A stretch of 64,000 bases of DNA from Guyparkeria sp. SCN-R1. GTDB taxonomy: Bacteria; Pseudomonadota; Gammaproteobacteria; Halothiobacillales; Halothiobacillaceae. A model generated the notes under the pieces. That model did no database searches. It was not told the origin of the DNA and was given only the letters and a program-made list of their open reading frames with translations. The translations under genes were made by a program, and so were the position numbers. Positions 1 to 64,000 of this stretch are shown piece after piece (within the stretch, counting starts at the first letter, position 1; every line of letters begins with the position of its first letter). The stretch lies in assembly GCF_003932495.1 (NCBI RefSeq), contig NZ_QZMT01000001.1:1-64000 (forward strand), in the 5' to 3' direction.

Positions 1-1383
1 GGTAGCGTCCCGGGAAGTGGTGTAAATCTGGCGGGGTGAGGAGGCCACCGTGGCCCTTCGTTAAAGTTGCAGTCGCAACAACCGGCAACGACGAAGGAGA
101 AACCACGATGACCGACATGAGCATGGCATTGAACGAGCTGCTTGAGAAGCGGGAGGCCTCTTCGGACTTCCTCCGGGACACGTTGACGTTTCTGCTCCAG
201 GAGTTGATGGAGCAGGAGGTTAACGGGCGCTGCGGGGCCGAACGGCATGCCCGTACAGACGAGCGCATCACCCATCGCAACGGGTACCGGGATCGCCCAC
301 TCGAGACCCGTCTGGGCCGGGTCGACCTGAAGGTGCCCAAGCTTCGTGAGGGCAGCTATTTCCCCGGCTTTCTCGAGCCCCGCCGCATGAGCGAGAAAGC
401 GCTGACGGCCGTGGTGCAAGAGGCGTACGTCAAGGGCATCTCCACCCGCAAGGTCGACGATCTGGTGCAGTCGATGGGCATGAGCGGGATCTCGAAATCG
501 CAGGTCTCTCGTCTGTGTGCGGAGATTGACGAGCGGGTCGACGCGTTCCTGAATCGACCGCTGGAGGGACGCTGGCCGTACCTCTGGCTGGATGCGACCT
601 ACATCAAGAGCCGGGAGCACGGCACGGTGACCAGCCAGGCGGTCGTGGTGGCCACGGCGGTCAACCAAGACGGCTACCGGGAGGTTCTGGGGTTGTCGGT
701 CGGGCCGGCGGAAACCGAGGCCTTCTGGACCGACTTTCTGCGGTCGCTGGTGGCCCGGGGCTTGGCCGGCACGCGCCTCGTCGTCTCCGATGCCCACGAA
801 GGCCTCAAGAAGGCCATTGCCACCGTCCTGACCGGTGCCGGCTGGCAACGTTGCCGGGTGCATTTCATGCGCAACGTGGCATCGGCGGTGCCCAAAAAAC
901 ACCAGCCGGCCGTGATCGCCGCCGTGCGCACGGCATTGAACCAGCCCGATCAGCGGGAAGCGTCCCGCCAGTGGCGAGAGGTGGCCGACGGGCTCCGGGG
1001 GCGCTTTCCCAAGGCGGCGGCTTGCCTCGACAATGCCGAGGAGGACGTGCTGGCGTACATGGCCTTCCCCAAGGCGCACTGGCCCAAGCTTTCCTCGACT
1101 AATGGCCTCGAGCGGCTGAACAAGGAGATCAAGCGGCGCAGCAACGTCGTCGGCATCTTTCCGAACAACCCGTCGGTGATCCGCCTGGTCGGTGCCGTGC
1201 TGCTCGAGCAGAGCGACGAATGGCAGGTGAGCCGCCGGTACATGAGCCTCGAGAGCCTGGCGCCCGTGCTCCAATCGGATGGCAGCGACGAGGCAGACAA
1301 ACTGACTTTCGAGAACGCGGCGTAAACAGCGACGAGGGCTTTGGTGGCTATCTCGCTTTTACACCACTTGACTGGACACTACC
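1..1383 (+). mobile_element. IS256-family insertion sequence
   Basis: A complete element with imperfect terminal inverted repeats of 26 bp: left at 1-26 and right at 1358-1383, 22 of 26 positions matching after reverse complementing. The repeats begin GGTAG and end in AAGTGGTGTAAA. They enclose one transposase gene of the Mutator/IS256 type. The left end coincides with the first base of the window, so the outer flank and any target duplication (8-9 bp is usual for the family) cannot be seen on that side. The right end lies 46 bp before the SulP start codon, so the element has probably replaced or separated the native upstream region of that gene. Confidence 0.93.
108..1325 (+). CDS. IS256-family (Mutator-type) DDE transposase
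   Basis: A 405-residue transposase, normal length for IS256 and intact, so the element may be active. The catalytic triad can be read as D162 (in LDATYIK), D228 (in [12 protein letters not shown]) and E335 (in [14 protein letters not shown]). The C/H segment between the second Asp and the Glu contains the family signature around [11 protein letters not shown] chose the ATG at 108 because GAAGGAGA lies 7 nt upstream. The frame stays open upstream to a GTG at 36, but that start would put coding sequence close to the terminal repeat. The gene fills the element between its two terminal repeats. Confidence 0.93.
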
Positions 1384-1429
1384 GAGTGGCGATCCTGTCG
1401 TAACCAAATCCGCTGGACAGAGAGTCACG

Positions 1430-2920
1430 ATGAACTGGTACCGCATCAAGCAGGAATGGTTTTCCAACATGCGCGGCGATGCCCTTTCCGGGTTGGTCGT
1501 CGCCCTGGCGCTGATCCCGGAGGCGATCGCCTTTTCGATCATCGTCGGCGTCGATCCCAAGGTGGGCCTGTACGCATCGTTCGCCATCGCCGTGGTAATT
1601 GCCTTCACCGGCGGTCGGCCGGGGATGATCTCGGCGGCCACGGCGGCCACGGCGCTGTTGATGATCACCCTGGTCAAGGATCACGGGCTGGAGTACCTGC
1701 TGGCCGCCTCGATACTCGCCGGGGTGCTGCAGATCGCGGCAGGCTACATCCGCCTGGACCGGCTGATGCGGTTTATCTCCAACTCGGTGATGACCGGCTT
1801 CGTCAACGCGCTGGCCATCCTGATCTTCATGGCGCAGTTGCCCGAGCTGACCAACGTCACCTGGCACGTCTACGCCATGACGGCAGCGGGGCTCGCGATC
1901 ATCTATGGCCTGCCCAAGATCACCAACGTGATCCCCTCGCCCTTGGTCACCATCGTGGTGCTGACCCTGATCGCCTGGTTGATGAACATCGACGTGCGTA
2001 CGGTGGGTGACATGGGCGAGATGCCCGACACCCTGCCGGTGTTCCTGTTCCCGGACATCCCCCTGAATCTCGAGACCCTGATGATCATCCTGCCGTACTC
2101 GGCGGCGATCGCGGTGGTCGGCCTGCTCGAATCCCTGATGACGCAGAACCTGCTCGATACGCTGACCGATACCAAGACCAGCAAGGCGCGTGAGTGCAAG
2201 GGGCAGGGCATCGCCAACATCGTCTCCGGTTCGATGGGCGGGATGGCCGGCTGCGCGATGGTTGGCCAGTCGGTGATCAACATCAAGTCCGGCGGGCGCG
2301 GACGCCTGTCGACCTTCCTCGCCGGGATCTACCTGTTGATCCTGGTGGTCTTCTTGGCGCCGGTGCTCACCCTGATCCCGATGGCCGCGCTGGTTGCGGT
2401 GATGATCATGGTCTCGATCGGCACGTTCAGCTGGGGCTCGATCCGGGATCTCAAGAAGCACCCGATGAGCACCAACGTGGTGATGCTGATGACTGTCATC
2501 GTCACCGTGGCAACCCACAACCTCGCCTACGGCGTGCTCACCGGCGTGCTGCTGGCGGCGATGTTCTTCGCCAACAAGGTCGGGCAGTTCATGCACGTGT
2601 CATCGCGCCTGTCCGAGGACGAGAACGACCCGCGTCATCGCACCTATGAGGTGGCAGGCCAGGTGTTCTTCGCCTCGACCGAGAAATTCCTCGAGTCGTT
2701 TGATTTCAAGGACGACGTGGATAAGGTGTCGATCGACCTGTCGAAGGCGCACTTCTGGGATATCACCGCCGTGCATGCGCTCGACAAGGTGGTGGTCGAC
2801 TTCCGCCGGGAAGGTATCGAGGTGGAGGTCATCGGCATGAACCAGGCCACCGCCACGATCGTCGACAAGCATGGCGTGCACAACGATCCGGATGCCGCCG
2901 AGAAGCTGATGGGGCACTGA
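1430..2920 (+). CDS. SulP-family anion transporter with STAS domain
   Basis: A 496-residue SLC26/SulP permease. The first ~390 residues are a string of hydrophobic segments beginning with the family signature near [21 protein letters not shown] cytoplasmic STAS domain follows (about residues 410-496, around [20 protein letters not shown]). SulP proteins carry sulfate, bicarbonate or other anions; the short length and sequence style resemble the bicarbonate-type (BicA-like) and YbaR-like members, but substrate cannot be assigned from sequence alone. The ATG at 1430 was chosen because the longer upstream frame runs into the insertion sequence. The next gene, a tandem universal stress protein, begins 1 nt after the stop, so the two are almost certainly co-transcribed. 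Confidence 0.9.
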
Positions 2921-2921
2921 C

Positions 2922-3809
2922 ATGGGAACCGAGAACATGACCGACAACAAGGACCAAGTACTCGCCTGCATCGACGGCTCGCGCTCCACCGAGGCCGTCA
3001 CCGACTATGCCGTCTGGGCCGCTCAGGCACTGGCCGCGCCGCTGACCTTCCTGCACGCGATCAGCAACCCGCATGCCCCGGCGAAGACCGATCTGTCCGG
3101 CAACATGACCCTCGGCGGGCGCGAGAAGTTGCTCGAGGAGATGGTCGAGCTGGAGGAAAAGCGGGGCAAGCTCGAACGCGAGCGGGGCCGCGCGTTGCTG
3201 GCCGACGTGCTCTCCCGGGCGCGTGATCGTGGCTTCGACGAGCCGGCCGAACTGCTGCGCAACGGTGACATCACCGAGGTGATCCTCGAGCTTCAGGATG
3301 CGATGCAGATGCTGGTGCTGGGCAAGCAGGGCAAGCAGGGCAAGGATGGCGACGCGGTCGCCATGCACGTCGGCAGCCATCTCGCCGGCATCCTGTCGAT
3401 GATCCACAAGCCCACGCTGGTCACGCCGCTCGAGTTCAAGCGTCCCGAGAGTTTCCTGATCGCCTACGACGGCAGCCCGACGGCCTACAAGCTCGTCGAG
3501 ATGGCGGCGAACACGCCGCTGCTGCAGGGTCTGCCGGTGCACATCCTGATGGTGGGCGAGGAGAAGCAGGGCAACTGGGACAAGATCCAGGCGGCCAATA
3601 CCAAGCTGCAGAAGGCTGGCTTCGATACGCAGGTCGCCATCCGCCAGGGCAAGGTCGACGAGGCGGTGTCGATGTACATCGAGGAAAAGAACATCGATCT
3701 GCTGGCCATGGGCGCCTACGGCCACAGCCCGATCCGCTACCTCGTGCTGGGCAGCACCACCACCAAGATGATCATGAAGGCCAACGTACCGCTGCTGGTG
3801 GTGCGCTGA
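2922..3809 (+). CDS. Tandem universal stress protein (UspA, two domains)
   Basis: A 295-residue cytoplasmic protein made of two Usp domains (about 1-155 and 165-295). The second keeps the ATP-binding loop pattern GAYGHSPIRYLVLGST. The first has a degenerate version, with a short lysine/glycine repeat GKQGKQGKDG at the same place, so probably only one site binds nucleotide. It starts one base after the SulP stop; a second possible ATG lies five codons downstream (2937). Pairing of a SulP permease with a Usp protein suggests the stress protein tunes transport, but that is inference. A strong hairpin terminator follows at 3845. Confidence 0.88.
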   Translation: MGTENMTDNKDQVLACIDGSRSTEAVTDYAVWAAQALAAPLTFLHAISNPHAPAKTDLSGNMTLGGREKLLEEMVELEEKRGKLERERGRALLADVLSRARDRGFDEPAELLRNGDITEVILELQDAMQMLVLGKQGKQGKDGDAVAMHVGSHLAGILSMIHKPTLVTPLEFKRPESFLIAYDGSPTAYKLVEMAANTPLLQGLPVHILMVGEEKQGNWDKIQAANTKLQKAGFDTQVAIRQGKVDEAVSMYIEEKNIDLLAMGAYGHSPIRYLVLGSTTTKMIMKANVPLLVVR

Positions 3810-3844
3810 ATGGCGTGACACGCCCGCTTTGGCGTTGCATGAAA

Positions 3845-3877
3845 GAAAGGCCGTGCCTACGTTGGGCGCGGCCTTTC
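3845..3877. terminator. Bidirectional terminator between uspA and bioD
   Basis: GAAAGGCCG pairs with CGGCCTTTC around a G/C-rich loop; it lies between the convergent stress-protein and bioD genes, and A/T tracts flank the stem on both sides. Confidence 0.75.
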
Positions 3878-3900
3878 GTGTTTAGGCGGCTTTGGCGTGT

Positions 3901-4611
3901 TTACGTGTCTCCGCGGAGCAGCGGGGCGAGGCACTGATGATCATGGTCAAAGCGCAGCACCGGGGGCGGGTGTGCCACCAGCCGGGGTAGCCATTCGACA
4001 AGCGAGGCGTGGTTGTCTGGCGCGTCGTCGTCGCTGGGGTCTTGTGGTCGGCGATTGAGGATGACGGCTGCCAGCGGGATGCCGCGACGTTCGAGGGATT
4101 CGGCGGCTGCCAGCGTGCTCGACAGGGTGCCGAGCCGGTCGGGGGTGACCAGGATCGCCGGTAGGTGCGTGTATTCGGCCAAACGCACGTTCAGCGCGTC
4201 GTCGGCCAGCGGCGAGAGCAGGCCGCCGGCGCTCTCGATGATTACGCGTTCCTCGGTGCTCAGGTCGGCCAGGGCCTGATCGAGGATCGGGGCCAGGTCG
4301 CGCTTGAACTGCAGGGTCTCGCGTTCGCGCCGGGCGGCCTCCGGCGCGGCAACGGGTGTGAGGTAGCGGATCGGGCAGACGGTCTCGAGTGATTCGCGTC
4401 CGCCGGCAGCCTTGCGCAGGGCGATGCCGTCGGCCGGCTGCCGTTCCCCGTCGTGGACCTCGCAGCCGGTTTCCACCGGCTTTCGCACACGCGGCAGCAG
4501 GCCGCGGTCGATCAGCAGGCGGGCGAGCGCGCAAGACACCACGGTCTTGCCGACACCGGTGTCGGTGGCCAAAACCACCCAGCCGCGTGGTTCCTGGTCG
4601 CGCGTGTTCAT
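3901..4611 (-). CDS. bioD: Dethiobiotin synthetase
   Basis: A 236-residue ATP-dependent carboxylase making dethiobiotin from 7,8-diaminopelargonate in biotin synthesis. The P-loop ATDTGVGKT lies near residues 15-23, ESAGGLLSPL is the second family motif, and ILNRR sits in the nucleotide-base region. The ATG at 4611 overlaps the purC stop by four bases (ATGA), so translation is probably coupled to purC; the frame extends further upstream only inside purC. No other biotin gene is in the window, so bioD is separated from bioBFHC here. Length is normal for the family. Confidence 0.92.
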   Translation of the reverse strand: MNTRDQEPRGWVVLATDTGVGKTVVSCALARLLIDRGLLPRVRKPVETGCEVHDGERQPADGIALRKAAGGRESLETVCPIRYLTPVAAPEAARRERETLQFKRDLAPILDQALADLSTEERVIIESAGGLLSPLADDALNVRLAEYTHLPAILVTPDRLGTLSSTLAAAESLERRGIPLAAVILNRRPQDPSDDDAPDNHASLVEWLPRLVAHPPPVLRFDHDHQCLAPLLRGDT

Positions 4612-5525
4612 GCGATGCCCGGCAGGTCCTCGCCGGTCAGGCGGCGGTAGGCGGTCAGGTAGCGTTCGCGCGTCTGGGCAATGATCTCGTCGGGGATGGC
4701 CGGCCCGGGGGCGGTCTTGTCCCAATCGAGGGTCTCCAGCCAGTCGCGGATGAACTGCTTGTCGTACGACGGCGGGCTGATGCCCGGGCGGTATTCGTCC
4801 GCCGGCCAGAAACGCGAGGAGTCCGGTGTCAGCGCCTCGTCGATCAGGTGCAGCGTGCCGTATTCGTCGAGGCCAAATTCGAACTTGGTGTCGGCGATGA
4901 TGATGCCGCGCTTGGCGGCGTAGTCGGCCGCCAGTCGGTACAGTCGCATGGCGGTGTCGCGCACCTGGGCGGCCATCTCAGGGCCGATCAGGCGCTCGGT
5001 CTCGGCGAAATCGATATTCTCGTCGTGGTCGCCCACGTCGGCCTTCGTCGCCGGGGTATAGATTGCTTCCGGCAGTTTGTCGGCCAGTTGCAGCCCCTCG
5101 GGCAGCTTGATGCCGCAGACCGCCCCGGTGGCCTGGTAGTCCTTGTAGCCCGAGCCGATCAGGTAGCCGCGCACCACCGCCTCGATCGGCAGGGCCTTGA
5201 GATTGCGCACGATCACGCTGCGGCCCTCGAGCTGGGCGCGTTGCGCCTCGTCCGGCACGATGGCGGCGAGGTCCTGTGCCTCGCAGAGGTGGTTGGGCAC
5301 CAGGTCCTGGCTTTTCTCGAACCAGAAGCGCGAGATCTCGGTGAGCACCCGGCCCTTGTCGGGAATCGGCGTGGGCAGGATCACGTCGAAGGCCGAGACC
5401 CGGTCGGTGGTGACGATCAGCATCCGCTCGTCGTCGATGCGGTAGAGGTCGCGCACCTTGCCCCGATGGATCAGTTCCAGGGCGTCGATTTGCGTGTCGA
5501 AAACGGCGGGGGCCGAGTGTGTCAT
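4608..5525 (-). CDS. purC: Phosphoribosylaminoimidazole-succinocarboxamide synthase (SAICAR synthetase)
   Basis: A 305-residue enzyme that joins aspartate to CAIR in purine synthesis. The N-terminal motif HRGKVRDLYRID and the segment DRVSAFDVILPTPIPDKG are diagnostic, as are EAVVRGYLIGSGYKDYQ and IADTKFEFG. It belongs to the longer (about 300 residue) form rather than the short 237-residue E. coli type. The gene is first in a purC-bioD operon with overlapping stop and start. The upstream 113 bp are shared with the divergent TlpA-type gene. Confidence 0.95.
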   Translation of the reverse strand: MTHSAPAVFDTQIDALELIHRGKVRDLYRIDDERMLIVTTDRVSAFDVILPTPIPDKGRVLTEISRFWFEKSQDLVPNHLCEAQDLAAIVPDEAQRAQLEGRSVIVRNLKALPIEAVVRGYLIGSGYKDYQATGAVCGIKLPEGLQLADKLPEAIYTPATKADVGDHDENIDFAETERLIGPEMAAQVRDTAMRLYRLAADYAAKRGIIIADTKFEFGLDEYGTLHLIDEALTPDSSRFWPADEYRPGISPPSYDKQFIRDWLETLDWDKTAPGPAIPDEIIAQTRERYLTAYRRLTGEDLPGIA

Positions 5526-5638
5526 GGGCGTTCAACTGCTAGCATGCTAAGGATTTTCCGCCCGTGGGTTTTCGGGCAGTTGGCTATTGTACGAGAGCGC
5601 GCCGCGCGATGCGATGCGCAATGACCCGGAGTACGAGT

Positions 5639-6964
5639 ATGACGTGGGGAGTTCGCATGTGGTGGCAAGGGGGGCTCGTGGCTGGCCTGTTGTTGGCGGT
5701 GGCCGGCGGGGCCCAGGCGGAGCTGACGATTCCCCTGGGCGAGAGCGGCGAGCAGCTTGAGGTGCGGGTGATCGAGCCGCCGGAGGGGCCGTCCGCCGAT
5801 AGCCCGCTGGTGCTCTGGGTCGTCAACCAGTACGGCGACATGGCCGGGCCCGAGAGCGTTGCCCATGCGCTGGCGCGGCACGGGGCGACGGTCTGGATGG
5901 TCGACGTGATGGATTCGTTGTTCCTGCCGCGGTCGGACGTCAACGTTCGCAACGTCGACGGGCAAGCGGTCGGCTCGCTGATCCAACGGGCCGTCGAGGA
6001 AGACCGGCCCACCGTGGTGGTGGCGGCCGACCGGATGGCCGTGCCGACCCTGCGCGGGATGCGCTGGTGGCAGGAGCGCACGAACGACCCCGATGCGCTG
6101 GCTGGTGCCGTGCTGATCTTCCCCAGTCTGTATCGAGGCGCGCCGGTGGCGGGCGAAGAGCCGGAGCTGTTCTCGATCATCGATGCCACCAACCTGCCGG
6201 TGATGCTGTTCCAGCCGGAGCGTGGCGTGTATCGACACCGCCTGCTCGACCTGCGTGAACGCTTCCTCCAGGCGGGTAGCGACCTGTTCGTCCAGGTGAT
6301 CCCCGGGGTGCGGGACTACTACCACATGCACCTCGACGAGCCGCAGCTCGACTCATTCGATCAACTCGAGAGGGTCATGGACGACCCGGCCGAGGCCCGT
6401 GCCGTTCAGGCGCTGCCCGGTGACATCCTGCGGTCGATACCCCTGCTGGCGGCCGCCGATCACCCGAGCAAGGTGCGCCCGATCGACCCGGAGCGGACCA
6501 CCCCCGTGGATCGTCAGACCGGATTGCAGCCGGTCGAGCCGCAGGAGGCACCGGATTTCGAGCTGATCGATCTCGAAGGCAACCCCCAGAGCCTCGATCC
6601 GGACTTCGACGGCGTGCAGATCGTCAACTTCTGGGCGACCTGGTGTCCGGCCTGTGTCGAGGAGATCCCGTCGATGGAGCGGCTGGCCAGTCGATATCCC
6701 GATCAATTGAAGATCTACGCGATCGCGTTCAAGCAGTCGCCCGAGCACCTGCGCGAGTTCATGCAGGACTTCGATGTCTCCTTCCCGGTGCCGGTCGACC
6801 CGGACGGCAAGGTGGCTGCGAAGTACGATGCCTTCGCCTTCCCGTCCTCGTTCCTGGTAGCCGCCGACGGCCGCATTCACTATTCGGTGAACGCCGGCAT
6901 TATCTGGGATACCGAGGAGGTCGATGCGATCGTGCGCGAAGTGCTCGAGATCGAGCCGGAGTGA
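5639..6964 (+). CDS. Periplasmic TlpA-type thioredoxin with an N-terminal hydrolase-like domain
   Basis: A 441-residue exported protein. A signal peptide covers about residues 1-27, ending AGGAQA. Residues ~30-290 resemble an alpha/beta-fold domain (segments PLVLWVVNQYGD and RPTVVVAADRMAV), but the usual nucleophile elbow GxSxG is not evident: the equivalent strand reads AADRM. The C-terminal ~130 residues are a TlpA/ResA-like thioredoxin domain with the active site W335-C336-P-A-C339 and a cis-proline-type FPSSF loop. The ATG at 5639 was chosen for GGAG 7 nt upstream and the clean signal sequence. Function is unknown; a periplasmic disulfide reductase tied to an unusual partner domain is the simplest reading. 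It stands alone between purC and mutM. Confidence 0.75.
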   Translation: MTWGVRMWWQGGLVAGLLLAVAGGAQAELTIPLGESGEQLEVRVIEPPEGPSADSPLVLWVVNQYGDMAGPESVAHALARHGATVWMVDVMDSLFLPRSDVNVRNVDGQAVGSLIQRAVEEDRPTVVVAADRMAVPTLRGMRWWQERTNDPDALAGAVLIFPSLYRGAPVAGEEPELFSIIDATNLPVMLFQPERGVYRHRLLDLRERFLQAGSDLFVQVIPGVRDYYHMHLDEPQLDSFDQLERVMDDPAEARAVQALPGDILRSIPLLAAADHPSKVRPIDPERTTPVDRQTGLQPVEPQEAPDFELIDLEGNPQSLDPDFDGVQIVNFWATWCPACVEEIPSMERLASRYPDQLKIYAIAFKQSPEHLREFMQDFDVSFPVPVDPDGKVAAKYDAFAFPSSFLVAADGRIHYSVNAGIIWDTEEVDAIVREVLEIEPE

Positions 6965-7000
6965 GCTGAAAGCGGACAGCTTGAAGCCGGGAAACGGTGC

Positions 7001-7024
7001 GTAGGAGCGGCTTTAGCCGCGATG
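7001..7024 (+). repeat. GTAG-type REP sequence, single copy
   Basis: GTAGGAGCGGCTTTAGCCGC followed by GATG: a short imperfect hairpin headed by GTAG, the layout of repetitive extragenic palindromes mobilised by RAYT (TnpA-REP) proteins. An inverted pair of the same sequence lies at 54788-54856. It sits between convergent genes (TlpA-type protein and mutM). No RAYT gene is in this window. Confidence 0.8.
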
Positions 7025-7098
7025 GCTCGAGAGGAGGGGGCTTGGGGCTGGGATTGGCGGTCGCCGATGTCTCGGCGAACGCCGCTTACACCTTGCCG

Positions 7099-7923
7099 CT
7101 AACTGTCTTCTGGCTGACACGCCGGACAGAACCAGGTCGAACGCTGACCGAGGACGGTGCGCTCGACCGCGGTGCCACAGCGTCGGCAGGGCTCGTCCGT
7201 GCGCTCGTAGACGTTTAGAGTCTGGCGGAAGTAGCCGGGGTTGCCCGAGGGGGCGAGGAAGTCGCGCAGCGTCGTGCCGCCCTGTTCGATGGCCGCGGCG
7301 AGCACTTGCCGGATTGCGGTGGCAAGAGTGTGACACTCGTCGCGGTCGAGCCGGCCTGCCGGGGTCATGGGATGAATGCCGGCGAGAAACAGCGCCTCGG
7401 AGGCGTAGATGTTGCCCACGCCCACCACGATGGCGGCGTTCATGATTGCCTGCTTGACGACCACGCGCCGGCCGGCGAACCGGGTGGCGAGGTAGGCGCC
7501 ATCGAAGGTCGGGCCAAGCGGCTCGGGGCCGAGCTTTTCCAGGCGCTCGTGCGGCGCATCCACCCGGTCGGTCAGCACCGCGCCGAACCGTCTCGGATCA
7601 TGCAGGCGCAAGGCCCTGCCGTTTTCGAGACGCCATTCGACGTGATCGTGCTTGCGCGGCGGGTTGCTCGGATCATCCAGTCGCAGGCTGCCCGACATGC
7701 CCAGATGGATCAGTACCCGGTCGTCGTCATCGAGGCACAGCAGCAGGTATTTCGCGCGCCGCTCGACCGCCTGGACCGGGCGACCTGCGAGGAATGCGGC
7801 CAGGTCCTCGCGCACCGGCCAGCGCAGGCGGGCGTCACGCACGGTGACGCCGTCGATGCGCTGACCGACGACAAACGGCTCGATGCCGCGGCGGGTGGTC
7901 TCGACTTCCGGTAGTTCGGGCAT
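7099..7923 (-). CDS. mutM: Formamidopyrimidine-DNA glycosylase
   Basis: A 274-residue base-excision repair enzyme removing 8-oxoguanine and ring-opened purines. The catalytic N-terminus PELPEVE follows the initiator Met, so P1 (after Met removal) and E2 are present. The C-terminal zinc finger is visible as CRRC...CPAC. The helix-two-turn-helix region (VGVGNIYASEALF) is intact. It lies directly after rpmB-rpmG on the same strand, but a strong terminator (7935-7959) sits 12 bp before its start, so it may depend on read-through or a promoter overlapping that hairpin. Normal length. Confidence 0.95.
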   Translation of the reverse strand: MPELPEVETTRRGIEPFVVGQRIDGVTVRDARLRWPVREDLAAFLAGRPVQAVERRAKYLLLCLDDDDRVLIHLGMSGSLRLDDPSNPPRKHDHVEWRLENGRALRLHDPRRFGAVLTDRVDAPHERLEKLGPEPLGPTFDGAYLATRFAGRRVVVKQAIMNAAIVVGVGNIYASEALFLAGIHPMTPAGRLDRDECHTLATAIRQVLAAAIEQGGTTLRDFLAPSGNPGYFRQTLNVYERTDEPCRRCGTAVERTVLGQRSTWFCPACQPEDS

Positions 7924-7934
7924 GACACGAAGAA

Positions 7935-7959
7935 ACCCCGCGAGGCGTCCTCGCGGGGT
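7935..7959 (-). terminator. Intrinsic terminator after rpmBG
   Basis: A perfect 11-bp stem (ACCCCGCGAGG / CCTCGCGGGGT) with a 3-nt loop, followed on the minus strand by TTTCTT. It ends the rpmB-rpmG transcript only 12 bp before the mutM start codon. Confidence 0.8.
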
Positions 7960-8011
7960 CCATCAAGGGCCGGTCAAGAGAGGGCTGGCCGCCTGGCGAC
8001 GACCAGGCGCC

Positions 8012-8167
8012 TTACTTGATCTTGGCTTCCTTGTAGATGACGTGCTTGCGTACTACCGGATCGTACTTCTTGATCTGCATCTTCTCCGGCATGTTCCGCT
8101 TGTTCTTGTCGGTGGTATAGAAGTGGCCGGTGCCGGCACTGGATACCAGTCGGATCTTGTCGCGCAT
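8012..8167 (-). CDS. rpmG: 50S ribosomal protein L33
   Basis: A 51-residue basic protein reading [19 protein letters not shown] and ending [11 protein letters not shown], the standard bacterial L33. It lacks the paired CxxC motifs of the zinc-binding form, so its synthesis does not depend on zinc. It follows rpmB on the same strand with a 38-nt gap and ends before the terminator at 7935-7959. Confidence 0.95.
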
Positions 8168-8205
8168 GTCGTATTACCTGTCGAAATATGGTGGTGAGCG
8201 GTGTT

Positions 8206-8442
8206 TCAGACCTTCTCGCCGCGTGCACGCATCTCGGCGATGACCGTCTCGATGCCGACCTTGTCGATCGTGCGCAGGCCGTGGCTGGAAACACGCAGGC
8301 TGACAAAGCGCTGCTCGCTCTCTACCCAGAACCGCTTCTTGTGCAGGTTGGGCAGGAAGCGACGCCGGGTCTTGTTGTTCGCGTGCGATACGTTGTTACC
8401 GACCGCCGGGCGCTTCCCGGTTACTTGGCAAACTCGGGCCAT
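8206..8442 (-). CDS. rpmB: 50S ribosomal protein L28
   Basis: A 78-residue L28 protein: [12 protein letters not shown] at the start, then [21 protein letters not shown]. It has a single N-terminal cysteine and no zinc-ribbon set, matching the zinc-free L33 beside it. It is the first gene of the rpmB-rpmG operon, the universal order in gammaproteobacteria. Confidence 0.95.
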
Positions 8443-8548
8443 GATTGTCTCCTGAGCGACTCGTCTGATTGCGCGCGTACCGAGGGATCGGAGCCATTCC
8501 GGCGGCCGGCACGCGGGCGGGTCAATTCAAAGGCCGCGTAGGATAAGT

Positions 8549-8584
8549 GAAGGTCTGCGCGAATGCAATACCGCTCTGCGCGCC
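8549..8584 (+). repeat. Solo end of the 267-bp palindromic element family
   Basis: 36 bases match the left end of the element at 50642 with four differences (32 of 36). It starts GAAGGTCTGC, the same variant as the solo end at 55872. No matching right end is close by. It lies between rpmB (promoter side) and the 3' end of the SLC13 gene. Confidence 0.65.
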
Positions 8585-8629
8585 GTGGGACGGGTCGCGG
8601 CAGGGCGGCCGTTCGCCGCGTCGACCATC

Positions 8630-10426
8630 TCAGCCGACCAGTGGCCACACCCACAGGATCATGGGGACGGCAACGATCACCACCAGCAAGGACAGCGGCA
8701 ATCCCATGCGCCAATAATCACCGAACTGGTAGCCGCCCGGCGCCATGACCAGGGTGTTGGATTGATGGCCGATTGGCGTGAGGAACGCGCAGGAGGCACC
8801 GATGGCCACCGCCATCAGGAACGGGTCGGCCGAGGCGTTCATGCCTTGCGCGAGTTGAATGGCAATCGGGGCGGCAAGGACCGCGGCGGCGGCGTTGTTG
8901 ATGATGTTCGAGAGCAGCATGACCGCCACCATCAGCAGTGCGAGCATCAGGAAGGCCGGCAGGTGGTCGGCCATGCCGAGCAGGCCCTCGGCAATCATGG
9001 CCGAGCCACCGGTGGTTTCCAGTGCCTGGCCGACCGGCAGCATTGCGGCGAGCAGCACGATCACCGGCATGTCGATTGCCCGGTAGGCATCGTCGGAGGG
9101 CAGCAGCCCGGCGATCACCATCGCCACGGCGGCCCCGACGAGCGCAGTGGCGACCGGCAGCAGATCGAAGGCGACCAGCGCCAGGCCGGCAGCGAAGATG
9201 CCGGCGCCCAGTGCGACGCGACGCGGGCGGGCAATGTTCAGCCCGCGCGAGGCCAGTGGCAGACAGCCGAGTCGGTTCATCGCGCCGGGCAGGCTTTCCT
9301 CGCGTCCCTGCAGCAGCAGAATGTCGCCGGGGACAAAGCGGATCTGGTTGATGCGCTGTTTCAGTCGCTTGCCCTGCCGGGCGACGGCCAGCACGTTCAC
9401 CCCGTAGCGCTCGCGCAGATCCAGCGCGCCGGCCGAACTTCCCACCAGTCTTGAATTCGGGGCGACGATCGCCTCCGTCAGGGTCAGTTCGCCGGCTGTT
9501 TTGTCTGTTTCCTCCGATGATTCGCTCGATTCGCCGGCCGCCAGTTCCAGGCCGGTGACCTCGATCAGGGCCTCGAGCCCGTCGGAATCGGCCTCGATCA
9601 GCAGGATATCGCCGGGCTTGAGTACCTCGTAGGTCGATGGCAGGCGTCGGCGTTCGTCATCGCGCAGCAGGGCGGTGACCATCACGTCGGTCTCGTCGGC
9701 GACCGAATCGATCAGTTCGTGCACGCTTCGCCCGGCGTAGGCGCTCGATTCGGGGACGCGCAATTCGGTGAGGTAGTTCTCGATCTCGAACAGTTCGCCG
9801 CCATCGGTCGGCTGGTCGCGCTGTGGTGTCAGACGCCAGCCGATCAACGCGATGAAGGCGACCCCGACGAGGGTGATGGCCAGCCCGACCGGCAGGAAGT
9901 CGAACATGCCGAAGGCTGGTGCGCCGGTATCGGTCCGGTAGGCGGCGATGATGATGTTGGGCGGGGTGCCGATCAGGGTCAGGGTGCCGCCGAGCAACGA
10001 GCCGAAGGCCAGCGGCATCAGCAGGAACGACGGCGAGCGCCCAGCATGTCGCGCCATCCACACGGCTACCGGCATGAACAACGCCAGCGCACCGACGTTG
10101 TTGATGAACCCCGAGCTCAGGGCGACCACGCTGGTCAGTGTGATCACCTGGACCACCGGGCGGTCGCCGACCCGGGTCAGTCTCCGCGCCAGCACGTCGA
10201 TGACGCCCGCATTCAGCAATGCCCGGCTCAGGATGAGCACCGCCGCCACGGTGATGACCGCCGGGTGGGAGAGCCCGCTGAACATCGCCCCGGGCGGGAC
10301 GAGCCCGGTCAGCCCGGTCGCCAGCAGCGCAAGCAGGGCGACCACGTCGTAACGCAGTCGCCCCCACGCGAATCCGGCCAGCGTCAGGCCGAGGATCGCG
10401 AACAACAGCGCCTGATCACCGGTCAT
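8630..10426 (-). CDS. SLC13-family transporter with two TrkA-C (RCK_C) domains
   Basis: A 598-residue inner-membrane permease of the DASS/SLC13 type. Hydrophobic halves (about 1-190 and 400-598) contain the paired re-entrant signatures SGFINNVGALALFMPV and LLSNIINNAAAAVLAAPIA. Between them are two soluble TrkA-C domains (about 205-385), as in the sulfur-related members often annotated as sulfate or thiosulfate permeases. The acidic linker EEsSESSEETDK joins the two RCK_C domains. Sodium coupling and a small dianionic substrate are typical of the family; which anion is moved cannot be told here. It is monocistronic, divergent from trpS. Confidence 0.88.
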   Translation of the reverse strand: MTGDQALLFAILGLTLAGFAWGRLRYDVVALLALLATGLTGLVPPGAMFSGLSHPAVITVAAVLILSRALLNAGVIDVLARRLTRVGDRPVVQVITLTSVVALSSGFINNVGALALFMPVAVWMARHAGRSPSFLLMPLAFGSLLGGTLTLIGTPPNIIIAAYRTDTGAPAFGMFDFLPVGLAITLVGVAFIALIGWRLTPQRDQPTDGGELFEIENYLTELRVPESSAYAGRSVHELIDSVADETDVMVTALLRDDERRRLPSTYEVLKPGDILLIEADSDGLEALIEVTGLELAAGESSESSEETDKTAGELTLTEAIVAPNSRLVGSSAGALDLRERYGVNVLAVARQGKRLKQRINQIRFVPGDILLLQGREESLPGAMNRLGCLPLASRGLNIARPRRVALGAGIFAAGLALVAFDLLPVATALVGAAVAMVIAGLLPSDDAYRAIDMPVIVLLAAMLPVGQALETTGGSAMIAEGLLGMADHLPAFLMLALLMVAVMLLSNIINNAAAAVLAAPIAIQLAQGMNASADPFLMAVAIGASCAFLTPIGHQSNTLVMAPGGYQFGDYWRMGLPLSLLVVIVAVPMILWVWPLVG

Positions 10427-10581
10427 GCATGGCCTCTGCGGTGGCGTCCCATCGCTTGATGGTTGTGGCGAAGTACGGCATTCATGTGCGAGTCGAAAGG
10501 AGCGGCTTTCCGGTTGGCGTCATGGGCTTCTCTCGGTCGTCTGGCAGCGGGCTTGCCCTCACTCTATAGCAGCAAGCAGCC

Positions 10582-10612
10582 CTGACGACCCGTGTCGGGC
10601 CTTTGCTATGAT
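10582..10612 (+). promoter_or_regulatory. Candidate promoter of trpS
   Basis: An extended -10 box TGCTATGAT (hexamer TATGAT at 10607-10612) lies 85 bp before the trpS ATG. A weak -35-like CTGACG is at 10582, with longer than ideal spacing (19 nt). Confidence 0.4.
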
Positions 10613-10629
10613 GATCCGCCTTTGCCCGG

Positions 10630-10655
10630 CCGGGCGGAAGGATTCTCCCGCCCGG
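10630..10655 (+). promoter_or_regulatory. Hairpin in the trpS leader
   Basis: CCGGGCGG pairs with CCGCCCGG around a 10-nt loop, between the candidate promoter and the start codon. There is no U-tract, so it is more likely a leader structure than a terminator. Confidence 0.35.
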
Positions 10656-10696
10656 TCCGGAAATGCCGTATTCACCCGATTCAAGAAGTCACATTT

Positions 10697-11719
10697 ATGT
10701 CCAAGAACGCCTTGCCGCCGGTGGTGCTCTCCGGCATCCAGCCCTCCGGCCAGTTGCTCATCAGTCACTACGTCGGCGCGATCCGCAACTGGGTGGCCAT
10801 GCAGGACACGCACGATGCGCTGTTCATGCTGGTCGACCTGCACGCGATCACCGTGCGCCAGGACCCGGCCGAGTTCCGCTCGCGCTGCTACGACTTCCTC
10901 GCCCTGTATCTTGCTTGCGGGCTCGACCCGGACAAGAGCACGCTGTTCGTCCAGTCGCACGTCCCAGCGCACGCCGAGCTGGGCTGGGTGCTCAACTGCT
11001 ACACCTACATGGGCGAGCTCGAGCGCATGACCCAGTTCAAGGACAAGTCGCAGCGCCACCAGGCCAACATCAACGCCGGGCTGTTCGACTATCCCGTGCT
11101 GATGGCCGCCGACATCCTGCTCTACCAGGCCACCCACGTGCCGGTCGGCGCCGACCAGAAGCAGCACTTGGAGCTCACCCGCGATCTGGCGATGCGCTTC
11201 AACAAGCTCTACGGCGACATCTTCACCGTGCCCGAGCCGTTCATTCCCAAGGCCGGGGCGCGCGTGATGTCGCTGCAGGATCCGACCGCGAAGATGTCGA
11301 AATCCGATCCCAGCGAGGCCAGCTACGTCGCGCTGCTCGACGAGCCGAAGAAGATCCTCAAGAAGTTCAAGAAGGCGGTCACCGACTCGGACATGGATAT
11401 CCGCTTTGACCCCGAGAACAAGCCGGGCGTGTCCAACCTGTTGACGCTGCTGTCGATCTTCGGTGACGAGTCGATCGAGTCGATCGAGGGCCGGCTGGCC
11501 GGCGAGGGTTACGGCAAGCTCAAGGTCGAGACCGGCGAGGCGGTCATCGCCCACCTCGAGCCGATCACGGCCCGCTATCGCGAGATCCGTGCCGACGAGG
11601 CGGGGCTGGATGCCATCCTCGCCAAGGGCGCCGAGCGCGCGGCCGAGCGGGCCCGGCCGACGCTCCAGCGCGCCTTCGACGCACTCGGCTTTCTGCCGCG
11701 CCCGGACATCCTCGGCTGA
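10697..11719 (+). CDS. trpS: Tryptophanyl-tRNA synthetase
   Basis: A 340-residue class I aminoacyl-tRNA synthetase charging tRNA-Trp. The start [17 protein letters not shown] contains the HIGH-like ATP site in its TrpRS form (HYVG), and KMSKS reads intact in [13 protein letters not shown]. Length matches the short bacterial TrpRS (E. coli 334). The ATG at 10697 is chosen by homology of the N-terminus; the ribosome site is weak (AGAAG). nnr follows after 17 nt on the same strand. Confidence 0.95.
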
Positions 11720-11736
11720 TCACCCCGGACTGAACC

Positions 11737-13344
11737 ATGTCGACCGCCGCCCCGCAGCTCATTCGCCCCGTCGTCGATCCGGCCCTCGCCCGGGCCTGGT
11801 CGGTGGAGAGCATTCAGGCCCACGAGCAGGCGTTGTTCGCCGGTGGGGTGGATGCCTATGGGCTGATGGAGCGTGCCGGCGGGGCGGCGTTCGCCGAGCT
11901 GCGTGATCGCTGGTCGGGCGCCCGGCGCGTGGCCGTGTTGGTCGGGCCGGGCCAGAACGGTGGTGACGGGCTGGTGATCGCCCGGCTGGCGCAGCGGGCC
12001 GGTCTGGCGGTCGATCTGCTCGGCTGGGCGCGGCCGACATTCCGCGACAGTGCCGCGCATGCCTGGGCGGCACTGTCGACGGCCGTGCCATCAATCGAGG
12101 TGCAGACCGAGCCGGCAGCCATCGACCAGGCGCTACAAGCAGCCGACGTGGTGGTCGATGCCCTGTTCGGTATCGGCCTGTCTCGGGCGATCGAAGGCGA
12201 AGCGGCGGACTTTCTGCGTCGCGCGGATGCCGTGCTCTCCTCGCGTGCCGAGCGGCCCGGGGTGATCGCGGTGGACCTGCCGTCCGGCGTCGACGCGAAT
12301 ACCGGTGCAGTCGATCCGCTCACGCTGAGAGCCGACTGCACGGTGACCTTTCTCGGCATCAAGCGGGGTTTGACGACCGGCCCCGCCGTGGCCGCCTGTG
12401 GTGAGCGGGTGCTGGCCGATCTCGGTTATCCGCCGGCTGCGGACGAGGCGTCCATCGAACTGCTGCACGGTGGGCTGCGGTTCGCGCCGCGTGCTCGTGA
12501 TGGGCACAAGGGGCGATTCGGCACGGTGCTGGTCGCCGCCGGCAATCGTGGCATGCCGGGTGCGGCGCGACTGGCGGCCGAGGCGGCCTTGCGTGCCGGG
12601 GCGGGCAAGGTGATCGTCGCCACCCATCCCGATCATGCCGCTACGCTCAATATCGGTCGGCCCGAGTTGATCGTGCACGGTGTCGAGACGGCCCATGACG
12701 TGCTGCGTCTGGCCTCCCTGGCGACCAGCGTGGTGGTCGGGCCGGGGCTGGGGCGGGACGCCTGGGCGGTGACAGTCTGGCGCGCGCTGCGCGACTGCCC
12801 GTTGCCGCTGGTGGTGGATGCCGATGCCCTGCGCCTGCTCGGCCCCAACTCGTTGCGCGAGCGCGATGCGGTCGTCACGCCGCACCCGGGCGAGGCGGCC
12901 ATGTTGCTCGAATGCGATACCGCCATCATTAACGCCGACCGTCTCGGGGCGGCCCGCTCGATCGCCGGGCGGCTCGGATGTGGCGTGGTGCTCAAGGGCG
13001 CCGGCAGCGTGCTGGCCGATGGTGACCGCGTCGCGGTATGCCAGCGAGGCAGCGCCGCGCTGGCGACGGCCGGCACGGGTGATGTGCTGGCCGGCCTGCT
13101 CGGTGCCCTGATTGGCATGGGGCTGCCGCGGTTCGCCGCGATGGAGCTCGGTGTCTGCCTGCACGCCGAGGCGGGCGAGCTCGAGGCCGAGGCTCGCGGC
13201 GATTGGGGCATGGCAGCCAGCGACCTGTTCGGGGTGATCCGCGCCCGGCTCAACGGCCAGGTCGAGCCGGTCGGCACGGGCTGGCGGCGGTCTTGTGCAT
13301 CCAGCGATGATTCCTCGCGGGGGCAGGGCCATGACGGGCGCTGA
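11737..13344 (+). CDS. nnr: Bifunctional NAD(P)H-hydrate repair enzyme (epimerase and ADP-dependent dehydratase)
   Basis: A 535-residue fusion of the YjeF N-terminal epimerase domain (about 1-225, with VGPGQNGGDGLV) and the C-terminal ribokinase-like dehydratase (about 240-510). The dehydratase signatures DADALRLLG, TPHPGEAAML and GTGDVLAGLLGAL are present. Together they repair damaged NADHX and NADPHX. The gene overlaps the following tsaE start by 14 bp, the same yjeF-tsaE order as in E. coli, so translation is probably coupled. Length is slightly above the usual 500-515. Confidence 0.94.
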   Translation: MSTAAPQLIRPVVDPALARAWSVESIQAHEQALFAGGVDAYGLMERAGGAAFAELRDRWSGARRVAVLVGPGQNGGDGLVIARLAQRAGLAVDLLGWARPTFRDSAAHAWAALSTAVPSIEVQTEPAAIDQALQAADVVVDALFGIGLSRAIEGEAADFLRRADAVLSSRAERPGVIAVDLPSGVDANTGAVDPLTLRADCTVTFLGIKRGLTTGPAVAACGERVLADLGYPPAADEASIELLHGGLRFAPRARDGHKGRFGTVLVAAGNRGMPGAARLAAEAALRAGAGKVIVATHPDHAATLNIGRPELIVHGVETAHDVLRLASLATSVVVGPGLGRDAWAVTVWRALRDCPLPLVVDADALRLLGPNSLRERDAVVTPHPGEAAMLLECDTAIINADRLGAARSIAGRLGCGVVLKGAGSVLADGDRVAVCQRGSAALATAGTGDVLAGLLGALIGMGLPRFAAMELGVCLHAEAGELEAEARGDWGMAASDLFGVIRARLNGQVEPVGTGWRRSCASSDDSSRGQGHDGR

Positions 13345-13825
13345 GACCGAACGCCGCTATCGCGAGCTCGATCAGGCGGCGGTCGAGTCACAGGCCGCTG
13401 CCTTGGCCGCCGTGGCGCCAGCGGCCGGTCTACTGTCGCTGCGCGGCGAGCTGGGGGCGGGCAAGTCCACGTTTGCCCGGGCGTTCCTGCGATCCCTGGG
13501 GGTGACCGGCACCATTCGCAGCCCGACCTACACGCTGGTCGAGCCCTACGACGTGACGCCCCCGCCGGGCGGTCCGAGTCGCGTCCTGCACCTCGATCTC
13601 TATCGACTGGCCGATCCCGAGGAGCTCGACTACCTCGGCGTGCGCGACGAGGCGGATCATGCCCTGTTCCTGGTGGAATGGTTGAGCCAGGCCCATGGCG
13701 AGTTGGTCGCCGATCTCGAAATCTCGCTTTCGGGATGCGCCGATCGGCCGGAACACCGCGACCTCGTCTGTCGGGCGTCAAGCCCATTCGGCGAGGCGTG
13801 GTTGGCGCGTCTTGCCGCCACTTGA
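13331..13825 (+). CDS. tsaE: tRNA threonylcarbamoyladenosine biosynthesis ATPase TsaE
   Basis: A 164-residue P-loop ATPase needed with TsaB and TsaD to make t6A on ANN-decoding tRNAs. The Walker A motif GELGAGKSTFARAFL is clear, and RSPTYTLVEPY and HLDLYRL are diagnostic TsaE segments. The ATG at 13331 lies inside the end of nnr, in another frame; an upstream in-frame start at 13295 is less likely. A hairpin terminator follows at 13827. Confidence 0.93.
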   Translation: MTGAETERRYRELDQAAVESQAAALAAVAPAAGLLSLRGELGAGKSTFARAFLRSLGVTGTIRSPTYTLVEPYDVTPPPGGPSRVLHLDLYRLADPEELDYLGVRDEADHALFLVEWLSQAHGELVADLEISLSGCADRPEHRDLVCRASSPFGEAWLARLAAT

Positions 13826-13826
13826 G

Positions 13827-13855
13827 CACCTTGCCCGACCGGGTGTGGTGTTTTT
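13827..13855 (+). terminator. Intrinsic terminator after tsaE
   Basis: CACCTTGCCC pairs with GGGTGTGGTG (one mismatch and G-T pairs) over a 4-nt loop and is followed by TTTTT. Confidence 0.6.
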
Positions 13856-14051
13856 CCAACGTTGACCCAAACCACATCATCTTGTGCTTTGTAGTGATAG
13901 ACGCCGCCACATTTGGTGATCGATCTTCTCGGTTCGGGTTAAGAAGTCAGCGCTATCTTCTTGCAATTGTTGAAAAAATCCCTTTTTGGCGCACACTGTA
14001 GGCAAGTGTCGCAATGACACGTTCTTGGGGCTGTGTTGCCAGAGGTGGAGC

Positions 14052-15308
14052 ATGAACAATTCATCCCAATCTGCCCGTGACGCGCTTGCCTTGCTGAATG
14101 CCGAGCGCCGCCGCTTTTTGCGCACGGCAGTCGGTACCGGGGTGGCGGCCTTCGGTCTTCCCCTTGCCGGGCCGGCGCTGGCCGGTCGGGCCGTCAACGT
14201 TTCCCGCGTGCAGGCGTGGCGCCACGAAGGGTTTACCCGCTACGTCTTTGCCATTTCCGAACCGGTCGACTTCGACACGCTGTTGCTGGACAACCCGGCA
14301 CGGGCGGTCATCGACGTGCGTTCGACCCATCTGAAAGACGTTTCCATGCCGTCGACCCCGGACTCACCAGTAGTCAAGGGTCTACGCGTCGGGGTGCGCA
14401 ACGGTAATGACCTGCGCCTGGTGTTCGACCTCAAGAAGCGGGCGCGCCCGCAAATTATTATCCTGCCCCCCACCGACGGTGGATCCCATCGTCTGGTCAT
14501 TGATTTGCCCCACGGTGGTGGCGCGGACACCGTGATTGCCGAACGCCCTGACGTGCCGCAACAGGAATCGGCGGTGCAATCCGGTTCCGGCGCGTTCCGT
14601 GACCTCGTGGTGGCGATCGATCCCGGTCACGGTGGCAAGGACCCCGGTGCCATCGGCCGTCGAGGTACCCGCGAGAAGGACATCGTGCTCAATATCGGCC
14701 TGCAGTTGCGCGACCTGATTGCCGCCACTCCCGGGCTGCGCCCCGTCATGACCCGCGAGGACGATCGCTTCATCCCGTTGCGACAGCGCACCGAGATCGC
14801 GCGTCGGCACGAGGCGGATCTGTTCATCTCGGTGCACGCCGATGCCTTCCGGCTTGCCTCGGCGAAGGGCGCATCGGTCTACTGCCTGAGCCAGAACGGC
14901 GCCAGTTCCGAGGCCGCCCGTTGGCTGGCGGCCAAGGAGAACAGTGCGGATTTCGTCGGTGGCGCGTCGCTTTCCGGTCACGACGAGGATGTCGCCTCCG
15001 TGCTGCTCGACCTTGCCCAGACCAAGACGCTGGAATCGAGTCTCGACTTCGCCGACCGTGTGCTTCAGCGCATCGGCGGCATCGCCAAGTTGCACAAGCA
15101 CGATGTACAGCAGGCGGGTTTCGCCGTGCTCAAGTCGCCCGATATCCCTTCGATCCTGGTGGAGAGCGCCTTCATCAGCAATCCGCAAGAAGAGGAACGC
15201 CTGCGCTCCTCGAGCTATCAGCGTCAGATCGCCCAGTCGATCCTCGAGGGCGTGAACAACTACTACACGGCGCACGCCCCGCAGGGCACCCGCTACGCGA
15301 TGCTTTGA
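14052..15308 (+). CDS. N-acetylmuramoyl-L-alanine amidase with AMIN domain (AmiB/AmiC type)
   Basis: A 418-residue periplasmic amidase that cuts peptidoglycan at septa. The N-terminus holds a Tat-like signal (RRRFLRT, then a hydrophobic stretch ending GPALA near residue 41). An AMIN targeting domain follows (about 45-150). The Amidase_3 catalytic domain begins at VVAIDPGHGGKDPGAIG; further zinc and catalytic residues appear in REKD, VHADAF and LVESAFISN. Position before mutL matches E. coli amiB, while the Tat-type signal is more like AmiA/AmiC, so I give no symbol. The start has GAGGTGGAG just upstream. A degenerate NlpD-like activator is encoded at 43332. Confidence 0.9.
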   Translation: MNNSSQSARDALALLNAERRRFLRTAVGTGVAAFGLPLAGPALAGRAVNVSRVQAWRHEGFTRYVFAISEPVDFDTLLLDNPARAVIDVRSTHLKDVSMPSTPDSPVVKGLRVGVRNGNDLRLVFDLKKRARPQIIILPPTDGGSHRLVIDLPHGGGADTVIAERPDVPQQESAVQSGSGAFRDLVVAIDPGHGGKDPGAIGRRGTREKDIVLNIGLQLRDLIAATPGLRPVMTREDDRFIPLRQRTEIARRHEADLFISVHADAFRLASAKGASVYCLSQNGASSEAARWLAAKENSADFVGGASLSGHDEDVASVLLDLAQTKTLESSLDFADRVLQRIGGIAKLHKHDVQQAGFAVLKSPDIPSILVESAFISNPQEEERLRSSSYQRQIAQSILEGVNNYYTAHAPQGTRYAML

Positions 15309-15386
15309 TCGGCCGCCCCGGTTCGGGGCGCTTGTCTCGGCGCGACGGCGCGGGCGACAATGCCCGTTTTTCGCCGCAGAGACCTC

Positions 15387-17192
15387 ATGGCCGAAATCCG
15401 TGCCCTCCCGCAATCCCTCGTCAACCAGATCGCCGCCGGCGAGGTGGTCGAACGCCCGGCCAGCGTGATCAAGGAGCTGGTGGAAAATGCCCTCGATGCC
15501 GGAGCCGACCGGATCGAAGTGCAGGTGGTTGCCGGCGGGGTCAAGCAGTTGTCCGTGTGTGACAACGGCCACGGCATGCCGCCCGAGCAGCTCCCCCTGG
15601 CAATCGCGCCGCACGCGACCAGCAAGATCCGCGACCTGGATGACCTCGAGGCGGTGGCCAGCTTCGGCTTTCGAGGCGAGGCGCTGGCCAGCATCCAGTC
15701 AATCTCCCGCCTGCGACTGGTCTCCCGGACCGCCGACACCGATCACGGCTGGGAGCTTTCCCCCGGCGTCTTCGACGAGCCGCGACCCACGCCGGCGAAG
15801 GCCGGCACCCTGGTCGACGTGCGGGATCTCTTCTTCAACGTGCCCGCGCGACGCAAGTTCCTGCGCACCGAACGCACCGAGTTTGGCCATGTCGATCAGC
15901 TCATGCGCAAGCTGGCGCTGGCCAACCCGGACGTGGCTTTCCGTCTGATCCACAACGACCGGCCGGTGCTCGACCTGCCGGCGGTGACTCTCGAGACGAT
16001 CGACCAGCGCATCGCCGCCGTGCTCGGTCAGGGCTTTCTCGAGCAGGTGCGCGAGATCGACGCGTCGGCCTCCGGTTTTTCGCTGCAGGGGCTGGTGGCC
16101 AGCCCGCAGTATGCTCGCGCCTCCACCGACCAGCAGCTATTCTTCGTCAACGGCCGGGTGGTGCGTGATCGGCTGATTGCGCATGCGATTCGCCGCGCCT
16201 ACAGTGACGTGCTGCATCACGCCCGGCACCCGGCTTACGTGCTCTCCCTGCGCCTTGACCCGGCGACGGTCGACGTCAATGTCCATCCCACCAAGGCCGA
16301 GGTGCGCTTTCGCGATGCCCGCGGGGTGCACGATTTCCTGTTCCAGTCGGTGCATCGGGCCCTGGCGGCGCCGGGTGGTGCTGCCTCTTCAGGCATTGCC
16401 GACCCCGATCAGAGCGGGTTGGCGGCAGCCGGTATGCCATTTGGCGGCGAGGCGGCCCGTCCCGCGATCGGTGTGCCGACGACGGGGGGTGGGCGCTCGG
16501 CGCAGGGCTACTTCTCCCTGCTCGAACAGGGTCGGACCGGGGAGGGCGAGGGCAGCCGAGTCGCCGAGCCACTGCCCGAGGATGCCGAAATTCCCCCGTT
16601 GGGGTATGCCGTCGCCCACCTGGGCGAGATCTACATTCTGGCGCGCAATCGCGACGGGCTGGTGATCGTGGATGCCCATGCCGCGGCCGAGCGGGTCACC
16701 TACGAGCGTCTCAAGCAAAGCTATCGCCAGCAGGCGCTCTCGGCCGCGCCACTGCTGTTGCCGGTGGACCTCGGGGTATCGCCCGTCGAGGCGGAGGCCT
16801 TCGAGACCTGGCAGGAGGCCTTCGCCGCGGCCGGGGTGGTGCTGGACCGGGTCGGGCCCGAACGGGTGCGGGTGCGCGAGGTGCCGGTGATGCTGCGCGA
16901 GGCGGATATCGAGACGCTGGTGCGCGAGATGCTGGCCGAGATGCGGCGCGTGCCGCTGGCCGGCGACGACGTGCCCCGCGCGGTGGTGGATGATCGCATC
17001 GACGAGATCCTTTCCACCATGGCCTGTCACGGATCGGTGCGGGCGAATCGTCGCCTGACGGTGGCCGAGATGAACGCCCTGCTGCGCGACATGGAGCACA
17101 CCGAGCGCAGTGACCAGTGCAACCATGGACGTCCGACCTGGCGTCGACTGACGATCGATGAGCTCGATCGCTGGTTCATGCGGGGTCAGTGA
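15387..17192 (+). CDS. mutL: DNA mismatch repair protein MutL
   Basis: A 601-residue GHKL ATPase linking MutS mismatch recognition to strand cleavage. The N-terminal motifs NQIAAGEVVERPASVIKEL, DNGHGMP, GFRGEALASI and the 'NVHPTKAEVRF' box are present. The C-terminal ~190 residues form the dimerisation domain (ACHGSVRANRRL and GRPTW). The metal-binding endonuclease motif DQHA(x)2E(x)4E is replaced by DAHAAAERVTYE, so nuclease activity is uncertain. The ATG at 15387 matches the conserved N-terminus; an ATG at 15360 adds nine unsupported residues. It overlaps miaA by four bases. Confidence 0.95.
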   Translation: MAEIRALPQSLVNQIAAGEVVERPASVIKELVENALDAGADRIEVQVVAGGVKQLSVCDNGHGMPPEQLPLAIAPHATSKIRDLDDLEAVASFGFRGEALASIQSISRLRLVSRTADTDHGWELSPGVFDEPRPTPAKAGTLVDVRDLFFNVPARRKFLRTERTEFGHVDQLMRKLALANPDVAFRLIHNDRPVLDLPAVTLETIDQRIAAVLGQGFLEQVREIDASASGFSLQGLVASPQYARASTDQQLFFVNGRVVRDRLIAHAIRRAYSDVLHHARHPAYVLSLRLDPATVDVNVHPTKAEVRFRDARGVHDFLFQSVHRALAAPGGAASSGIADPDQSGLAAAGMPFGGEAARPAIGVPTTGGGRSAQGYFSLLEQGRTGEGEGSRVAEPLPEDAEIPPLGYAVAHLGEIYILARNRDGLVIVDAHAAAERVTYERLKQSYRQQALSAAPLLLPVDLGVSPVEAEAFETWQEAFAAAGVVLDRVGPERVRVREVPVMLREADIETLVREMLAEMRRVPLAGDDVPRAVVDDRIDEILSTMACHGSVRANRRLTVAEMNALLRDMEHTERSDQCNHGRPTWRRLTIDELDRWFMRGQ

Positions 17193-18142
17193 CGGTGGCC
17201 TCGAACGCCCTGCCGATCGTGGCCATTGCCGGGCCGACCGCCTCGGGCAAGACGGCCCTTGCCATGCGGCTTGCTGACCGGCTGCCGGTGTCCATCATTT
17301 CGGTCGACTCGGTGATGATCTATCGCGGCATGGATATCGGCACTGCCAAGCCGCCTGCCGACCTGCTGGTGCGCTATCCGCATGCCCTGGTCGATATCCG
17401 CGACCCGGCCGAGACCTACAGCGTCGAGCAGTTCTGTCGCGATACCGTGGCCGCGATTGCCATGGCCCGGGAGGCCGGGCGAGTGCCCCTGCTAGTCGGC
17501 GGGACGATGATGTATTTCCAGGCGCTGCTGCAGGGGATTTCCCACCTGCCGGCGACCGATGTGGCCATCCGCGAGGCAGTCCAGGTCGAGGCGGGCGAGG
17601 TTGGCTGGCCGACGATGCACCAACAACTGGCCGAGGTCGACCCGGTGGCGGCCGCCCGCATCCACGCCACCGACCCTCAGCGCATCGGCCGGGCACTGGA
17701 AGTGTTTCGTGCCACCGGCAAGGGCCTGAGCGATTGGCAGAAAGAGCACCCCCCGGTCTCCCCCTTGGCCGACGAGCGATTGCTGGCGGTGGCGCTCTGG
17801 CCGCCGAGCACGGCCCATACCCGCCGGGCGGTGGCCGAACGGTTCGATGCGATGCTGGAAGCGGGGTTTCTTGCCGAGGTCGAGGCGCTCTTTGCGAGGG
17901 GCGACCTGCACCCGGGGTTGCCGTCGATGCGTGCGGTCGGCTATCGGCAGGCTTGGGCGCACCTGGCCGGCGAATGGGATTTCGATCAGATGCGCGAGCG
18001 GGCGATCACGGCCACCCGCCAGCTCGCCAAGCGCCAGCGCACCTGGTTGCGTTCGGCCTCGAACTGGGAGGCGATGGATGCCCTGGCGGCCGATCGAATC
18101 GAATCGCGCATAATGAACTTTATCGACGTCTCGGTATCTTGA
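17189..18142 (+). CDS. miaA: tRNA dimethylallyltransferase
   Basis: A 317-residue enzyme adding a prenyl group to A37 of tRNAs reading UNN codons. The P-loop AGPTASGKTALA is near residues 14-25; SVDSVMIYRGMDIGTAKP and LVGGTMMYFQAL are family hallmarks, and RQLAKRQRTWLRS near the end binds tRNA. It starts with GTG at 17189, overlapping the mutL stop as GTGA, which suggests coupled translation. Confidence 0.95.
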   Translation: MTVASNALPIVAIAGPTASGKTALAMRLADRLPVSIISVDSVMIYRGMDIGTAKPPADLLVRYPHALVDIRDPAETYSVEQFCRDTVAAIAMAREAGRVPLLVGGTMMYFQALLQGISHLPATDVAIREAVQVEAGEVGWPTMHQQLAEVDPVAAARIHATDPQRIGRALEVFRATGKGLSDWQKEHPPVSPLADERLLAVALWPPSTAHTRRAVAERFDAMLEAGFLAEVEALFARGDLHPGLPSMRAVGYRQAWAHLAGEWDFDQMRERAITATRQLAKRQRTWLRSASNWEAMDALAADRIESRIMNFIDVSVS

Positions 18143-18368
18143 ACGAGTCGCGCATCCGGGGCGTGGAGCCAAGGCGTCGATCGGGTCTGTGAGCCGGTCT
18201 GCCGCCGGCGGGGAATTCCCCTACACTTCCCACTGATTGAATTGCCGACAGGCATCCCCATTGTTTCGGCCATTGCCTGCTCGTCGCGGCAGCCGTAGCA
18301 CTGGGGCACAGGCCGCCGAGAACGGCCGACCGGCCCGAGAGGTCGGACAACCAACAAGAGGAATCACC

Positions 18369-18626
18369 ATGGCCAAAAGCCAGTCACTGCAAGAACCGTT
18401 TCTCAACACCCTGCGTCGCGAGCACATCCCGGTCTCCATCTACCTGCGCAATGGCATCAAGCTGCAGGGTCAGATCGACTCGTTCGACAACTTCGTCGTC
18501 CTGCTCAAGAACAACGTCAGCCAGCTGGTCTACAAGCACGCGATCAGCACGATCGTGCCGACCCGCCCGGTAAATATCGAGTCCGAGCCCAAGGGTGAGG
18601 GCCGCGACGGCGGGGGCGACGAATAA
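18369..18626 (+). CDS. hfq: RNA chaperone Hfq
   Basis: An 85-residue Sm-like hexameric protein that joins small RNAs to mRNAs. Sm1 ([20 protein letters not shown]) and Sm2 ([10 protein letters not shown]) are fully conserved, with the proximal-face YKH motif. The C-terminal tail is short and acidic-glycine ([10 protein letters not shown]). The ATG at 18369 has the ribosome site AAGAGGAA. The 226-bp region before it carries a TACACT hexamer at 18222 as a possible -10. Confidence 0.96.
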
Positions 18627-18631
18627 CCCCG

Positions 18632-19984
18632 ATGGAGTTTTTCGAGCGCCATCAAGGCGGGGAACGGGCCGTGCTGCTGCATGTCGAGCAGCGGGCGGTG
18701 GATTCCAACGAGGACCTCGCCGAGTTCCGCGAGCTGGCCCGATCGGCCGGCGCGGAGATCCTCGTCGAGAGCGAGGTCAAGCGCCAGACGCCGGACCCAC
18801 GCCTGTTCATCGGCAAGGGCAAGGCCGAGGAGCTCGCCGAGCTGGTGGCCGCGCACGAGGCCGAGCTGGTGATCGTCAACGCCCAGCTCTCGCCCTCCCA
18901 GGAGCGCAACCTCGAGAGGCTGGTCAAGTGCCGCGTGCTGGATCGCACCGGGCTGATCCTCGATATCTTTGCCCAGCGCGCCCGCTCGCACGAGGGCAAG
19001 TTGCAGGTCGAGCTGGCCCAGTTGAACCATCTGGCGACCCGGCTCGTGCGCGGCTGGACTCACCTCGAGCGCCAGCGCGGCGGTTCGATCGGCTTGCGTG
19101 GCCCGGGTGAGACCCAGCTCGAGATGGACCGTCGCCTGTTGGGCGGTCGCATCAAGCAGCTCAAGGAACGGATTGCGCGGGTGCGCCGTCAGCGGGCCGA
19201 GGGTCGCAAGGGGCGCCAGCAGTCCGACGTGCCTACCGTGGCCCTGGTCGGCTACACCAACGCCGGCAAGTCGACCCTGTTCAACGCCATGACCGTGGCC
19301 GAGTCCTTCGCCGCGGACCAGCTGTTCGCCACGCTGGATACCACGCTGCGGCGCGTCGAGATGACGCCGCAGCTGACCGTGGTCTTTGCCGACACGGTCG
19401 GCTTCATCCGTCACCTGCCGCACGAACTGGTGTCGGCGTTTCGCTCCACGCTGGAGGAGACCCTCGAAGCCGACCTGTTGCTGCACGTGGTGGACGCCGC
19501 CTCGCCGGAACGGGACCGGCAGATCGAGGATGTCGAGGTGGTGCTCGAGGAGATCGGCGCGGGGAAGATGCCGCGCCTGACCGTCATGAACAAGATCGAC
19601 CAGCTCGAGGACGGGGCAGTACGCGTTGACCGCGATGCCAGCCAGTTGCCTACCCGGGTGTGGGTTTCGGCTAAGGATGGTCGTGGCATGGACGAGCTGC
19701 TCGAGGCGCTCGCCGAGCGGCTCGAGCCCAGTAGCGTGACGCGTCGCCTGTTCATTCCCATGGCCGACGGCCGGCTTTACGCCCAGTTGCAGGGTGAGGG
19801 CGCCGTGCTGGAGGAAGAGGTCGATGAAAGCGGCTGGCACCTGGAGATCAACCTGCCGGTGGCTCGCTGGGGGCAGTTGCTTAAAAAGGAGCCGGCACTG
19901 GCCGACATGGTGGTCGATGGCCCCGAGCCGGCCCCGCCCGAGCCCTTCGAAGAGATCCTCGCCGCGCGCGAGCCTCGTCACTGA
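18632..19984 (+). CDS. hflX: Ribosome-rescue GTPase HflX
   Basis: A 450-residue GTPase that splits stalled ribosomes under stress. The N-terminal HflX domain (to about residue 180) contains RLFIGKGKAEEL and GPGETQLE; the G domain has G1 ALVGYTNAGKSTLFN, G3 DTVGFI and G4 NKID. It starts 5 nt after the hfq stop, so it is co-expressed with hfq. Length is close to E. coli HflX (426), with a longer C-terminal tail. Confidence 0.95.
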   Translation: MEFFERHQGGERAVLLHVEQRAVDSNEDLAEFRELARSAGAEILVESEVKRQTPDPRLFIGKGKAEELAELVAAHEAELVIVNAQLSPSQERNLERLVKCRVLDRTGLILDIFAQRARSHEGKLQVELAQLNHLATRLVRGWTHLERQRGGSIGLRGPGETQLEMDRRLLGGRIKQLKERIARVRRQRAEGRKGRQQSDVPTVALVGYTNAGKSTLFNAMTVAESFAADQLFATLDTTLRRVEMTPQLTVVFADTVGFIRHLPHELVSAFRSTLEETLEADLLLHVVDAASPERDRQIEDVEVVLEEIGAGKMPRLTVMNKIDQLEDGAVRVDRDASQLPTRVWVSAKDGRGMDELLEALAERLEPSSVTRRLFIPMADGRLYAQLQGEGAVLEEEVDESGWHLEINLPVARWGQLLKKEPALADMVVDGPEPAPPEPFEEILAAREPRH

Positions 19985-20002
19985 CTGCAGGCGCGGCGGC
20001 GG

Positions 20003-20031
20003 TTGCCACGCCCGTCCCCGGCCACTACACT
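20003..20031 (+). promoter_or_regulatory. Candidate sigma-70 promoter of hflK
   Basis: TTGCCA (20003-20008) and TACACT (20026-20031) are separated by exactly 17 nt, about 100 bp before the hflK ATG. The leader that follows can form two hairpins: TTTCTGCCC/GGGCGGAAA (20042-20062) and CCGCCGG/CCGGCGG (20093-20111). Confidence 0.55.
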
Positions 20032-20129
20032 TTGGCGCTGCTTTCTGCCCGTCGGGCGGAAAGGACGTCCTGAACGAAACGAATACCCATGTCCGCCGGG
20101 TTCTCCGGCGGCAATCACTGGAGAAGCCC

Positions 20130-21260
20130 ATGGCCTGGAACGAGCCGGGTGGCGGTAAAGATCCCTGGTCGAATCCGCGCGGCCGGGGCGGAAAGCCGCC
20201 CAACATCGACGATGCCCTTGGACGCCTGAAGGACCGCTTCGGCGGTGGTGGCGGCATGGGTAACGCCGGCGGGTCGAAGGGGATCCTGGCGATCATCGGC
20301 GTCGTGCTGATCGGTTGGCTGATTTCCGGTATCTACATCGTCGACGAAGGCCAGCGCGGCGTTGTGCTGACCTTCGGCAAGTACACCAGTACCGCTGGTC
20401 CCGGTCCGCACTGGCACCCGCCGTATCCGATTTCGGACGTGATCACGGTCAACGTCGATGAGTACCGTGACCGCGAGCTCAGCATGACCGTGCTGACCAA
20501 CGACGAAAATATCGTCGACGTCGATCTCTCCAGCCAGTTCACCGTTCGCGATCCGGTCGAGTTCCTGTTCAACGTTCGTGATCCCAACGCCACGTTGCAG
20601 GACGTCATGCAGAGCGCGATTCGCGAGGTCATCGGTTCGAGCCGCATGGACTACGTCCTGACCGACGGTCGGGTCGAGATTGTCGATGCGGTGCGCACCC
20701 GGATGCAGGAGTTGCTCGAGTCCTACAAGACGGGCCTGAACGTCCGTTCGGTCAACCTGCAGGATGTGCAGCCGCCGGAGCCGGTACAACCGGCCTTCGA
20801 GGACGCCATCCGGGCACGTGAGGATGAGCAGCGCTACATCAACGAGGCGTTGGCCTACGCCAACCAGGTCGTGCCGCGAGCCCGTGGTGACGCTGCGCAG
20901 ATCCTCGAGCAGGCCAAGGGTTACCAGTCCCGCGTGATCAACCAGGCCGAAGGTGAGGCTGCGCGCTTCAATGCATTGCTGGCGTCTTACCAGATTGCCC
21001 CGTCGATCATCCGCGAGCGGATGTACATCGACACGCTCGGCGAGATCTACGCCAAGGGCAACAAGATCCTGGTCGACCCGGACAATGCCAGCAACATCCT
21101 GAACCTGCCGTCGGGCGCCAATGGGAGCGTCATGCAGGATGATCTGCGCAGTGGCGCGCCGCTGGCGGTGCCGTCGCTTTCGACGGGCACGTCGTTCGAA
21201 GGTAATTCGGGCGGCTCCAACAACAACCGTTCCGGTCTGCGTACCAGGGGGTCCGAATGA
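20130..21260 (+). CDS. hflK: FtsH protease regulator HflK
   Basis: A 376-residue SPFH/prohibitin-family membrane protein that, with HflC, forms a cage around the FtsH protease. A Gly-rich N-terminus (GGGKDPWSNPRGRGG) precedes a single transmembrane segment near residues 50-70. The SPFH domain and a long Ala/Glu-rich helix (RARGDAAQILEQAKGY) follow. The Ser/Asn/Gly-rich tail is flexible. The stop overlaps the hflC ATG (ATGA). A 145-nt gap after hflX contains a good promoter, so hflKC may also be expressed apart from hfq-hflX. Confidence 0.95.
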   Translation: MAWNEPGGGKDPWSNPRGRGGKPPNIDDALGRLKDRFGGGGGMGNAGGSKGILAIIGVVLIGWLISGIYIVDEGQRGVVLTFGKYTSTAGPGPHWHPPYPISDVITVNVDEYRDRELSMTVLTNDENIVDVDLSSQFTVRDPVEFLFNVRDPNATLQDVMQSAIREVIGSSRMDYVLTDGRVEIVDAVRTRMQELLESYKTGLNVRSVNLQDVQPPEPVQPAFEDAIRAREDEQRYINEALAYANQVVPRARGDAAQILEQAKGYQSRVINQAEGEAARFNALLASYQIAPSIIRERMYIDTLGEIYAKGNKILVDPDNASNILNLPSGANGSVMQDDLRSGAPLAVPSLSTGTSFEGNSGGSNNNRSGLRTRGSE

Positions 21261-22189
21261 ACTGGGTGACGCGCCTGCTGCTGCCGATCATCGTCGTGAT
21301 CGTGTTCCTCTACGCGACCGCGACCTTCCAGGTGGCCGAATACCAGGAGGGCGTGAAGTTCCGCCTGGGTGAGATCGTCGAGACCGACTTCGAGCCCGGT
21401 TTGCACTTCAAGCTGCCGTTCGTCAACTCCGTGCGCCTGTTCGACACCCGGATCCTCTCGCTGTCCACTCCACCGGAGCGCTTCCTGACGAGCGAGAAGA
21501 AAAACCTGATCGTCGACTACTACATCAAGTGGCGCATCACCGATCCGGCCGATTTCTACCGGGCGACCCGTGGTCAGGAATCCGTGGCCGAGAGCCGCCT
21601 GAACCAGATCGTCAAGGACAGCATGAAGAGCCAGATCTCCAGCCGGACCATCGCCGAGGTGGTCTCCGGGGATCGTGACCTGTTCATGCGCAACGTCATC
21701 GAGACCACCAACGAGGACATCTCGGGTCTGGGGCTGGAGATCGTCGACGTGCGTATCATGCGCATCGAGTTGCCGGAGGAAGTGCGCGAGTCGGTCTACT
21801 CGCGGATGGAGAAGGAGCGTTCGACCGTGGCCAAGGCGATCCGCTCGCGTGGTGAGGAGCAGGCCAAGCGCATCTCCTCCGATGCCGACCGTCAGCGTGT
21901 CGTGATCGTCTCCGAGGCCGAGCGTGAGGCCGACGAGATTCGCGGTGAGGGTGATGCCGAGGCGGCGAAGATCTACGCCGAGTCCTTTGGCCAGGACGAG
22001 GAATTCTTTGCCTTCTATCGCAGCATCCAGGCCTACGAGAAGGCCTTCGCCAACGGCAGCGACACCTTCGTGCTCAGCCCGGACAGCCCGTTCTTCCGCT
22101 ACTTCCAGTCGTCGGATGGCCAGTTGTCGGATGGCAAGGATGAGTCGTCGGACGCCTCGGCAGATGGTGGCGCGCTGCCGGCGCGATAG
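21257..22189 (+). CDS. hflC: FtsH protease regulator HflC
   Basis: A 310-residue SPFH protein, partner of HflK. One N-terminal transmembrane helix (LLLPIIVVIVFLYATATF) anchors it; the SPFH domain contains EYQEGVKFRLGEI and the ERSTVAKAIRSRGEEQAKRI region typical of HflC. The tail is Ser/Asp-rich. It begins within the hflK stop codon, so synthesis of the two subunits is coupled. Confidence 0.95.
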   Translation: MNWVTRLLLPIIVVIVFLYATATFQVAEYQEGVKFRLGEIVETDFEPGLHFKLPFVNSVRLFDTRILSLSTPPERFLTSEKKNLIVDYYIKWRITDPADFYRATRGQESVAESRLNQIVKDSMKSQISSRTIAEVVSGDRDLFMRNVIETTNEDISGLGLEIVDVRIMRIELPEEVRESVYSRMEKERSTVAKAIRSRGEEQAKRISSDADRQRVVIVSEAEREADEIRGEGDAEAAKIYAESFGQDEEFFAFYRSIQAYEKAFANGSDTFVLSPDSPFFRYFQSSDGQLSDGKDESSDASADGGALPAR

Positions 22190-22201
22190 GGGCGGTTCGG
22201 C

Positions 22202-22384
22202 ATGATGGACGACCTGCTGCGGGTGCTCGGCCTGGTGCTGATCATCGAGGCGTTGCTGCCGTTCATTAGCCCGCGGACCTATCGGCAGGCGGTCGCGCAG
22301 ATCGCCCTGACGCCCGACTCGCGCATGCGGGGCATCGCGCTGGTCATGCTGCTGATCGGCCTGGCGCTCTGGGTCTGGGGCTAG
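22202..22384 (+). CDS. DUF2065 small inner-membrane protein (YjeT type)
   Basis: A 60-residue protein with two hydrophobic segments (LLRVLGLVLIIEALLPFI and GIALVMLLIGLALWVWG) separated by a short polar loop (SPRTYRQAVAQ). This matches the DUF2065/YjeT family regularly found after hflC. Its role is unknown. Two adjacent ATG codons are available (22202 and 22205). A perfect terminator follows. Confidence 0.85.
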   Translation: MMDDLLRVLGLVLIIEALLPFISPRTYRQAVAQIALTPDSRMRGIALVMLLIGLALWVWG

Positions 22385-22410
22385 CGTCGCCCTCGGCCCG
22401 ATCTTGAGGA

Positions 22411-22437
22411 AACCCCAGCCCGGGCTGGGGTTTTTTG
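22411..22437 (+). terminator. Intrinsic terminator after DUF2065
   Basis: AACCCCAGCCC pairs perfectly with GGGCTGGGGTT and is followed by TTTTT. It ends the hflK-hflC-DUF2065 unit and separates it from hisZ. Confidence 0.85.
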
Positions 22438-22525
22438 TGTGCCGCGTTTACAATACGCGTGTTTTGCCCCGTGCCGTGCCCGCCTCGGCCTTCCGTTCAC
22501 GACACACGCGTATACCTGCAACAAC

Positions 22526-25004
<2,479 letters not shown>

Positions 25005-25061
25005 GCGTCAATCACGACGCGCATGCGAACTGCCCGCTGAAAAATCGGTGGGTCGCAGGTC

Positions 25062-25089
25062 TTTATTTCTGCGCAAAAATCCGTAAAAT
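25062..25089 (+). promoter_or_regulatory. Candidate promoter of the rpsP operon
   Basis: TAAAAT at 25084-25089 is a good -10 box; the -35-like TTTATT at 25062 has 16-nt spacing and is weak. A local A/T-rich patch (AAAAATCCGTAAAAT) stands out in otherwise GC-rich sequence. The leader to the rpsP ATG is about 115 nt. Confidence 0.4.
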
Positions 25090-25208
25090 CGCGCCACTTG
25101 AATTTCCCTCGGTGAATTGCCGAGGCTGCGAGATCGGCCGAGTGCATGGTCGGCGTCGTTGTCGACGCAGTCTGGCAGTCACTACTCCAACAGGAATCGT
25201 TAAGCGTT

Positions 25209-25475
25209 ATGGTCAAGATTCGTCTGGCTCGTACTGGTGCCAAAAAGAAGCCCTTCTACCACGTCGTCGTCACCGACAAGCGCAACGCACGTGACAGCGG
25301 CTCGTATGTCGAGCGTCTCGGGTTCTTCAACCCGGTAGCCCGTGGTCAGGAAGAGCGTCTGCGCCTGGACCTCGATCGCCTGGCCTTCTGGCAGGAGCGC
25401 GGTGCTCAGACCAGCGAGCGCGTCGCTTCCCTGGTCCGCCAGAGCAAGAAGCAGGCGACGGCAGCCGCCGAGTAA
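25209..25475 (+). CDS. rpsP: 30S ribosomal protein S16
   Basis: An 88-residue S16 protein with the standard start [20 protein letters not shown] and [13 protein letters not shown]. First gene of the conserved rpsP-rimM-trmD-rplS operon. The tail is Lys/Ala-rich. The ATG at 25209 is supported by homology. Confidence 0.96.
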
Positions 25476-25478
25476 GCG

Positions 25479-26000
25479 GTGACGGCGTCGACGGGACCGG
25501 TCGATCCGGTCGTCATTGCCCAGCTGGGCCGTCCCTACGGGATCAAGGGCTGGGTATGGCTGCAGGTATTCACTCGACCGATCGAGAATATCAAGCGTTA
25601 CCGCGACGTCTACCTGCGCACCGAGCGCGGCGAAACGCGCCCGGTGCAGATCGAAAAGCTGACGGTCCATCCCAAGGGGGTGACCGTCAAGCTGGCCGGG
25701 GTCGATGACCGGACGGGAATCGAATCGTTGGCGCGGGCCGAGGTGCTGGTGGGGCGCGATGCGCTGCCGCCGGCCGGCCCGAACGAATACTACTGGCGTG
25801 ACCTTATGGGTTGCGAGGTGGTACATCTCTCCGGCCAGGTGCTGGGCGAGGTGCGAGACATCATGGAGACCGGCGCGAATGACGTGCTGGTCGTGCAGGG
25901 AGATCGGGAACGCCTGATTCCCTTCCTCCCTGACGAGGTTATCCGGGCAGTCGATATCGACGCCCGCCGAATCGAGGTCGACTGGGACCCCGATTTTTGA
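25479..26000 (+). CDS. rimM: Ribosome maturation factor RimM
   Basis: A 173-residue 16S rRNA processing factor that binds S19 during 30S head maturation. The N-terminal RimM domain shows AQLGRPYGIKGWVWLQVF; the C-terminal PRC-barrel domain contains EYYWRDLMGCEV and IPFLPDEVI. It starts with GTG three nt after the rpsP stop and its stop codon shares one base with the trmD ATG. Confidence 0.93.
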   Translation: MTASTGPVDPVVIAQLGRPYGIKGWVWLQVFTRPIENIKRYRDVYLRTERGETRPVQIEKLTVHPKGVTVKLAGVDDRTGIESLARAEVLVGRDALPPAGPNEYYWRDLMGCEVVHLSGQVLGEVRDIMETGANDVLVVQGDRERLIPFLPDEVIRAVDIDARRIEVDWDPDF

Positions 26001-26776
26001 TGCGGATTTCGGTGGTGACCCTGTTCCCCGAACTGGTGGACGCGGGGAACCGCTGCGGCATGGTCCGCGCCGCGATCGAGAAAGAACGCCTGACCGTGGC
26101 GGGCTACAACCCGCGCGACTGGTCGGCCGATCGCAATCGTCGGGTCGACGATCGTCCCTTCGGGGGTGGGCCGGGGATGCTTTTGCAGCCCGGGCCGATC
26201 AGCGGCGCGATCGATGCGGCCGTCGACGAGGCTGGCGCGAAGCGCCCGCTGGTCGTGGCCCTCTCGCCCCAGGGCCAAAGGCTCGACCGGCACGTGATCG
26301 CCGACTGGGCCGAGCGAGAACAGCCGCTGGTGCTGGTCTGCGGCCGGTACGAGGGCTTCGATCAGCGCCTGCTCGACTCCCGGGTGGACGTCGAGTATTC
26401 CCTCGGCGACCTGGTGCTATCCGGGGGCGAGTTGGCGGCGATGGTGGTCGTCGATGCGATCGCCAGGCGCTTGCCCGACGTGGTCGGGGATGCCCAGTCG
26501 GTGGTCGAAGACTCCTTCGAGGCCGACCGGTTGGACCACCCGCACTACACGCGGCCGCCGGAGTGGGAAGGTCGCGGGGTGCCCGCGGTGCTCTCCAGCG
26601 GCGACCATCGGCGAATCGCCGAGTGGCGATCGGAGCAGGCGCTGATGACCACGGCCCGGCGACGACCGGACCTATTTTTGCAACACGGGCCGACCGACAA
26701 CGAGCGGGCGGCACTGGAAAGACACTGGCTCGCGGGTAGCGATGACAACCCGGGTAGCCAACAGACACGCGATTGA
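26000..26776 (+). CDS. trmD: tRNA (guanine-N1)-methyltransferase
   Basis: A 258-residue SPOUT methyltransferase making m1G37 and preventing +1 frameshifts. The trefoil-knot motifs [14 protein letters not shown] and [17 protein letters not shown], and the N-terminal [12 protein letters not shown] are clear, as is [15 protein letters not shown] at 26000 overlaps the rimM stop by one base; a TTG at 25997 is possible but less likely. rplS follows after 16 nt. Confidence 0.95.
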
Positions 26777-26792
26777 TAACAGGTGGCGGAAA

Positions 26793-27140
26793 ATGAGTGA
26801 GATCATCCAGAAAATCGAAGCCGAGCAAATGACCCGCGAGGTGCCGGAATTCGGCCCCGGCGACACGGTTTCCGTCGACGTACGGGTAAAGGAAGGTGAC
26901 CGCGAGCGTCTGCAGGCGTTCGAAGGTGTCGTGATTGCCAAGCGCAACCGCGGCCTGAACTCCTCGTTCACCCTGCGCAAGATCTCCTACGGCGAGGGCC
27001 TGGAGCGCGTCTTCCAGACCTACAGCCCGCAGATCGCCGCGATCAACGTCAAGCGTCGCGGTGACGTCCGTCGCGCCAAGCTGTACTACCTGCGTGGTCG
27101 TACCGGCAAGGCCGCTCGTATCCGCGAGCGTCTGGGCTGA
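26793..27140 (+). CDS. rplS: 50S ribosomal protein L19
   Basis: A 115-residue L19 at the 30S-50S interface. [28 protein letters not shown] and the closing [17 protein letters not shown] are typical. Last gene of the rpsP operon; a terminator follows directly. Confidence 0.96.
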
Positions 27141-27160
27141 TTCGAGCCCGGTCGATGAAA

Positions 27161-27200
27161 CGAACCCCCGCACCACTGGTGACGGGGGTTTCGCTTTTTC
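27161..27200 (+). terminator. Terminator of the rpsP-rimM-trmD-rplS operon
   Basis: CGAACCCCCG pairs with CGGGGGTTTCG over a 12-nt loop and is followed by CTTTTTC. Confidence 0.75.
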
Positions 27201-27425
27201 TGGAGGCGGGCTTTTCCAGGCTCGCTGACCCGTTGCTCGTGACCCCCATGTCCGAGGCCTCCGCCCTGTCGCGACTGGAAGGCCGGCGGGGCGTCTTGGT
27301 CCATGCCTGGAACCTCGTCCCCAAGGTCCGGGAGTTCGAGGGCCTGCTACGGCTGCGGTCTGCCGATGCGGGACGCTTTCGGAAACCGGCGGTCGCCCCC
27401 GAGTCCGCCGGCTGAACCGCGTCGA
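27201..27425. other. Non-coding stretch between rplS and htpG
   Basis: About 225 bp without a convincing gene. A short frame (27155-27415) runs through the terminator hairpin, has no recognisable domain and no ribosome site, and was not accepted. The only functional signal found is the heat-shock promoter at the downstream edge. Confidence 0.5.
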
Positions 27426-27453
27426 CTTGAAATCCCCGGGTATGCCCCTATCT
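27426..27453 (+). promoter_or_regulatory. Sigma-32-type heat-shock promoter of htpG
   Basis: CTTGAAA (27426-27432) is a perfect sigma-32 -35 box. After a 12-nt spacer comes CCCCTATCT (27445-27453), close to the CCCCATNT -10 consensus. It lies about 75 bp before the htpG ATG, fitting regulation of this chaperone by RpoH. Confidence 0.7.
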
Positions 27454-27526
27454 CGTCGGCGTCCAGGGCGGTCGGTGCCGCCCAAGCGAATTCGAAACCC
27501 GAGAGACAAGACGGAGACCCGCTTTC

Positions 27527-29422
27527 ATGAGTCAAGCCCAGACGCATGCCTTCCAGACCGAGGTGAAGCAGCTGCTTCGCCTGATGATCCATTCGCTGTA
27601 CTCCAACCCGGAGGTCTTCCTCCGCGAACTGATCTCGAATGCCTCGGATGCCTGCGACAAGCTGCGTTTCGAGGCGCTGGCCGACGACGGCCTCTACGAG
27701 AACGACAAGGACCTGCGCGTGCGGGTGTCCTTCGATGCCGACAACAAGACGGTCACCATCGACGACAACGGTATTGGCATGAACCACGAGGAGGTGGTCG
27801 AGCACATCGGTACCATCGCCCACTCGGGCACCAAGGCCTTCCTCGAGCAGCTCGAGGCCGACAAGCAGAAGGATGCCAACCAGATCGGCCAGTTCGGCGT
27901 GGGTTTCTACTCGGCCTTCATCGTTGCCGACCACGTCGAGTTGATCACCCGTCGCGCCGGCGTCGGCGCCGAACACGGTGTGCGCTGGACCTCCAACGGC
28001 GAAGGCGAGTACACCATCGAGACGGTCGAGAAGCCCGAGCGAGGCACCCGTATCGTCCTGCACCTGCGTGAGGATCAGCAGGAGTTCGCCGACGACTTCC
28101 GCCTGCGCTCGGTCATCCGCAAGTACTCCGACCACATCAACTTCCCGGTCCAGATGTGGGTGCCACCCAAGATTGACAAAGACGAGGAGGGCAACGAGGC
28201 CGAGACCCCGGGGCGCTGGGAGACCGTCAACGATGCCAATGCGCTGTGGACCCGGTCGAAGAGCGATATCTCCGACGAGGAATACACCGAGTTCTACAAG
28301 CACGTCTCGCACGACTGGGAGCCGCCGCTGGCTTGGGCGCACAACCAGGTTGAGGGCAAGGTCGAGTACACCTCGCTGCTCTACATCCCCAAGCGCGCGC
28401 CGTTCGACCTGTTCGAACCGGAGCAGAGCCATGGCGTCAAGCTGTACGTCAAGCGCGTGTTCATCATGGACGACGCCGACAAGTTGATGCCGCGCTACCT
28501 GCGTTTCGTGCGTGGCGTGATCGATTCGGCCGACCTGCCGTTGAACGTCTCGCGCGAGATCCTGCAGTCCAACCGCGTGCTCGACACCATCCGCGCCGGT
28601 TCGGTCAAGCGCGTGCTCACGATGCTCGAGCAGATGGCCAAGAACGAGTCGGAGAAGTTCGCCGAGTTCTGGCAGACCTTCGGTCGTGTGCTGAAAGAGG
28701 GCATCGGCGAGGATTTCGCCAATAAGGAGAAGATCGCCGGCCTGCTGCGCTTTGCCTCCACGAAAGGCCAGGATGACGGTGCGAGTAGCGAGGAGACCGT
28801 TTCGCTCGCCGACTACATCGAGCGGATGCCCGAGGACCAGGACGAGATCTACTACATCATCGCCGACACCTACCAGGCGGCGATTACCTCGCCCCACCTG
28901 GAGATCTTCCGCAAGAAGGGAATCGAGGTGCTGCTGCTCTCCGATCGGGTCGACGAGTGGGTCATGGCGCACCTGACCGAGTTCGACGGCAAGACCCTGA
29001 AGTCGGTCACCAAGGCGAAGATCGACGTCGACGAGGAAGACCAAGACGAGTCCGAGGAGGAAAAGGCCGAACACGAAGCGCTGATCAAGCGACTCAAGGA
29101 GACCCTGGGCGAGGAGGTGAAGGACGTGCGCCGTTCGCGCCGTCTGGTCGAGTCCCCGGCGTGTCTGGTGACCGACGAAGGCGACGTCAGCCTCCACCTG
29201 CAGCGCATCCTCGAACAGGCCGGGCAGGCGATGCCCGAGAGCAAGCCGATCCTCGAGATCAACCCCGATCACCGTCTGCTCCAGCAGGCCGAGGGCGAGT
29301 CCGACGAGTCGCGCTTTGCCGACATCGCGCATGTCCTTTTTGGGCAGGCGATGCTCGCCGAGGGCGGCAAGTTGGCCGATTCGGCCGACTTCGTCAGCCG
29401 GTTGAACCGTCTGCTCGCCTGA
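27527..29422 (+). CDS. htpG: Chaperone protein HtpG (Hsp90)
   Basis: A 631-residue cytoplasmic Hsp90. The N-terminal GHKL ATPase shows [13 protein letters not shown]-like sequence, DNGIGM and [11 protein letters not shown]. The middle domain has [10 protein letters not shown] and NVSREILQ. A strongly acidic stretch ([18 protein letters not shown]) precedes the C-terminal dimerisation domain. Monocistronic, between a sigma-32 promoter and a strong terminator. Normal length (E. coli 624). Confidence 0.96.
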
Positions 29423-29448
29423 CGGTCAAAAATTCGTCACTGCCCCGT

Positions 29449-29485
29449 GACAGACCCCCGGCAACCCCCGGGGGTCTGTCTTTTT
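29449..29485 (+). terminator. Intrinsic terminator after htpG
   Basis: GACAGACCCCCGG pairs with CCGGGGGTCTGTC and is followed by TTTTT; one of the strongest hairpins in the window. Confidence 0.85.
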
Positions 29486-29606
29486 GGGTGACGGGGCGCG
29501 ATGCGGACGCAACCGCCTTGAGCATTTCCGGCAAATCTCGGGGGCACGCCTGGCTGATGCCGGGTAATCCCCCAGCAATGTTCGGTTTTTCTGCGTCCAT
29601 TAGCAT

Positions 29607-29614
29607 GCGATAAT
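29607..29614 (+). promoter_or_regulatory. Possible extended -10 of lpxC
   Basis: GCGATAAT, with hexamer GATAAT at 29609-29614, lies about 30 bp before the TTG start. A TG dinucleotide lies just upstream; no good -35 is seen. Confidence 0.3.
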
Positions 29615-29645
29615 TCCCCGATTTACCGGCTTGGGTTCTTCGATC

Positions 29646-30563
29646 TTGGTTCAGCAACGCACACTCCGAAACACCATCCGCGCCACGGGGATCGGTCTGC
29701 ACACCGGCGAGCAGGTCCGTTTGACCCTGCGTCCGGCGCCCGTTGGCAGCGGCATCGTTTTTCACCGGGTCGACCTCGGCAATGATGCGACGATCCCGGG
29801 TCACGCCTTCAATGTCGGCGAAACCCAGCTGTCCACCACGCTGGTTCAGGACGGGGTGAAAATCTCCACGGTCGAGCACCTGATGTCGGCGCTTGCCGGT
29901 CTGGGTATCGACAACTGCGTGGTCGAGATCGACGGCCCGGAAATGCCGATCATGGATGGCAGTGCCAGCCCGTTCGTCTTCCTGATCCAGTCGGCGGGCA
30001 TCGAGGAGCAGGACGCTCACAAGCGTTTCATCCGCATTCTCGAGCCGGTCGAAGTGGTCGACGGCGATCGCTGGGTGCGCTTCGACCCGCATGAAGGCTT
30101 TCGCGTCGCGATGTCGATCGACTTCAACCACCCGGTGCTCGACAAGTTGGCGCGCCTGGCGGAGATCGATTTCTCCTCGACCAGCTTCGTCAAGGAAGTC
30201 GCGCGCGCCCGGACGTTCGGTTTCATGAGCGATCTCGAGATGATGCGCTCGCGCAACCTGGCGCTGGGCGGCTCGGTGGACAACGCCATCGTGGTTGGCG
30301 AGGAAAACATCCTTAACGAGGACGGCCTGCGTTACGGCGACGAGTTCGTCAAGCACAAGATCCTCGATGCCATCGGCGATCTTTACCTGCTCGGCTGCAG
30401 CGTGATCGGCAGCTTCACCGGTCACAAATCGGGGCATGCCCTGAACAACCAGCTGCTGCGCGCGCTGCTGGCCCAGGAGTCGGCCTACGAGGTGGTGACC
30501 TTCGAGAACGAGGAGCCGCCCCCGGTCTCGTTCTCCCGCCCGGCGGCGCAGATCGCCGAGTAA
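29646..30563 (+). CDS. lpxC: UDP-3-O-acyl-N-acetylglucosamine deacetylase
   Basis: A 305-residue zinc deacetylase, the committed step of lipid A synthesis. The zinc and catalytic segments [32 protein letters not shown] and [15 protein letters not shown] are intact. No ATG is available at the right place. The TTG at 29646 gives the N-terminus (M)[10 protein letters not shown], which aligns with MIKQRTLKR of E. coli LpxC and gives exactly the same length (305). A further TTG at 29631 is possible. The rare start codon may keep expression low for an enzyme whose level is tightly limited. It is not followed by secA as in E. coli; that gene lies 2 kb away. Confidence 0.94.
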
Positions 30564-30595
30564 ACGCATCGGAAATCGGTCTAAGTAAACGAGAA

Positions 30596-30621
30596 GGCCC
30601 GGCCGTGAGCCGGGTCTTTTT
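30596..30621 (+). terminator. Intrinsic terminator after lpxC
   Basis: GGCCCGGC pairs with GCCGGGTC over a 5-nt loop and is followed by TTTTT. Confidence 0.75.
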
Positions 30622-30760
30622 GGTGTCCATTTAGGCAACCGCCGAGTGGACAGCGTGAGCGGCTTGGGTAACACTACGTCGCGATTTGTTTCGACAGGAT
30701 CGTCGAACGTGCACCGGCTTGGAAGGCCGGTGCGGCCAACCAACCACAAGGAGATGTGTC

Positions 30761-31264
30761 ATGGGCTACATGCGTCGCATGAGCGGCCTGCTGGGGCTGG
30801 GCAAGTCTGGGGATCGTCGTCGCGGGCGCCGTTACGAGGCGCCGCGAGGATGCCGCATCCTGGTGATCGATGATTCCAAGACCGTGGTCAAGATCCTGAG
30901 CCGGATGCTCAGTCAGAACGAGTATGAGCCGATTGCCGCCGGCGATGCCGAATCCGGTTTGCAACTGGCGCGCCAGTACCCGCCGGATCTGATCTTCCTC
31001 GATATCCTTCTTCCCGGCATGAACGGCTTTGCCGCCCTGCGCCGGCTGCGCCAGGACCCGGCGACCGCCGAGGTGCCCGTCATCATGATCAGCGGCGACG
31101 AGCAGTCGATGGCCCGCATGGTGCTCGACCGGCTCGGCTCGGACGATTTCATGAAAAAGCCCTTCGGTCGCGCCGACGTCTTCACTCGGATCGAGGGTTT
31201 GGTGCGCAACGGGCGGCTGCCGGCCCGCTCCCAGCCCTCCGCCTTCGACTGGAACGCCCTCTGA
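30761..31264 (+). CDS. Single-domain response regulator (PilG/PilH-like)
   Basis: A 167-residue receiver protein with no output domain. A basic N-terminal extension (GKSGDRRRGRRYEAPRG) precedes the receiver fold: acidic pair D37-D38, phosphoacceptor D81 in IFLDILLPGMNG, Ser in MISGDE and Lys in FMKKPFG. Resembles the PilG/PilH type that acts by protein contact with motors or kinases. No histidine kinase or pil gene is adjacent, so partner and output are unknown. AAGGAGATG provides a good ribosome site for ATG 30761. Confidence 0.82.
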   Translation: MGYMRRMSGLLGLGKSGDRRRGRRYEAPRGCRILVIDDSKTVVKILSRMLSQNEYEPIAAGDAESGLQLARQYPPDLIFLDILLPGMNGFAALRRLRQDPATAEVPVIMISGDEQSMARMVLDRLGSDDFMKKPFGRADVFTRIEGLVRNGRLPARSQPSAFDWNAL

Positions 31265-31317
31265 AGAGGCCGGCCGGTCGCGGTGCATGTGCCTTGGGCC
31301 TGATCTAAGGTCCGGGC

Positions 31318-31875
31318 ATGAGCAGGCAGCAGAAAGTCGATTTCCCGGTGGAGAAGGTTCGCCGCCACCTCGAGCCCGGCCCGGTGGTTCTGGTCTCCTC
31401 GGCCTGTGATGGCGAGCGCGACATCATGACCATGGGTTGGCATACGGTGATGGCGTTCTCGCCGTCGCTGGTCGGCTGCGTCATTGCCGCGGGCAACCAC
31501 AGTTTCGATCTAGTCCGTCGCTCGGGTGAGTGCGTGATCAACCTGCCGACGACGGATCTGATCGACGAGGTCATCGGCATCGGTAACACCAGCGGTGAGG
31601 CGATCGACAAGTTCGAGCGTTTCAAGCTGACCGCCGAACCGGGGCAGGTGGTGTCCGCGCCCTGTCTGGCCGAATGCCACGCCAATTTCGAATGCCGGCT
31701 GGTCGATGATCGTCTAGTCGAAGACTACAACTTCTTTGTCTTCGAGGTCGTCTACGCTCGCGTTGCCCCCGAGCCGGTCTATCCCGAGACCCTTCACTAC
31801 ACCGGTGATGGCGTGTTCATGGTCTCCGGTCAGACCATCGACCGCAGTGAGCAGTTCTTGCCCCAGATGCTCTGA
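31318..31875 (+). CDS. Flavin-reductase-like FMN-binding split-barrel protein
   Basis: A 185-residue protein of the flavin_reduct/FMN-binding split-barrel family: GPVVLVSSACDGERDIMTMGWHTVMAFSPS is the typical flavin-site strand-loop, and GECVINLP and IGNTSGE follow. Such proteins bind FMN and reduce flavins or act in small oxidoreductions; specificity cannot be assigned. No clear ribosome site precedes ATG 31318. It follows the receiver gene by 53 nt on the same strand and ends convergent with dciA. Confidence 0.82.
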   Translation: MSRQQKVDFPVEKVRRHLEPGPVVLVSSACDGERDIMTMGWHTVMAFSPSLVGCVIAAGNHSFDLVRRSGECVINLPTTDLIDEVIGIGNTSGEAIDKFERFKLTAEPGQVVSAPCLAECHANFECRLVDDRLVEDYNFFVFEVVYARVAPEPVYPETLHYTGDGVFMVSGQTIDRSEQFLPQML

Positions 31876-31921
31876 CCATTGCTCCGTGGAGCAGGGTAGC
31901 CGCGCCCGTTGCCATGGTGGA

Positions 31922-32374
31922 TCAGTCCTGCGGCGGCTTGATCGCCCGAGAAAGCCGCTCCAGTGCCCGCGAGAGGTCGCTCCCCGGCTCTGCCTCGGCC
32001 AGGTAGTGCAGTGCCTGACTGCCCGCCTGCGAGGCCGGCCGATCATGGTCACGAGGCTTCGGTCTCGCCGGGGGGCGGCCCGAAGTGATTCGCACTCGAA
32101 TGCCCGCCGGTCGCGGCGCGCCGGGGTGTGCCTCGAGCGCCTTGTGCAACCGGGCAAGCAGGTCGGGGGCCTCGAAACGCAATCGGCTGGCGCCCGCCGC
32201 ACTGGGAACGCCGATGGTCAGCGTCTGTTCGTTGACATTGAGCACCTGCACGCTCATTCCCGAGCGGCCGGGCACCAGGCCGTCGACGATGGCCTGGTAG
32301 CCCCGAATCAGGGCCACCCGGTCGAGAATGCCGGCCAGCGTGGGGTTGTTCAGGCGGTAGCGTTCGAGATTCAT
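31922..32374 (-). CDS. dciA: DciA/DUF721 helicase-operator protein
   Basis: A 150-residue protein of the DUF721 (DciA) family, the ancestral loader of replicative helicase DnaB in bacteria lacking DnaC. The N-terminal core (LAGILDRVALIRGYQAIVDGLVP, then a hydrophobic beta pattern) fits; the C-terminal half is Arg/Pro-rich and low in order. ATG at 32374 was chosen; the frame stays open upstream through the secA promoter region without support. Divergent gene order dciA/secA is common in gammaproteobacteria. Confidence 0.78.
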   Translation of the reverse strand: MNLERYRLNNPTLAGILDRVALIRGYQAIVDGLVPGRSGMSVQVLNVNEQTLTIGVPSAAGASRLRFEAPDLLARLHKALEAHPGAPRPAGIRVRITSGRPPARPKPRDHDRPASQAGSQALHYLAEAEPGSDLSRALERLSRAIKPPQD

Positions 32375-32489
32375 CGCGCGGCCTTTCGTGACGGGGTTGT
32401 GACGGGCGCGAGGCACGGCCCGCCGCCTATCATTATCCACGCATCTGCCGTAAGATTCAGCGCATTTACCAAGGAACTGCCCGCGGAGT

Positions 32490-32512
32490 CGGGCCGCCAC
32501 TTTTTCGGCCCG
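32490..32512 (+). promoter_or_regulatory. Hairpin in the secA leader
   Basis: CGGGCCG pairs with CGGCCCG over a T-rich loop, about 115 bp before secA. The 253-bp dciA-secA intergenic region also holds a TAAGAT -10-like hexamer near 32451. No SecM-like leader peptide was recognised. Confidence 0.3.
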
Positions 32513-32627
32513 GCGAGCCCTCTGACTGGTCGCGTTTCGCGCGGCCGCCGGGGCGCTCGGCGACCACGGTGGTTCCTCACTTTTCGCGCGCCGCATTGGC
32601 GTGGTTTGTCGGAACACGGGATAGGAC

Positions 32628-35429
<2,802 letters not shown>

Positions 35430-35488
35430 CCCGGGGGGCACGATGGTCCGCTCTTGGGTGCGGGCAACCTGACTGACTGGGATCGCCT

Positions 35489-36298
35489 TTGCCTCGTGTG
35501 TTTAAAAGACAGGCCGGCCCGGTCACGTTCCTCTCGCGGCACGTGATGCTCGATCACCTGGCCTGGGAAATCATGCGCGGGTTGCCCGAGCACTTCGCCA
35601 CCCGGCATGAGCGGGTGGTGATCTTCTGCGGCATCCACAAGGGGTTCGGTCTCCGCTGGCTGCGTAGGGGATACAAGATCGCTCTGCAGACCGAGCAGAT
35701 GTACGACGAGACCGGTAAGCCGCTTTGGGGGCAGACGACAAAACGTGCACGACGTTTGGCATTCGCTGCTCGAGCGGCCGATCTCGTGCTCGACTTGTCG
35801 GCGGCAAACCACCGGTTCTACGAGGAGCACTGCCCGGGGGCGCTAGCCCAGGGGAAGATACGCTTTGGCCCCTGGATATTCCCCAGCCGGCCGTTGCCGT
35901 TCAATCCGGGTGGCGAAGAGAGTGTGGCGTTCTTCGGTTCACTTGGGAACGGCCGCCGGGCGAGTGTGATTGATGGCATAGACGGATTTCCGGTACGCAT
36001 GCTGGAGTCTGGTACGTTCTTCGATGATCTCTACCGGCAGGTGGAGTCGTGCTCAGCCGTTCTCAACGTGCACTTCGAGGAGGGGGTGTACACCGAAGCG
36101 CCTCGGCTCCTGACGAGCCTTTACTGCGGCAAACCGCTGGTTTCCGAACCACTTGGTGAGCCCTTTGTGGCCGGGAAACATTACGTGCCGATCGATGGCT
36201 ATGGCAAGGTCGAGAACCAGGCGGTGTTCGAGCGATTGTCGCGGTTTGTGAGTGACAACCTATCTTTCGAGAGGTTTCTGCTGGATAACCGTATCTAG
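35489..36298 (+). CDS. Glycosyltransferase-like protein of unknown specificity
   Basis: Up to 269 residues. The C-terminal third (NVHFEEGVYTEAPRLLTSLY, then CGKPLVSEPLGEPF) looks like the nucleotide-sugar-binding half of a family 1-type glycosyltransferase (CgeB/YkvP-like Glyco_transf_1 domain); the N-terminal half has no recognised motif. No strong start: TTG 35489, GTG 35498 and ATG 35546 are all possible, with no clear ribosome site. Codon use is less GC-biased than in the neighbouring housekeeping genes. It interrupts the common secA-argJ order and lacks neighbours of a surface-polysaccharide cluster, suggesting transfer. Confidence 0.55.
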   Translation: MPRVFKRQAGPVTFLSRHVMLDHLAWEIMRGLPEHFATRHERVVIFCGIHKGFGLRWLRRGYKIALQTEQMYDETGKPLWGQTTKRARRLAFAARAADLVLDLSAANHRFYEEHCPGALAQGKIRFGPWIFPSRPLPFNPGGEESVAFFGSLGNGRRASVIDGIDGFPVRMLESGTFFDDLYRQVESCSAVLNVHFEEGVYTEAPRLLTSLYCGKPLVSEPLGEPFVAGKHYVPIDGYGKVENQAVFERLSRFVSDNLSFERFLLDNRI

Positions 36299-36395
36299 CT
36301 CCATGGGGCAAGCTTGTATCCAACTGATTCGACAAGGGCGGTGGTCTGATACCGCCTTGGTGCTCAAGAGACAACAACCGTAAAAGAGACAGGGA

Positions 36396-37718
36396 ATGAA
36401 ACGACTGATTATTACCGCGGTGGTCGTGGCGGTGGCCATCCTGGCTGCCGCCCCGTTCGTCACCGGGCATGTGATGGAACGCACACTGGCCGAGGTCGAG
36501 GGCTTCCCGGGAACGCGTGACGCGCTGGAACTGGAGGTGACCGAGTACCAGCGCGGTTATCTCGAGTCTCGTGCCGAGTCCGAGTTGCTGCTGCGCCTGC
36601 CCGAACAGGAACCGGTGCGCGTGACGCTCACGCATCGCATCGACCAGATGCCTGGCATCGACGGTCGGTACGCCACCGTTCATACCACCTGGGAACCGAC
36701 CGACTCCGAGTTGCGCGATGAACTGGCCGAGGTGTTCGGTGACGATGCCGAATTCACCCTCGCCACCGCCCTCTACCCGACCGGCTCCAGTCATTCGACC
36801 GGTCGCATCCCGTCAGTGGAGCGTGACGGTGTCGACTTTTCTGGGGCGGACATCGAACTCGACACGACGGCCGCTGGTCGCTTCGATTATCGCTTCGAGG
36901 GCGAACGGCTGGCGGTCGACGACGAGGCCGGGGGCGTCGAGACCGGCTCGGCTGCGGTCACCGAAGGGCTTCGCCTGATTGCGTCCGGACAGGTCGCCGA
37001 GGATGGTTTCGTCTGGGACAGTGAAGGCCGGTTCGAGATCGATCGCCTCGAGATTGTCGAGGCGAACGGGCAGGGCCAGGTCGAGGATTTCATCCTGCGG
37101 TTCGATTCGGCTCGAGACGAGGATCAGTGGGGCTTTGCTGTTGCCTACGAGGTGGGTGAGGCCGTTATCGAAGACGAAATGTTCCGTGATGCCGAGATGC
37201 GGCTCGCCGTCGATCGACTGGATGCCGCTGCGGTGCGCGCGCTGGTCGAGCGCATGGAGACCTTGCAGGAGCTCGCGTCGCGCGGGGCGTCGATCGAAAA
37301 GGCCCTCAGCGATGCGGTGGTCGCCGAACTGCCTGCCCTGATGAGCCACGGGCCGCGCATTGCCATCGAGCCGTTGCGCGCCACCACCGCCGAGGGTGAC
37401 ACCGAGATCACGTTTGCCGCCGAACTGCCGGCCGGCGTGAGCAAGGGCGAGCCCAACCCGATGATGTGGATGGCGATGCTCAGTGCGCTGGTGATCGAGG
37501 GGAGCCTCGAGATGCCAATCGCCCTGCTGGAGAAGTCCGCGGCGGCGCGGGGGCAGCAGGTCGGCATCGTCGAAGAGCAACTTGCCCCGTTGGTCGCCCA
37601 GGGCTGGGTCAATGTCGAGGATGGCGTGGTCACGACCACCGTCGACTTTCGACAGGGGAATCTCCAGCTCAACGGTACCTCGGCCAACCAGCTGCTGAAC
37701 ATGGCCTTTGGTAGTTGA
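36396..37718 (+). CDS. DUF945 (YdgA-like) envelope protein
   Basis: A 440-residue protein with an N-terminal hydrophobic anchor/signal (LIITAVVVAVAILAAAPFVTG). The body is acidic and beta-rich, and fits DUF945: ERTLAEV near the start, then RGYLESRAESEL, and an end around GWVNVEDGVVTTTVDFRQG and LLNMAF. The function of the family is not established. Start at ATG 36396 has AGACAGGGA upstream. It overlaps nothing and is followed 28 nt later by argJ. Confidence 0.72.
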   Translation: MKRLIITAVVVAVAILAAAPFVTGHVMERTLAEVEGFPGTRDALELEVTEYQRGYLESRAESELLLRLPEQEPVRVTLTHRIDQMPGIDGRYATVHTTWEPTDSELRDELAEVFGDDAEFTLATALYPTGSSHSTGRIPSVERDGVDFSGADIELDTTAAGRFDYRFEGERLAVDDEAGGVETGSAAVTEGLRLIASGQVAEDGFVWDSEGRFEIDRLEIVEANGQGQVEDFILRFDSARDEDQWGFAVAYEVGEAVIEDEMFRDAEMRLAVDRLDAAAVRALVERMETLQELASRGASIEKALSDAVVAELPALMSHGPRIAIEPLRATTAEGDTEITFAAELPAGVSKGEPNPMMWMAMLSALVIEGSLEMPIALLEKSAAARGQQVGIVEEQLAPLVAQGWVNVEDGVVTTTVDFRQGNLQLNGTSANQLLNMAFGS

Positions 37719-37746
37719 GCGGCGCAGCGATTCAGGAGAATACGGC

Positions 37747-38976
37747 ATGAGTGTTGGTTTGACCGCCCCGGCAGCCGGGGAATTGCAGCCCATTCCCGGC
37801 ATTCGCATCGGGATCACCCAGGCCGGCGTGCGCAAGGCCAATCGGGATGACCTGGCCGTGATGCTGTTGCCCGAGGGGGCGACCATGGCCGGCGTGTTCA
37901 CGCAGAACCGCTACTGTGCGGCCCCGGTGATCATGTGCCGGGAGCGTCGCTTCAGCGATGTCGCTCCGCGCGCGCTGGTGATCAACACCGGAAATGCCAA
38001 TGCCGGCACCGGCCGCGACGGCATGGCGCGCGCCGAGGCCGTCTGTCACACGCTCGCCCACCGGCTGGGATGTGACGATCTAGCCGTCTGGCCGTTCTCC
38101 ACCGGCGTGATCATGGAGACCCTGCCGTCGGAGAAGATCATTGCCGCCCTGCCGGCGGCGGTGGCCGAGGCGGTCGAGGACAACTGGCTGCGCGCCGCGT
38201 CGGCGATCATGACCACCGACACCATCCCGAAAGGGCGGTCGCTGACCCGCGTGATCGGCGGGGCCTCGGTGACCATCACCGGCATCGCCAAGGGCTCCGG
38301 GATGATCCATCCCAACATGGCGACCATGCTCGGCTACATGGGGATCGACGCTCGGGTGCCCAAGCCGGTCCTGCAGGCCATGCTCCTCCAGATCACTGAG
38401 GAGAGCTTCAACCGGGTAACCGTCGACGGCGACACCTCGACCAACGATGCCTTCATGCTGATTGCCAATGGACGGGAGGGCAGCCTCGAGGTCTCGAGCA
38501 TCGACGATCCGAACTACGCGGCGCTGCGTGACGCGGTCGCGGAGGTGGCGGTCTTTCTCGCCCAGGCGCTGGCGCGCGACGGCGAGGGGGCGACCAAATT
38601 CGTCACCATCGAGGTCAGGGGTGGGCGCGACCGGGCCGAGTGTCGGCTGGTGGGCAAGGCCATTGCGCACAGCCCGCTGGTCAAGACCGCGCTGTTTGCC
38701 TCCGACCCCAATCTCGGGCGGATTCTCGCCGCCGTGGGCAATGCCGGTATCCACGACCTCGACGTCGACCACGTCAGCCTGTGGCTGGGCGACGTGCGCG
38801 TGGTGGTCGATGGCGGGCGCGACCCGGATTACGTCGAGGCGGAGGCGGCCGCGGTAATGGCCGAGCCCGAGATCACCATGCATATCGATCTCGGTCGTGG
38901 CACGGCCGTCGATCAGGTCTGGACCTGCGACTTCTCCTACGACTACGTCAAGATCAACGCCGAGTACCGCTCCTGA
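37747..38976 (+). CDS. argJ: Bifunctional ornithine acetyltransferase / N-acetylglutamate synthase
   Basis: A 409-residue Ntn-fold enzyme of cyclic arginine synthesis that moves acetyl groups from N-acetylornithine to glutamate. The autocleavage site is GMIHPNMA-T193-MLGYMG, with Thr193 as nucleophile of the beta chain. GKGSGMI-type sequence before it and DTSTNDAFMLIA after it are standard. The cyclic pathway is implied. Start ATG 37747 follows GGAGAA. The Nudix-ThiE gene starts 2-5 nt after the stop. Confidence 0.95.
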   Translation: MSVGLTAPAAGELQPIPGIRIGITQAGVRKANRDDLAVMLLPEGATMAGVFTQNRYCAAPVIMCRERRFSDVAPRALVINTGNANAGTGRDGMARAEAVCHTLAHRLGCDDLAVWPFSTGVIMETLPSEKIIAALPAAVAEAVEDNWLRAASAIMTTDTIPKGRSLTRVIGGASVTITGIAKGSGMIHPNMATMLGYMGIDARVPKPVLQAMLLQITEESFNRVTVDGDTSTNDAFMLIANGREGSLEVSSIDDPNYAALRDAVAEVAVFLAQALARDGEGATKFVTIEVRGGRDRAECRLVGKAIAHSPLVKTALFASDPNLGRILAAVGNAGIHDLDVDHVSLWLGDVRVVVDGGRDPDYVEAEAAAVMAEPEITMHIDLGRGTAVDQVWTCDFSYDYVKINAEYRS

Positions 38977-38978
38977 TC

Positions 38979-39962
38979 GTGGTGGACCGGCCGCGGACCG
39001 ATATTGTCCTGGGGCTCCTGCGCGAGCCGGACGGTCGCGTCTGGGCGGAGGTTCGCCCCGGCGACAAGCACCTGGCAGGGTTGCGCGCCTTCCCCGGCGG
39101 CAAGCGTCTCAATGGCGAAACGCCGCGAGCCGCGCTCGTGCGCGAGCTCGACGAGGAAATCGGCATCCGGGTACGGCGCGCCCGACGGGTGATCACGCTC
39201 AACTGGGATTATCCCGATCGCCGTCTGCGACTAATCGGCTTCGAGGTCACCGCCTGGACGGGGCGCCCCCGCTCGGTCGAGGGGCAGGCCCTGCTCGCCG
39301 AACCGCTTGATCGGGACACTCGGGGTGACTGGCTGGCCGCCATGCCGACCGCCAACCGCGGGTTGGTCAACGCGCTGGTTTTGCCGCGTTGCCTGGCAAT
39401 TACCCCGTCGCTCGGTCGCGAGGGCATGGCGGCCTGGTTGGCGCGGGTCGAGTCGGGCCTGTCGTCGTTCACCGCCCCGATGCTGGTCAACCTGCGCCCC
39501 GGCCCCGAGATGGACGGGGAGGCCGTGCCCTGGACGTCGCTTGCCGAGGCGGCCCTGGCCGCCGGTCACTGGCCGGTGGTCAACCCGTCGGGCGACGACG
39601 CCTGTCTCGATGGACTCGATGCGCGCGTGGGCGTTCATCTGAATCATCGCCGGCTGCTGTCGACCGCGCGGGAAACGGTGGCGGACTGGCAGGCGCGTGG
39701 GCGTCTGGTGACGGCCGCGGTTCATGACCCGGTCACCATGGCGCGGGCGGGCGAGCTGGCGGTGGACCTGGTGACCGTCTCGCCGGTCCGGGCCACTGCC
39801 ACGCATCCCCAGGCGAAAGGCATCGGCTGGCAACGCTTTGGTGATCTGGCGGCCCTGGCGCCCATGCCGGTCTACGCCCTCGGCGGGGTGGGGCCGCATG
39901 ACCTCCCGCGGATCTGGCGGCGAGGCGGTTTCGGGGTTGCGTCGATCTCGGCCTTCTGGTGA
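38979..39962 (+). CDS. Nudix hydrolase fused to a ThiE-like (thiamine-phosphate synthase) domain
   Basis: A 327-residue two-domain protein. The N-terminal Nudix domain has the complete box GGKRLNGETPRAALVRELDE followed by EIGI, so it is probably an 8-oxo-dGTP-cleaving MutT-type pyrophosphatase. From about residue 185 the chain resembles the TIM-barrel of ThiE (VGVHLNHRRL, DLVTVSPVRATATHP, VYALGGVGPHDL), but the normal catalytic residues for thiamine phosphate joining are not all apparent. The fusion is known from Pseudomonas and relatives and lies after argJ there too. Tandem GTG starts (38979, 38982). Confidence 0.88.
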   Translation: MVDRPRTDIVLGLLREPDGRVWAEVRPGDKHLAGLRAFPGGKRLNGETPRAALVRELDEEIGIRVRRARRVITLNWDYPDRRLRLIGFEVTAWTGRPRSVEGQALLAEPLDRDTRGDWLAAMPTANRGLVNALVLPRCLAITPSLGREGMAAWLARVESGLSSFTAPMLVNLRPGPEMDGEAVPWTSLAEAALAAGHWPVVNPSGDDACLDGLDARVGVHLNHRRLLSTARETVADWQARGRLVTAAVHDPVTMARAGELAVDLVTVSPVRATATHPQAKGIGWQRFGDLAALAPMPVYALGGVGPHDLPRIWRRGGFGVASISAFW

Positions 39963-39985
39963 GGGCCGAGCTGTGTTGAGTCACG

Positions 39986-40015
39986 TTGACCCAGGTTGAT
40001 TTGATTTGACCCAGG
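39986..40015 (+). repeat. Tandem 10-bp direct repeat
   Basis: TTGACCCAGG occurs at 39986-39995 and again at 40006-40015, 20 bp apart (about two helical turns), in the 137-bp gap before the FixH-like gene. Confidence 0.5.
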
Positions 40016-40099
40016 GGCGGCTGGCGATCCGGCAATCGAGTCGTCAGCGATAACGAGTCGGGGCGTGAGTGATCTTTTGAGCGCCCGATGGAGACGCGC

Positions 40100-40594
40100 A
40101 TGAGCATGAAACAGGCAAAATGGATGGTGGCCACGCTCCTGATCCTGGGCGTGTTGACCTATCTGTGGGGGCGGGCGCCGGACAAGCTAACTACCGACAC
40201 ACCGGTGAGCGGTCCGCTGACCGAGGTGCCGGCACCGATCGGCTGTCAGCTCAAGGGCGAGGGCTGCGAAATCGAGATCGACGGACTGGGTTCGTTTCTC
40301 GTTCGCATGCCCGAGACCGTGGTGCCGCTGGAGAAGGCGGTTTTCCGGGTCATGCCGCAGGGCGAGGCGGCAAAAGCCGTCGGCGAGATCCGGGTGGACT
40401 TCGAGATGATCGGCATGGATATGGGCATCAACGCTTACCGGTTGGATCGATTGGCCGACGGCACCTACCGCGAGGAGATCATCCTGCCGGTCTGCACCAC
40501 CGATCGCAGCGATTGGCGCGCCAATCTGAGCATCCACAGCACGGCGGGCGCGTACCTGGTGCGGCTGCCGTTCAGCGTCGATCGATCGCGCTAG
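40100..40594 (+). CDS. FixH/YtkA-like membrane-anchored protein
   Basis: A 164-residue protein with one N-terminal membrane segment (KWMVATLLILGVLTYLWG) and a periplasmic beta domain. The Met-rich segment EMIGMDMGINAYRL followed by DGTYREEIILPVC is the pattern of FixH/YtkA-like domains, often linked to metal (copper) or oxidase assembly. Cys residues sit at the beginning (CQLKGEGCEIEI) and at PVCTTD. No oxidase or copper gene is near, so a role is only a guess. ATG 40100 is preferred over 40088 because GGAG is 6 nt before it. Confidence 0.6.
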   Translation: MSMKQAKWMVATLLILGVLTYLWGRAPDKLTTDTPVSGPLTEVPAPIGCQLKGEGCEIEIDGLGSFLVRMPETVVPLEKAVFRVMPQGEAAKAVGEIRVDFEMIGMDMGINAYRLDRLADGTYREEIILPVCTTDRSDWRANLSIHSTAGAYLVRLPFSVDRSR

Positions 40595-40600
40595 GGAGTC

Positions 40601-41149
40601 TCAGTCGCCCGGGCTAAGGCGTCGCAGCAGCACATAGAGCGCGCCGGTGCCGCCGTCGTGCGGTGGGGCCGAGCAGAAGGCGACCACGTCATCGCGCTGG
40701 GGCAGCCAGCGATTGAGCAGGGTCTTGAGTACCGGCTGGCCGTCCGCGGACCGATAGCCTTTGCCGTGGACGATGCGCACGCAACGGCGCATCTCGCCAC
40801 GCTCGCTGCGGAGGAAGGCGGCCACCTCGTTACGGGCATGGTCGACGGTCAGGCCGTGCAGGTCGAGTGACGCCGAAACGCTGTAACCACCGCGCTTGAG
40901 CTTGCGCAGGATGGTTTTCTGCACCCCGGGGCGGACGTACTGCACCTGTTCGCCTTGCTCGGGGGTGTCCGCGAGATCGCTGACGGCAAACGCGTCGACC
41001 ATTTCGTCGAAACCCGGGTCCCGCCGGGGGCGGGCGCTGACGCGCGGGCGTTCGGGCTCGACGCGCTCGTCCTCGACCGGCTCCACCGGGCCGATGGCAT
41101 CGAGAAACAGCGCGCGATCCTCGGGGTCGATGCGTGACTCGTCATTCAT
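40601..41149 (-). CDS. Smr-domain protein (YdaL/SmrA-like)
   Basis: A 182-residue protein whose C-terminal ~90 residues form a Smr domain (LDLHGLTVDHARNEVAAFL, RCVRIVHGKG). The LDLHG and HGKG motifs are the RNA/DNA-nicking residues of the family. The N-terminal half is acidic and Arg/Pro-rich with no fold recognised. Small-MutS-related proteins of this type cleave RNA at stalled ribosomes or nick DNA; which is true here is open. It ends 6 bp from the convergent FixH-like gene. Confidence 0.85.
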   Translation of the reverse strand: MNDESRIDPEDRALFLDAIGPVEPVEDERVEPERPRVSARPRRDPGFDEMVDAFAVSDLADTPEQGEQVQYVRPGVQKTILRKLKRGGYSVSASLDLHGLTVDHARNEVAAFLRSERGEMRRCVRIVHGKGYRSADGQPVLKTLLNRWLPQRDDVVAFCSAPPHDGGTGALYVLLRRLSPGD

Positions 41150-41305
41150 GGGCGCATGATAGCGCTCCGTTCAGGGTCGGTGCCATTGCCGATTCGTACA
41201 GGGCGTCCCTGACGGGCTGAATTGCCGACCGGCAGACGGTATCCTTGCGGGCATACCTGCCGCGCCCTTTTCGGGCGTGGCTTACGAAACGGAAACGAGC
41301 AATCC

Positions 41306-42046
41306 ATGCATATTCTTCTGAGCAACGACGACGGTTATCTCTCCCCGGGGCTGAACATACTCGCCGAGCGCCTAGCCCGATTTGCCACCGTGACGATCGT
41401 CGCTCCGGACCGCGATCGCAGCGGGGCGTCGAACAGTTTGACGCTCTCCCGCCCCCTGCGTCCGCGCCAGCTCGAAGAGCGACTTTGGGTCATTGATGGC
41501 ACGCCCTCGGACTGCGTGCACCTCGGCATCAAGGGGTTGCTGCCCGAAATGCCCGACCTGGTGGTCTCGGGCATCAATCACGGTGCCAACCTGGGTGACG
41601 ATGTGCTCTATTCCGGCACGGTCGCCGCGGCCAGCGAAGGACGGGCGCTGGGTCTGCCCGCCATCGCGGCCTCCTGCCAGTCGTTCGCCCCGGAGTATCT
41701 GGATTCGGCCGCGCACTGGGTCGAGTGGCTGATTCGTCGGCTTGGCAATCACCCGCTGCCGGCGTACACCCTGCTCAACGTCAACGTACCGGACGCGCCG
41801 CTCGATCAGATCGGCGGGGTGCGCGCCACGCGTCTGGGTCGCCGGCACCCCTCCGGCCAGCTGGTCAGGGATACCGATCCGCGGGGGCGCGAGATCGTCT
41901 GGATCGGCGCGGCCGGAGAGGCCGAGGATGCCGGCGAGGGCACGGACTTTCATGCCCTGTCGGACGGTTGGGTATCGGTCACGCCGATCCACTTCGACAT
42001 GACCCGTCACGAGGCGATGCCGTCGCTCGAGCAATGGCTGAGCTGA
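41306..42046 (+). CDS. surE: 5'/3'-nucleotidase SurE
   Basis: A 246-residue metal-dependent nucleoside monophosphate phosphatase. The metal site reads LLSNDDGYLSPG; SGINHGANLGDDVLYSGTV is the second family signature. First gene of the conserved surE-pcm-yqaA-nlpD-rpoS cluster. The upstream 150 bp are shared with the divergent Smr gene. Confidence 0.95.
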   Translation: MHILLSNDDGYLSPGLNILAERLARFATVTIVAPDRDRSGASNSLTLSRPLRPRQLEERLWVIDGTPSDCVHLGIKGLLPEMPDLVVSGINHGANLGDDVLYSGTVAAASEGRALGLPAIAASCQSFAPEYLDSAAHWVEWLIRRLGNHPLPAYTLLNVNVPDAPLDQIGGVRATRLGRRHPSGQLVRDTDPRGREIVWIGAAGEAEDAGEGTDFHALSDGWVSVTPIHFDMTRHEAMPSLEQWLS

Positions 42047-42056
42047 GGGCCGGTTT

Positions 42057-42710
42057 GTGATCCGAAGGAACTACCAATGGGCGCTCCAGACCATGCTCGA
42101 GCGGTTGGTGTCGCAGGGGATTCGTGCGCAGCCGGTACTCGATGCGATGGCTGCCGTCCCGCGCGAGGCCTTTGTCGACGAGGTGCAGAGCGTACGCTCC
42201 TACGAGGACTGTTCGCTGCCAATCGGGCAGGGTCAGACGCTGTCGCAGCCCTACATCGTCGCGCGCATGACCGAGCTGGTCATGGCCGGCGAGTCCCGGC
42301 TGACGCGCGTGCTCGAGGTCGGCACCGGTTCGGGTTACCAGGCGGCGGTGCTGGGCCAGTTGTGCCAGTCGGTGTTTACCGTCGAGCGCATCGGCGCGTT
42401 CCTCGACCAGGCCAAGGCCCGACATCGTGCGCTGGGGTTGCTCAATATCCGCTACATGCATCGCGATGGTTTCAAGGGGTGGCCGTCGCAGGCGCCGTTC
42501 GAGGCCATCGTGGTGACGGCGGCCCCGGATGCCGTGCCTCCGGAGCTCAAGGAGCAGCTCGCCGTCGGCGGGCGTCTGGTGATCCCGGTCGGGGCCCAGG
42601 GTGGCGGACAGAAGCTGACGGTGATTACGCGATTGGCCGATAACGAGTACCAGACGCGCTGGTACGATCTGGTCTCGTTCGTTCCACTTTTGCCGGGGTC
42701 CCTTGCGTGA
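42057..42710 (+). CDS. pcm: Protein-L-isoaspartate O-methyltransferase
   Basis: A 217-residue enzyme repairing isoaspartyl residues in aged proteins. The SAM-binding motif VLEVGTGSGYQAAVLGQL and the PCMT N-terminal region (PREAFVDE, SLPIGQGQTLSQPYIVARM) are typical. GTG at 42057 is 10 nt after the surE stop; an ATG at 42093 would remove the first 12 residues. Confidence 0.94.
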   Translation: MIRRNYQWALQTMLERLVSQGIRAQPVLDAMAAVPREAFVDEVQSVRSYEDCSLPIGQGQTLSQPYIVARMTELVMAGESRLTRVLEVGTGSGYQAAVLGQLCQSVFTVERIGAFLDQAKARHRALGLLNIRYMHRDGFKGWPSQAPFEAIVVTAAPDAVPPELKEQLAVGGRLVIPVGAQGGGQKLTVITRLADNEYQTRWYDLVSFVPLLPGSLA

Positions 42711-42746
42711 CGACCCCCGGCGTGAACCTGTCGGCATGAGGTGCCC

Positions 42747-43328
42747 ATGAGGCTGTTCGGCCCGCTGTATGACCGTGTCCTGGCTTGGTCGGCCCATCGC
42801 CGGGGGCCAGCCTTGCTCGGGGCACTGAGCTTCGCCGAGTCCTCATTTTTCCCGATTCCTCCTGACGTCATGCTCATGCCCATGGCGCTTGCTCGGCCGC
42901 GCTGCTGGTGGGGCTTTGCGTTGATCGCGACATTGGGGAGCGTGCTTGGTGGTGTGCTGGGCTACCTGATCGGGTTCTGGGCGATCGAGGCGATCGAGCC
43001 GTGGCTGACTGAGTCGCATTACGCCGAGGGGTTCGATCGGGCGCGCGACTGGTTCGCCGACTGGGGTTTCTGGGCGGTGCTGGTCGCCGGCTTTTCGCCG
43101 ATTCCTTACAAGGTGTTCACCATTGCCGCCGGAGCGTTGACGATGAATCCGCTCGGTTTCGTGGTCGCCTCGTTCGTTGGACGCGGTGCGCGCTTCTTTC
43201 TCGTGTCGGGTCTGGTGGCCTGGGCGGGGCCTCGCATTGCCCCGACGTTGCGCCGTTATATCGAATGGCTGGGGTGGCTGTTCGTCGCGCTGCTGCTGAT
43301 TGCCATCGGTGTCTGGCAGCTGATGTAG
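42747..43328 (+). CDS. yqaA: YqaA/DedA-type (SNARE-associated, VTT-domain) inner-membrane protein
   Basis: A 193-residue membrane protein with 4-5 hydrophobic segments. GALSFAESSFFPIPPDVMLMPMAL and VAGFSPIPYKVFTIAAGAL are the two VTT half-motifs, with the conserved prolines and arginine (GRGARFF). Such proteins are linked to lipid flipping or membrane homeostasis. The gene fits the surE-pcm-yqaA-nlpD-rpoS order. ATG 42747 was chosen; GTG 42741 gives only two more residues. Confidence 0.85.
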   Translation: MRLFGPLYDRVLAWSAHRRGPALLGALSFAESSFFPIPPDVMLMPMALARPRCWWGFALIATLGSVLGGVLGYLIGFWAIEAIEPWLTESHYAEGFDRARDWFADWGFWAVLVAGFSPIPYKVFTIAAGALTMNPLGFVVASFVGRGARFFLVSGLVAWAGPRIAPTLRRYIEWLGWLFVALLLIAIGVWQLM

Positions 43329-43331
43329 CCC

Positions 43332-44093
43332 ATGCGTACCCCGCTGCCCCTTCTCCTCTCGTCTCGCGCGCGCCGGCTGCTGGTGGTCTGCTTGCTGTCC
43401 GGGCTGTTTGGGTTGAGTGGCTGCGCCACCCCCACCGATTACCGCAGCTGGGAGGGTGGCCAGCCCGTGTATTACGTCAAGGGCGGAGACACCCTCTATT
43501 CGATCGCCGTGGCCAACGACGTGGACTGGCAGCGGCTGGCTCGCTGGAACGGTATTTCCAACCCGCGTCACCTGAAGATTGGTCAGCGTCTGCGGCTCAA
43601 CCCGCCGGGCGGTGGGGCGAGCGCTGGGCGGGCAAGCAAGGCCCCAACCACCAGTGCGCCGGTGAAAACCGCTTCCACCGACTCCCGGTCGCGTCGCGCT
43701 ACTCCGGCTGCCTCGCCAGTGGAATGGAAGTGGCCATTGGAGGGGCGAGTGCTGCACCGTTTCCCCGAGGGCTCGGCCTCCCAGAAAGGCGTGATCCTCG
43801 CTGCTTCCATCGACACCCCGGTGCGGGCGGCCGCTGGCGGCAAGGTGGTCTATTCCGGCGATGGTCTGCCGGGCTACGGCAACCTCGTCATCGTCAAGCA
43901 CAACGCCGAATGGCTTTCGGCCTATGCCTACAACAAGAGCCTCGCCGTCTCGGAAGGGCAGCAGGTTCGCCGTGGGCAGACCATCGCCCGCGTCGGGCCC
44001 CGCGATCACCGCAAGCCGGACCAGGGCGGTCATCTCTTGTTCCAGATTCGGCGCCAGGGCAAGCCGGTCGATCCCGAGCGCTACCTGCCATAA
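43332..44093 (+). CDS. nlpD: NlpD-like LysM and degenerate M23 lipoprotein
   Basis: A 253-residue outer-membrane lipoprotein. The lipobox LSGC ends the signal peptide near residue 32. A LysM domain (YYVKGGDTLYSIAVANDVDW) binds peptidoglycan; a Ser/Thr/Ala linker leads to the C-terminal LytM/M23 domain (VRAAAGGKVVYSGDGLPGYG). The zinc ligands are lost: GVILAAS replaces HxG(x)D and HLLFQIR replaces HxH, so it is probably an activator of septal amidases rather than an enzyme, as NlpD and EnvC are. Position before rpoS is classic. Confidence 0.9.
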   Translation: MRTPLPLLLSSRARRLLVVCLLSGLFGLSGCATPTDYRSWEGGQPVYYVKGGDTLYSIAVANDVDWQRLARWNGISNPRHLKIGQRLRLNPPGGGASAGRASKAPTTSAPVKTASTDSRSRRATPAASPVEWKWPLEGRVLHRFPEGSASQKGVILAASIDTPVRAAAGGKVVYSGDGLPGYGNLVIVKHNAEWLSAYAYNKSLAVSEGQQVRRGQTIARVGPRDHRKPDQGGHLLFQIRRQGKPVDPERYLP

Positions 44094-44543
44094 CGGCTCG
44101 TTCAGGAGCCGTACTGCGCTCGACGTGCTCGCGCGATCGGCGCTTCAAGCCCGGAGCACACGATACGAGGCGGTCATCCCTCGTTCGCCTTCCCCGCTCG
44201 TTTTTGTCTTTTTGTCTTTCCGCTCGTCGATTTTATGGATTCGCGGTGGGTAAGGCCCATGCGCTTGAAAACTTCCTGTCGATTCCCATGTCGCAATCAT
44301 CAGGGACGGCGATTGATCATCGAGGGAGGGGTGTACACGTCTTGTACACATATGCGCTGATTCGTCAGTGCAAAGCGCGCTTGCGCACGACCGGGCAAGG
44401 TGCTTCCTCGGTTTAAGTTTCAATATATCGAAACTGAAATGTTGTTTTATTCGATTCCTTAGGGATTGATCGCTCCAATTGATTGTGCAAAGGTTGTACA
44501 CAGATTGACTCAACGACAATCGCAATCAAGCGAGGGATACGAC
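44094..44543 (+). promoter_or_regulatory. rpoS upstream region with operator-like repeats
   Basis: 450 bp without a gene and clearly richer in A/T than its surroundings. It contains three TGTACA-centred boxes: GTGTACAC at 44332, TTGTACACA at 44342-44350 and TTGTACACA at 44490-44498. There is an imperfect palindrome GTTTCAATATATCGAAAC near 44417-44434 and a T-rich direct repeat (TTTTTGTC twice) near 44200-44218. This is where rpoS promoters and transcription-factor sites are expected. Confidence 0.55.
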
Positions 44544-45545
44544 ATGGCACAGGCAATCGTTCACGACAGCATTACCCAGGTCGAACCCGCCAAGGTGGAC
44601 GAGCTGGCCGCCAATCCGGCCGAAACCGAGGTCGCGCCTGGTGTGGCCCGCAAAGCCGGTGCCGCTGGGTCGTCGGAGTTCGCACGCAATTTCAACGTGG
44701 CCGACTCCGAGGCCCCGGATCCGGTTCGCCTGTACCTCAAGGATGTCGAAACCGAGCGCCTGCTGACCCCCGCCGAGGAAATCGACTTTTCCCGCCGAGC
44801 CCAGGCCGGCGAGGAATGGGCCCGTCAGAAGATGATCGTCTGCAACCTGCGGCTGGTGATCAAACTGGCTCGCCGCTATATCAATCGGGGCCTCGACCTG
44901 CTCGACCTGATCGAAGAAGGCAATCTCGGTTTGATGCGAGCCGTGGAGAAGTTCGATCCCGAACGTGGTTTCCGCTTTTCGACCTATGCCACCTGGTGGA
45001 TTCGCCAGACGATCGAGCGGGCACTGATGAACCAGGCCCGCACCGTTCGTCTGCCGGTGCACGTGGTCAAGGAAGTGCATTCCTATAACCGGGCCGCACG
45101 CAAGATTTCACAGAGCCAGAACGGCGATGTTCGTCCCGAACAGATCGCCGAACATCTGGACAAGCCGGTCAAGGACGTCCTCAAGGTGATGTCCTACAAC
45201 GAGCGGGAATCCTCGTTCGACAGTCCCCTCAAGGGTGATGGCGAGTTTTCCCTGCTCGACATGGTGCCCGACGAGAATAGCCAACTGCCCGAAGACGAGC
45301 TGCAGGACGACGGCGTCATGCAACTGCTCGATCGCTTGATCGACAAGCTTGAGGGCAAGCAGCGCGAGGTGCTGATGCGCCGCTACGGCCTGCGCGGCCA
45401 CGAGCCGGCGACCCTCGAGCAGGTGGGTAGCCTGCTGGGTTGCACCCGTGAGCGCGTGCGCCAGATTCAGCTCGAGGCAGTGCGCCGGCTCAAGCAGTTT
45501 GCCGCCAACGAAGGGGTGACGTCGGACGTGATTTTCGGCGAGTGA
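44544..45545 (+). CDS. rpoS: RNA polymerase sigma factor RpoS
   Basis: A 333-residue stationary-phase/general stress sigma factor. Region 1.2 (DPVRLYLKDVETERLLTPAEEIDFSRRAQ), region 2 (NLRLVIKLARRYINRGLDLLDLIEEGNLGLMRAVEKFDPERGF in pieces) and region 4 (EQVGSLLGCTRERVRQIQ) are complete. Length and the surE-pcm-nlpD-rpoS context distinguish it from RpoD and RpoH. Start ATG 44544 has CGAGGGA upstream. Confidence 0.96.
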   Translation: MAQAIVHDSITQVEPAKVDELAANPAETEVAPGVARKAGAAGSSEFARNFNVADSEAPDPVRLYLKDVETERLLTPAEEIDFSRRAQAGEEWARQKMIVCNLRLVIKLARRYINRGLDLLDLIEEGNLGLMRAVEKFDPERGFRFSTYATWWIRQTIERALMNQARTVRLPVHVVKEVHSYNRAARKISQSQNGDVRPEQIAEHLDKPVKDVLKVMSYNERESSFDSPLKGDGEFSLLDMVPDENSQLPEDELQDDGVMQLLDRLIDKLEGKQREVLMRRYGLRGHEPATLEQVGSLLGCTRERVRQIQLEAVRRLKQFAANEGVTSDVIFGE

Positions 45546-45587
45546 CAACGCCTCGCGCCTGATCCAGTGAAATTCTGATCATTCTGG

Positions 45588-45620
45588 CCGCCCCTGCCAT
45601 CTGGCAGCGGGTGGTCTTTT
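45588..45620 (+). terminator. Likely terminator after rpoS
   Basis: CCGCCCCTGCCA pairs with TGGCAGCGGGTGG (imperfect, compact loop) and is followed by TCTTTTTG. Confidence 0.6.
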
Positions 45621-45642
45621 TGTATCTGTATGGGGCAATGTG

Positions 45643-45654
45643 TTAACTGGCTAA
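45643..45654. promoter_or_regulatory. Possible MarR/SlyA-type operator
   Basis: TTAACTGGCTAA matches the SlyA-like pattern TTAGCNNGCTAA with half-sites TTA and TAA, set 84 bp before the MarR-family gene, within an A/T-rich patch. Autoregulation through such sites is common in the family. Confidence 0.35.
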
Positions 45655-45737
45655 TAGTTGGAGGTAGTCGGCGGGGCTGGCAAGATATGGGGTGCTGCCG
45701 GTTGAACGAGATCGGCGAGGTAACCAAGGGGCTTCGC

Positions 45738-46259
45738 ATGACCGATACGAAAACGGAATTCGACATCTGTGCCGAGGATCGCGTGCCGGTGCTGTTGCAC
45801 CGTGTCGATCAGCTCTGGCGCCAGTTGCTTGATCACGAGCTTGCCCATCACGGTCTGAGCCAGGCCAAGTGGCGCACCATGGCCATCCTCTCGCTGTACC
45901 CGGAGGGGTTGATCCAGTCGGAGCTGGCGGAAGAACTGGGTATCGAGGGGCCGTCGTTGGTCGCGATGATCGACCGGTTGTCACGTGACGAGTGGGTCGA
46001 GCGTGTCCAGTGCGGCACGGACCGTCGCTGCAAGATTATCCGCCTGACCGAGCGTGCGTTGCCGTTGATCGACGAGATTCGCACCAGCGCCGAGAAGCTC
46101 TATGCGCGCACCTTTGCCGAGATCGATGTGCCGGGCGTGAGCATCCCGGACGTGGAGCGATTCTTTATCGCCCTGCGTGATCGCCTGTTCGACAACCTGC
46201 CGGAAAAGAAGCGCCAGCAGCGCCGACGCAATCTCGCCCGGGCCGCGGCCGAGGGCTGA
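45738..46259 (+). CDS. MarR-family transcriptional regulator
   Basis: A 173-residue winged-helix repressor. The DNA-binding region reads GLSQAKWRTMAILSLYPEGLIQSELAEEL and VAMIDRLSRDEWVER, close to SlyA/MarR; the C-terminal helices include a basic tail (PEKKRQQRRRNLAR). ATG 45738 is chosen for AAGGGG upstream; the frame continues further upstream but through the terminator region. Ligand and targets are unknown; the next gene is convergent. Confidence 0.88.
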   Translation: MTDTKTEFDICAEDRVPVLLHRVDQLWRQLLDHELAHHGLSQAKWRTMAILSLYPEGLIQSELAEELGIEGPSLVAMIDRLSRDEWVERVQCGTDRRCKIIRLTERALPLIDEIRTSAEKLYARTFAEIDVPGVSIPDVERFFIALRDRLFDNLPEKKRQQRRRNLARAAAEG

Positions 46260-46296
46260 GTCGACTCGGAAGCAGGGATTTGTCGGGCGGAAACGA

Positions 46297-46335
46297 AACG
46301 CCCCCGGTCATGGGTTGGTCCATGCCGGGGGCGTT
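46297..46335. terminator. Bidirectional terminator between marR-like gene and pepA
   Basis: AACGCCCCCGG pairs perfectly with CCGGGGGCGTT over a 17-nt loop, between two convergent genes. Confidence 0.75.
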
Positions 46336-46360
46336 CTGCGTCTGGTGGGCGGTCCCGGGG

Positions 46361-47890
46361 TTAGGCGGCCCCGCCGCCGTTTCCTTCCTGCTGCTGGCTG
46401 GCCCGCTGCATCAGGAATTCCGCCAACAGTGGGACCGGTCGACCCGTCGCACCCTTGGCATCGCCGACCTTCCACGCCGTGCCCGCGATGTCGAGGTGGG
46501 CCCAGTGATGTTCCTTGACGAAGCGTGAGAGGAAGGCTGCGGCCGTGATGCTGCCGCCTTCGCGCCCGCCGATGTTGGCCATGTCGGCGAAATTGCTCTT
46601 GAGTTGGTCCTGGTACTCGTCCCACAGCGGCAATTGCCAGGCGCGGTCGTTGGCCGCCTCACCGGCCCGGAGCAGTTCCTTGGCCAAGGGGTCGTGGTTG
46701 GACAACAGCCCGCTCGGATGGCGGCCGAGGGCGATGATGCACGCCCCGGTCAGGGTGGCGATATCGACGATGGCCGCCGGTTTGTAGCGTGAGGCATAGG
46801 TCAGGGCATCACAGAGGATCAGCCGGCCCTCGGCGTCGGTGTTGAGTACCTCGATGGTCTGGCCGGACATGCTGCGGATCACATCACCGGGCTTGAGGGC
46901 CGCGCTGCCGGGCATGTTCTCCACCGTGGGAACCAGGCCGACCACGTTGATCGGCAGCTGCATCTCGGCCACGGCGGACATCACGCCAATGGTGGCCGCC
47001 GCACCGCCCATGTCGAACTTCATCTGGTCCATATCCGGGCCGGGCTTGAGCGAAATGCCGCCGGTGTCGAAGGTGACGCCCTTGCCGACCAGCACGATCG
47101 GTGGGGTGTCGGCATCCGCCCCCATGTGTTCCATGACGATCATCTTGGGCGGCTCGCTGCTCCCCTTGGCTACCGCCAGCAGCGCGTTCATCCCCAGGGA
47201 CTCCATGCGCGAGGCGTCGAGCACCTCGACCGACAGGTGCAGATGAGTCTCCGTCATCTTGCGCGCGTGCTCGGCCATCGTAGTGGGGGTGAGCAGGTTG
47301 CCCGGCATGTTCGCGAGGTTCTTGGCCATGCGCATGCCGTTGCTGATGGCGGTGGCTTCGCGCACGTAGCGCTCGGCCTCCATCAGCTCCCGGCGGGTCG
47401 GCAGGATGAAGGTCACCTTGCGCAGCGGGCGGCGAGGGCCCAGATCCCGGTCGGTCTTGAGATCGTCGAAGCGATACAGGACATCGTCGATGGCAACGAT
47501 GCTCTGGCGCAGTACCTGGTCCATGCTGCTGCCACGCACGTCGATCTCGGAGAGGTGGCTGACGCATTCGGCCGTGCCACGGTGATGCAATGCCTCGACA
47601 GCGGCGCGGGTCGCCTTGACCAGCCCGCGGGTGTCTAGCTCGCGCTCCTTGCCCAGACCGACCAGCATGACGCGGTCGGCCTGTACATTGGGCACGCCGT
47701 GGAGCAGCAAGGTGTCACCCAGTTCCCCGTCCATGTCACCACGTCGGGTGATCGCGGTGATAAAGCCGTCACTGACCTGATCGATGGTCTCCGCCGCTGC
47801 CGTCAGCCGACGGGATTCGAAGACACCGACAATCAGGCAGGCGGTACGTTGCTTTTCCGGGGCGCCACTCTTTACGGAGAATTCGAGCAC
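46361..47890 (-). CDS. pepA: Leucyl aminopeptidase
   Basis: A 509-residue hexameric M17 metallo-aminopeptidase (in E. coli also a DNA-binding accessory factor). The zinc-binding and catalytic motifs VGKGVTFDTGGISLKPG, MKFDMGGAAA and NTDAEGRLILCDAL are intact. It starts with GTG at 47890, preceded by GAGGAAG; this gives the E. coli-like N-terminus LEFSVKSG and length (E. coli 503). The frame is open 91 codons further upstream without support. Confidence 0.94.
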   Translation of the reverse strand: MLEFSVKSGAPEKQRTACLIVGVFESRRLTAAAETIDQVSDGFITAITRRGDMDGELGDTLLLHGVPNVQADRVMLVGLGKERELDTRGLVKATRAAVEALHHRGTAECVSHLSEIDVRGSSMDQVLRQSIVAIDDVLYRFDDLKTDRDLGPRRPLRKVTFILPTRRELMEAERYVREATAISNGMRMAKNLANMPGNLLTPTTMAEHARKMTETHLHLSVEVLDASRMESLGMNALLAVAKGSSEPPKMIVMEHMGADADTPPIVLVGKGVTFDTGGISLKPGPDMDQMKFDMGGAAATIGVMSAVAEMQLPINVVGLVPTVENMPGSAALKPGDVIRSMSGQTIEVLNTDAEGRLILCDALTYASRYKPAAIVDIATLTGACIIALGRHPSGLLSNHDPLAKELLRAGEAANDRAWQLPLWDEYQDQLKSNFADMANIGGREGGSITAAAFLSRFVKEHHWAHLDIAGTAWKVGDAKGATGRPVPLLAEFLMQRASQQQEGNGGGAA

Positions 47891-48135
47891 GGTGTTCTTC
47901 CTCGTGTCTGATGGGCGGTTAACGAGAGATTCGCGTCCACGACCGGGTCGATATTCTTTCCGTCGGTCCGGCCGGGGCAATATGATGGGTGAGTCTAGCA
48001 AAAAGGCCGTGGTGGCCCGCCGGGGTTCGGTGCATTGGTCCGCCCCTGCTAGGATTTCCCTCTCCAGATGAGGCTCTGCGCGAATCGCCAATGTCTCAGC
48101 GTGGAAATTCCATAACGCTGCACCAGGGTGCCACG

Positions 48136-48438
48136 ATGACCGATCCTTCCGAGAAGAAACCAACCGACCACCCGGACGACGAGTTCGAGCCGGGCATTGG
48201 TGATCCCTACCGTTTCGAGGCGCCCTCGCGTCAGCCCGGCTTCGCCCGGGTGTCTAAGGCCATGTTGGTGATCGGCGCCATCCTCTCGACGGTGGGCGTG
48301 GTCGGCGGGCTCGGGCCGATCGTGTTCACCAGTGAGGAGGACAAGCTTCAGTTCATGAATCTGCTGATGCTCGCCCCGGCAGGCGTGATACTGATGTTCG
48401 CCGGGATTACCGGCTGGGTGATTGCCGGCGGGCGCTGA
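48136..48438 (+). CDS. Small two-helix membrane protein, unknown
   Basis: A 100-residue protein: a polar, acidic N-terminus (TDPSEKKPTDHPDDEFEPG) followed by two hydrophobic helices (MLVIGAILSTVGVVGGLGPIVF and LLMLAPAGVILMFAGITGWVI). It matches no family I know. The start ATG 48136 has AGGGTG upstream. It is convergent with the symporter gene and lies next to divergent pepA. Confidence 0.6.
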   Translation: MTDPSEKKPTDHPDDEFEPGIGDPYRFEAPSRQPGFARVSKAMLVIGAILSTVGVVGGLGPIVFTSEEDKLQFMNLLMLAPAGVILMFAGITGWVIAGGR

Positions 48439-48472
48439 CCTTCCTCGCTCACTTCACGAAGCGGGCAGACAC

Positions 48473-48505
48473 AAAAAAACCCCGGGCCTCGCCCGGGGTT
48501 TTGTC
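48473..48505. terminator. Bidirectional terminator before the symporter gene end
   Basis: AAAACCCCGGGC pairs with GCCCGGGGTTTT over a CTC loop, with A-tract on one side and T-tract on the other, between convergent genes. Confidence 0.85.
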
Positions 48506-48546
48506 GTTTGGGGCCGACCGGCTGGGCCGGTCGGCAGGCTCTTGGA

Positions 48547-50310
48547 TCAGGAAGCGCGCGGGACGCGAACGTCCTCGACCAGTTCCTGGATCTCATGCGG
48601 CGGCGGGGTCGTCATCTTCGCGACGAGGATCGCCACGATGAAGTTGATCGCCGCGCCGATGGCACCGAACGAGGTCGGGTTGATGCCGAACAGCCAGTTG
48701 TCTGCGTTATCCGGCAGCATGTTGGTGTCCGGGATGAAGAACCAGCCCTTGTACCAGAAGATGTACAGCAGGGTGATGGACAGACCGGCCAGCATGCCCG
48801 CGATCGCGCCCTGCTTGTTCATGCGCTTGGAGAAGATCCCCATCATCAGCGCCGGGAACAGGGAGCTTGCGGCCAGACCGAAGGCCAGTGCCACCACCTG
48901 GGCGGCGAAGCCCGGCGGGTTGAGGCCCAGGTAGCCGGCGATGATGATCGCGACGGTCATCGAGATCCGACCGGCCATCAGCTCGTTCTTCTCGGAGATG
49001 TTCGGCATGAACACGCCCTTGAGAAGATCGTGCGAGATCGCCGAGGAGATTGCCAGCAGCAGGCCCGCGGCGGTCGACAGTGCGGCGGCGATACCACCGG
49101 CGGCGATCAGCGCGATGACCCAGTTGGGCAGATTGGCGATTTCCGGGTTGGCCAGCACCATGATGTCGCGGTCGACGGTCAGCTCGCTGCCTTCCCAGCC
49201 GTACTCTTCCTCGGCCATGGCCGCGAAGTCTTCGTTGTTGTCGTTGTAGTACTGGATGCGGCCATCGCCGTTCTTGTCTTCCCAGGACAGCAGGCCGGTG
49301 GTTTCCCAGCTCTTCATCCACTCCGGACGCTCGGCGTAGAGCAGGTTGCCCTCCGGTGCGCCAATCTGGTCGGTGTCCTGCACGGTCTTGAGGGTGTTCC
49401 ACATCGCCATGGCGCCGACGGCCGGGGCGGTGGTGTACAGGATGGCGATGAACAGCAGGGTCCAGCCAGCCGACTTCCGGGCGTCACGGACACGCGGTAC
49501 GGTGAAGAATCGCACCAGCACGTGCGGCAGACCGGCGGTACCGATCATCAGTGCCAACGTGAGCAGGAAGGTATTCATCAGGTCCGGCGTACCGGTGTAC
49601 TCGGCAAAGCCAAGGTCGACCAGGACCAGGTCCAGCTTCTGCAGCAGGTACTGGTTCGAGCCGTCGGTCAGCATGGCACCAGTGCCGGTCTGCGGCAGGA
49701 AGTGGCCAGTCAGCTGCAGGGAGATGAAGATCGCCGGAACGGTGTAGGCGAAAATCATGATCACGTACTGCGCGATTTGCGTGTAGGTGATCCCCTTCAT
49801 GCCGCCAAGTACCGCGTAGACGAACACGATGCCCATGCCAGCGAACAGGCCGACTTCGACCGACGTCTCGAGAAAGCGCGAGAAGGCCACGCCGACACCC
49901 TTCATCTGGCCGATGACGTAGGTCAGCGAGATGACCAGCAGGGCGATGACGGCGATGACGCGTGCGGTGTTCGAGTAGAAGCGGTCACCGATGAATTCTG
50001 GCACCGTGAACTTGCCGAACTTGCGCAGGTACGGCGCGAGCAGCATCGCCAGCAGCACGTAGCCGCCGGTCCAGCCCATCAGGTAGGCGGAGGCCGAGTA
50101 GCCGTTGAAGGCGATCAGGCCGGCCATCGAGATGAACGAGGCGGCGGACATCCAGTCGGCGGCGGTTGCCATGCCGTTGAGGACGGGGTTGATTCCCTTG
50201 CCTGCTACGTAGAACTCGCTGGTGGTGCCCGCTCGGGCGACGATCGCGAGGACGAAGTAAAGCAAGAAGGTGGCGCCAACCACCAGGTAGATCAGGGTCT
50301 GAAGTTCCAT
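48547..50310 (-). CDS. Sodium/solute symporter, VC_2705 (ActP-like) subfamily
   Basis: A 587-residue SSS-family permease, probably sodium-driven uptake of a short organic acid. The start MELQTLIYLVVGATFLLYF and the core VAGKGINPVLNGMATAADWMSAASFI fit the acetate-type branch; it has about 13 transmembrane segments. An extra soluble loop (about residues 320-385) contains a canonical calcium-type EF-hand loop beginning DKNGDG at residue 345 and ending N356. It follows the DUF4212 subunit by 21 nt, and the upstream gene is the cNMP/CBS/DUF294 protein, a set regularly found together. Substrate is not proven. Confidence 0.87.
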   Translation of the reverse strand: MELQTLIYLVVGATFLLYFVLAIVARAGTTSEFYVAGKGINPVLNGMATAADWMSAASFISMAGLIAFNGYSASAYLMGWTGGYVLLAMLLAPYLRKFGKFTVPEFIGDRFYSNTARVIAVIALLVISLTYVIGQMKGVGVAFSRFLETSVEVGLFAGMGIVFVYAVLGGMKGITYTQIAQYVIMIFAYTVPAIFISLQLTGHFLPQTGTGAMLTDGSNQYLLQKLDLVLVDLGFAEYTGTPDLMNTFLLTLALMIGTAGLPHVLVRFFTVPRVRDARKSAGWTLLFIAILYTTAPAVGAMAMWNTLKTVQDTDQIGAPEGNLLYAERPEWMKSWETTGLLSWEDKNGDGRIQYYNDNNEDFAAMAEEEYGWEGSELTVDRDIMVLANPEIANLPNWVIALIAAGGIAAALSTAAGLLLAISSAISHDLLKGVFMPNISEKNELMAGRISMTVAIIIAGYLGLNPPGFAAQVVALAFGLAASSLFPALMMGIFSKRMNKQGAIAGMLAGLSITLLYIFWYKGWFFIPDTNMLPDNADNWLFGINPTSFGAIGAAINFIVAILVAKMTTPPPHEIQELVEDVRVPRAS

Positions 50311-50331
50311 GTGTCTTGGGCTCCTGCGTTA

Positions 50332-50592
50332 TCAGTCTTCGGCGACGCCGAATTTCTTGTCGATGGCGTTCATGCGCCAGGCGTAGAAGAAGATCAGCAC
50401 CACGAAGGTGAAGATCGAGCCTTGCTGCGCGAACCAGAAGCCCAGCGGGTAGCCGCCCAGCGAGATCTGGTTGAGCGTATCGACCAGCAGAATGCCGAAT
50501 ACGTAGGACACCAGGAACCAGACGACCAGACAGCCGAAAAGTACCTTCAGGTTGGCGCGCCAGTAATCGGCGCGGTTGGAACGTTGCTCCAT
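50332..50592 (-). CDS. DUF4212 small subunit of sodium/solute symporter
   Basis: An 86-residue membrane protein with two hydrophobic segments (VLFGCLVVWFLVSYVFGILL and SIFTFVVLIFFYAWRM). The family is the small partner of VC_2705-type symporters, matching the gene just downstream. A palindromic 267-bp element lies 49 bp before its start codon, so its promoter must lie in the element, in the short gap, or beyond it. Confidence 0.85.
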   Translation of the reverse strand: MEQRSNRADYWRANLKVLFGCLVVWFLVSYVFGILLVDTLNQISLGGYPLGFWFAQQGSIFTFVVLIFFYAWRMNAIDKKFGVAED

Positions 50593-50641
50593 AAGTGGCT
50601 CCTCGAGTTTCGGTTGAGTCCGAACGTTTTATGTCTTCCCT

Positions 50642-50908
50642 GGGAACCTCTGCACGAATGCCATACCGCTCTGCGCGCCTTGAGCCGGGCAGATGCAAGG
50701 CGACCGTCCGCCGCGCAAGGATGTCCCCTTGTCAAGGACGGCAACGCGGCAGGTGCTCGGCTCAAGACGCGCCCTGCGGGGCTTGGCGAGTCGCCCGTGC
50801 TCCGCGTTGCGATGCCTTGTCGAGGCCGCCGGCACGCCGGCGACATCGCGCCTTGATCACGCACGATTCGCCAAGCCAGAGCGGCATGGCATTCGTGCAG
50901 AGGTTCCC
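50642..50908. repeat. 267-bp palindromic element (copy 1), three-way-junction plan
   Basis: Terminal palindromes of 32 nt (50642-50673 and 50877-50908) pair at 31 of 32 positions. Inside are a 98-nt arm (50674-50771) whose ends CGCGCCTTGAGCCGGGCA and TGCTCGGCTCAAGACGCG pair with two exceptions, a 9-nt spacer, and a 96-nt arm (50781-50876) closed by GCTTGGCGAGTCG/CGATTCGCCAAGC (12 of 13). The central part of arm 1 is similar to copy 2 at 53508. No open frame is credible inside it. It lies between the DUF294-type gene and the DUF4212-symporter genes, all on the minus strand. Confidence 0.8.
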
Positions 50909-51028
50909 CGCCCGCCGAGGTCGGGGCCTGGCGGGTATCACGCACCCACCACGCCCGGACCCCGGAGCACGGTAAGCCTACTGGAACCGTGGGGGGAAAG
51001 GGAACCTTCGTTTACTGAGCGCCCATCA
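50909..51028. other. Unassigned gap downstream of the DUF294-type gene
   Basis: 120 bp between the palindromic element and the end of the minus-strand signalling gene; G/C-rich, with no gene and no clear terminator. Confidence 0.4.
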
Positions 51029-52915
51029 TCAGAGTTGATAGGCGATGGCCAGATGCTGCTGGAGCTTGCGGGCGATGCGAAAGGACTCCTTGAGCAATCG
51101 CTGAGTGAGCCCGTCGAGCCGGTCCGGATCGATCAGATTGTCCGGCGACTCGCCACGCTGGATCTGTGCGTATTGGTGGCGCATTCGCAGTCGCTGGATG
51201 AAGTCGTAGGCCGCGGTCAGATCCTCGGCCGGCAGGGCTCGTTCGGGAACCAGCGCCAGTCGCTGGTCGGTGCGCGTGGCCGCCGAGCCCTGGGCCAGCG
51301 CCTCGATACGAGCGGCGTCGACGAACGGCGTGGCGCCGTCGAGCTTGATGTCGATGCCGCGCTGACCGCCACGAGAACGGGTGCGAAAGCCGCCGAACAG
51401 GGTCAGTGGCGGCTGATTGCGCAGGGCGTTGGCGGCAAGTTGTCGCCGGAAGCGGCTATTCTTCTTGGCCGGCTCGCGCCAGGCGTTCGCCCATTGCTCG
51501 AACAACGATTCGCTACCGGCCAGTCCGCGCGCGTCGAAGAAGATGCTGGCCTTAAGCAGGTGCTCGGGCGTGCCTTGGTCGATCCAGTCGCGAAAGCGTT
51601 TGTCCCACTCATCGACTGACAGACACAGGTCCGGATTGCCGGCCATGATGTTGCCCGGACACAGCGGGTAGCCCAGCTGGTCGAGGGCCTCGTTGACCCG
51701 GCGGGCCAACGGCAACAGGTGATCGCGAGCCGCGTGGGGATCGATTGATCCGCCGAAGACCAGACCGTTGTCCTGGTCGGTGGCCAGGGTCTGCTCCGAG
51801 CGCGCCTCGCTGCCGAAGGTGAGCCAGCACCATTCCAGCTCCGCGGGCAGGGGGGCATCCTCGAACGTCAGCCCGATCACGCGTCGGGTGATCGCATCGT
51901 TGATGCCGGACACGATCCGGCTAATTGGGGCGAACCCCGAGCCGGATTCGAGCAGCGCGCCGACGATGCCGGGCACCTCGTGGCGAATGCCGGCCAGCGC
52001 CTCGATGTCACGTGCACGGCCGATGCGCTGATGCAGCAGGCCCGGCGTCATTGCATTGACGCGATAGAGCGCGCCCTCGTCGAGCACGCCTAGCGGTTCA
52101 TCGCGGCCCCGCTCGGTGACCAGCAGGTGATGAAAGCCGTGTTCAGCCAGCGTGACGGCCGCCTCGAGCAGCGAGGTATCGGCATCGATGCCGACCGGGT
52201 CGCGTGTGGCGATCTCGGCGAGCGTGGTGTCGGCCGGGCGGGTCAACCCGCGGAAGGCGAGGTCCCGAAGCGTGGCGATGCCAAAGCCGTCGGCGAGATT
52301 GACCAGGATCGCCTCGCCGCCGTGGGCTTCCAGCGCGCGGGCCGCACGGGCGAGCGTGGTGTCGCCGTCGAGTTTCAGCGTGCGTGACTCCATCCGGGCG
52401 CGGATCGGCGTGGCCGGATCGAGCAGCGCGCCGGAAGGGCCGGCCCCGTCGTCGATTTCCTCGGCCACCGGGCCGCGGGTGAGCAGGTGCCCGATGCGCC
52501 GGGTGCAGAAGTCGTCAAAGGCCTCGCTTTCGCGCCGGAGCTGCTCGAAGGCATTGATCGGCAGCGTGACCGCCTTGCCCGGTTCGGCGACCTGCTGGCG
52601 GGTGCTGACCGGACGGCCCTCCATCAGCGCGCCCAGCGGAAAGCTGTCGCCCCGGCTCAGCGACCAGACCGGCTGCCCGTCGGAGCCCTCGACCAGACCG
52701 TCCACGCGCCCGGAAAGCAGCACGAAGAATGTCTCGGGTGGCCCCATGCGGGGCTCCAGCAATACCTCGCCATGCTCAAGTCGACGAATGCGCCCCTCGC
52801 GCATCGAGCGGGCCAGGATGCCGGGGTCGATGCGGTCGAATGGCGCGATCTCGCGCAGCGCGAGCAGGGCCTCGCGGGCGTCTTCTGAGAGGTCGGTCGG
52901 ATCGGGATCGTCCAT
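51029..52915 (-). CDS. cNMP-binding / CBS / DUF294 nucleotidyltransferase-like signalling protein
   Basis: A 628-residue cytoplasmic protein. Order: cyclic-nucleotide-binding fold (about 25-130, FVLLSGRVDGLV), two CBS repeats (about 170-290), a GlnD-like DUF294 nucleotidyltransferase domain (WLTFGSEARSEQTLATDQDN, with the G-S-x-AR-x(6)-D-x-D pattern) and a C-terminal DUF294 helical domain. Proteins of this type occur next to VC_2705 symporters, where they probably regulate transport; how is unknown. ATG 52915 is preferred because GGAG is 5 nt before it; a longer frame starts at 52957. Confidence 0.85.
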   Translation of the reverse strand: MDDPDPTDLSEDAREALLALREIAPFDRIDPGILARSMREGRIRRLEHGEVLLEPRMGPPETFFVLLSGRVDGLVEGSDGQPVWSLSRGDSFPLGALMEGRPVSTRQQVAEPGKAVTLPINAFEQLRRESEAFDDFCTRRIGHLLTRGPVAEEIDDGAGPSGALLDPATPIRARMESRTLKLDGDTTLARAARALEAHGGEAILVNLADGFGIATLRDLAFRGLTRPADTTLAEIATRDPVGIDADTSLLEAAVTLAEHGFHHLLVTERGRDEPLGVLDEGALYRVNAMTPGLLHQRIGRARDIEALAGIRHEVPGIVGALLESGSGFAPISRIVSGINDAITRRVIGLTFEDAPLPAELEWCWLTFGSEARSEQTLATDQDNGLVFGGSIDPHAARDHLLPLARRVNEALDQLGYPLCPGNIMAGNPDLCLSVDEWDKRFRDWIDQGTPEHLLKASIFFDARGLAGSESLFEQWANAWREPAKKNSRFRRQLAANALRNQPPLTLFGGFRTRSRGGQRGIDIKLDGATPFVDAARIEALAQGSAATRTDQRLALVPERALPAEDLTAAYDFIQRLRMRHQYAQIQRGESPDNLIDPDRLDGLTQRLLKESFRIARKLQQHLAIAYQL

Positions 52916-52989
52916 GGTCACTCCGAGTTTGCGCCGGACGGCTATGCTGAAATCCATGTGTTATTCCCAACCATAGCGGAGGTTTTGCC

Positions 52990-53508
52990 ATGAGGGGAGT
53001 GTCCATTGGTCGAGCGTTGATGCCGGTTCTCATGCTGGCTGCGGCCTGTGTGCAGGCCCAGGAGCATGCGGATGGCGCGGGGGACGTGGTCACGAGCGAC
53101 CGGATCGGCATGGGGCTGGCGGCGGATATCGCGGAGGAGGCGGTCGCCGCCTGCACCCGACGGGGCTACGCGGTCACCGCGGTGGTGGTCGATCCGTCCG
53201 GCGACCCGCAGGTGATGATGCGCGCGACCCATGCGCCGCGCTTTACCCGCCAGATCGCCACCGACAAGGCACGTGCGGTGATCCTGGCCGGGATCGATTC
53301 GGGGGCCTTTCGCGCCAACCGCGAAGACATCCGCATGGAGATGAACCACGTCGACGGCATTCTCGTGCTCGACGGGGCGGTGGCGATCGAGTCGGCCGGC
53401 TCGACCATCGGCGCGCTGGGCATCAGTGGCGCGCCAGGCGGCGACAAGGATGCCGAGTGCGCGCGCGAGGCGCTGGAGGCCTTCTTCGACCGCCTTCAGC
53501 TGCGCTAG
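52990..53508 (+). CDS. Exported HbpS/GlcG-family protein
   Basis: A 172-residue protein with a signal peptide (about residues 1-24, ending CVQAQ) and a GlcG/HbpS domain (ADIAEEAVAACTRRGYAVTAVVVD, then ATDKARAVI and GALGISGAPGGDKDAECA). Members bind heme or cobalamin or accompany glycolate genes; the ligand here is unknown. The stop codon TAG (53506-53508) lies at the outermost edge of the palindromic element, so insertion has probably set or reset the C-terminus. Divergent from the DUF294-type gene. Confidence 0.82.
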   Translation: MRGVSIGRALMPVLMLAAACVQAQEHADGAGDVVTSDRIGMGLAADIAEEAVAACTRRGYAVTAVVVDPSGDPQVMMRATHAPRFTRQIATDKARAVILAGIDSGAFRANREDIRMEMNHVDGILVLDGAVAIESAGSTIGALGISGAPGGDKDAECAREALEAFFDRLQLR

Positions 53509-53774
53509 GGAAACTCTGCACGATTCGATGACGTCTCTGCGGGACCTCCAAGGGTCCAGTTGCAAGGCGCAGTCCGCCGTGAAGGGCCATCCCCTTTACA
53601 AGGGCTGCAACGCCGCAGATGGGCCCTTGGAGGCCCGCCCGGACGGGGCTTGCGGGTTTGCCCGCACTCGTCGTTGCCGTCCCTCGACGGGCAATGAGCC
53701 CGCCTTCGGTCCGGCGCCTCGATTGCGAACAAACCCGCGAGCCAGAGATGCCATCGAATCGTGCAGAGTTTCCC
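53508..53774. repeat. 267-bp palindromic element (copy 2), three-way-junction plan
   Basis: Same plan and same length as copy 1 at 50642. The terminal palindrome extends three bases outward on each side (53505-53539 and 53743-53777; 33 of 35 pair). Arm 1 is 98 nt (53540-53637), closed by CGGGACCTCCAAGGGTCCA and TGGGCCCTTGGAGGCCCG; spacer 9 nt; arm 2 is 96 nt (53647-53742), closed by GGCTTGCGGGTTTG/CAAACCCGCGAGCC. The outward three bases are CTA and TAG, the stop codons of the two flanking convergent genes. Confidence 0.8.
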
Positions 53775-54664
53775 TAGGCGTCGATCGGACAGGGGCAACT
53801 GCCCCGCTCGATCTGCACCGTGGCGTGCTGGATGCCGAAGCGTTGTCGCAGGTCTAACTGAAGTTTGTGCAGGAACGCATCGCTGTCGTCGGGCGGTTCG
53901 GGCATGACCAGGTGAACACTCAACGCGGTCTCGCGGGTGGACAGCGCCCAGACGTGCAAATGGTGGTGATCGGTCACGCCGGGCAGGGTGGCGAGGTGTC
54001 GCTCGACCTCGGCGAGGTCGACTTCCTCGGGCACGCCATGCAGCACCAATTGCAGTGAACGGCGGATCAGGCCGACCGCCGGGACCAGGATGACCAGGCT
54101 GACGAGGATGCTTAGCAGCGGGTCGATCAGTGCAAACCCGGTGAGCAGCACGATCAGGCCGGAGATCGCGACGGCCACTGACACGGCCGCGTCGGCGGCC
54201 ATGTGCAGGAAGGCGCCGCGCAGGTTGAGGTCGTGTTTCTGGCCCGAAAGGAGCAGCCAGGCGGTCGCGGTGTTGACCACGACGCCGGCGAGCGCCACCC
54301 CGATGACGAGCAGCCCGTGCACGGCGGGTGGATCCACCAGCCGCATGCCTGCCTCCCATAGGATCCACAGCGAGACCAGCGCCAGTGTCACCCCGTTGAT
54401 CAGCGCGGCGAGCAACGTGCTGCTGCCCAGCCCGTAACTGAACTGGCGGGAGGCGATCCGCCGACCCAGGCGATTGGCGCCCCAGGCAAGCAAGAGCCCC
54501 AGCACGTCGCCGAGGTTGTGGGCCGCGTCGGCCAGCAGGGCCATGGATTGCCCCAGGACGCCGGCGATCGCTTCGATGACGACGAAGCCGAGGTTGAGGA
54601 CGATGCCGATCCCCAGGGCCCTTCCTGCGGCAGCGCTGACGTCATGGTGGTGATGGGCGCGCAT
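53774..54664 (-). CDS. Cation diffusion facilitator (CzcD-like) transporter
   Basis: A 296-residue inner-membrane antiporter exporting zinc or related metals in exchange for protons. Six transmembrane segments; the metal site reads LLADAAHNLGDV in TM2 and LHMAADAAVSV in TM5. A His-rich N-terminus (MRAHHHHD) may collect metal, and a C-terminal cytoplasmic ferredoxin-like domain follows. The stop codon TAG (53774-53776 on the minus strand) is shared with the end of the palindromic element. Confidence 0.93.
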   Translation of the reverse strand: MRAHHHHDVSAAAGRALGIGIVLNLGFVVIEAIAGVLGQSMALLADAAHNLGDVLGLLLAWGANRLGRRIASRQFSYGLGSSTLLAALINGVTLALVSLWILWEAGMRLVDPPAVHGLLVIGVALAGVVVNTATAWLLLSGQKHDLNLRGAFLHMAADAAVSVAVAISGLIVLLTGFALIDPLLSILVSLVILVPAVGLIRRSLQLVLHGVPEEVDLAEVERHLATLPGVTDHHHLHVWALSTRETALSVHLVMPEPPDDSDAFLHKLQLDLRQRFGIQHATVQIERGSCPCPIDA

Positions 54665-54787
54665 GGACGGACCTTAGCAGGGGCACGGCCTGTCGGCCGG
54701 AGCTTGGAGACGACAGCCCAAAGCTGGAAGAAAACGGACGGCGGGGATCGTGGAAATCCGCCGGCCACCTTGCGCGCCGCGTATCCC

Positions 54788-54856
54788 GTAGGAGCGGCTT
54801 CAGCCGCGATGCCACACGCGGGCACCATTGCGCATCGCGGCTGAAGCCGCTCCTAC
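54788..54856. repeat. Inverted pair of GTAG-type REP sequences
   Basis: GTAGGAGCGGCTTCAGCCGC (54788-54807) and its reverse complement (ending 54856) enclose about 25 bp; each half is also a hairpin. Same repeat as at 7001. Lies between two minus-strand genes, the cation transporter and the thioredoxin. Confidence 0.85.
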
Positions 54857-54938
54857 ATCTAGGTGCTGGGCAAGCTCGCCGTCAGGCGCGGCCCCCGTGG
54901 CCATCGGTTACCATCGGTCGGCCTGGCTTCCACTACTT

Positions 54939-55802
54939 TTAGTGCAGCAGCCCGAACATCTTGCGGCGGTACTGGCGGGTGAGCGGGTGGCTGTCGCCGA
55001 GCATCTCGAACAGGTCGATCAACCCGCGTCGACCGGCGTCCTCGTTGTACGACCGATCGCGCAGCATGATCTGGTAGTTCTGCTCCAGGGCTCCCTCGAT
55101 GTCGTTGCGGATGGCGAGCTTGGCGGCGAGCGCCTCACGCGCCTCGCAGTCCGTCGGGTCACTCTCGATGCGAGCGCGCAATTCGTCCTCGGGCGGACCG
55201 GACTGGGCGGCGCGCGCCATGCCGATGCGGGCCTTGAATTCCTTCACGTCGTCGCGCATCGCCGTGTCCGCGGGCAGGGACTCGAGGATCTGCCAGGCCT
55301 GGTCGAGGTCACCCTGCTCGGCGATCAGGTCGGCGATGTCCAGCAGCACCTCGACGTTCCCCGGTTCCTGCTGGTTGGCCTGCCTGAGCAGGTCCATGGC
55401 CTGTTCGGTGGCGCCGGCGGCACGCACCTGCTGGGCCTCCCGGCGCAGCTTGTCGATCTCCGAGAGCACGTGCCGACCGATGAACTCGCGAATCTGTCCC
55501 TCGGGCAGCGCGCCCTGGAACTGGTCGACCGGCCGACCGCCGACGAACAGCATCACGGTCGGCAGGCTGCGCACGCCGAACTGCTGGGCAAGCTCCTGTT
55601 CGGCCTCGGTGTCGACCTTGGCCAGTTTCACCTGGCCGTCCATGTCCTCGACGATCTGCGAAAGCAGTGGCATCAGCTGACGACAGGGGCCGCACCATTC
55701 CGCCCAGAAGTCCACCAGCACGGGGGTTTCCCGGGACGCTTCCACCACCTGCTCGTGGAATGTCTGGGCCGTGACGGAAAAGACGTGCGCGCTTTCGCTC
55801 AT
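54939..55802 (-). CDS. cnoX: CnoX/YbbN-type chaperedoxin with thioredoxin and TPR domains
   Basis: A 287-residue protein: an N-terminal thioredoxin domain (about 1-115) with active site W-C37-G-P-C40 and a helical TPR-type C-terminal half (RQLEEAL-like repeats near ALLDIADLIAEQGD). Length equals CnoX of E. coli (284). That protein has lost the second catalytic pair (SxxC), while this one keeps the full WCGPC motif, so it may be an active reductase as well as a holdase. Start ATG 55802. A repeat fragment and the divergent parE promoter lie upstream. Confidence 0.85.
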   Translation of the reverse strand: MSESAHVFSVTAQTFHEQVVEASRETPVLVDFWAEWCGPCRQLMPLLSQIVEDMDGQVKLAKVDTEAEQELAQQFGVRSLPTVMLFVGGRPVDQFQGALPEGQIREFIGRHVLSEIDKLRREAQQVRAAGATEQAMDLLRQANQQEPGNVEVLLDIADLIAEQGDLDQAWQILESLPADTAMRDDVKEFKARIGMARAAQSGPPEDELRARIESDPTDCEAREALAAKLAIRNDIEGALEQNYQIMLRDRSYNEDAGRRGLIDLFEMLGDSHPLTRQYRRKMFGLLH

Positions 55803-55871
55803 GGTCGGGTGATCCTCGTGGGTGTTGGTTCGACTGCGCCCTGACATGGTGATGGCCGGGCGGGTTTTCAA

Positions 55872-55926
55872 GGGAAGGTCTGCACGAATGCCATACCGCT
55901 CTGCGAGCCTTGAGCCGGGCATCTGC
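55872..55926 (+). repeat. Solo end of the 267-bp palindromic element family
   Basis: About 50 of 55 bases match the left end and first arm stem of the element at 50642, including GAATGCCATACCGCTCTG and CCTTGAGCCGGGCA. The right half of the element is missing; sequence beyond 55926 forms a different hairpin. Confidence 0.7.
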
Positions 55927-56061
55927 TGCGTCGCGAGGTCCGTCCCTGGACCTCGCCCTTCGGGCCGGCATCCTGCCGATTCGGTTTCGTCCTTGGTAAA
56001 GGGAATCACCGTTCCACAGCGGACGAGCGCCTTTTGGGGGCCGGGATCGGCCACGGCGGCG

Positions 56062-56090
56062 GTGTCAGGTCCCGGGCGGGCGTGTACACT
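56062..56090 (+). promoter_or_regulatory. Candidate sigma-70 promoter of parE
   Basis: GTGTCA (56062-56067) and TACACT (56085-56090) are spaced by 17 nt, about 105 bp before the parE ATG. The same -10 hexamer is used before hflK. Confidence 0.45.
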
Positions 56091-56094
56091 TTGA

Positions 56095-58098
<2,004 letters not shown>

Positions 58099-58104
58099 TT
58101 GGTC

Positions 58105-59859
58105 ATGCCGCGTCCAGGCGCGGCCCGGCTCGCCCTGGCGATGCTTGCCATGTCGTTGCTGTTTGGGGCGAGGGCGGCGATGGCCGCCCCGAGCCCGCAG
58201 TTTCAGCTGACCGGTCTGTCCGATAGCCGCCTGATCACCAACGTCGGCCTGTCCGTCCCTCGAATCGGCTTCTCCTGCGAGGCCAGCACCGCCCATATCC
58301 GCCGTTACCTGGATGCGGCAAGCGAGGCGGCCGAAGAGGCGTTACAGGCCTACGGGTACTTCAACGCCCGCATTCGTCCGTCCATCCAGCGGCGAGCCGA
58401 ATGCCGTGATCCGGCGCTCGATATCGATGCCGGCCCGGTCACCACGATCGAGTCGGTGAGCATCGATCTGCCCGAATCGATCCGCGAAATCGAATCGGTG
58501 CGCAAGTTCGTGAGCGAACGACGTCCGCAGGAGGGATCGCCCCTCGACCAGGCCGCTTATGACTCCCTTCGCGATGGAGTCCTCTCTCGCGTGCAGAAAC
58601 TGGGCTACCTCGATGCGCGTTTTACTCGGCGGGAGCTCGTGGTCGATCCGGCCACGCAGTCGGCGCGCATCGCCCTGGCGCTCGAGGCGGGGTCGCGCTA
58701 TCGCTTCGGTGAGGTGGTGATCGAGCAGTCCATTCTCGAGCCCGAACTCGCCCGCCGTCTGACGGGCGTCCCGCCCGGCGCGGCCTACACCAGCCGCGAT
58801 CTGTTGGCGATGAACCGCAACCTGACCGGCACGGAGTACTTCGAGTCGGTATCGGTGCGCCCGAGGCTCGATCAGCGCGAGAACCTCGAGGTGCCGGTCG
58901 AGATCACCACCTACCGCAACCCGCGCACCTCCTACGAACTGCGCGCCGGCTATGCCACCGATGTCGGGCCGCGCGTGGGCGCCGGCGTCAAGCGGCGCTA
59001 CGTCAACAAACGGGGGCACCAGTGGTCGGCCCGCACCCAGCTCTCGGCAATCGAGCAGCGCCTGGAGACCAGTTACACCATTCCGCGGGCGGCCGATCCG
59101 CTGCGCGAACGTTATGACATCTACGCCCGGGTCACCCGCGAGGACAACAACGACATCGTGACCACCGCAGCGGCCAGCGGCGTGCAGTGGGTCCGCGAGA
59201 CGGACCGGTGGACGCGATCGCTGTTTACCGAGTATCTGCTCGATCGGACCCGCTACGGTGACGATCCACCCGAGTCCAACGGCTTTGCCATCGTCGGTGG
59301 CCGGTTGGGGTACCAGGGGCTCGATGATCCCCTGTTCCCCACCGAGGGCGTCCTGTTCGACGTGTCGTTGCAGGGTGCCGCCGAGCCGATCGCCTCGGCA
59401 GCCAGCTTCGTCCGTGGCCGGGCCTTCGCCGGTGGCTACCTGCCGGTGGGCAAGTGGATCTTTGCCGGGCGTGCCGAGGCAGGCGTGATCGTGACCGACC
59501 AGTTCGACAAGATGCCGCGCTCGCTGCGCTTTTTCACCGGTGGGGACCGTTCCGTGCGTGGTTACGAGTACGAGTCGCTTTCACCCCGCGACGAGGACGG
59601 CACGCTGATCGGCGGCAAGTACCTGCTCGCCGGCAGTCTCGAGGCCATGTTCCCGGTGGTCGGGGATGACTGGTATTTGGCCGCCTTTGTCGATAGCGGC
59701 AATGCCTACACCGATCCCGAGGCCGAGCTCAAGACCGGTGCCGGGGTGGGTGTGCGTTGGCGCTCGCCGGTGGGCATCGTGCGCGTCGATATTGCCCAGC
59801 CTCTGGATGGCAGCGATGGCCTGCCGATGCTGCATCTCGGTTTGGGGGCGGCGTTTTGA
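58105..59859 (+). CDS. tamA: Outer-membrane translocation and assembly module TamA
   Basis: A 584-residue Omp85-family barrel. A signal peptide (about 1-26, ending AAMA) is followed by three POTRA domains (to about residue 265) and the C-terminal 16-strand barrel; the conserved lid loop is GGDRSVRGYEYESLSP, and the chain ends in Phe (LGLGAAF). Works with TamB to insert outer-membrane proteins or move lipids. ATG 58105 is used; a TTG at 58099 is alternative. Its stop overlaps the tamB TTG. Confidence 0.92.
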   Translation: MPRPGAARLALAMLAMSLLFGARAAMAAPSPQFQLTGLSDSRLITNVGLSVPRIGFSCEASTAHIRRYLDAASEAAEEALQAYGYFNARIRPSIQRRAECRDPALDIDAGPVTTIESVSIDLPESIREIESVRKFVSERRPQEGSPLDQAAYDSLRDGVLSRVQKLGYLDARFTRRELVVDPATQSARIALALEAGSRYRFGEVVIEQSILEPELARRLTGVPPGAAYTSRDLLAMNRNLTGTEYFESVSVRPRLDQRENLEVPVEITTYRNPRTSYELRAGYATDVGPRVGAGVKRRYVNKRGHQWSARTQLSAIEQRLETSYTIPRAADPLRERYDIYARVTREDNNDIVTTAAASGVQWVRETDRWTRSLFTEYLLDRTRYGDDPPESNGFAIVGGRLGYQGLDDPLFPTEGVLFDVSLQGAAEPIASAASFVRGRAFAGGYLPVGKWIFAGRAEAGVIVTDQFDKMPRSLRFFTGGDRSVRGYEYESLSPRDEDGTLIGGKYLLAGSLEAMFPVVGDDWYLAAFVDSGNAYTDPEAELKTGAGVGVRWRSPVGIVRVDIAQPLDGSDGLPMLHLGLGAAF

Positions 59860-62800
59860 GCACGGTTTCTGCCTTCCTGACATCGCTGGTCTGGGTGCGA
59901 CGACTGGTGCTGATCGCCGGCTGGTCGGCCGTGCTGTTGGTAATCCTGGCGGCCGTGGCCAGCTGGTGGCTTACCGCCACCCCCGGCGGGGTGCAGTGGG
60001 CCCTGGCCCAGGCCGAGCGGCAGTTGCCGGCGCTATCGGTTGGCGAGTCCCGAGGCACCGTCTGGCGCGGGCTGGTGCTCGAGCAAGTCGAGTGGGCACC
60101 GGAGCAGGGGGCGAGCGCCACCATCGGTGAGGCCCGTTTGCAGATCGATCCGGCGGTCTTGTGGCGCAGGGGGCTGCGTATTCCGGAGCTTGCCGTGCGC
60201 GACGTCCGCATCGACCTGCCGCCGGCCGATCCATCGGCCCCAGCGGGAGAGCCATTCGATCCGACTGATCTTTCCCTGCCACCGATATCGCTTGCGGTCG
60301 AGCGGCTGGTCGTCGATCGGCTGGTGGTCCTGCAGGGCGATCAGCGCTACGAGGTCCCACGCGGACGGCTGGCGGCCTTGCTGGACGCCCGCGTCGAGCG
60401 CCCGCGACTGGAAGTGGATCTCGACGAACTGGACCTGCGCCTGCCCGACGGCGTTCGGCTGGATGGCCGCGCGGCCGTGGCGCTGGAGCCGGCCGGGGAC
60501 ATGCCCTTGATCGGGCACGCCGACTTGCTGCTCGATCATCCGCAGGGCTGGTTGTCCGGCCAGGTCGAGTTCGATGGCGATGTCCTGGGAGAGATGGGAT
60601 TGCACCCTCGGTTGGCTTGGATGGGGGCGGACGGCCTGCCGGCTGCGTTCTGTGGTCGACTGCGTCTTGATCAGGAAATGCTGACGATCGACCAGGTGGT
60701 TGCGGACGTGCTGGGTGGTCGAATGGAATTCTCCGGCACGGCGGGGTGGTCGCCGACCGGGCGGATCGAGTTGACCGGCCGGGGCGAGTCGCTGAATCCG
60801 GCCTGGGCATCGCCGGGGAGCCCGGGGTCGCTCTCGTTCGATTTCAACACCCAACTCGCCGCGGCTGACGGCTGGCTGCCGGTCGAGGGATCGCTATCGG
60901 TAGCCGGCTTGTCGGGCGACCTGGCTGGCGAGTCGATCGAGGCCGTGGATGTCCACCTGCTTCTCGACGACACTCAGGCCGAGGCACGGGTGTCGGGCCG
61001 GGCAGGGGGAGGCGAGCTGCGCGCGGATGGTCGGCTCGATGCCCAACGTCACCTGCGCGCCGACTGGCAGATCGACGCGCTGCCGCTCGCAGGCGGGACG
61101 GAGGGAGCGTATCCGGTGCACCTGGCCAGTCGCGGTCGACTCGATGCCGAGTTGCCGGATTGGAATCGGCCCCTGACCGGCGCCGACTGGTTGTCGGCCG
61201 TTCGGGCACGTCTCGAGGACGGCCGGCTGGAACTGGTCGAACGTCGTGATGACGACCAGCGCCGGGCAGTGACCTTGGAGATTGGCGCCGCGCTGGAAGA
61301 AGGACGGCTTGCGATCGAGCGGTTGAACCTCGCCGCGCCGGGCGCCGTGCTGGATGCCTCCGGGGCAGTGGATCTCGCTCCCGACTGGGCGCAATGGCAA
61401 CTCGATGGCATGCAGGGCAAGCTCGCGGTCCCGGATCTGGCGGCATTGCCCTGGGATCTTGTCGAGCGGCTTCCTGGCGTGGATCTGGCGTCCCTGCAGC
61501 CCGGAATGGCCCGCGGCGCCATACATGTCGAGGTTGCTGCCTCGGGGCCGATCCTCGCTCCGGAAGGACAGCTCGACGCGCGTATCGATCGATTGCGACT
61601 GGCGGGCTATTCCCTCGACCGGGCGCGAACGACGGCGGTGATCGACCCGGTCGACGGGCAGACGCCGTTGGCAGAGCGGCGCATGCAGATATCGCTGGAT
61701 GCCGGTGTGCTTGCACCGGACACGGGCGCGGCGCTGTTCGATCGATTGGCATTCGCGGCGGAGGGGAGTCCGTCAGCGCATCGCGCCACGCTGGAGGTCG
61801 ACGGTCCGGTCGAGTTGCGTCTGGGCGCGCGGGGTGGTTGGCAGCAAGCCGCAGAACAAGAGGCGGCACAAGACATGGGGTGGCAGGGGCAGTTGACCCG
61901 GCTGGATCTGGGGCTGCCCGCTGGGCACCCCTGGCGGCTGCGTGCGCCGGCCGATCTGTGGTTCGGGCCTGAATCGCAGCGACTCGGGTCGTTGTGCCTG
62001 CAGCCTGCCGTCCCGGGCCTTGCCACCGAGGGTACCGGTGCGCTGTGCCTGTCTGGCGAGCGTGCCGGGGAGGTGCTCTCGGCGCAATTGGCTGGGGATC
62101 TGGCGCTGGAGGCATTGTGGCAGCAGTGGCCCGCGCACGAGGGGGCTGCGGTCCAGTGGCCGGGGCGGCTGTCGGTCGATGCCGAGGCACGTGTCGAGGG
62201 CGAGGGACGGTCGGCGAGTGTGGACCTGCGCCTGCCGCCCAGCGAGATCCGGTTTACCGGCCGTGACGACCTCGAGACCGACGCGGATCGCGAAGTGATT
62301 GCCTATCCCGAGACCCGCCTGATGGCCACCCTGGCTGACGAACGAATTGAGGCATCCTTGCAGGGTGGGCTCGAGGATTGGCTGGTGTTCGACGGGCAGG
62401 GCGAGACCAGCCTGGGGGATGGGGCGCTCGATGGGGCGCTCTCGCTCGAGGAGGCCGATCTGGCCCGCTTGTTCGATCTGGTCGATCGCTTGTTCGGTCC
62501 GCTGGATATGCCGATCAGCGATCTTGCCGGGGCACTGAGTGGTCGGCTGGCGGTCTCGGGGCGGCTAGACGCCCCCCGGCTGTCGGGGCAACTGCTGGGC
62601 GAGGATCTGGCGTTCGCCTCGCTGCCCACCGGCACGGATTACCGTGACGGGAGTTTGGAGCTATCGGTCGAGCCCGACGGGGCGCTGCGCCTGACGGGCG
62701 ATTTGCTGGGCGAGGCCGAGACCCCGCCGCGGCCGGTGTTCTCGGCACGCCGTGTCGACGAGGTTGAATCGCCGCCCAGCCGGGGGCGAATCCGGTTGGA

Positions 62801-63800
62801 GGGCGATGGCCATCTCACGGCCTTCAACGACTGGCGACTGGAGGCCGAACTGGGCGGCGAGGCCTTGCCGATACTGCGCCTGCCGACGCTGGCGGTGGAT
62901 GCACGCCCGGCGATCTCGATCGATCTGGCGCCGGATGGCGGACAGCTGGGCGGGGCGATTCACGTGCCCCTGGCGATCGCCAACCTCGGCGAGTTGCCCG
63001 AGAATGCCCGTGGCAACTCTGAGGACCTGGTGATTGTCGGCGAGGAGGCCGAGGAGCAGGGAGCGGCCTACCCATTGACCGGTGACATCGAGGTGATTCT
63101 CGGTGACGAGGTCAGTCTGCGTGGTGAGGGCTTCGCCACGCGCCTGACGGGCGGGCTGGAGATGCGGGTGCGCCCGGGTGAAACACCCGGTGCGTTCGGC
63201 GAGATTCGCTTGAAAGACGGGCGTTACGAGACCTACGGCCAGACGTTGGCGGTGGAACGTGGCCGGCTGATCTTCACCGGGCCACTCACCGCGCCAGGTC
63301 TGGACGTGGTCGCCACCCGGGAGATCAACGACGATGCCGGTACGGTGGTGGGCCTGTCGATTGCCGGCGAGCTGGAATCGCCCGAGACCGAGGTGTTCTC
63401 GCGGCCGCCGACATCGCCCAGCGATGCCCTGTCGCTGTTGCTCACCGGGCGGCGGCTGTCGGCCGGCAGTGACGCCGATGCCTCCCTGCTGCTTAACGCC
63501 ATCGCGGGGTTGGGTATTCGCCAGGGCGATGACCTCGCCCAGCAGGTCAACAGCGTGTTCGGTTTCGATGAGATCGGCCTGACCTCCGATGACGGGGTGG
63601 GCGGTACGCAGTTGAGCGTGGGCAAGCGCATCGGGGAGAATCTGCTGGTCCGCTATGCCGTGGGTGTTTTCGATGGAGTCGGTGAGGTGATCACGCGTTA
63701 TCGCATCAACAAGTTCCTGCACCTGGAATTGTCCAGTGGTGCCGAGGCGCAGTCGGGCGACTTGATCTATCAGATTGACCGCGGTCGGCCGGAGGACTGA
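59856..63800 (+). CDS. tamB: Translocation and assembly module subunit TamB
   Basis: A 1314-residue inner-membrane-anchored, periplasm-spanning AsmA-like protein. One N-terminal membrane helix (LVLIAGWSAVLLVILAAVASWWL) is followed by about 900 residues of repeated beta-strand pattern. The C-terminal DUF490/TamB domain (GEIRLKDGRYETYGQTLAVE, GLSIAGELESPETEVFS, RPPTSPSDALSLLLTG) ends near LIYQIDRGRPED. Bridge-like lipid transport to the outer membrane is the current view of the family. No ATG is present; TTG 59856 overlaps the tamA stop as TTGA and gives a proper N-terminus. Length near E. coli TamB (1259). Confidence 0.92.
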   Translation: MSTVSAFLTSLVWVRRLVLIAGWSAVLLVILAAVASWWLTATPGGVQWALAQAERQLPALSVGESRGTVWRGLVLEQVEWAPEQGASATIGEARLQIDPAVLWRRGLRIPELAVRDVRIDLPPADPSAPAGEPFDPTDLSLPPISLAVERLVVDRLVVLQGDQRYEVPRGRLAALLDARVERPRLEVDLDELDLRLPDGVRLDGRAAVALEPAGDMPLIGHADLLLDHPQGWLSGQVEFDGDVLGEMGLHPRLAWMGADGLPAAFCGRLRLDQEMLTIDQVVADVLGGRMEFSGTAGWSPTGRIELTGRGESLNPAWASPGSPGSLSFDFNTQLAAADGWLPVEGSLSVAGLSGDLAGESIEAVDVHLLLDDTQAEARVSGRAGGGELRADGRLDAQRHLRADWQIDALPLAGGTEGAYPVHLASRGRLDAELPDWNRPLTGADWLSAVRARLEDGRLELVERRDDDQRRAVTLEIGAALEEGRLAIERLNLAAPGAVLDASGAVDLAPDWAQWQLDGMQGKLAVPDLAALPWDLVERLPGVDLASLQPGMARGAIHVEVAASGPILAPEGQLDARIDRLRLAGYSLDRARTTAVIDPVDGQTPLAERRMQISLDAGVLAPDTGAALFDRLAFAAEGSPSAHRATLEVDGPVELRLGARGGWQQAAEQEAAQDMGWQGQLTRLDLGLPAGHPWRLRAPADLWFGPESQRLGSLCLQPAVPGLATEGTGALCLSGERAGEVLSAQLAGDLALEALWQQWPAHEGAAVQWPGRLSVDAEARVEGEGRSASVDLRLPPSEIRFTGRDDLETDADREVIAYPETRLMATLADERIEASLQGGLEDWLVFDGQGETSLGDGALDGALSLEEADLARLFDLVDRLFGPLDMPISDLAGALSGRLAVSGRLDAPRLSGQLLGEDLAFASLPTGTDYRDGSLELSVEPDGALRLTGDLLGEAETPPRPVFSARRVDEVESPPSRGRIRLEGDGHLTAFNDWRLEAELGGEALPILRLPTLAVDARPAISIDLAPDGGQLGGAIHVPLAIANLGELPENARGNSEDLVIVGEEAEEQGAAYPLTGDIEVILGDEVSLRGEGFATRLTGGLEMRVRPGETPGAFGEIRLKDGRYETYGQTLAVERGRLIFTGPLTAPGLDVVATREINDDAGTVVGLSIAGELESPETEVFSRPPTSPSDALSLLLTGRRLSAGSDADASLLLNAIAGLGIRQGDDLAQQVNSVFGFDEIGLTSDDGVGGTQLSVGKRIGENLLVRYAVGVFDGVGEVITRYRINKFLHLELSSGAEAQSGDLIYQIDRGRPED

Positions 63801-63927
63801 TGGGCGCCTCGAAAAACCTGTTGCGCCGCCCGATTGCTGCGTCGCGTGCTTACTCGCTCCTCGCCTATCCAACTGGTATGTCTCGTCGTTCGCTGCGCGG
63901 CTCACGACGGAATTTCGAGGTGCATTG
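63801..63927. repeat. Inverted-repeat block between tamB and the next gene
   Basis: About 127 bp. Ends are inverted: CGCCTCGAAAAACC near 63805 and the reverse complement of CACCTCGAAATTCC near 63909-63922. TGATGGG occurs directly at both outer edges (63798-63804 and 63926-63932), which could be a 7-bp target duplication. The right arm includes GAGGTG, the ribosome site of the next gene, so the fold would hide it. Confidence 0.5.
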
Positions 63928-64000
63928 ATGGGTATCGGTCTTCTGATCGGCCTGGGCCTGATGGCCGCGCTGTCCTACCTGCCCGGCTGGTGGGTGGGGC
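63928..64000 (+). CDS. Start of a membrane protein (truncated by window end)
   Basis: 24 codons read MGIGLLIGLGLMAALSYLPG and continue WWVG before the window ends, a hydrophobic start such as a signal anchor. GAGGTG lies 5 nt before the ATG. The pattern of a short hydrophobic N-terminus plus WWVG is like some small metallopeptidase genes (YugP/zinc metallopeptidase), but this is too short to name. Confidence 0.5.
   Translation, partial: MGIGLLIGLGLMAALSYLPGWWVG

Follow-up and report, generated by a model that had tools for sequence, protein, structure and literature searches.

What keeps the stems of two diverged foldback elements paired while their sequences change? The question is raised by a 64,000-nucleotide stretch of Guyparkeria sp. 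SCN-R1 DNA (the window), which contains two 265-bp elements, copy 1 (50643..50907, + strand) of a copy-1-like subfamily and copy 2 (53509..53773, + strand) of a copy-2-like subfamily, both recognized by inverted repeats, genome matches and fold. Folding scores were z = -11.75 for copy 1 as RNA and z = -11.74 for copy 2 as DNA against dinucleotide shuffles, none of 200 shuffles being as good in either case. Inverted repeats and the alignment place the terminal inverted repeats (TIRs) of copy 1 at 50643..50664 (left, +; alignment columns 2-23, the strongly coupled stretch) and 50886..50907 (right, -), and those of copy 2 at 53509..53530 (left, +) and 53752..53773 (right, -). Between them lie two arms, all on the + strand: arm 1 of copy 1 (50673..50772, limits read from the sequence), with a base stem, a conserved GCAAGGCG/CAACGC internal loop, an inner stem and an apical hairpin; arm 2 of copy 1 (50780..50877, from an inverted-repeat search and the fold), which resembles arm 1 when read on the other strand; and arm 1 (53539..53638, from inverted repeats and the fold, limits read from the sequence) and arm 2 (53647..53743, from an inverted repeat and the fold) of copy 2.

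The earlier note, made from the sequence, held that the partners in these stems change together where the copies differ, and all strings on which it relied are present. The outer stem pairs GAATGCCAT at 50656 with ATGGCATTC at 50886 in copy 1 and GATTCGATG at 53522 with CATCGAATC at 53752 in copy 2; the arm-1 base pairs CCTTGAGCCG (50678) with CGGCTCAAG (50758) and CCTCCAAGGGT (53545) with GCCCTTGGAGG (53623), respectively; and the arm-1 inner stem consists of CCGTCC (50704) and GGACGG (50736) or of GCAGTCC (53569) and GGGCTGC (53602). The middle strings common to both copies are GCAAGGCG (50695 and 53562), GTCCGCCG (50706 and 53572) and CAACGC (50742 and 53608).

Both copies are MITE-like, non-autonomous transposable elements of a multi-copy family, with 22-bp TIRs, a target duplication and matching empty site (for copy 2), many copies and no internal transposase gene; the window's open reading frame list contains no ORF of at least 80 amino acids wholly within copy 1 or copy 2. 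Copy 2 lies between two CTAG tetramers (53505..53508 and 53774..53777, unstranded), the left one containing the stop codon of an upstream + strand ORF, and the corresponding site in a congeneric genome (L375) is cleanly empty and carries CTAG only once. The duplication and the empty site show that copy 2 moved and that the element is mobile, a property absent from the earlier observation. The flanks of copy 1 (CCTG/CCGC) show no target duplication. Across the family, non-self-complementary left tetramers were repeated directly at 28 of 148 sites (4.2 expected) and inverted at 6 of 148 (3.9 expected). The genome itself holds 17 near-full-length matches of at least 79% to copy 1 and 14 of at least 82% to copy 2, each query copy being counted. 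The family is hosted by Guyparkeria/Halothiobacillus, and related elements occur in Burkholderiales and other Proteobacteria; relatives from named genomes have a 3-bp TNA target duplication, whereas that of the window family is 4 bp and CTAG-like. Relatives retrieved through the arm-1 core motif also possess the two-arm layout and end repeats. A short derivative without intact arms was found at four sites, and intact arms are thus dispensable for dispersal.

To follow the stems through the family, 273 non-overlapping profile matches were reduced to 233 near full length and then to 207 distinct placements. A covariation test, run with our own script under an R-scape-like tree null rather than with R-scape (30 simulations, extrapolated tail, E < 0.05 over all pairs), returned seven significant column pairs, all within the structure and spread over the three stems named above (five in the outer stem, one in the arm-1 base, one in the arm-1 inner stem); arm 2 and the apical hairpins gave none, with all column pairs tested in the 207 copies. 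That only seven pairs emerged is probably due to inflation of the null by deep subfamilies. Counts of changes falling on the same branch, which are approximate as they rest on parsimony on a tree of possibly recombining repeats, gave a far stronger signal. Covariation and event counts in the 207 full-length copies together confirm that stem partners change together, and for the three named stems they support the view that pairing is kept rather than sequence. The better conservation ascribed to the unpaired middle was borne out in part: GCAAGGCG and CAAG are highly conserved, with 0-8 changes inferred in each column, but GTCCGCCG averaged 10.8 per column, two of the six CAACGC columns underwent 21 and 23, and consensus-unpaired columns overall changed 14.4 times compared to 10.2 in paired ones.

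Coupled change was pronounced in TIR columns 2-23, where 132 of 138 same-branch coincidences were doubles leading from one Watson-Crick pair to another (207 copies). By comparison, 100 tree simulations gave a mean of 4.0 doubles (maximum 10) and 19.2 coincidences (maximum 29), and slid partners, used as a control, gave 13-25 coincidences. With a tree built from interior columns, 208 of 223 coincidences were doubles (null 6.5 doubles, 39.3 coincidences), and removal of six recurrent columns (6, 7, 8, 16, 19 and 20) left 60 doubles in 61 coincidences. Runs of doubles were of size 1 in 116 cases and longer in 14; the doubles are mostly isolated single pairs, which argues against block exchange. 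Left and right TIRs differed at 1.16 positions within an element and at 6.08 between elements (204 copies), and were identical in 65 of 204 copies versus 3.5 when swapped, three of the 207 copies being left out for gaps; the matched TIRs comprised 35 distinct sequences. In 43 relatives from named genomes the corresponding differences were 1.16 and 6.64, although these relatives were admitted only if 13 or more of 20 end bases matched, a choice that favours matched ends. The coupling stops sharply at column 23, columns 24-31 of paralogues showing 0 doubles and 47 singles. Selection on the binding site of a protein could explain such a stop as well.

Orthologous and paralogous insertions can separate correction in place from mobility-linked correction within one data set. 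In the TIRs, 20 disjoint pairs of orthologous insertions gave 23 singles and 1 double, while 62 pairs of paralogous copies gave 88 singles and 38 doubles (Fisher p 0.005). Since the doubles cluster in copies that occupy different sites, mobility seems to be linked to TIR coupling. When pairs of equally low divergence (no more than 14 differences) are compared, however, paralogous pairs gave 27 singles and 4 doubles, not significantly different from the orthologous 23 and 1, which leaves room for an effect of age. The arm bases, in contrast, change in step in place, as in quasi-palindrome correction: orthologous insertions contained 7 doubles versus 0.72 expected, a number reached in none of 1000 simulations. 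The palindrome-correcting replication suggested earlier, if taken to act in place, is shown for the arm bases only.

The mutation spectrum bears on whether a TIR double is one event or two. Doubles comprised 62 transitions and 70 transversions, singles a mean of 118 and 67 (10 reconstructions); by arithmetic from the singles, a pair of independent hits is expected to have a transversion/transition ratio of about 0.16, or about 14% transversions, and the excess over this expectation was strong (p 8e-26, averaged 69/131). With 70 transversions in 132, a double looks like a single mutation that was copied across to the opposite arm. Without the six recurrent columns, doubles comprised 33 transitions and 27 transversions, and singles 78 and 40. 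The share of transversions was even higher among doubles than among singles (p 0.004), a difference not expected from simple copying. Between the two causes proposed earlier, copying between arms fits better and stepwise structural selection worse.

To the insertion with target duplication, the family size and the pairing-preserving change observed here, we add a reading to which we give roughly even confidence: a mutation in one TIR is often copied to the other in a single event during mobilization of these MITE-like elements, while the arms are corrected separately, in place. A putative enzyme acting in trans would recognize the ~22-bp TIRs and duplicate a 4-bp CTAG-like target, and at some stage of mobilization a point mutation in one TIR would frequently be copied into the other. 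Active lineages would then keep matched ends while their sequence drifts, and the TIR mismatches seen today would mostly be later decay. As candidate steps, one TIR could template or mismatch-repair the other within a single-stranded panhandle, or the template could be switched where the two TIRs join in an excised form. The shorter arm hairpins would be corrected as in ordinary quasi-palindrome template switching. A more far-reaching version, tentative at present, is a transposition cycle with end copying built into each round or occurring often, so that ends are repaired and diversified yet stay symmetrical, possibly with each arm folded on the strand where it is 5'. Compensatory base-pair change is commonly taken as a sign of selection on structure; in this natural family, which is large enough for statistics, single-event copying from arm to arm appears to be the source of much of it. 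It yields a testable prediction about a step in transposition, and a caution that covariation in mobile foldback DNA need not mean RNA function.

The same pattern could arise if the enzyme mobilized only elements with matched ends, so that a TIR mutation survived only when an independent second mutation restored the match. We regard this as rather improbable, even though the coupling is limited to the ~22-bp TIR and found in different-site copies rather than orthologous insertions, and 204 of 207 copies have G-C as their outermost pair (2-269). Two independent mutations predict the ratio of about 0.16, compared to 70/62 observed and 27/33 without the recurrent columns. Moreover, some matched states that are rare in the family originate on short branches: 13-258 AT to TA on a branch of 7 changes (TA in 1 of 207 copies), 3-268 GC to TA on one of 8 (TA in 1 of 207) and 10-261 TA to GC on one of 7 (GC in 5 of 207).

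It is less probable still, and in our view unlikely, that quasi-palindrome correction in place at replication explains everything, TIRs included, without transposition. As described in PMC7202029 and PMC6649704, template switching makes imperfect inverted repeats more perfect in one event, the former dealing with quasi-palindromes in E. coli. The arms studied here behave as in this classical case; beyond the arm bases, the remaining stem pairs of orthologous insertions showed 4 doubles versus 1.01 (p 0.019) with a second pair set and 2 versus 0.83 (p 0.21) with the first, and a few TIR doubles were seen when orthologous insertions were compared. However, these amounted to 2 versus 0.83 expected (p 0.20) beside 26 singles, or 3 versus 0.94 (p 0.08) beside 29 singles in a more diverged pairing of orthologues, whereas paralogues have doubles in 38 of 126 changed TIR pairs. 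TIR coupling differs from the classical case in that it appears mobility-linked and spans ~220 bp.

Selection on an RNA or folded single-strand structure functional in the cell is very doubtful as an overall explanation; for the TIRs it is disfavoured, while on the arms it may act. In its favour, single changes on branches leading to at least two insertion sites are biased, read on the + strand, towards G-T rather than A-C in arm 1 (35.5:9.2) and towards A-C in arm 2 (8.3:24.6); Fisher's test on the rounded counts gives 1e-6. It looks as though each arm functions on whichever strand makes it the 5' arm, and the layout and end repeats shared by the arm-1-motif relatives point the same way. Yet the same asymmetry, though weaker, was seen on single-site branches (arm 1 145:126, arm 2 82:117, summed), where much of it arose after insertion and may therefore have a mutational cause. 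TIR single changes in columns 2-23 went equally to G-T (mean 60) and A-C (mean 58), showing no RNA-like G-U preference, the short form without intact arms has dispersed, and the window has no Rfam match at gathering score. On this lack of a match and the lack of a TIR G-T preference, an RNA gene or riboswitch was rejected. At a loose threshold only mir-1286 matched (E 0.89, on copy 2), and among seven relative loci a sub-threshold TPP match (33.8 of 54.3 bits) overlapped the first 12 element bases in one (L345). Finally, it is highly improbable that recombination has swapped TIR alleles from copy to copy: some TIR variants are indeed found in more than one subfamily (for example, L006, copy-1-like, L062, copy-2-like, and L029 all have GGAAGGTCTG ends), but exchange of one end breaks pairing, so both would need replacing, and 60 doubles in 61 coincidences persist without the recurrent columns, mostly as single pairs.

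IS5-family-type insertion sequences have target duplications of the YTAR and TNA types. MITEs of this type resemble the present family in being short and non-coding, with TIRs and a duplication that is 4-bp CTAG-like here and 3-bp TNA in relatives; they differ in that here the interior has two hairpin arms with a core motif common to distant relatives, the ends change in step, and the own genome lacks matches to three IS5-type Pfam families (PF05598, found in 1 of 11 genomes, G003; PF01609, in 1 of 11, G001; PF13586, in 0 of 11). An autonomous relative, sought as a TIR pair at insertion-sequence spacing, was absent from the own-genome match list, inspected by eye, and from the collected loci. 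REPINs are likewise dispersed inverted-repeat hairpins, but the end 16-mers of group-I REPINs are spaced 71 bp apart, compared to 265 bp here, and the ends differ. To our knowledge, REPINs insert without target-site duplication, in contrast to the direct 4-bp duplication of the window family. The Y1 (RAYT) transposase family (PF01797) is present in 6 of 11 genomes, the own one included, and was not found in two near-complete genomes carrying the element (G004 and G005). Integron attC sites, against whose general description the family is set here, share a conserved foldback with variable sequence, but are not TIR elements.

Literature searches found nothing on template switching or gene conversion of palindromic TIRs in transposable elements, on MITEs in Halothiobacillus, or on IS5-family MITEs with hairpins in Betaproteobacteria; no title on TIR concerted evolution or gene conversion in MITEs concerned bacteria, none of the Guyparkeria matches listed concerned repeats by title, and a search for MITEs with inverted repeats and transposase in Acidovorax gave only unrelated plant work. 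A search for bacterial MITEs with compensatory stem-loops or TIRs gave a single match, on Porphyromonas gingivalis. By naive ORF calling, unreliable in G+C-rich DNA, 57 of 111 insertion sites lie inside ORFs. Among plasmids, a Paracidovorax copy used as query matched one Comamonas record, which carries no annotation under the match. The window also contains a truncated third copy (55872..55921, + strand), comprising the left TIR and the beginning of arm 1 (94% match to copy-1 positions 1-50; sequence in L400).

Copy 1 (50643-50907) and copy 2 (53509-53773) are 265-bp foldback elements, each with 22-bp terminal inverted repeats (TIRs) and, further inward, a pair of hairpin arms some 100 nt long, and the strings quoted in the earlier note were all located in these window copies. 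Against dinucleotide shuffles, the fold z is about -11.7 for copy 1 as RNA and for copy 2 as DNA. Arm 2 is similar to arm 1 when taken on the other strand, so that either strand has the same type of end, a TIR followed by an arm. The element is mobile: the copy 2 site is empty in G001, a genome of the genus, where the sequence reads ...CAGCTGCGCTAG|GCGTCGATCG... with a single CTAG, and in the window CTAG stands on both sides of copy 2. The two tetramers that flank GGAA...TTCC agree in 56 of 207 full-length placements (14.1 expected when swapped). Of the 148 placements whose left tetramer lacks self-complementarity, 28 have direct repeats (4.2 expected) and 6 inverted repeats (3.9 expected), so exact duplication is absent from most copies; copy 1, flanked by CCTG and CCGC, shows no target duplication. 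In relatives with a GA[AG]C[CG]T end, the 3-bp flanks are identical in 20 of 43, all TNA (7.3 expected). YTAR and TNA are target types of IS5-family subgroups.

At copy 2, the CTAG target (53505-53508 and 53774-53777) overlaps the TAG stop codon of both convergent reading frames (52990-53508, plus strand; 53774-54664, minus strand), and both stops therefore survive the insertion. Two tandem copies in G010:C174 (10157-10424 and 10429-10694) are separated by 4 bases, the spacing that would result if the duplicated target of one copy became the insertion site of the next.

Within its own genome (2.4 Mb), copy 1 has 17 near-full-length matches of at least 79% and copy 2 has 14 of at least 82%, window copies counted, and further family matches are partial or more diverged. 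Copy 2 was matched in 10 of the 11 genomes of the genus, its own included, the exception (G003) being 64% complete. In the sister genus, copy 1, L029 and L040 (the latter two being further copies) found matches in 2, 3 and 5 of 10 genomes, respectively. A scan of named genomes with the arm-1 core pattern matched at least 104 stretches, 80 of them given by name; an inverted repeat flanks the motif in 76, of which 64 measure 250-290 bp. Some of the 28 matches without this repeat look like chance matches within genes, and some end at a contig or locus boundary. Among the matches listed, those with ends include sequences from Guyparkeria, Halothiobacillus, Acidovorax, Paracidovorax, Variovorax, Curvibacter and Hydrogenophilales, with TIR sequences that differ in relatives beyond the Halothiobacillus group.

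Coupled change was analyzed in an alignment of 207 distinct full-length placements, all oriented alike and taken from the genus (own genome included) and the sister genus, using 112 consensus pairs from single-sequence folds. Since the pairs were drawn from the same sequences, percent-paired values lean toward structure, and we relied on event counts with controls. The TIR pair of columns 6 and 265, for example, is AT in 77 copies, GC in 57, CG in 48 and TA in 6. Doubles, in which both partners changed on the same branch and Watson-Crick pairing was kept, were counted by parsimony on a FastTree phylogeny, with 100 simulations as the null. The TIRs (columns 2-23) gave 132 Watson-Crick-preserving doubles among 138 same-branch coincidences (null means 4.0 and 19.2). 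The corresponding values were 38 and 48 (1.8, 10.9) for the arm-1 base, 40 and 48 (2.1, 9.5) for the arm-2 base, 12 and 19 (1.2, 6.3) for arm-1 inner, 13 and 23 (1.3, 7.3) for arm-2 inner, 6 and 7 (0.5, 2.7) for arm-2 mid, 9 and 16 (0.8, 5.0) for arm-2 apical, 2 and 8 (0.9, 4.3) for arm-1 apical and 2 and 4 (0.4, 4.4) for outer columns 24-31. With partners slid, coincidences numbered 13-25 in the TIRs, 6-18 and 5-11 in the arm bases, 6-13 and 3-10 in the inner stems, and up to 17, above the true register, in the arm-1 apical stem. The excess of coupled changes is thus strongest in the TIRs, clear in the arm bases and weaker inside the arms; it is absent from outer columns 24-31 and the arm-1 apical stem. 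On a tree built from interior columns alone the TIR excess was larger (208 doubles among 223 coincidences; null 6.5 and 39.3). The compensatory divergence claimed in the earlier note was borne out by an all-pairs covariation test of the kind it had called for, in which all 7 significant pairs fell within the structure.

Selection that restores matching ends stepwise is the main rival to copying between the ends. Were each double the product of two independent hits, transversion doubles would be rare, about 0.16 per transition double from the ratio among TIR singles, in which one partner changed (average 118 transitions, 67 transversions). TIR doubles comprised 70 transversions per 62 transitions and, with six recurrent columns removed (16 pairs left), 27 per 33 (singles, 78 transitions and 40 transversions). 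Across TIR doubles the transversion share is higher even than that of one-hit changes (p 0.004), which is more than the copying of a single change would give. Of 130 runs of doubles, 116 are isolated pairs, and among the short terminal branches listed, doubles occur where total changes are 3-12. This transversion-rich spectrum, with isolated pairs and short branches, favors one mutation copied from arm to arm.

Orthologous insertions, in which both flanks match between genomes, were taken to change only in place. Across 20 disjoint pairs their TIRs had 23 single changes and one double, versus 88 and 38 in 62 disjoint paralogous pairs, copies at different sites (Fisher p 0.005). Part of this contrast may reflect age, since the 22 paralogous pairs with at most 14 differences (27 single, 4 double) lie near the orthologous ratio. 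In 22 orthologous pairs the arm bases carried 7 doubles versus 0.72 expected (0 of 1000 simulations), and in an alternative 21 pairs (at most 30 differences) 6 versus 0.94. TIR doubles in these sets numbered 2 versus 0.83 (p 0.20) and 3 versus 0.94 (p 0.08), and those in other stem pairs 2 versus 0.83 (p 0.21) and 4 versus 1.01 (p 0.019). Arm bases are therefore corrected in place, as quasi-palindromes are (PMC7202029), and TIR coupling is observed chiefly among copies at different sites.

In the likeliest mechanism, the 22-bp TIRs would be recognized by a transposase acting in trans and would pair together somewhere in the cycle, as a single-stranded panhandle or at the TIR-TIR junction of an excised form, one then being copied or repaired from the other. 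Both the enzyme and the pairing step we infer; the family, its insertion, the one-event spectrum and the contrast between orthologs and paralogs are results of the computations. The own genome contains no match to PF05598, PF01609 or PF13586, despite the IS5-like YTAR/TNA targets; across the 11 genomes of the genus these families occur in one (G003), one (G001) and none, respectively. Y1 transposases are present in 6 of the 11, the own genome among them, and were not found in G004 and G005, both of which carry the element. MITEs and quasi-palindrome correction are already known, as is compensatory change in REPINs (PMC3116915). A literature search, with most subscription papers and preprints outside its reach and thus a weak guide to priority, found no paper on this foldback family or on mobility-linked TIR copying.

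An RNA function is expected to tolerate G-U above A-C. In TIR columns 2-23, singles that turned a Watson-Crick pair into G-T averaged 60 and those into A-C 58; in columns 1-31 they numbered 95 and 86. On branches leading to at least two insertion sites, arm 1 was G-T-rich (35.5:9.2 G-T:A-C) and arm 2 A-C-rich (8.3:24.6; both averages of ten reconstructions), a contrast for which the Fisher test on rounded counts gave 1e-6. Since an A-C mismatch reads as G-T on the complementary strand, each arm may matter as a folded strand in the orientation that makes it the 5' arm, a lead rather than a demonstration. A local mutational cause could also underlie the asymmetry: single-site branches, where much change is post-insertion, show the same tendency more weakly (arm 1 145:126, arm 2 82:117). 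A simple mutational strand bias would shift both arms the same way, but they shift in opposite directions.

Nine short forms were examined, including five of 92-94 bp. One deletion junction, with loss of arm 1 and half of arm 2, is common to four of the five (L392, L393, L395 and L396), which occupy four different sites in two species; the junction of the fifth, L394, differs. Because a derivative with one junction sits at four sites, we infer that dispersal does not require intact arms in cis. A matched TIR change is present in L396 and not in L392, L393 or L395. A 70-bp form, L397, consists of TIR only.

Several copies (L074 and L082, one copy in G000:C3; L334; L400) are interrupted near element position 100 or truncated by a short palindromic sequence with ends like GCGAGGTC...GACCTCGC. 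L400 holds the third window copy (55872-55921), truncated by the same kind of sequence, which lies in the window after about 55930. The inserted sequence probably represents another small repeat family, nested in the foldback family. Elsewhere in the window, 54788-54856 holds a perfect 25-nt inverted repeat, GTAGGAGCGGCTTCAGCCGCGATGC, with a 19-nt spacer, which we take to resemble a REP pair (REPIN); Y1 transposase genes are present in the same genome.
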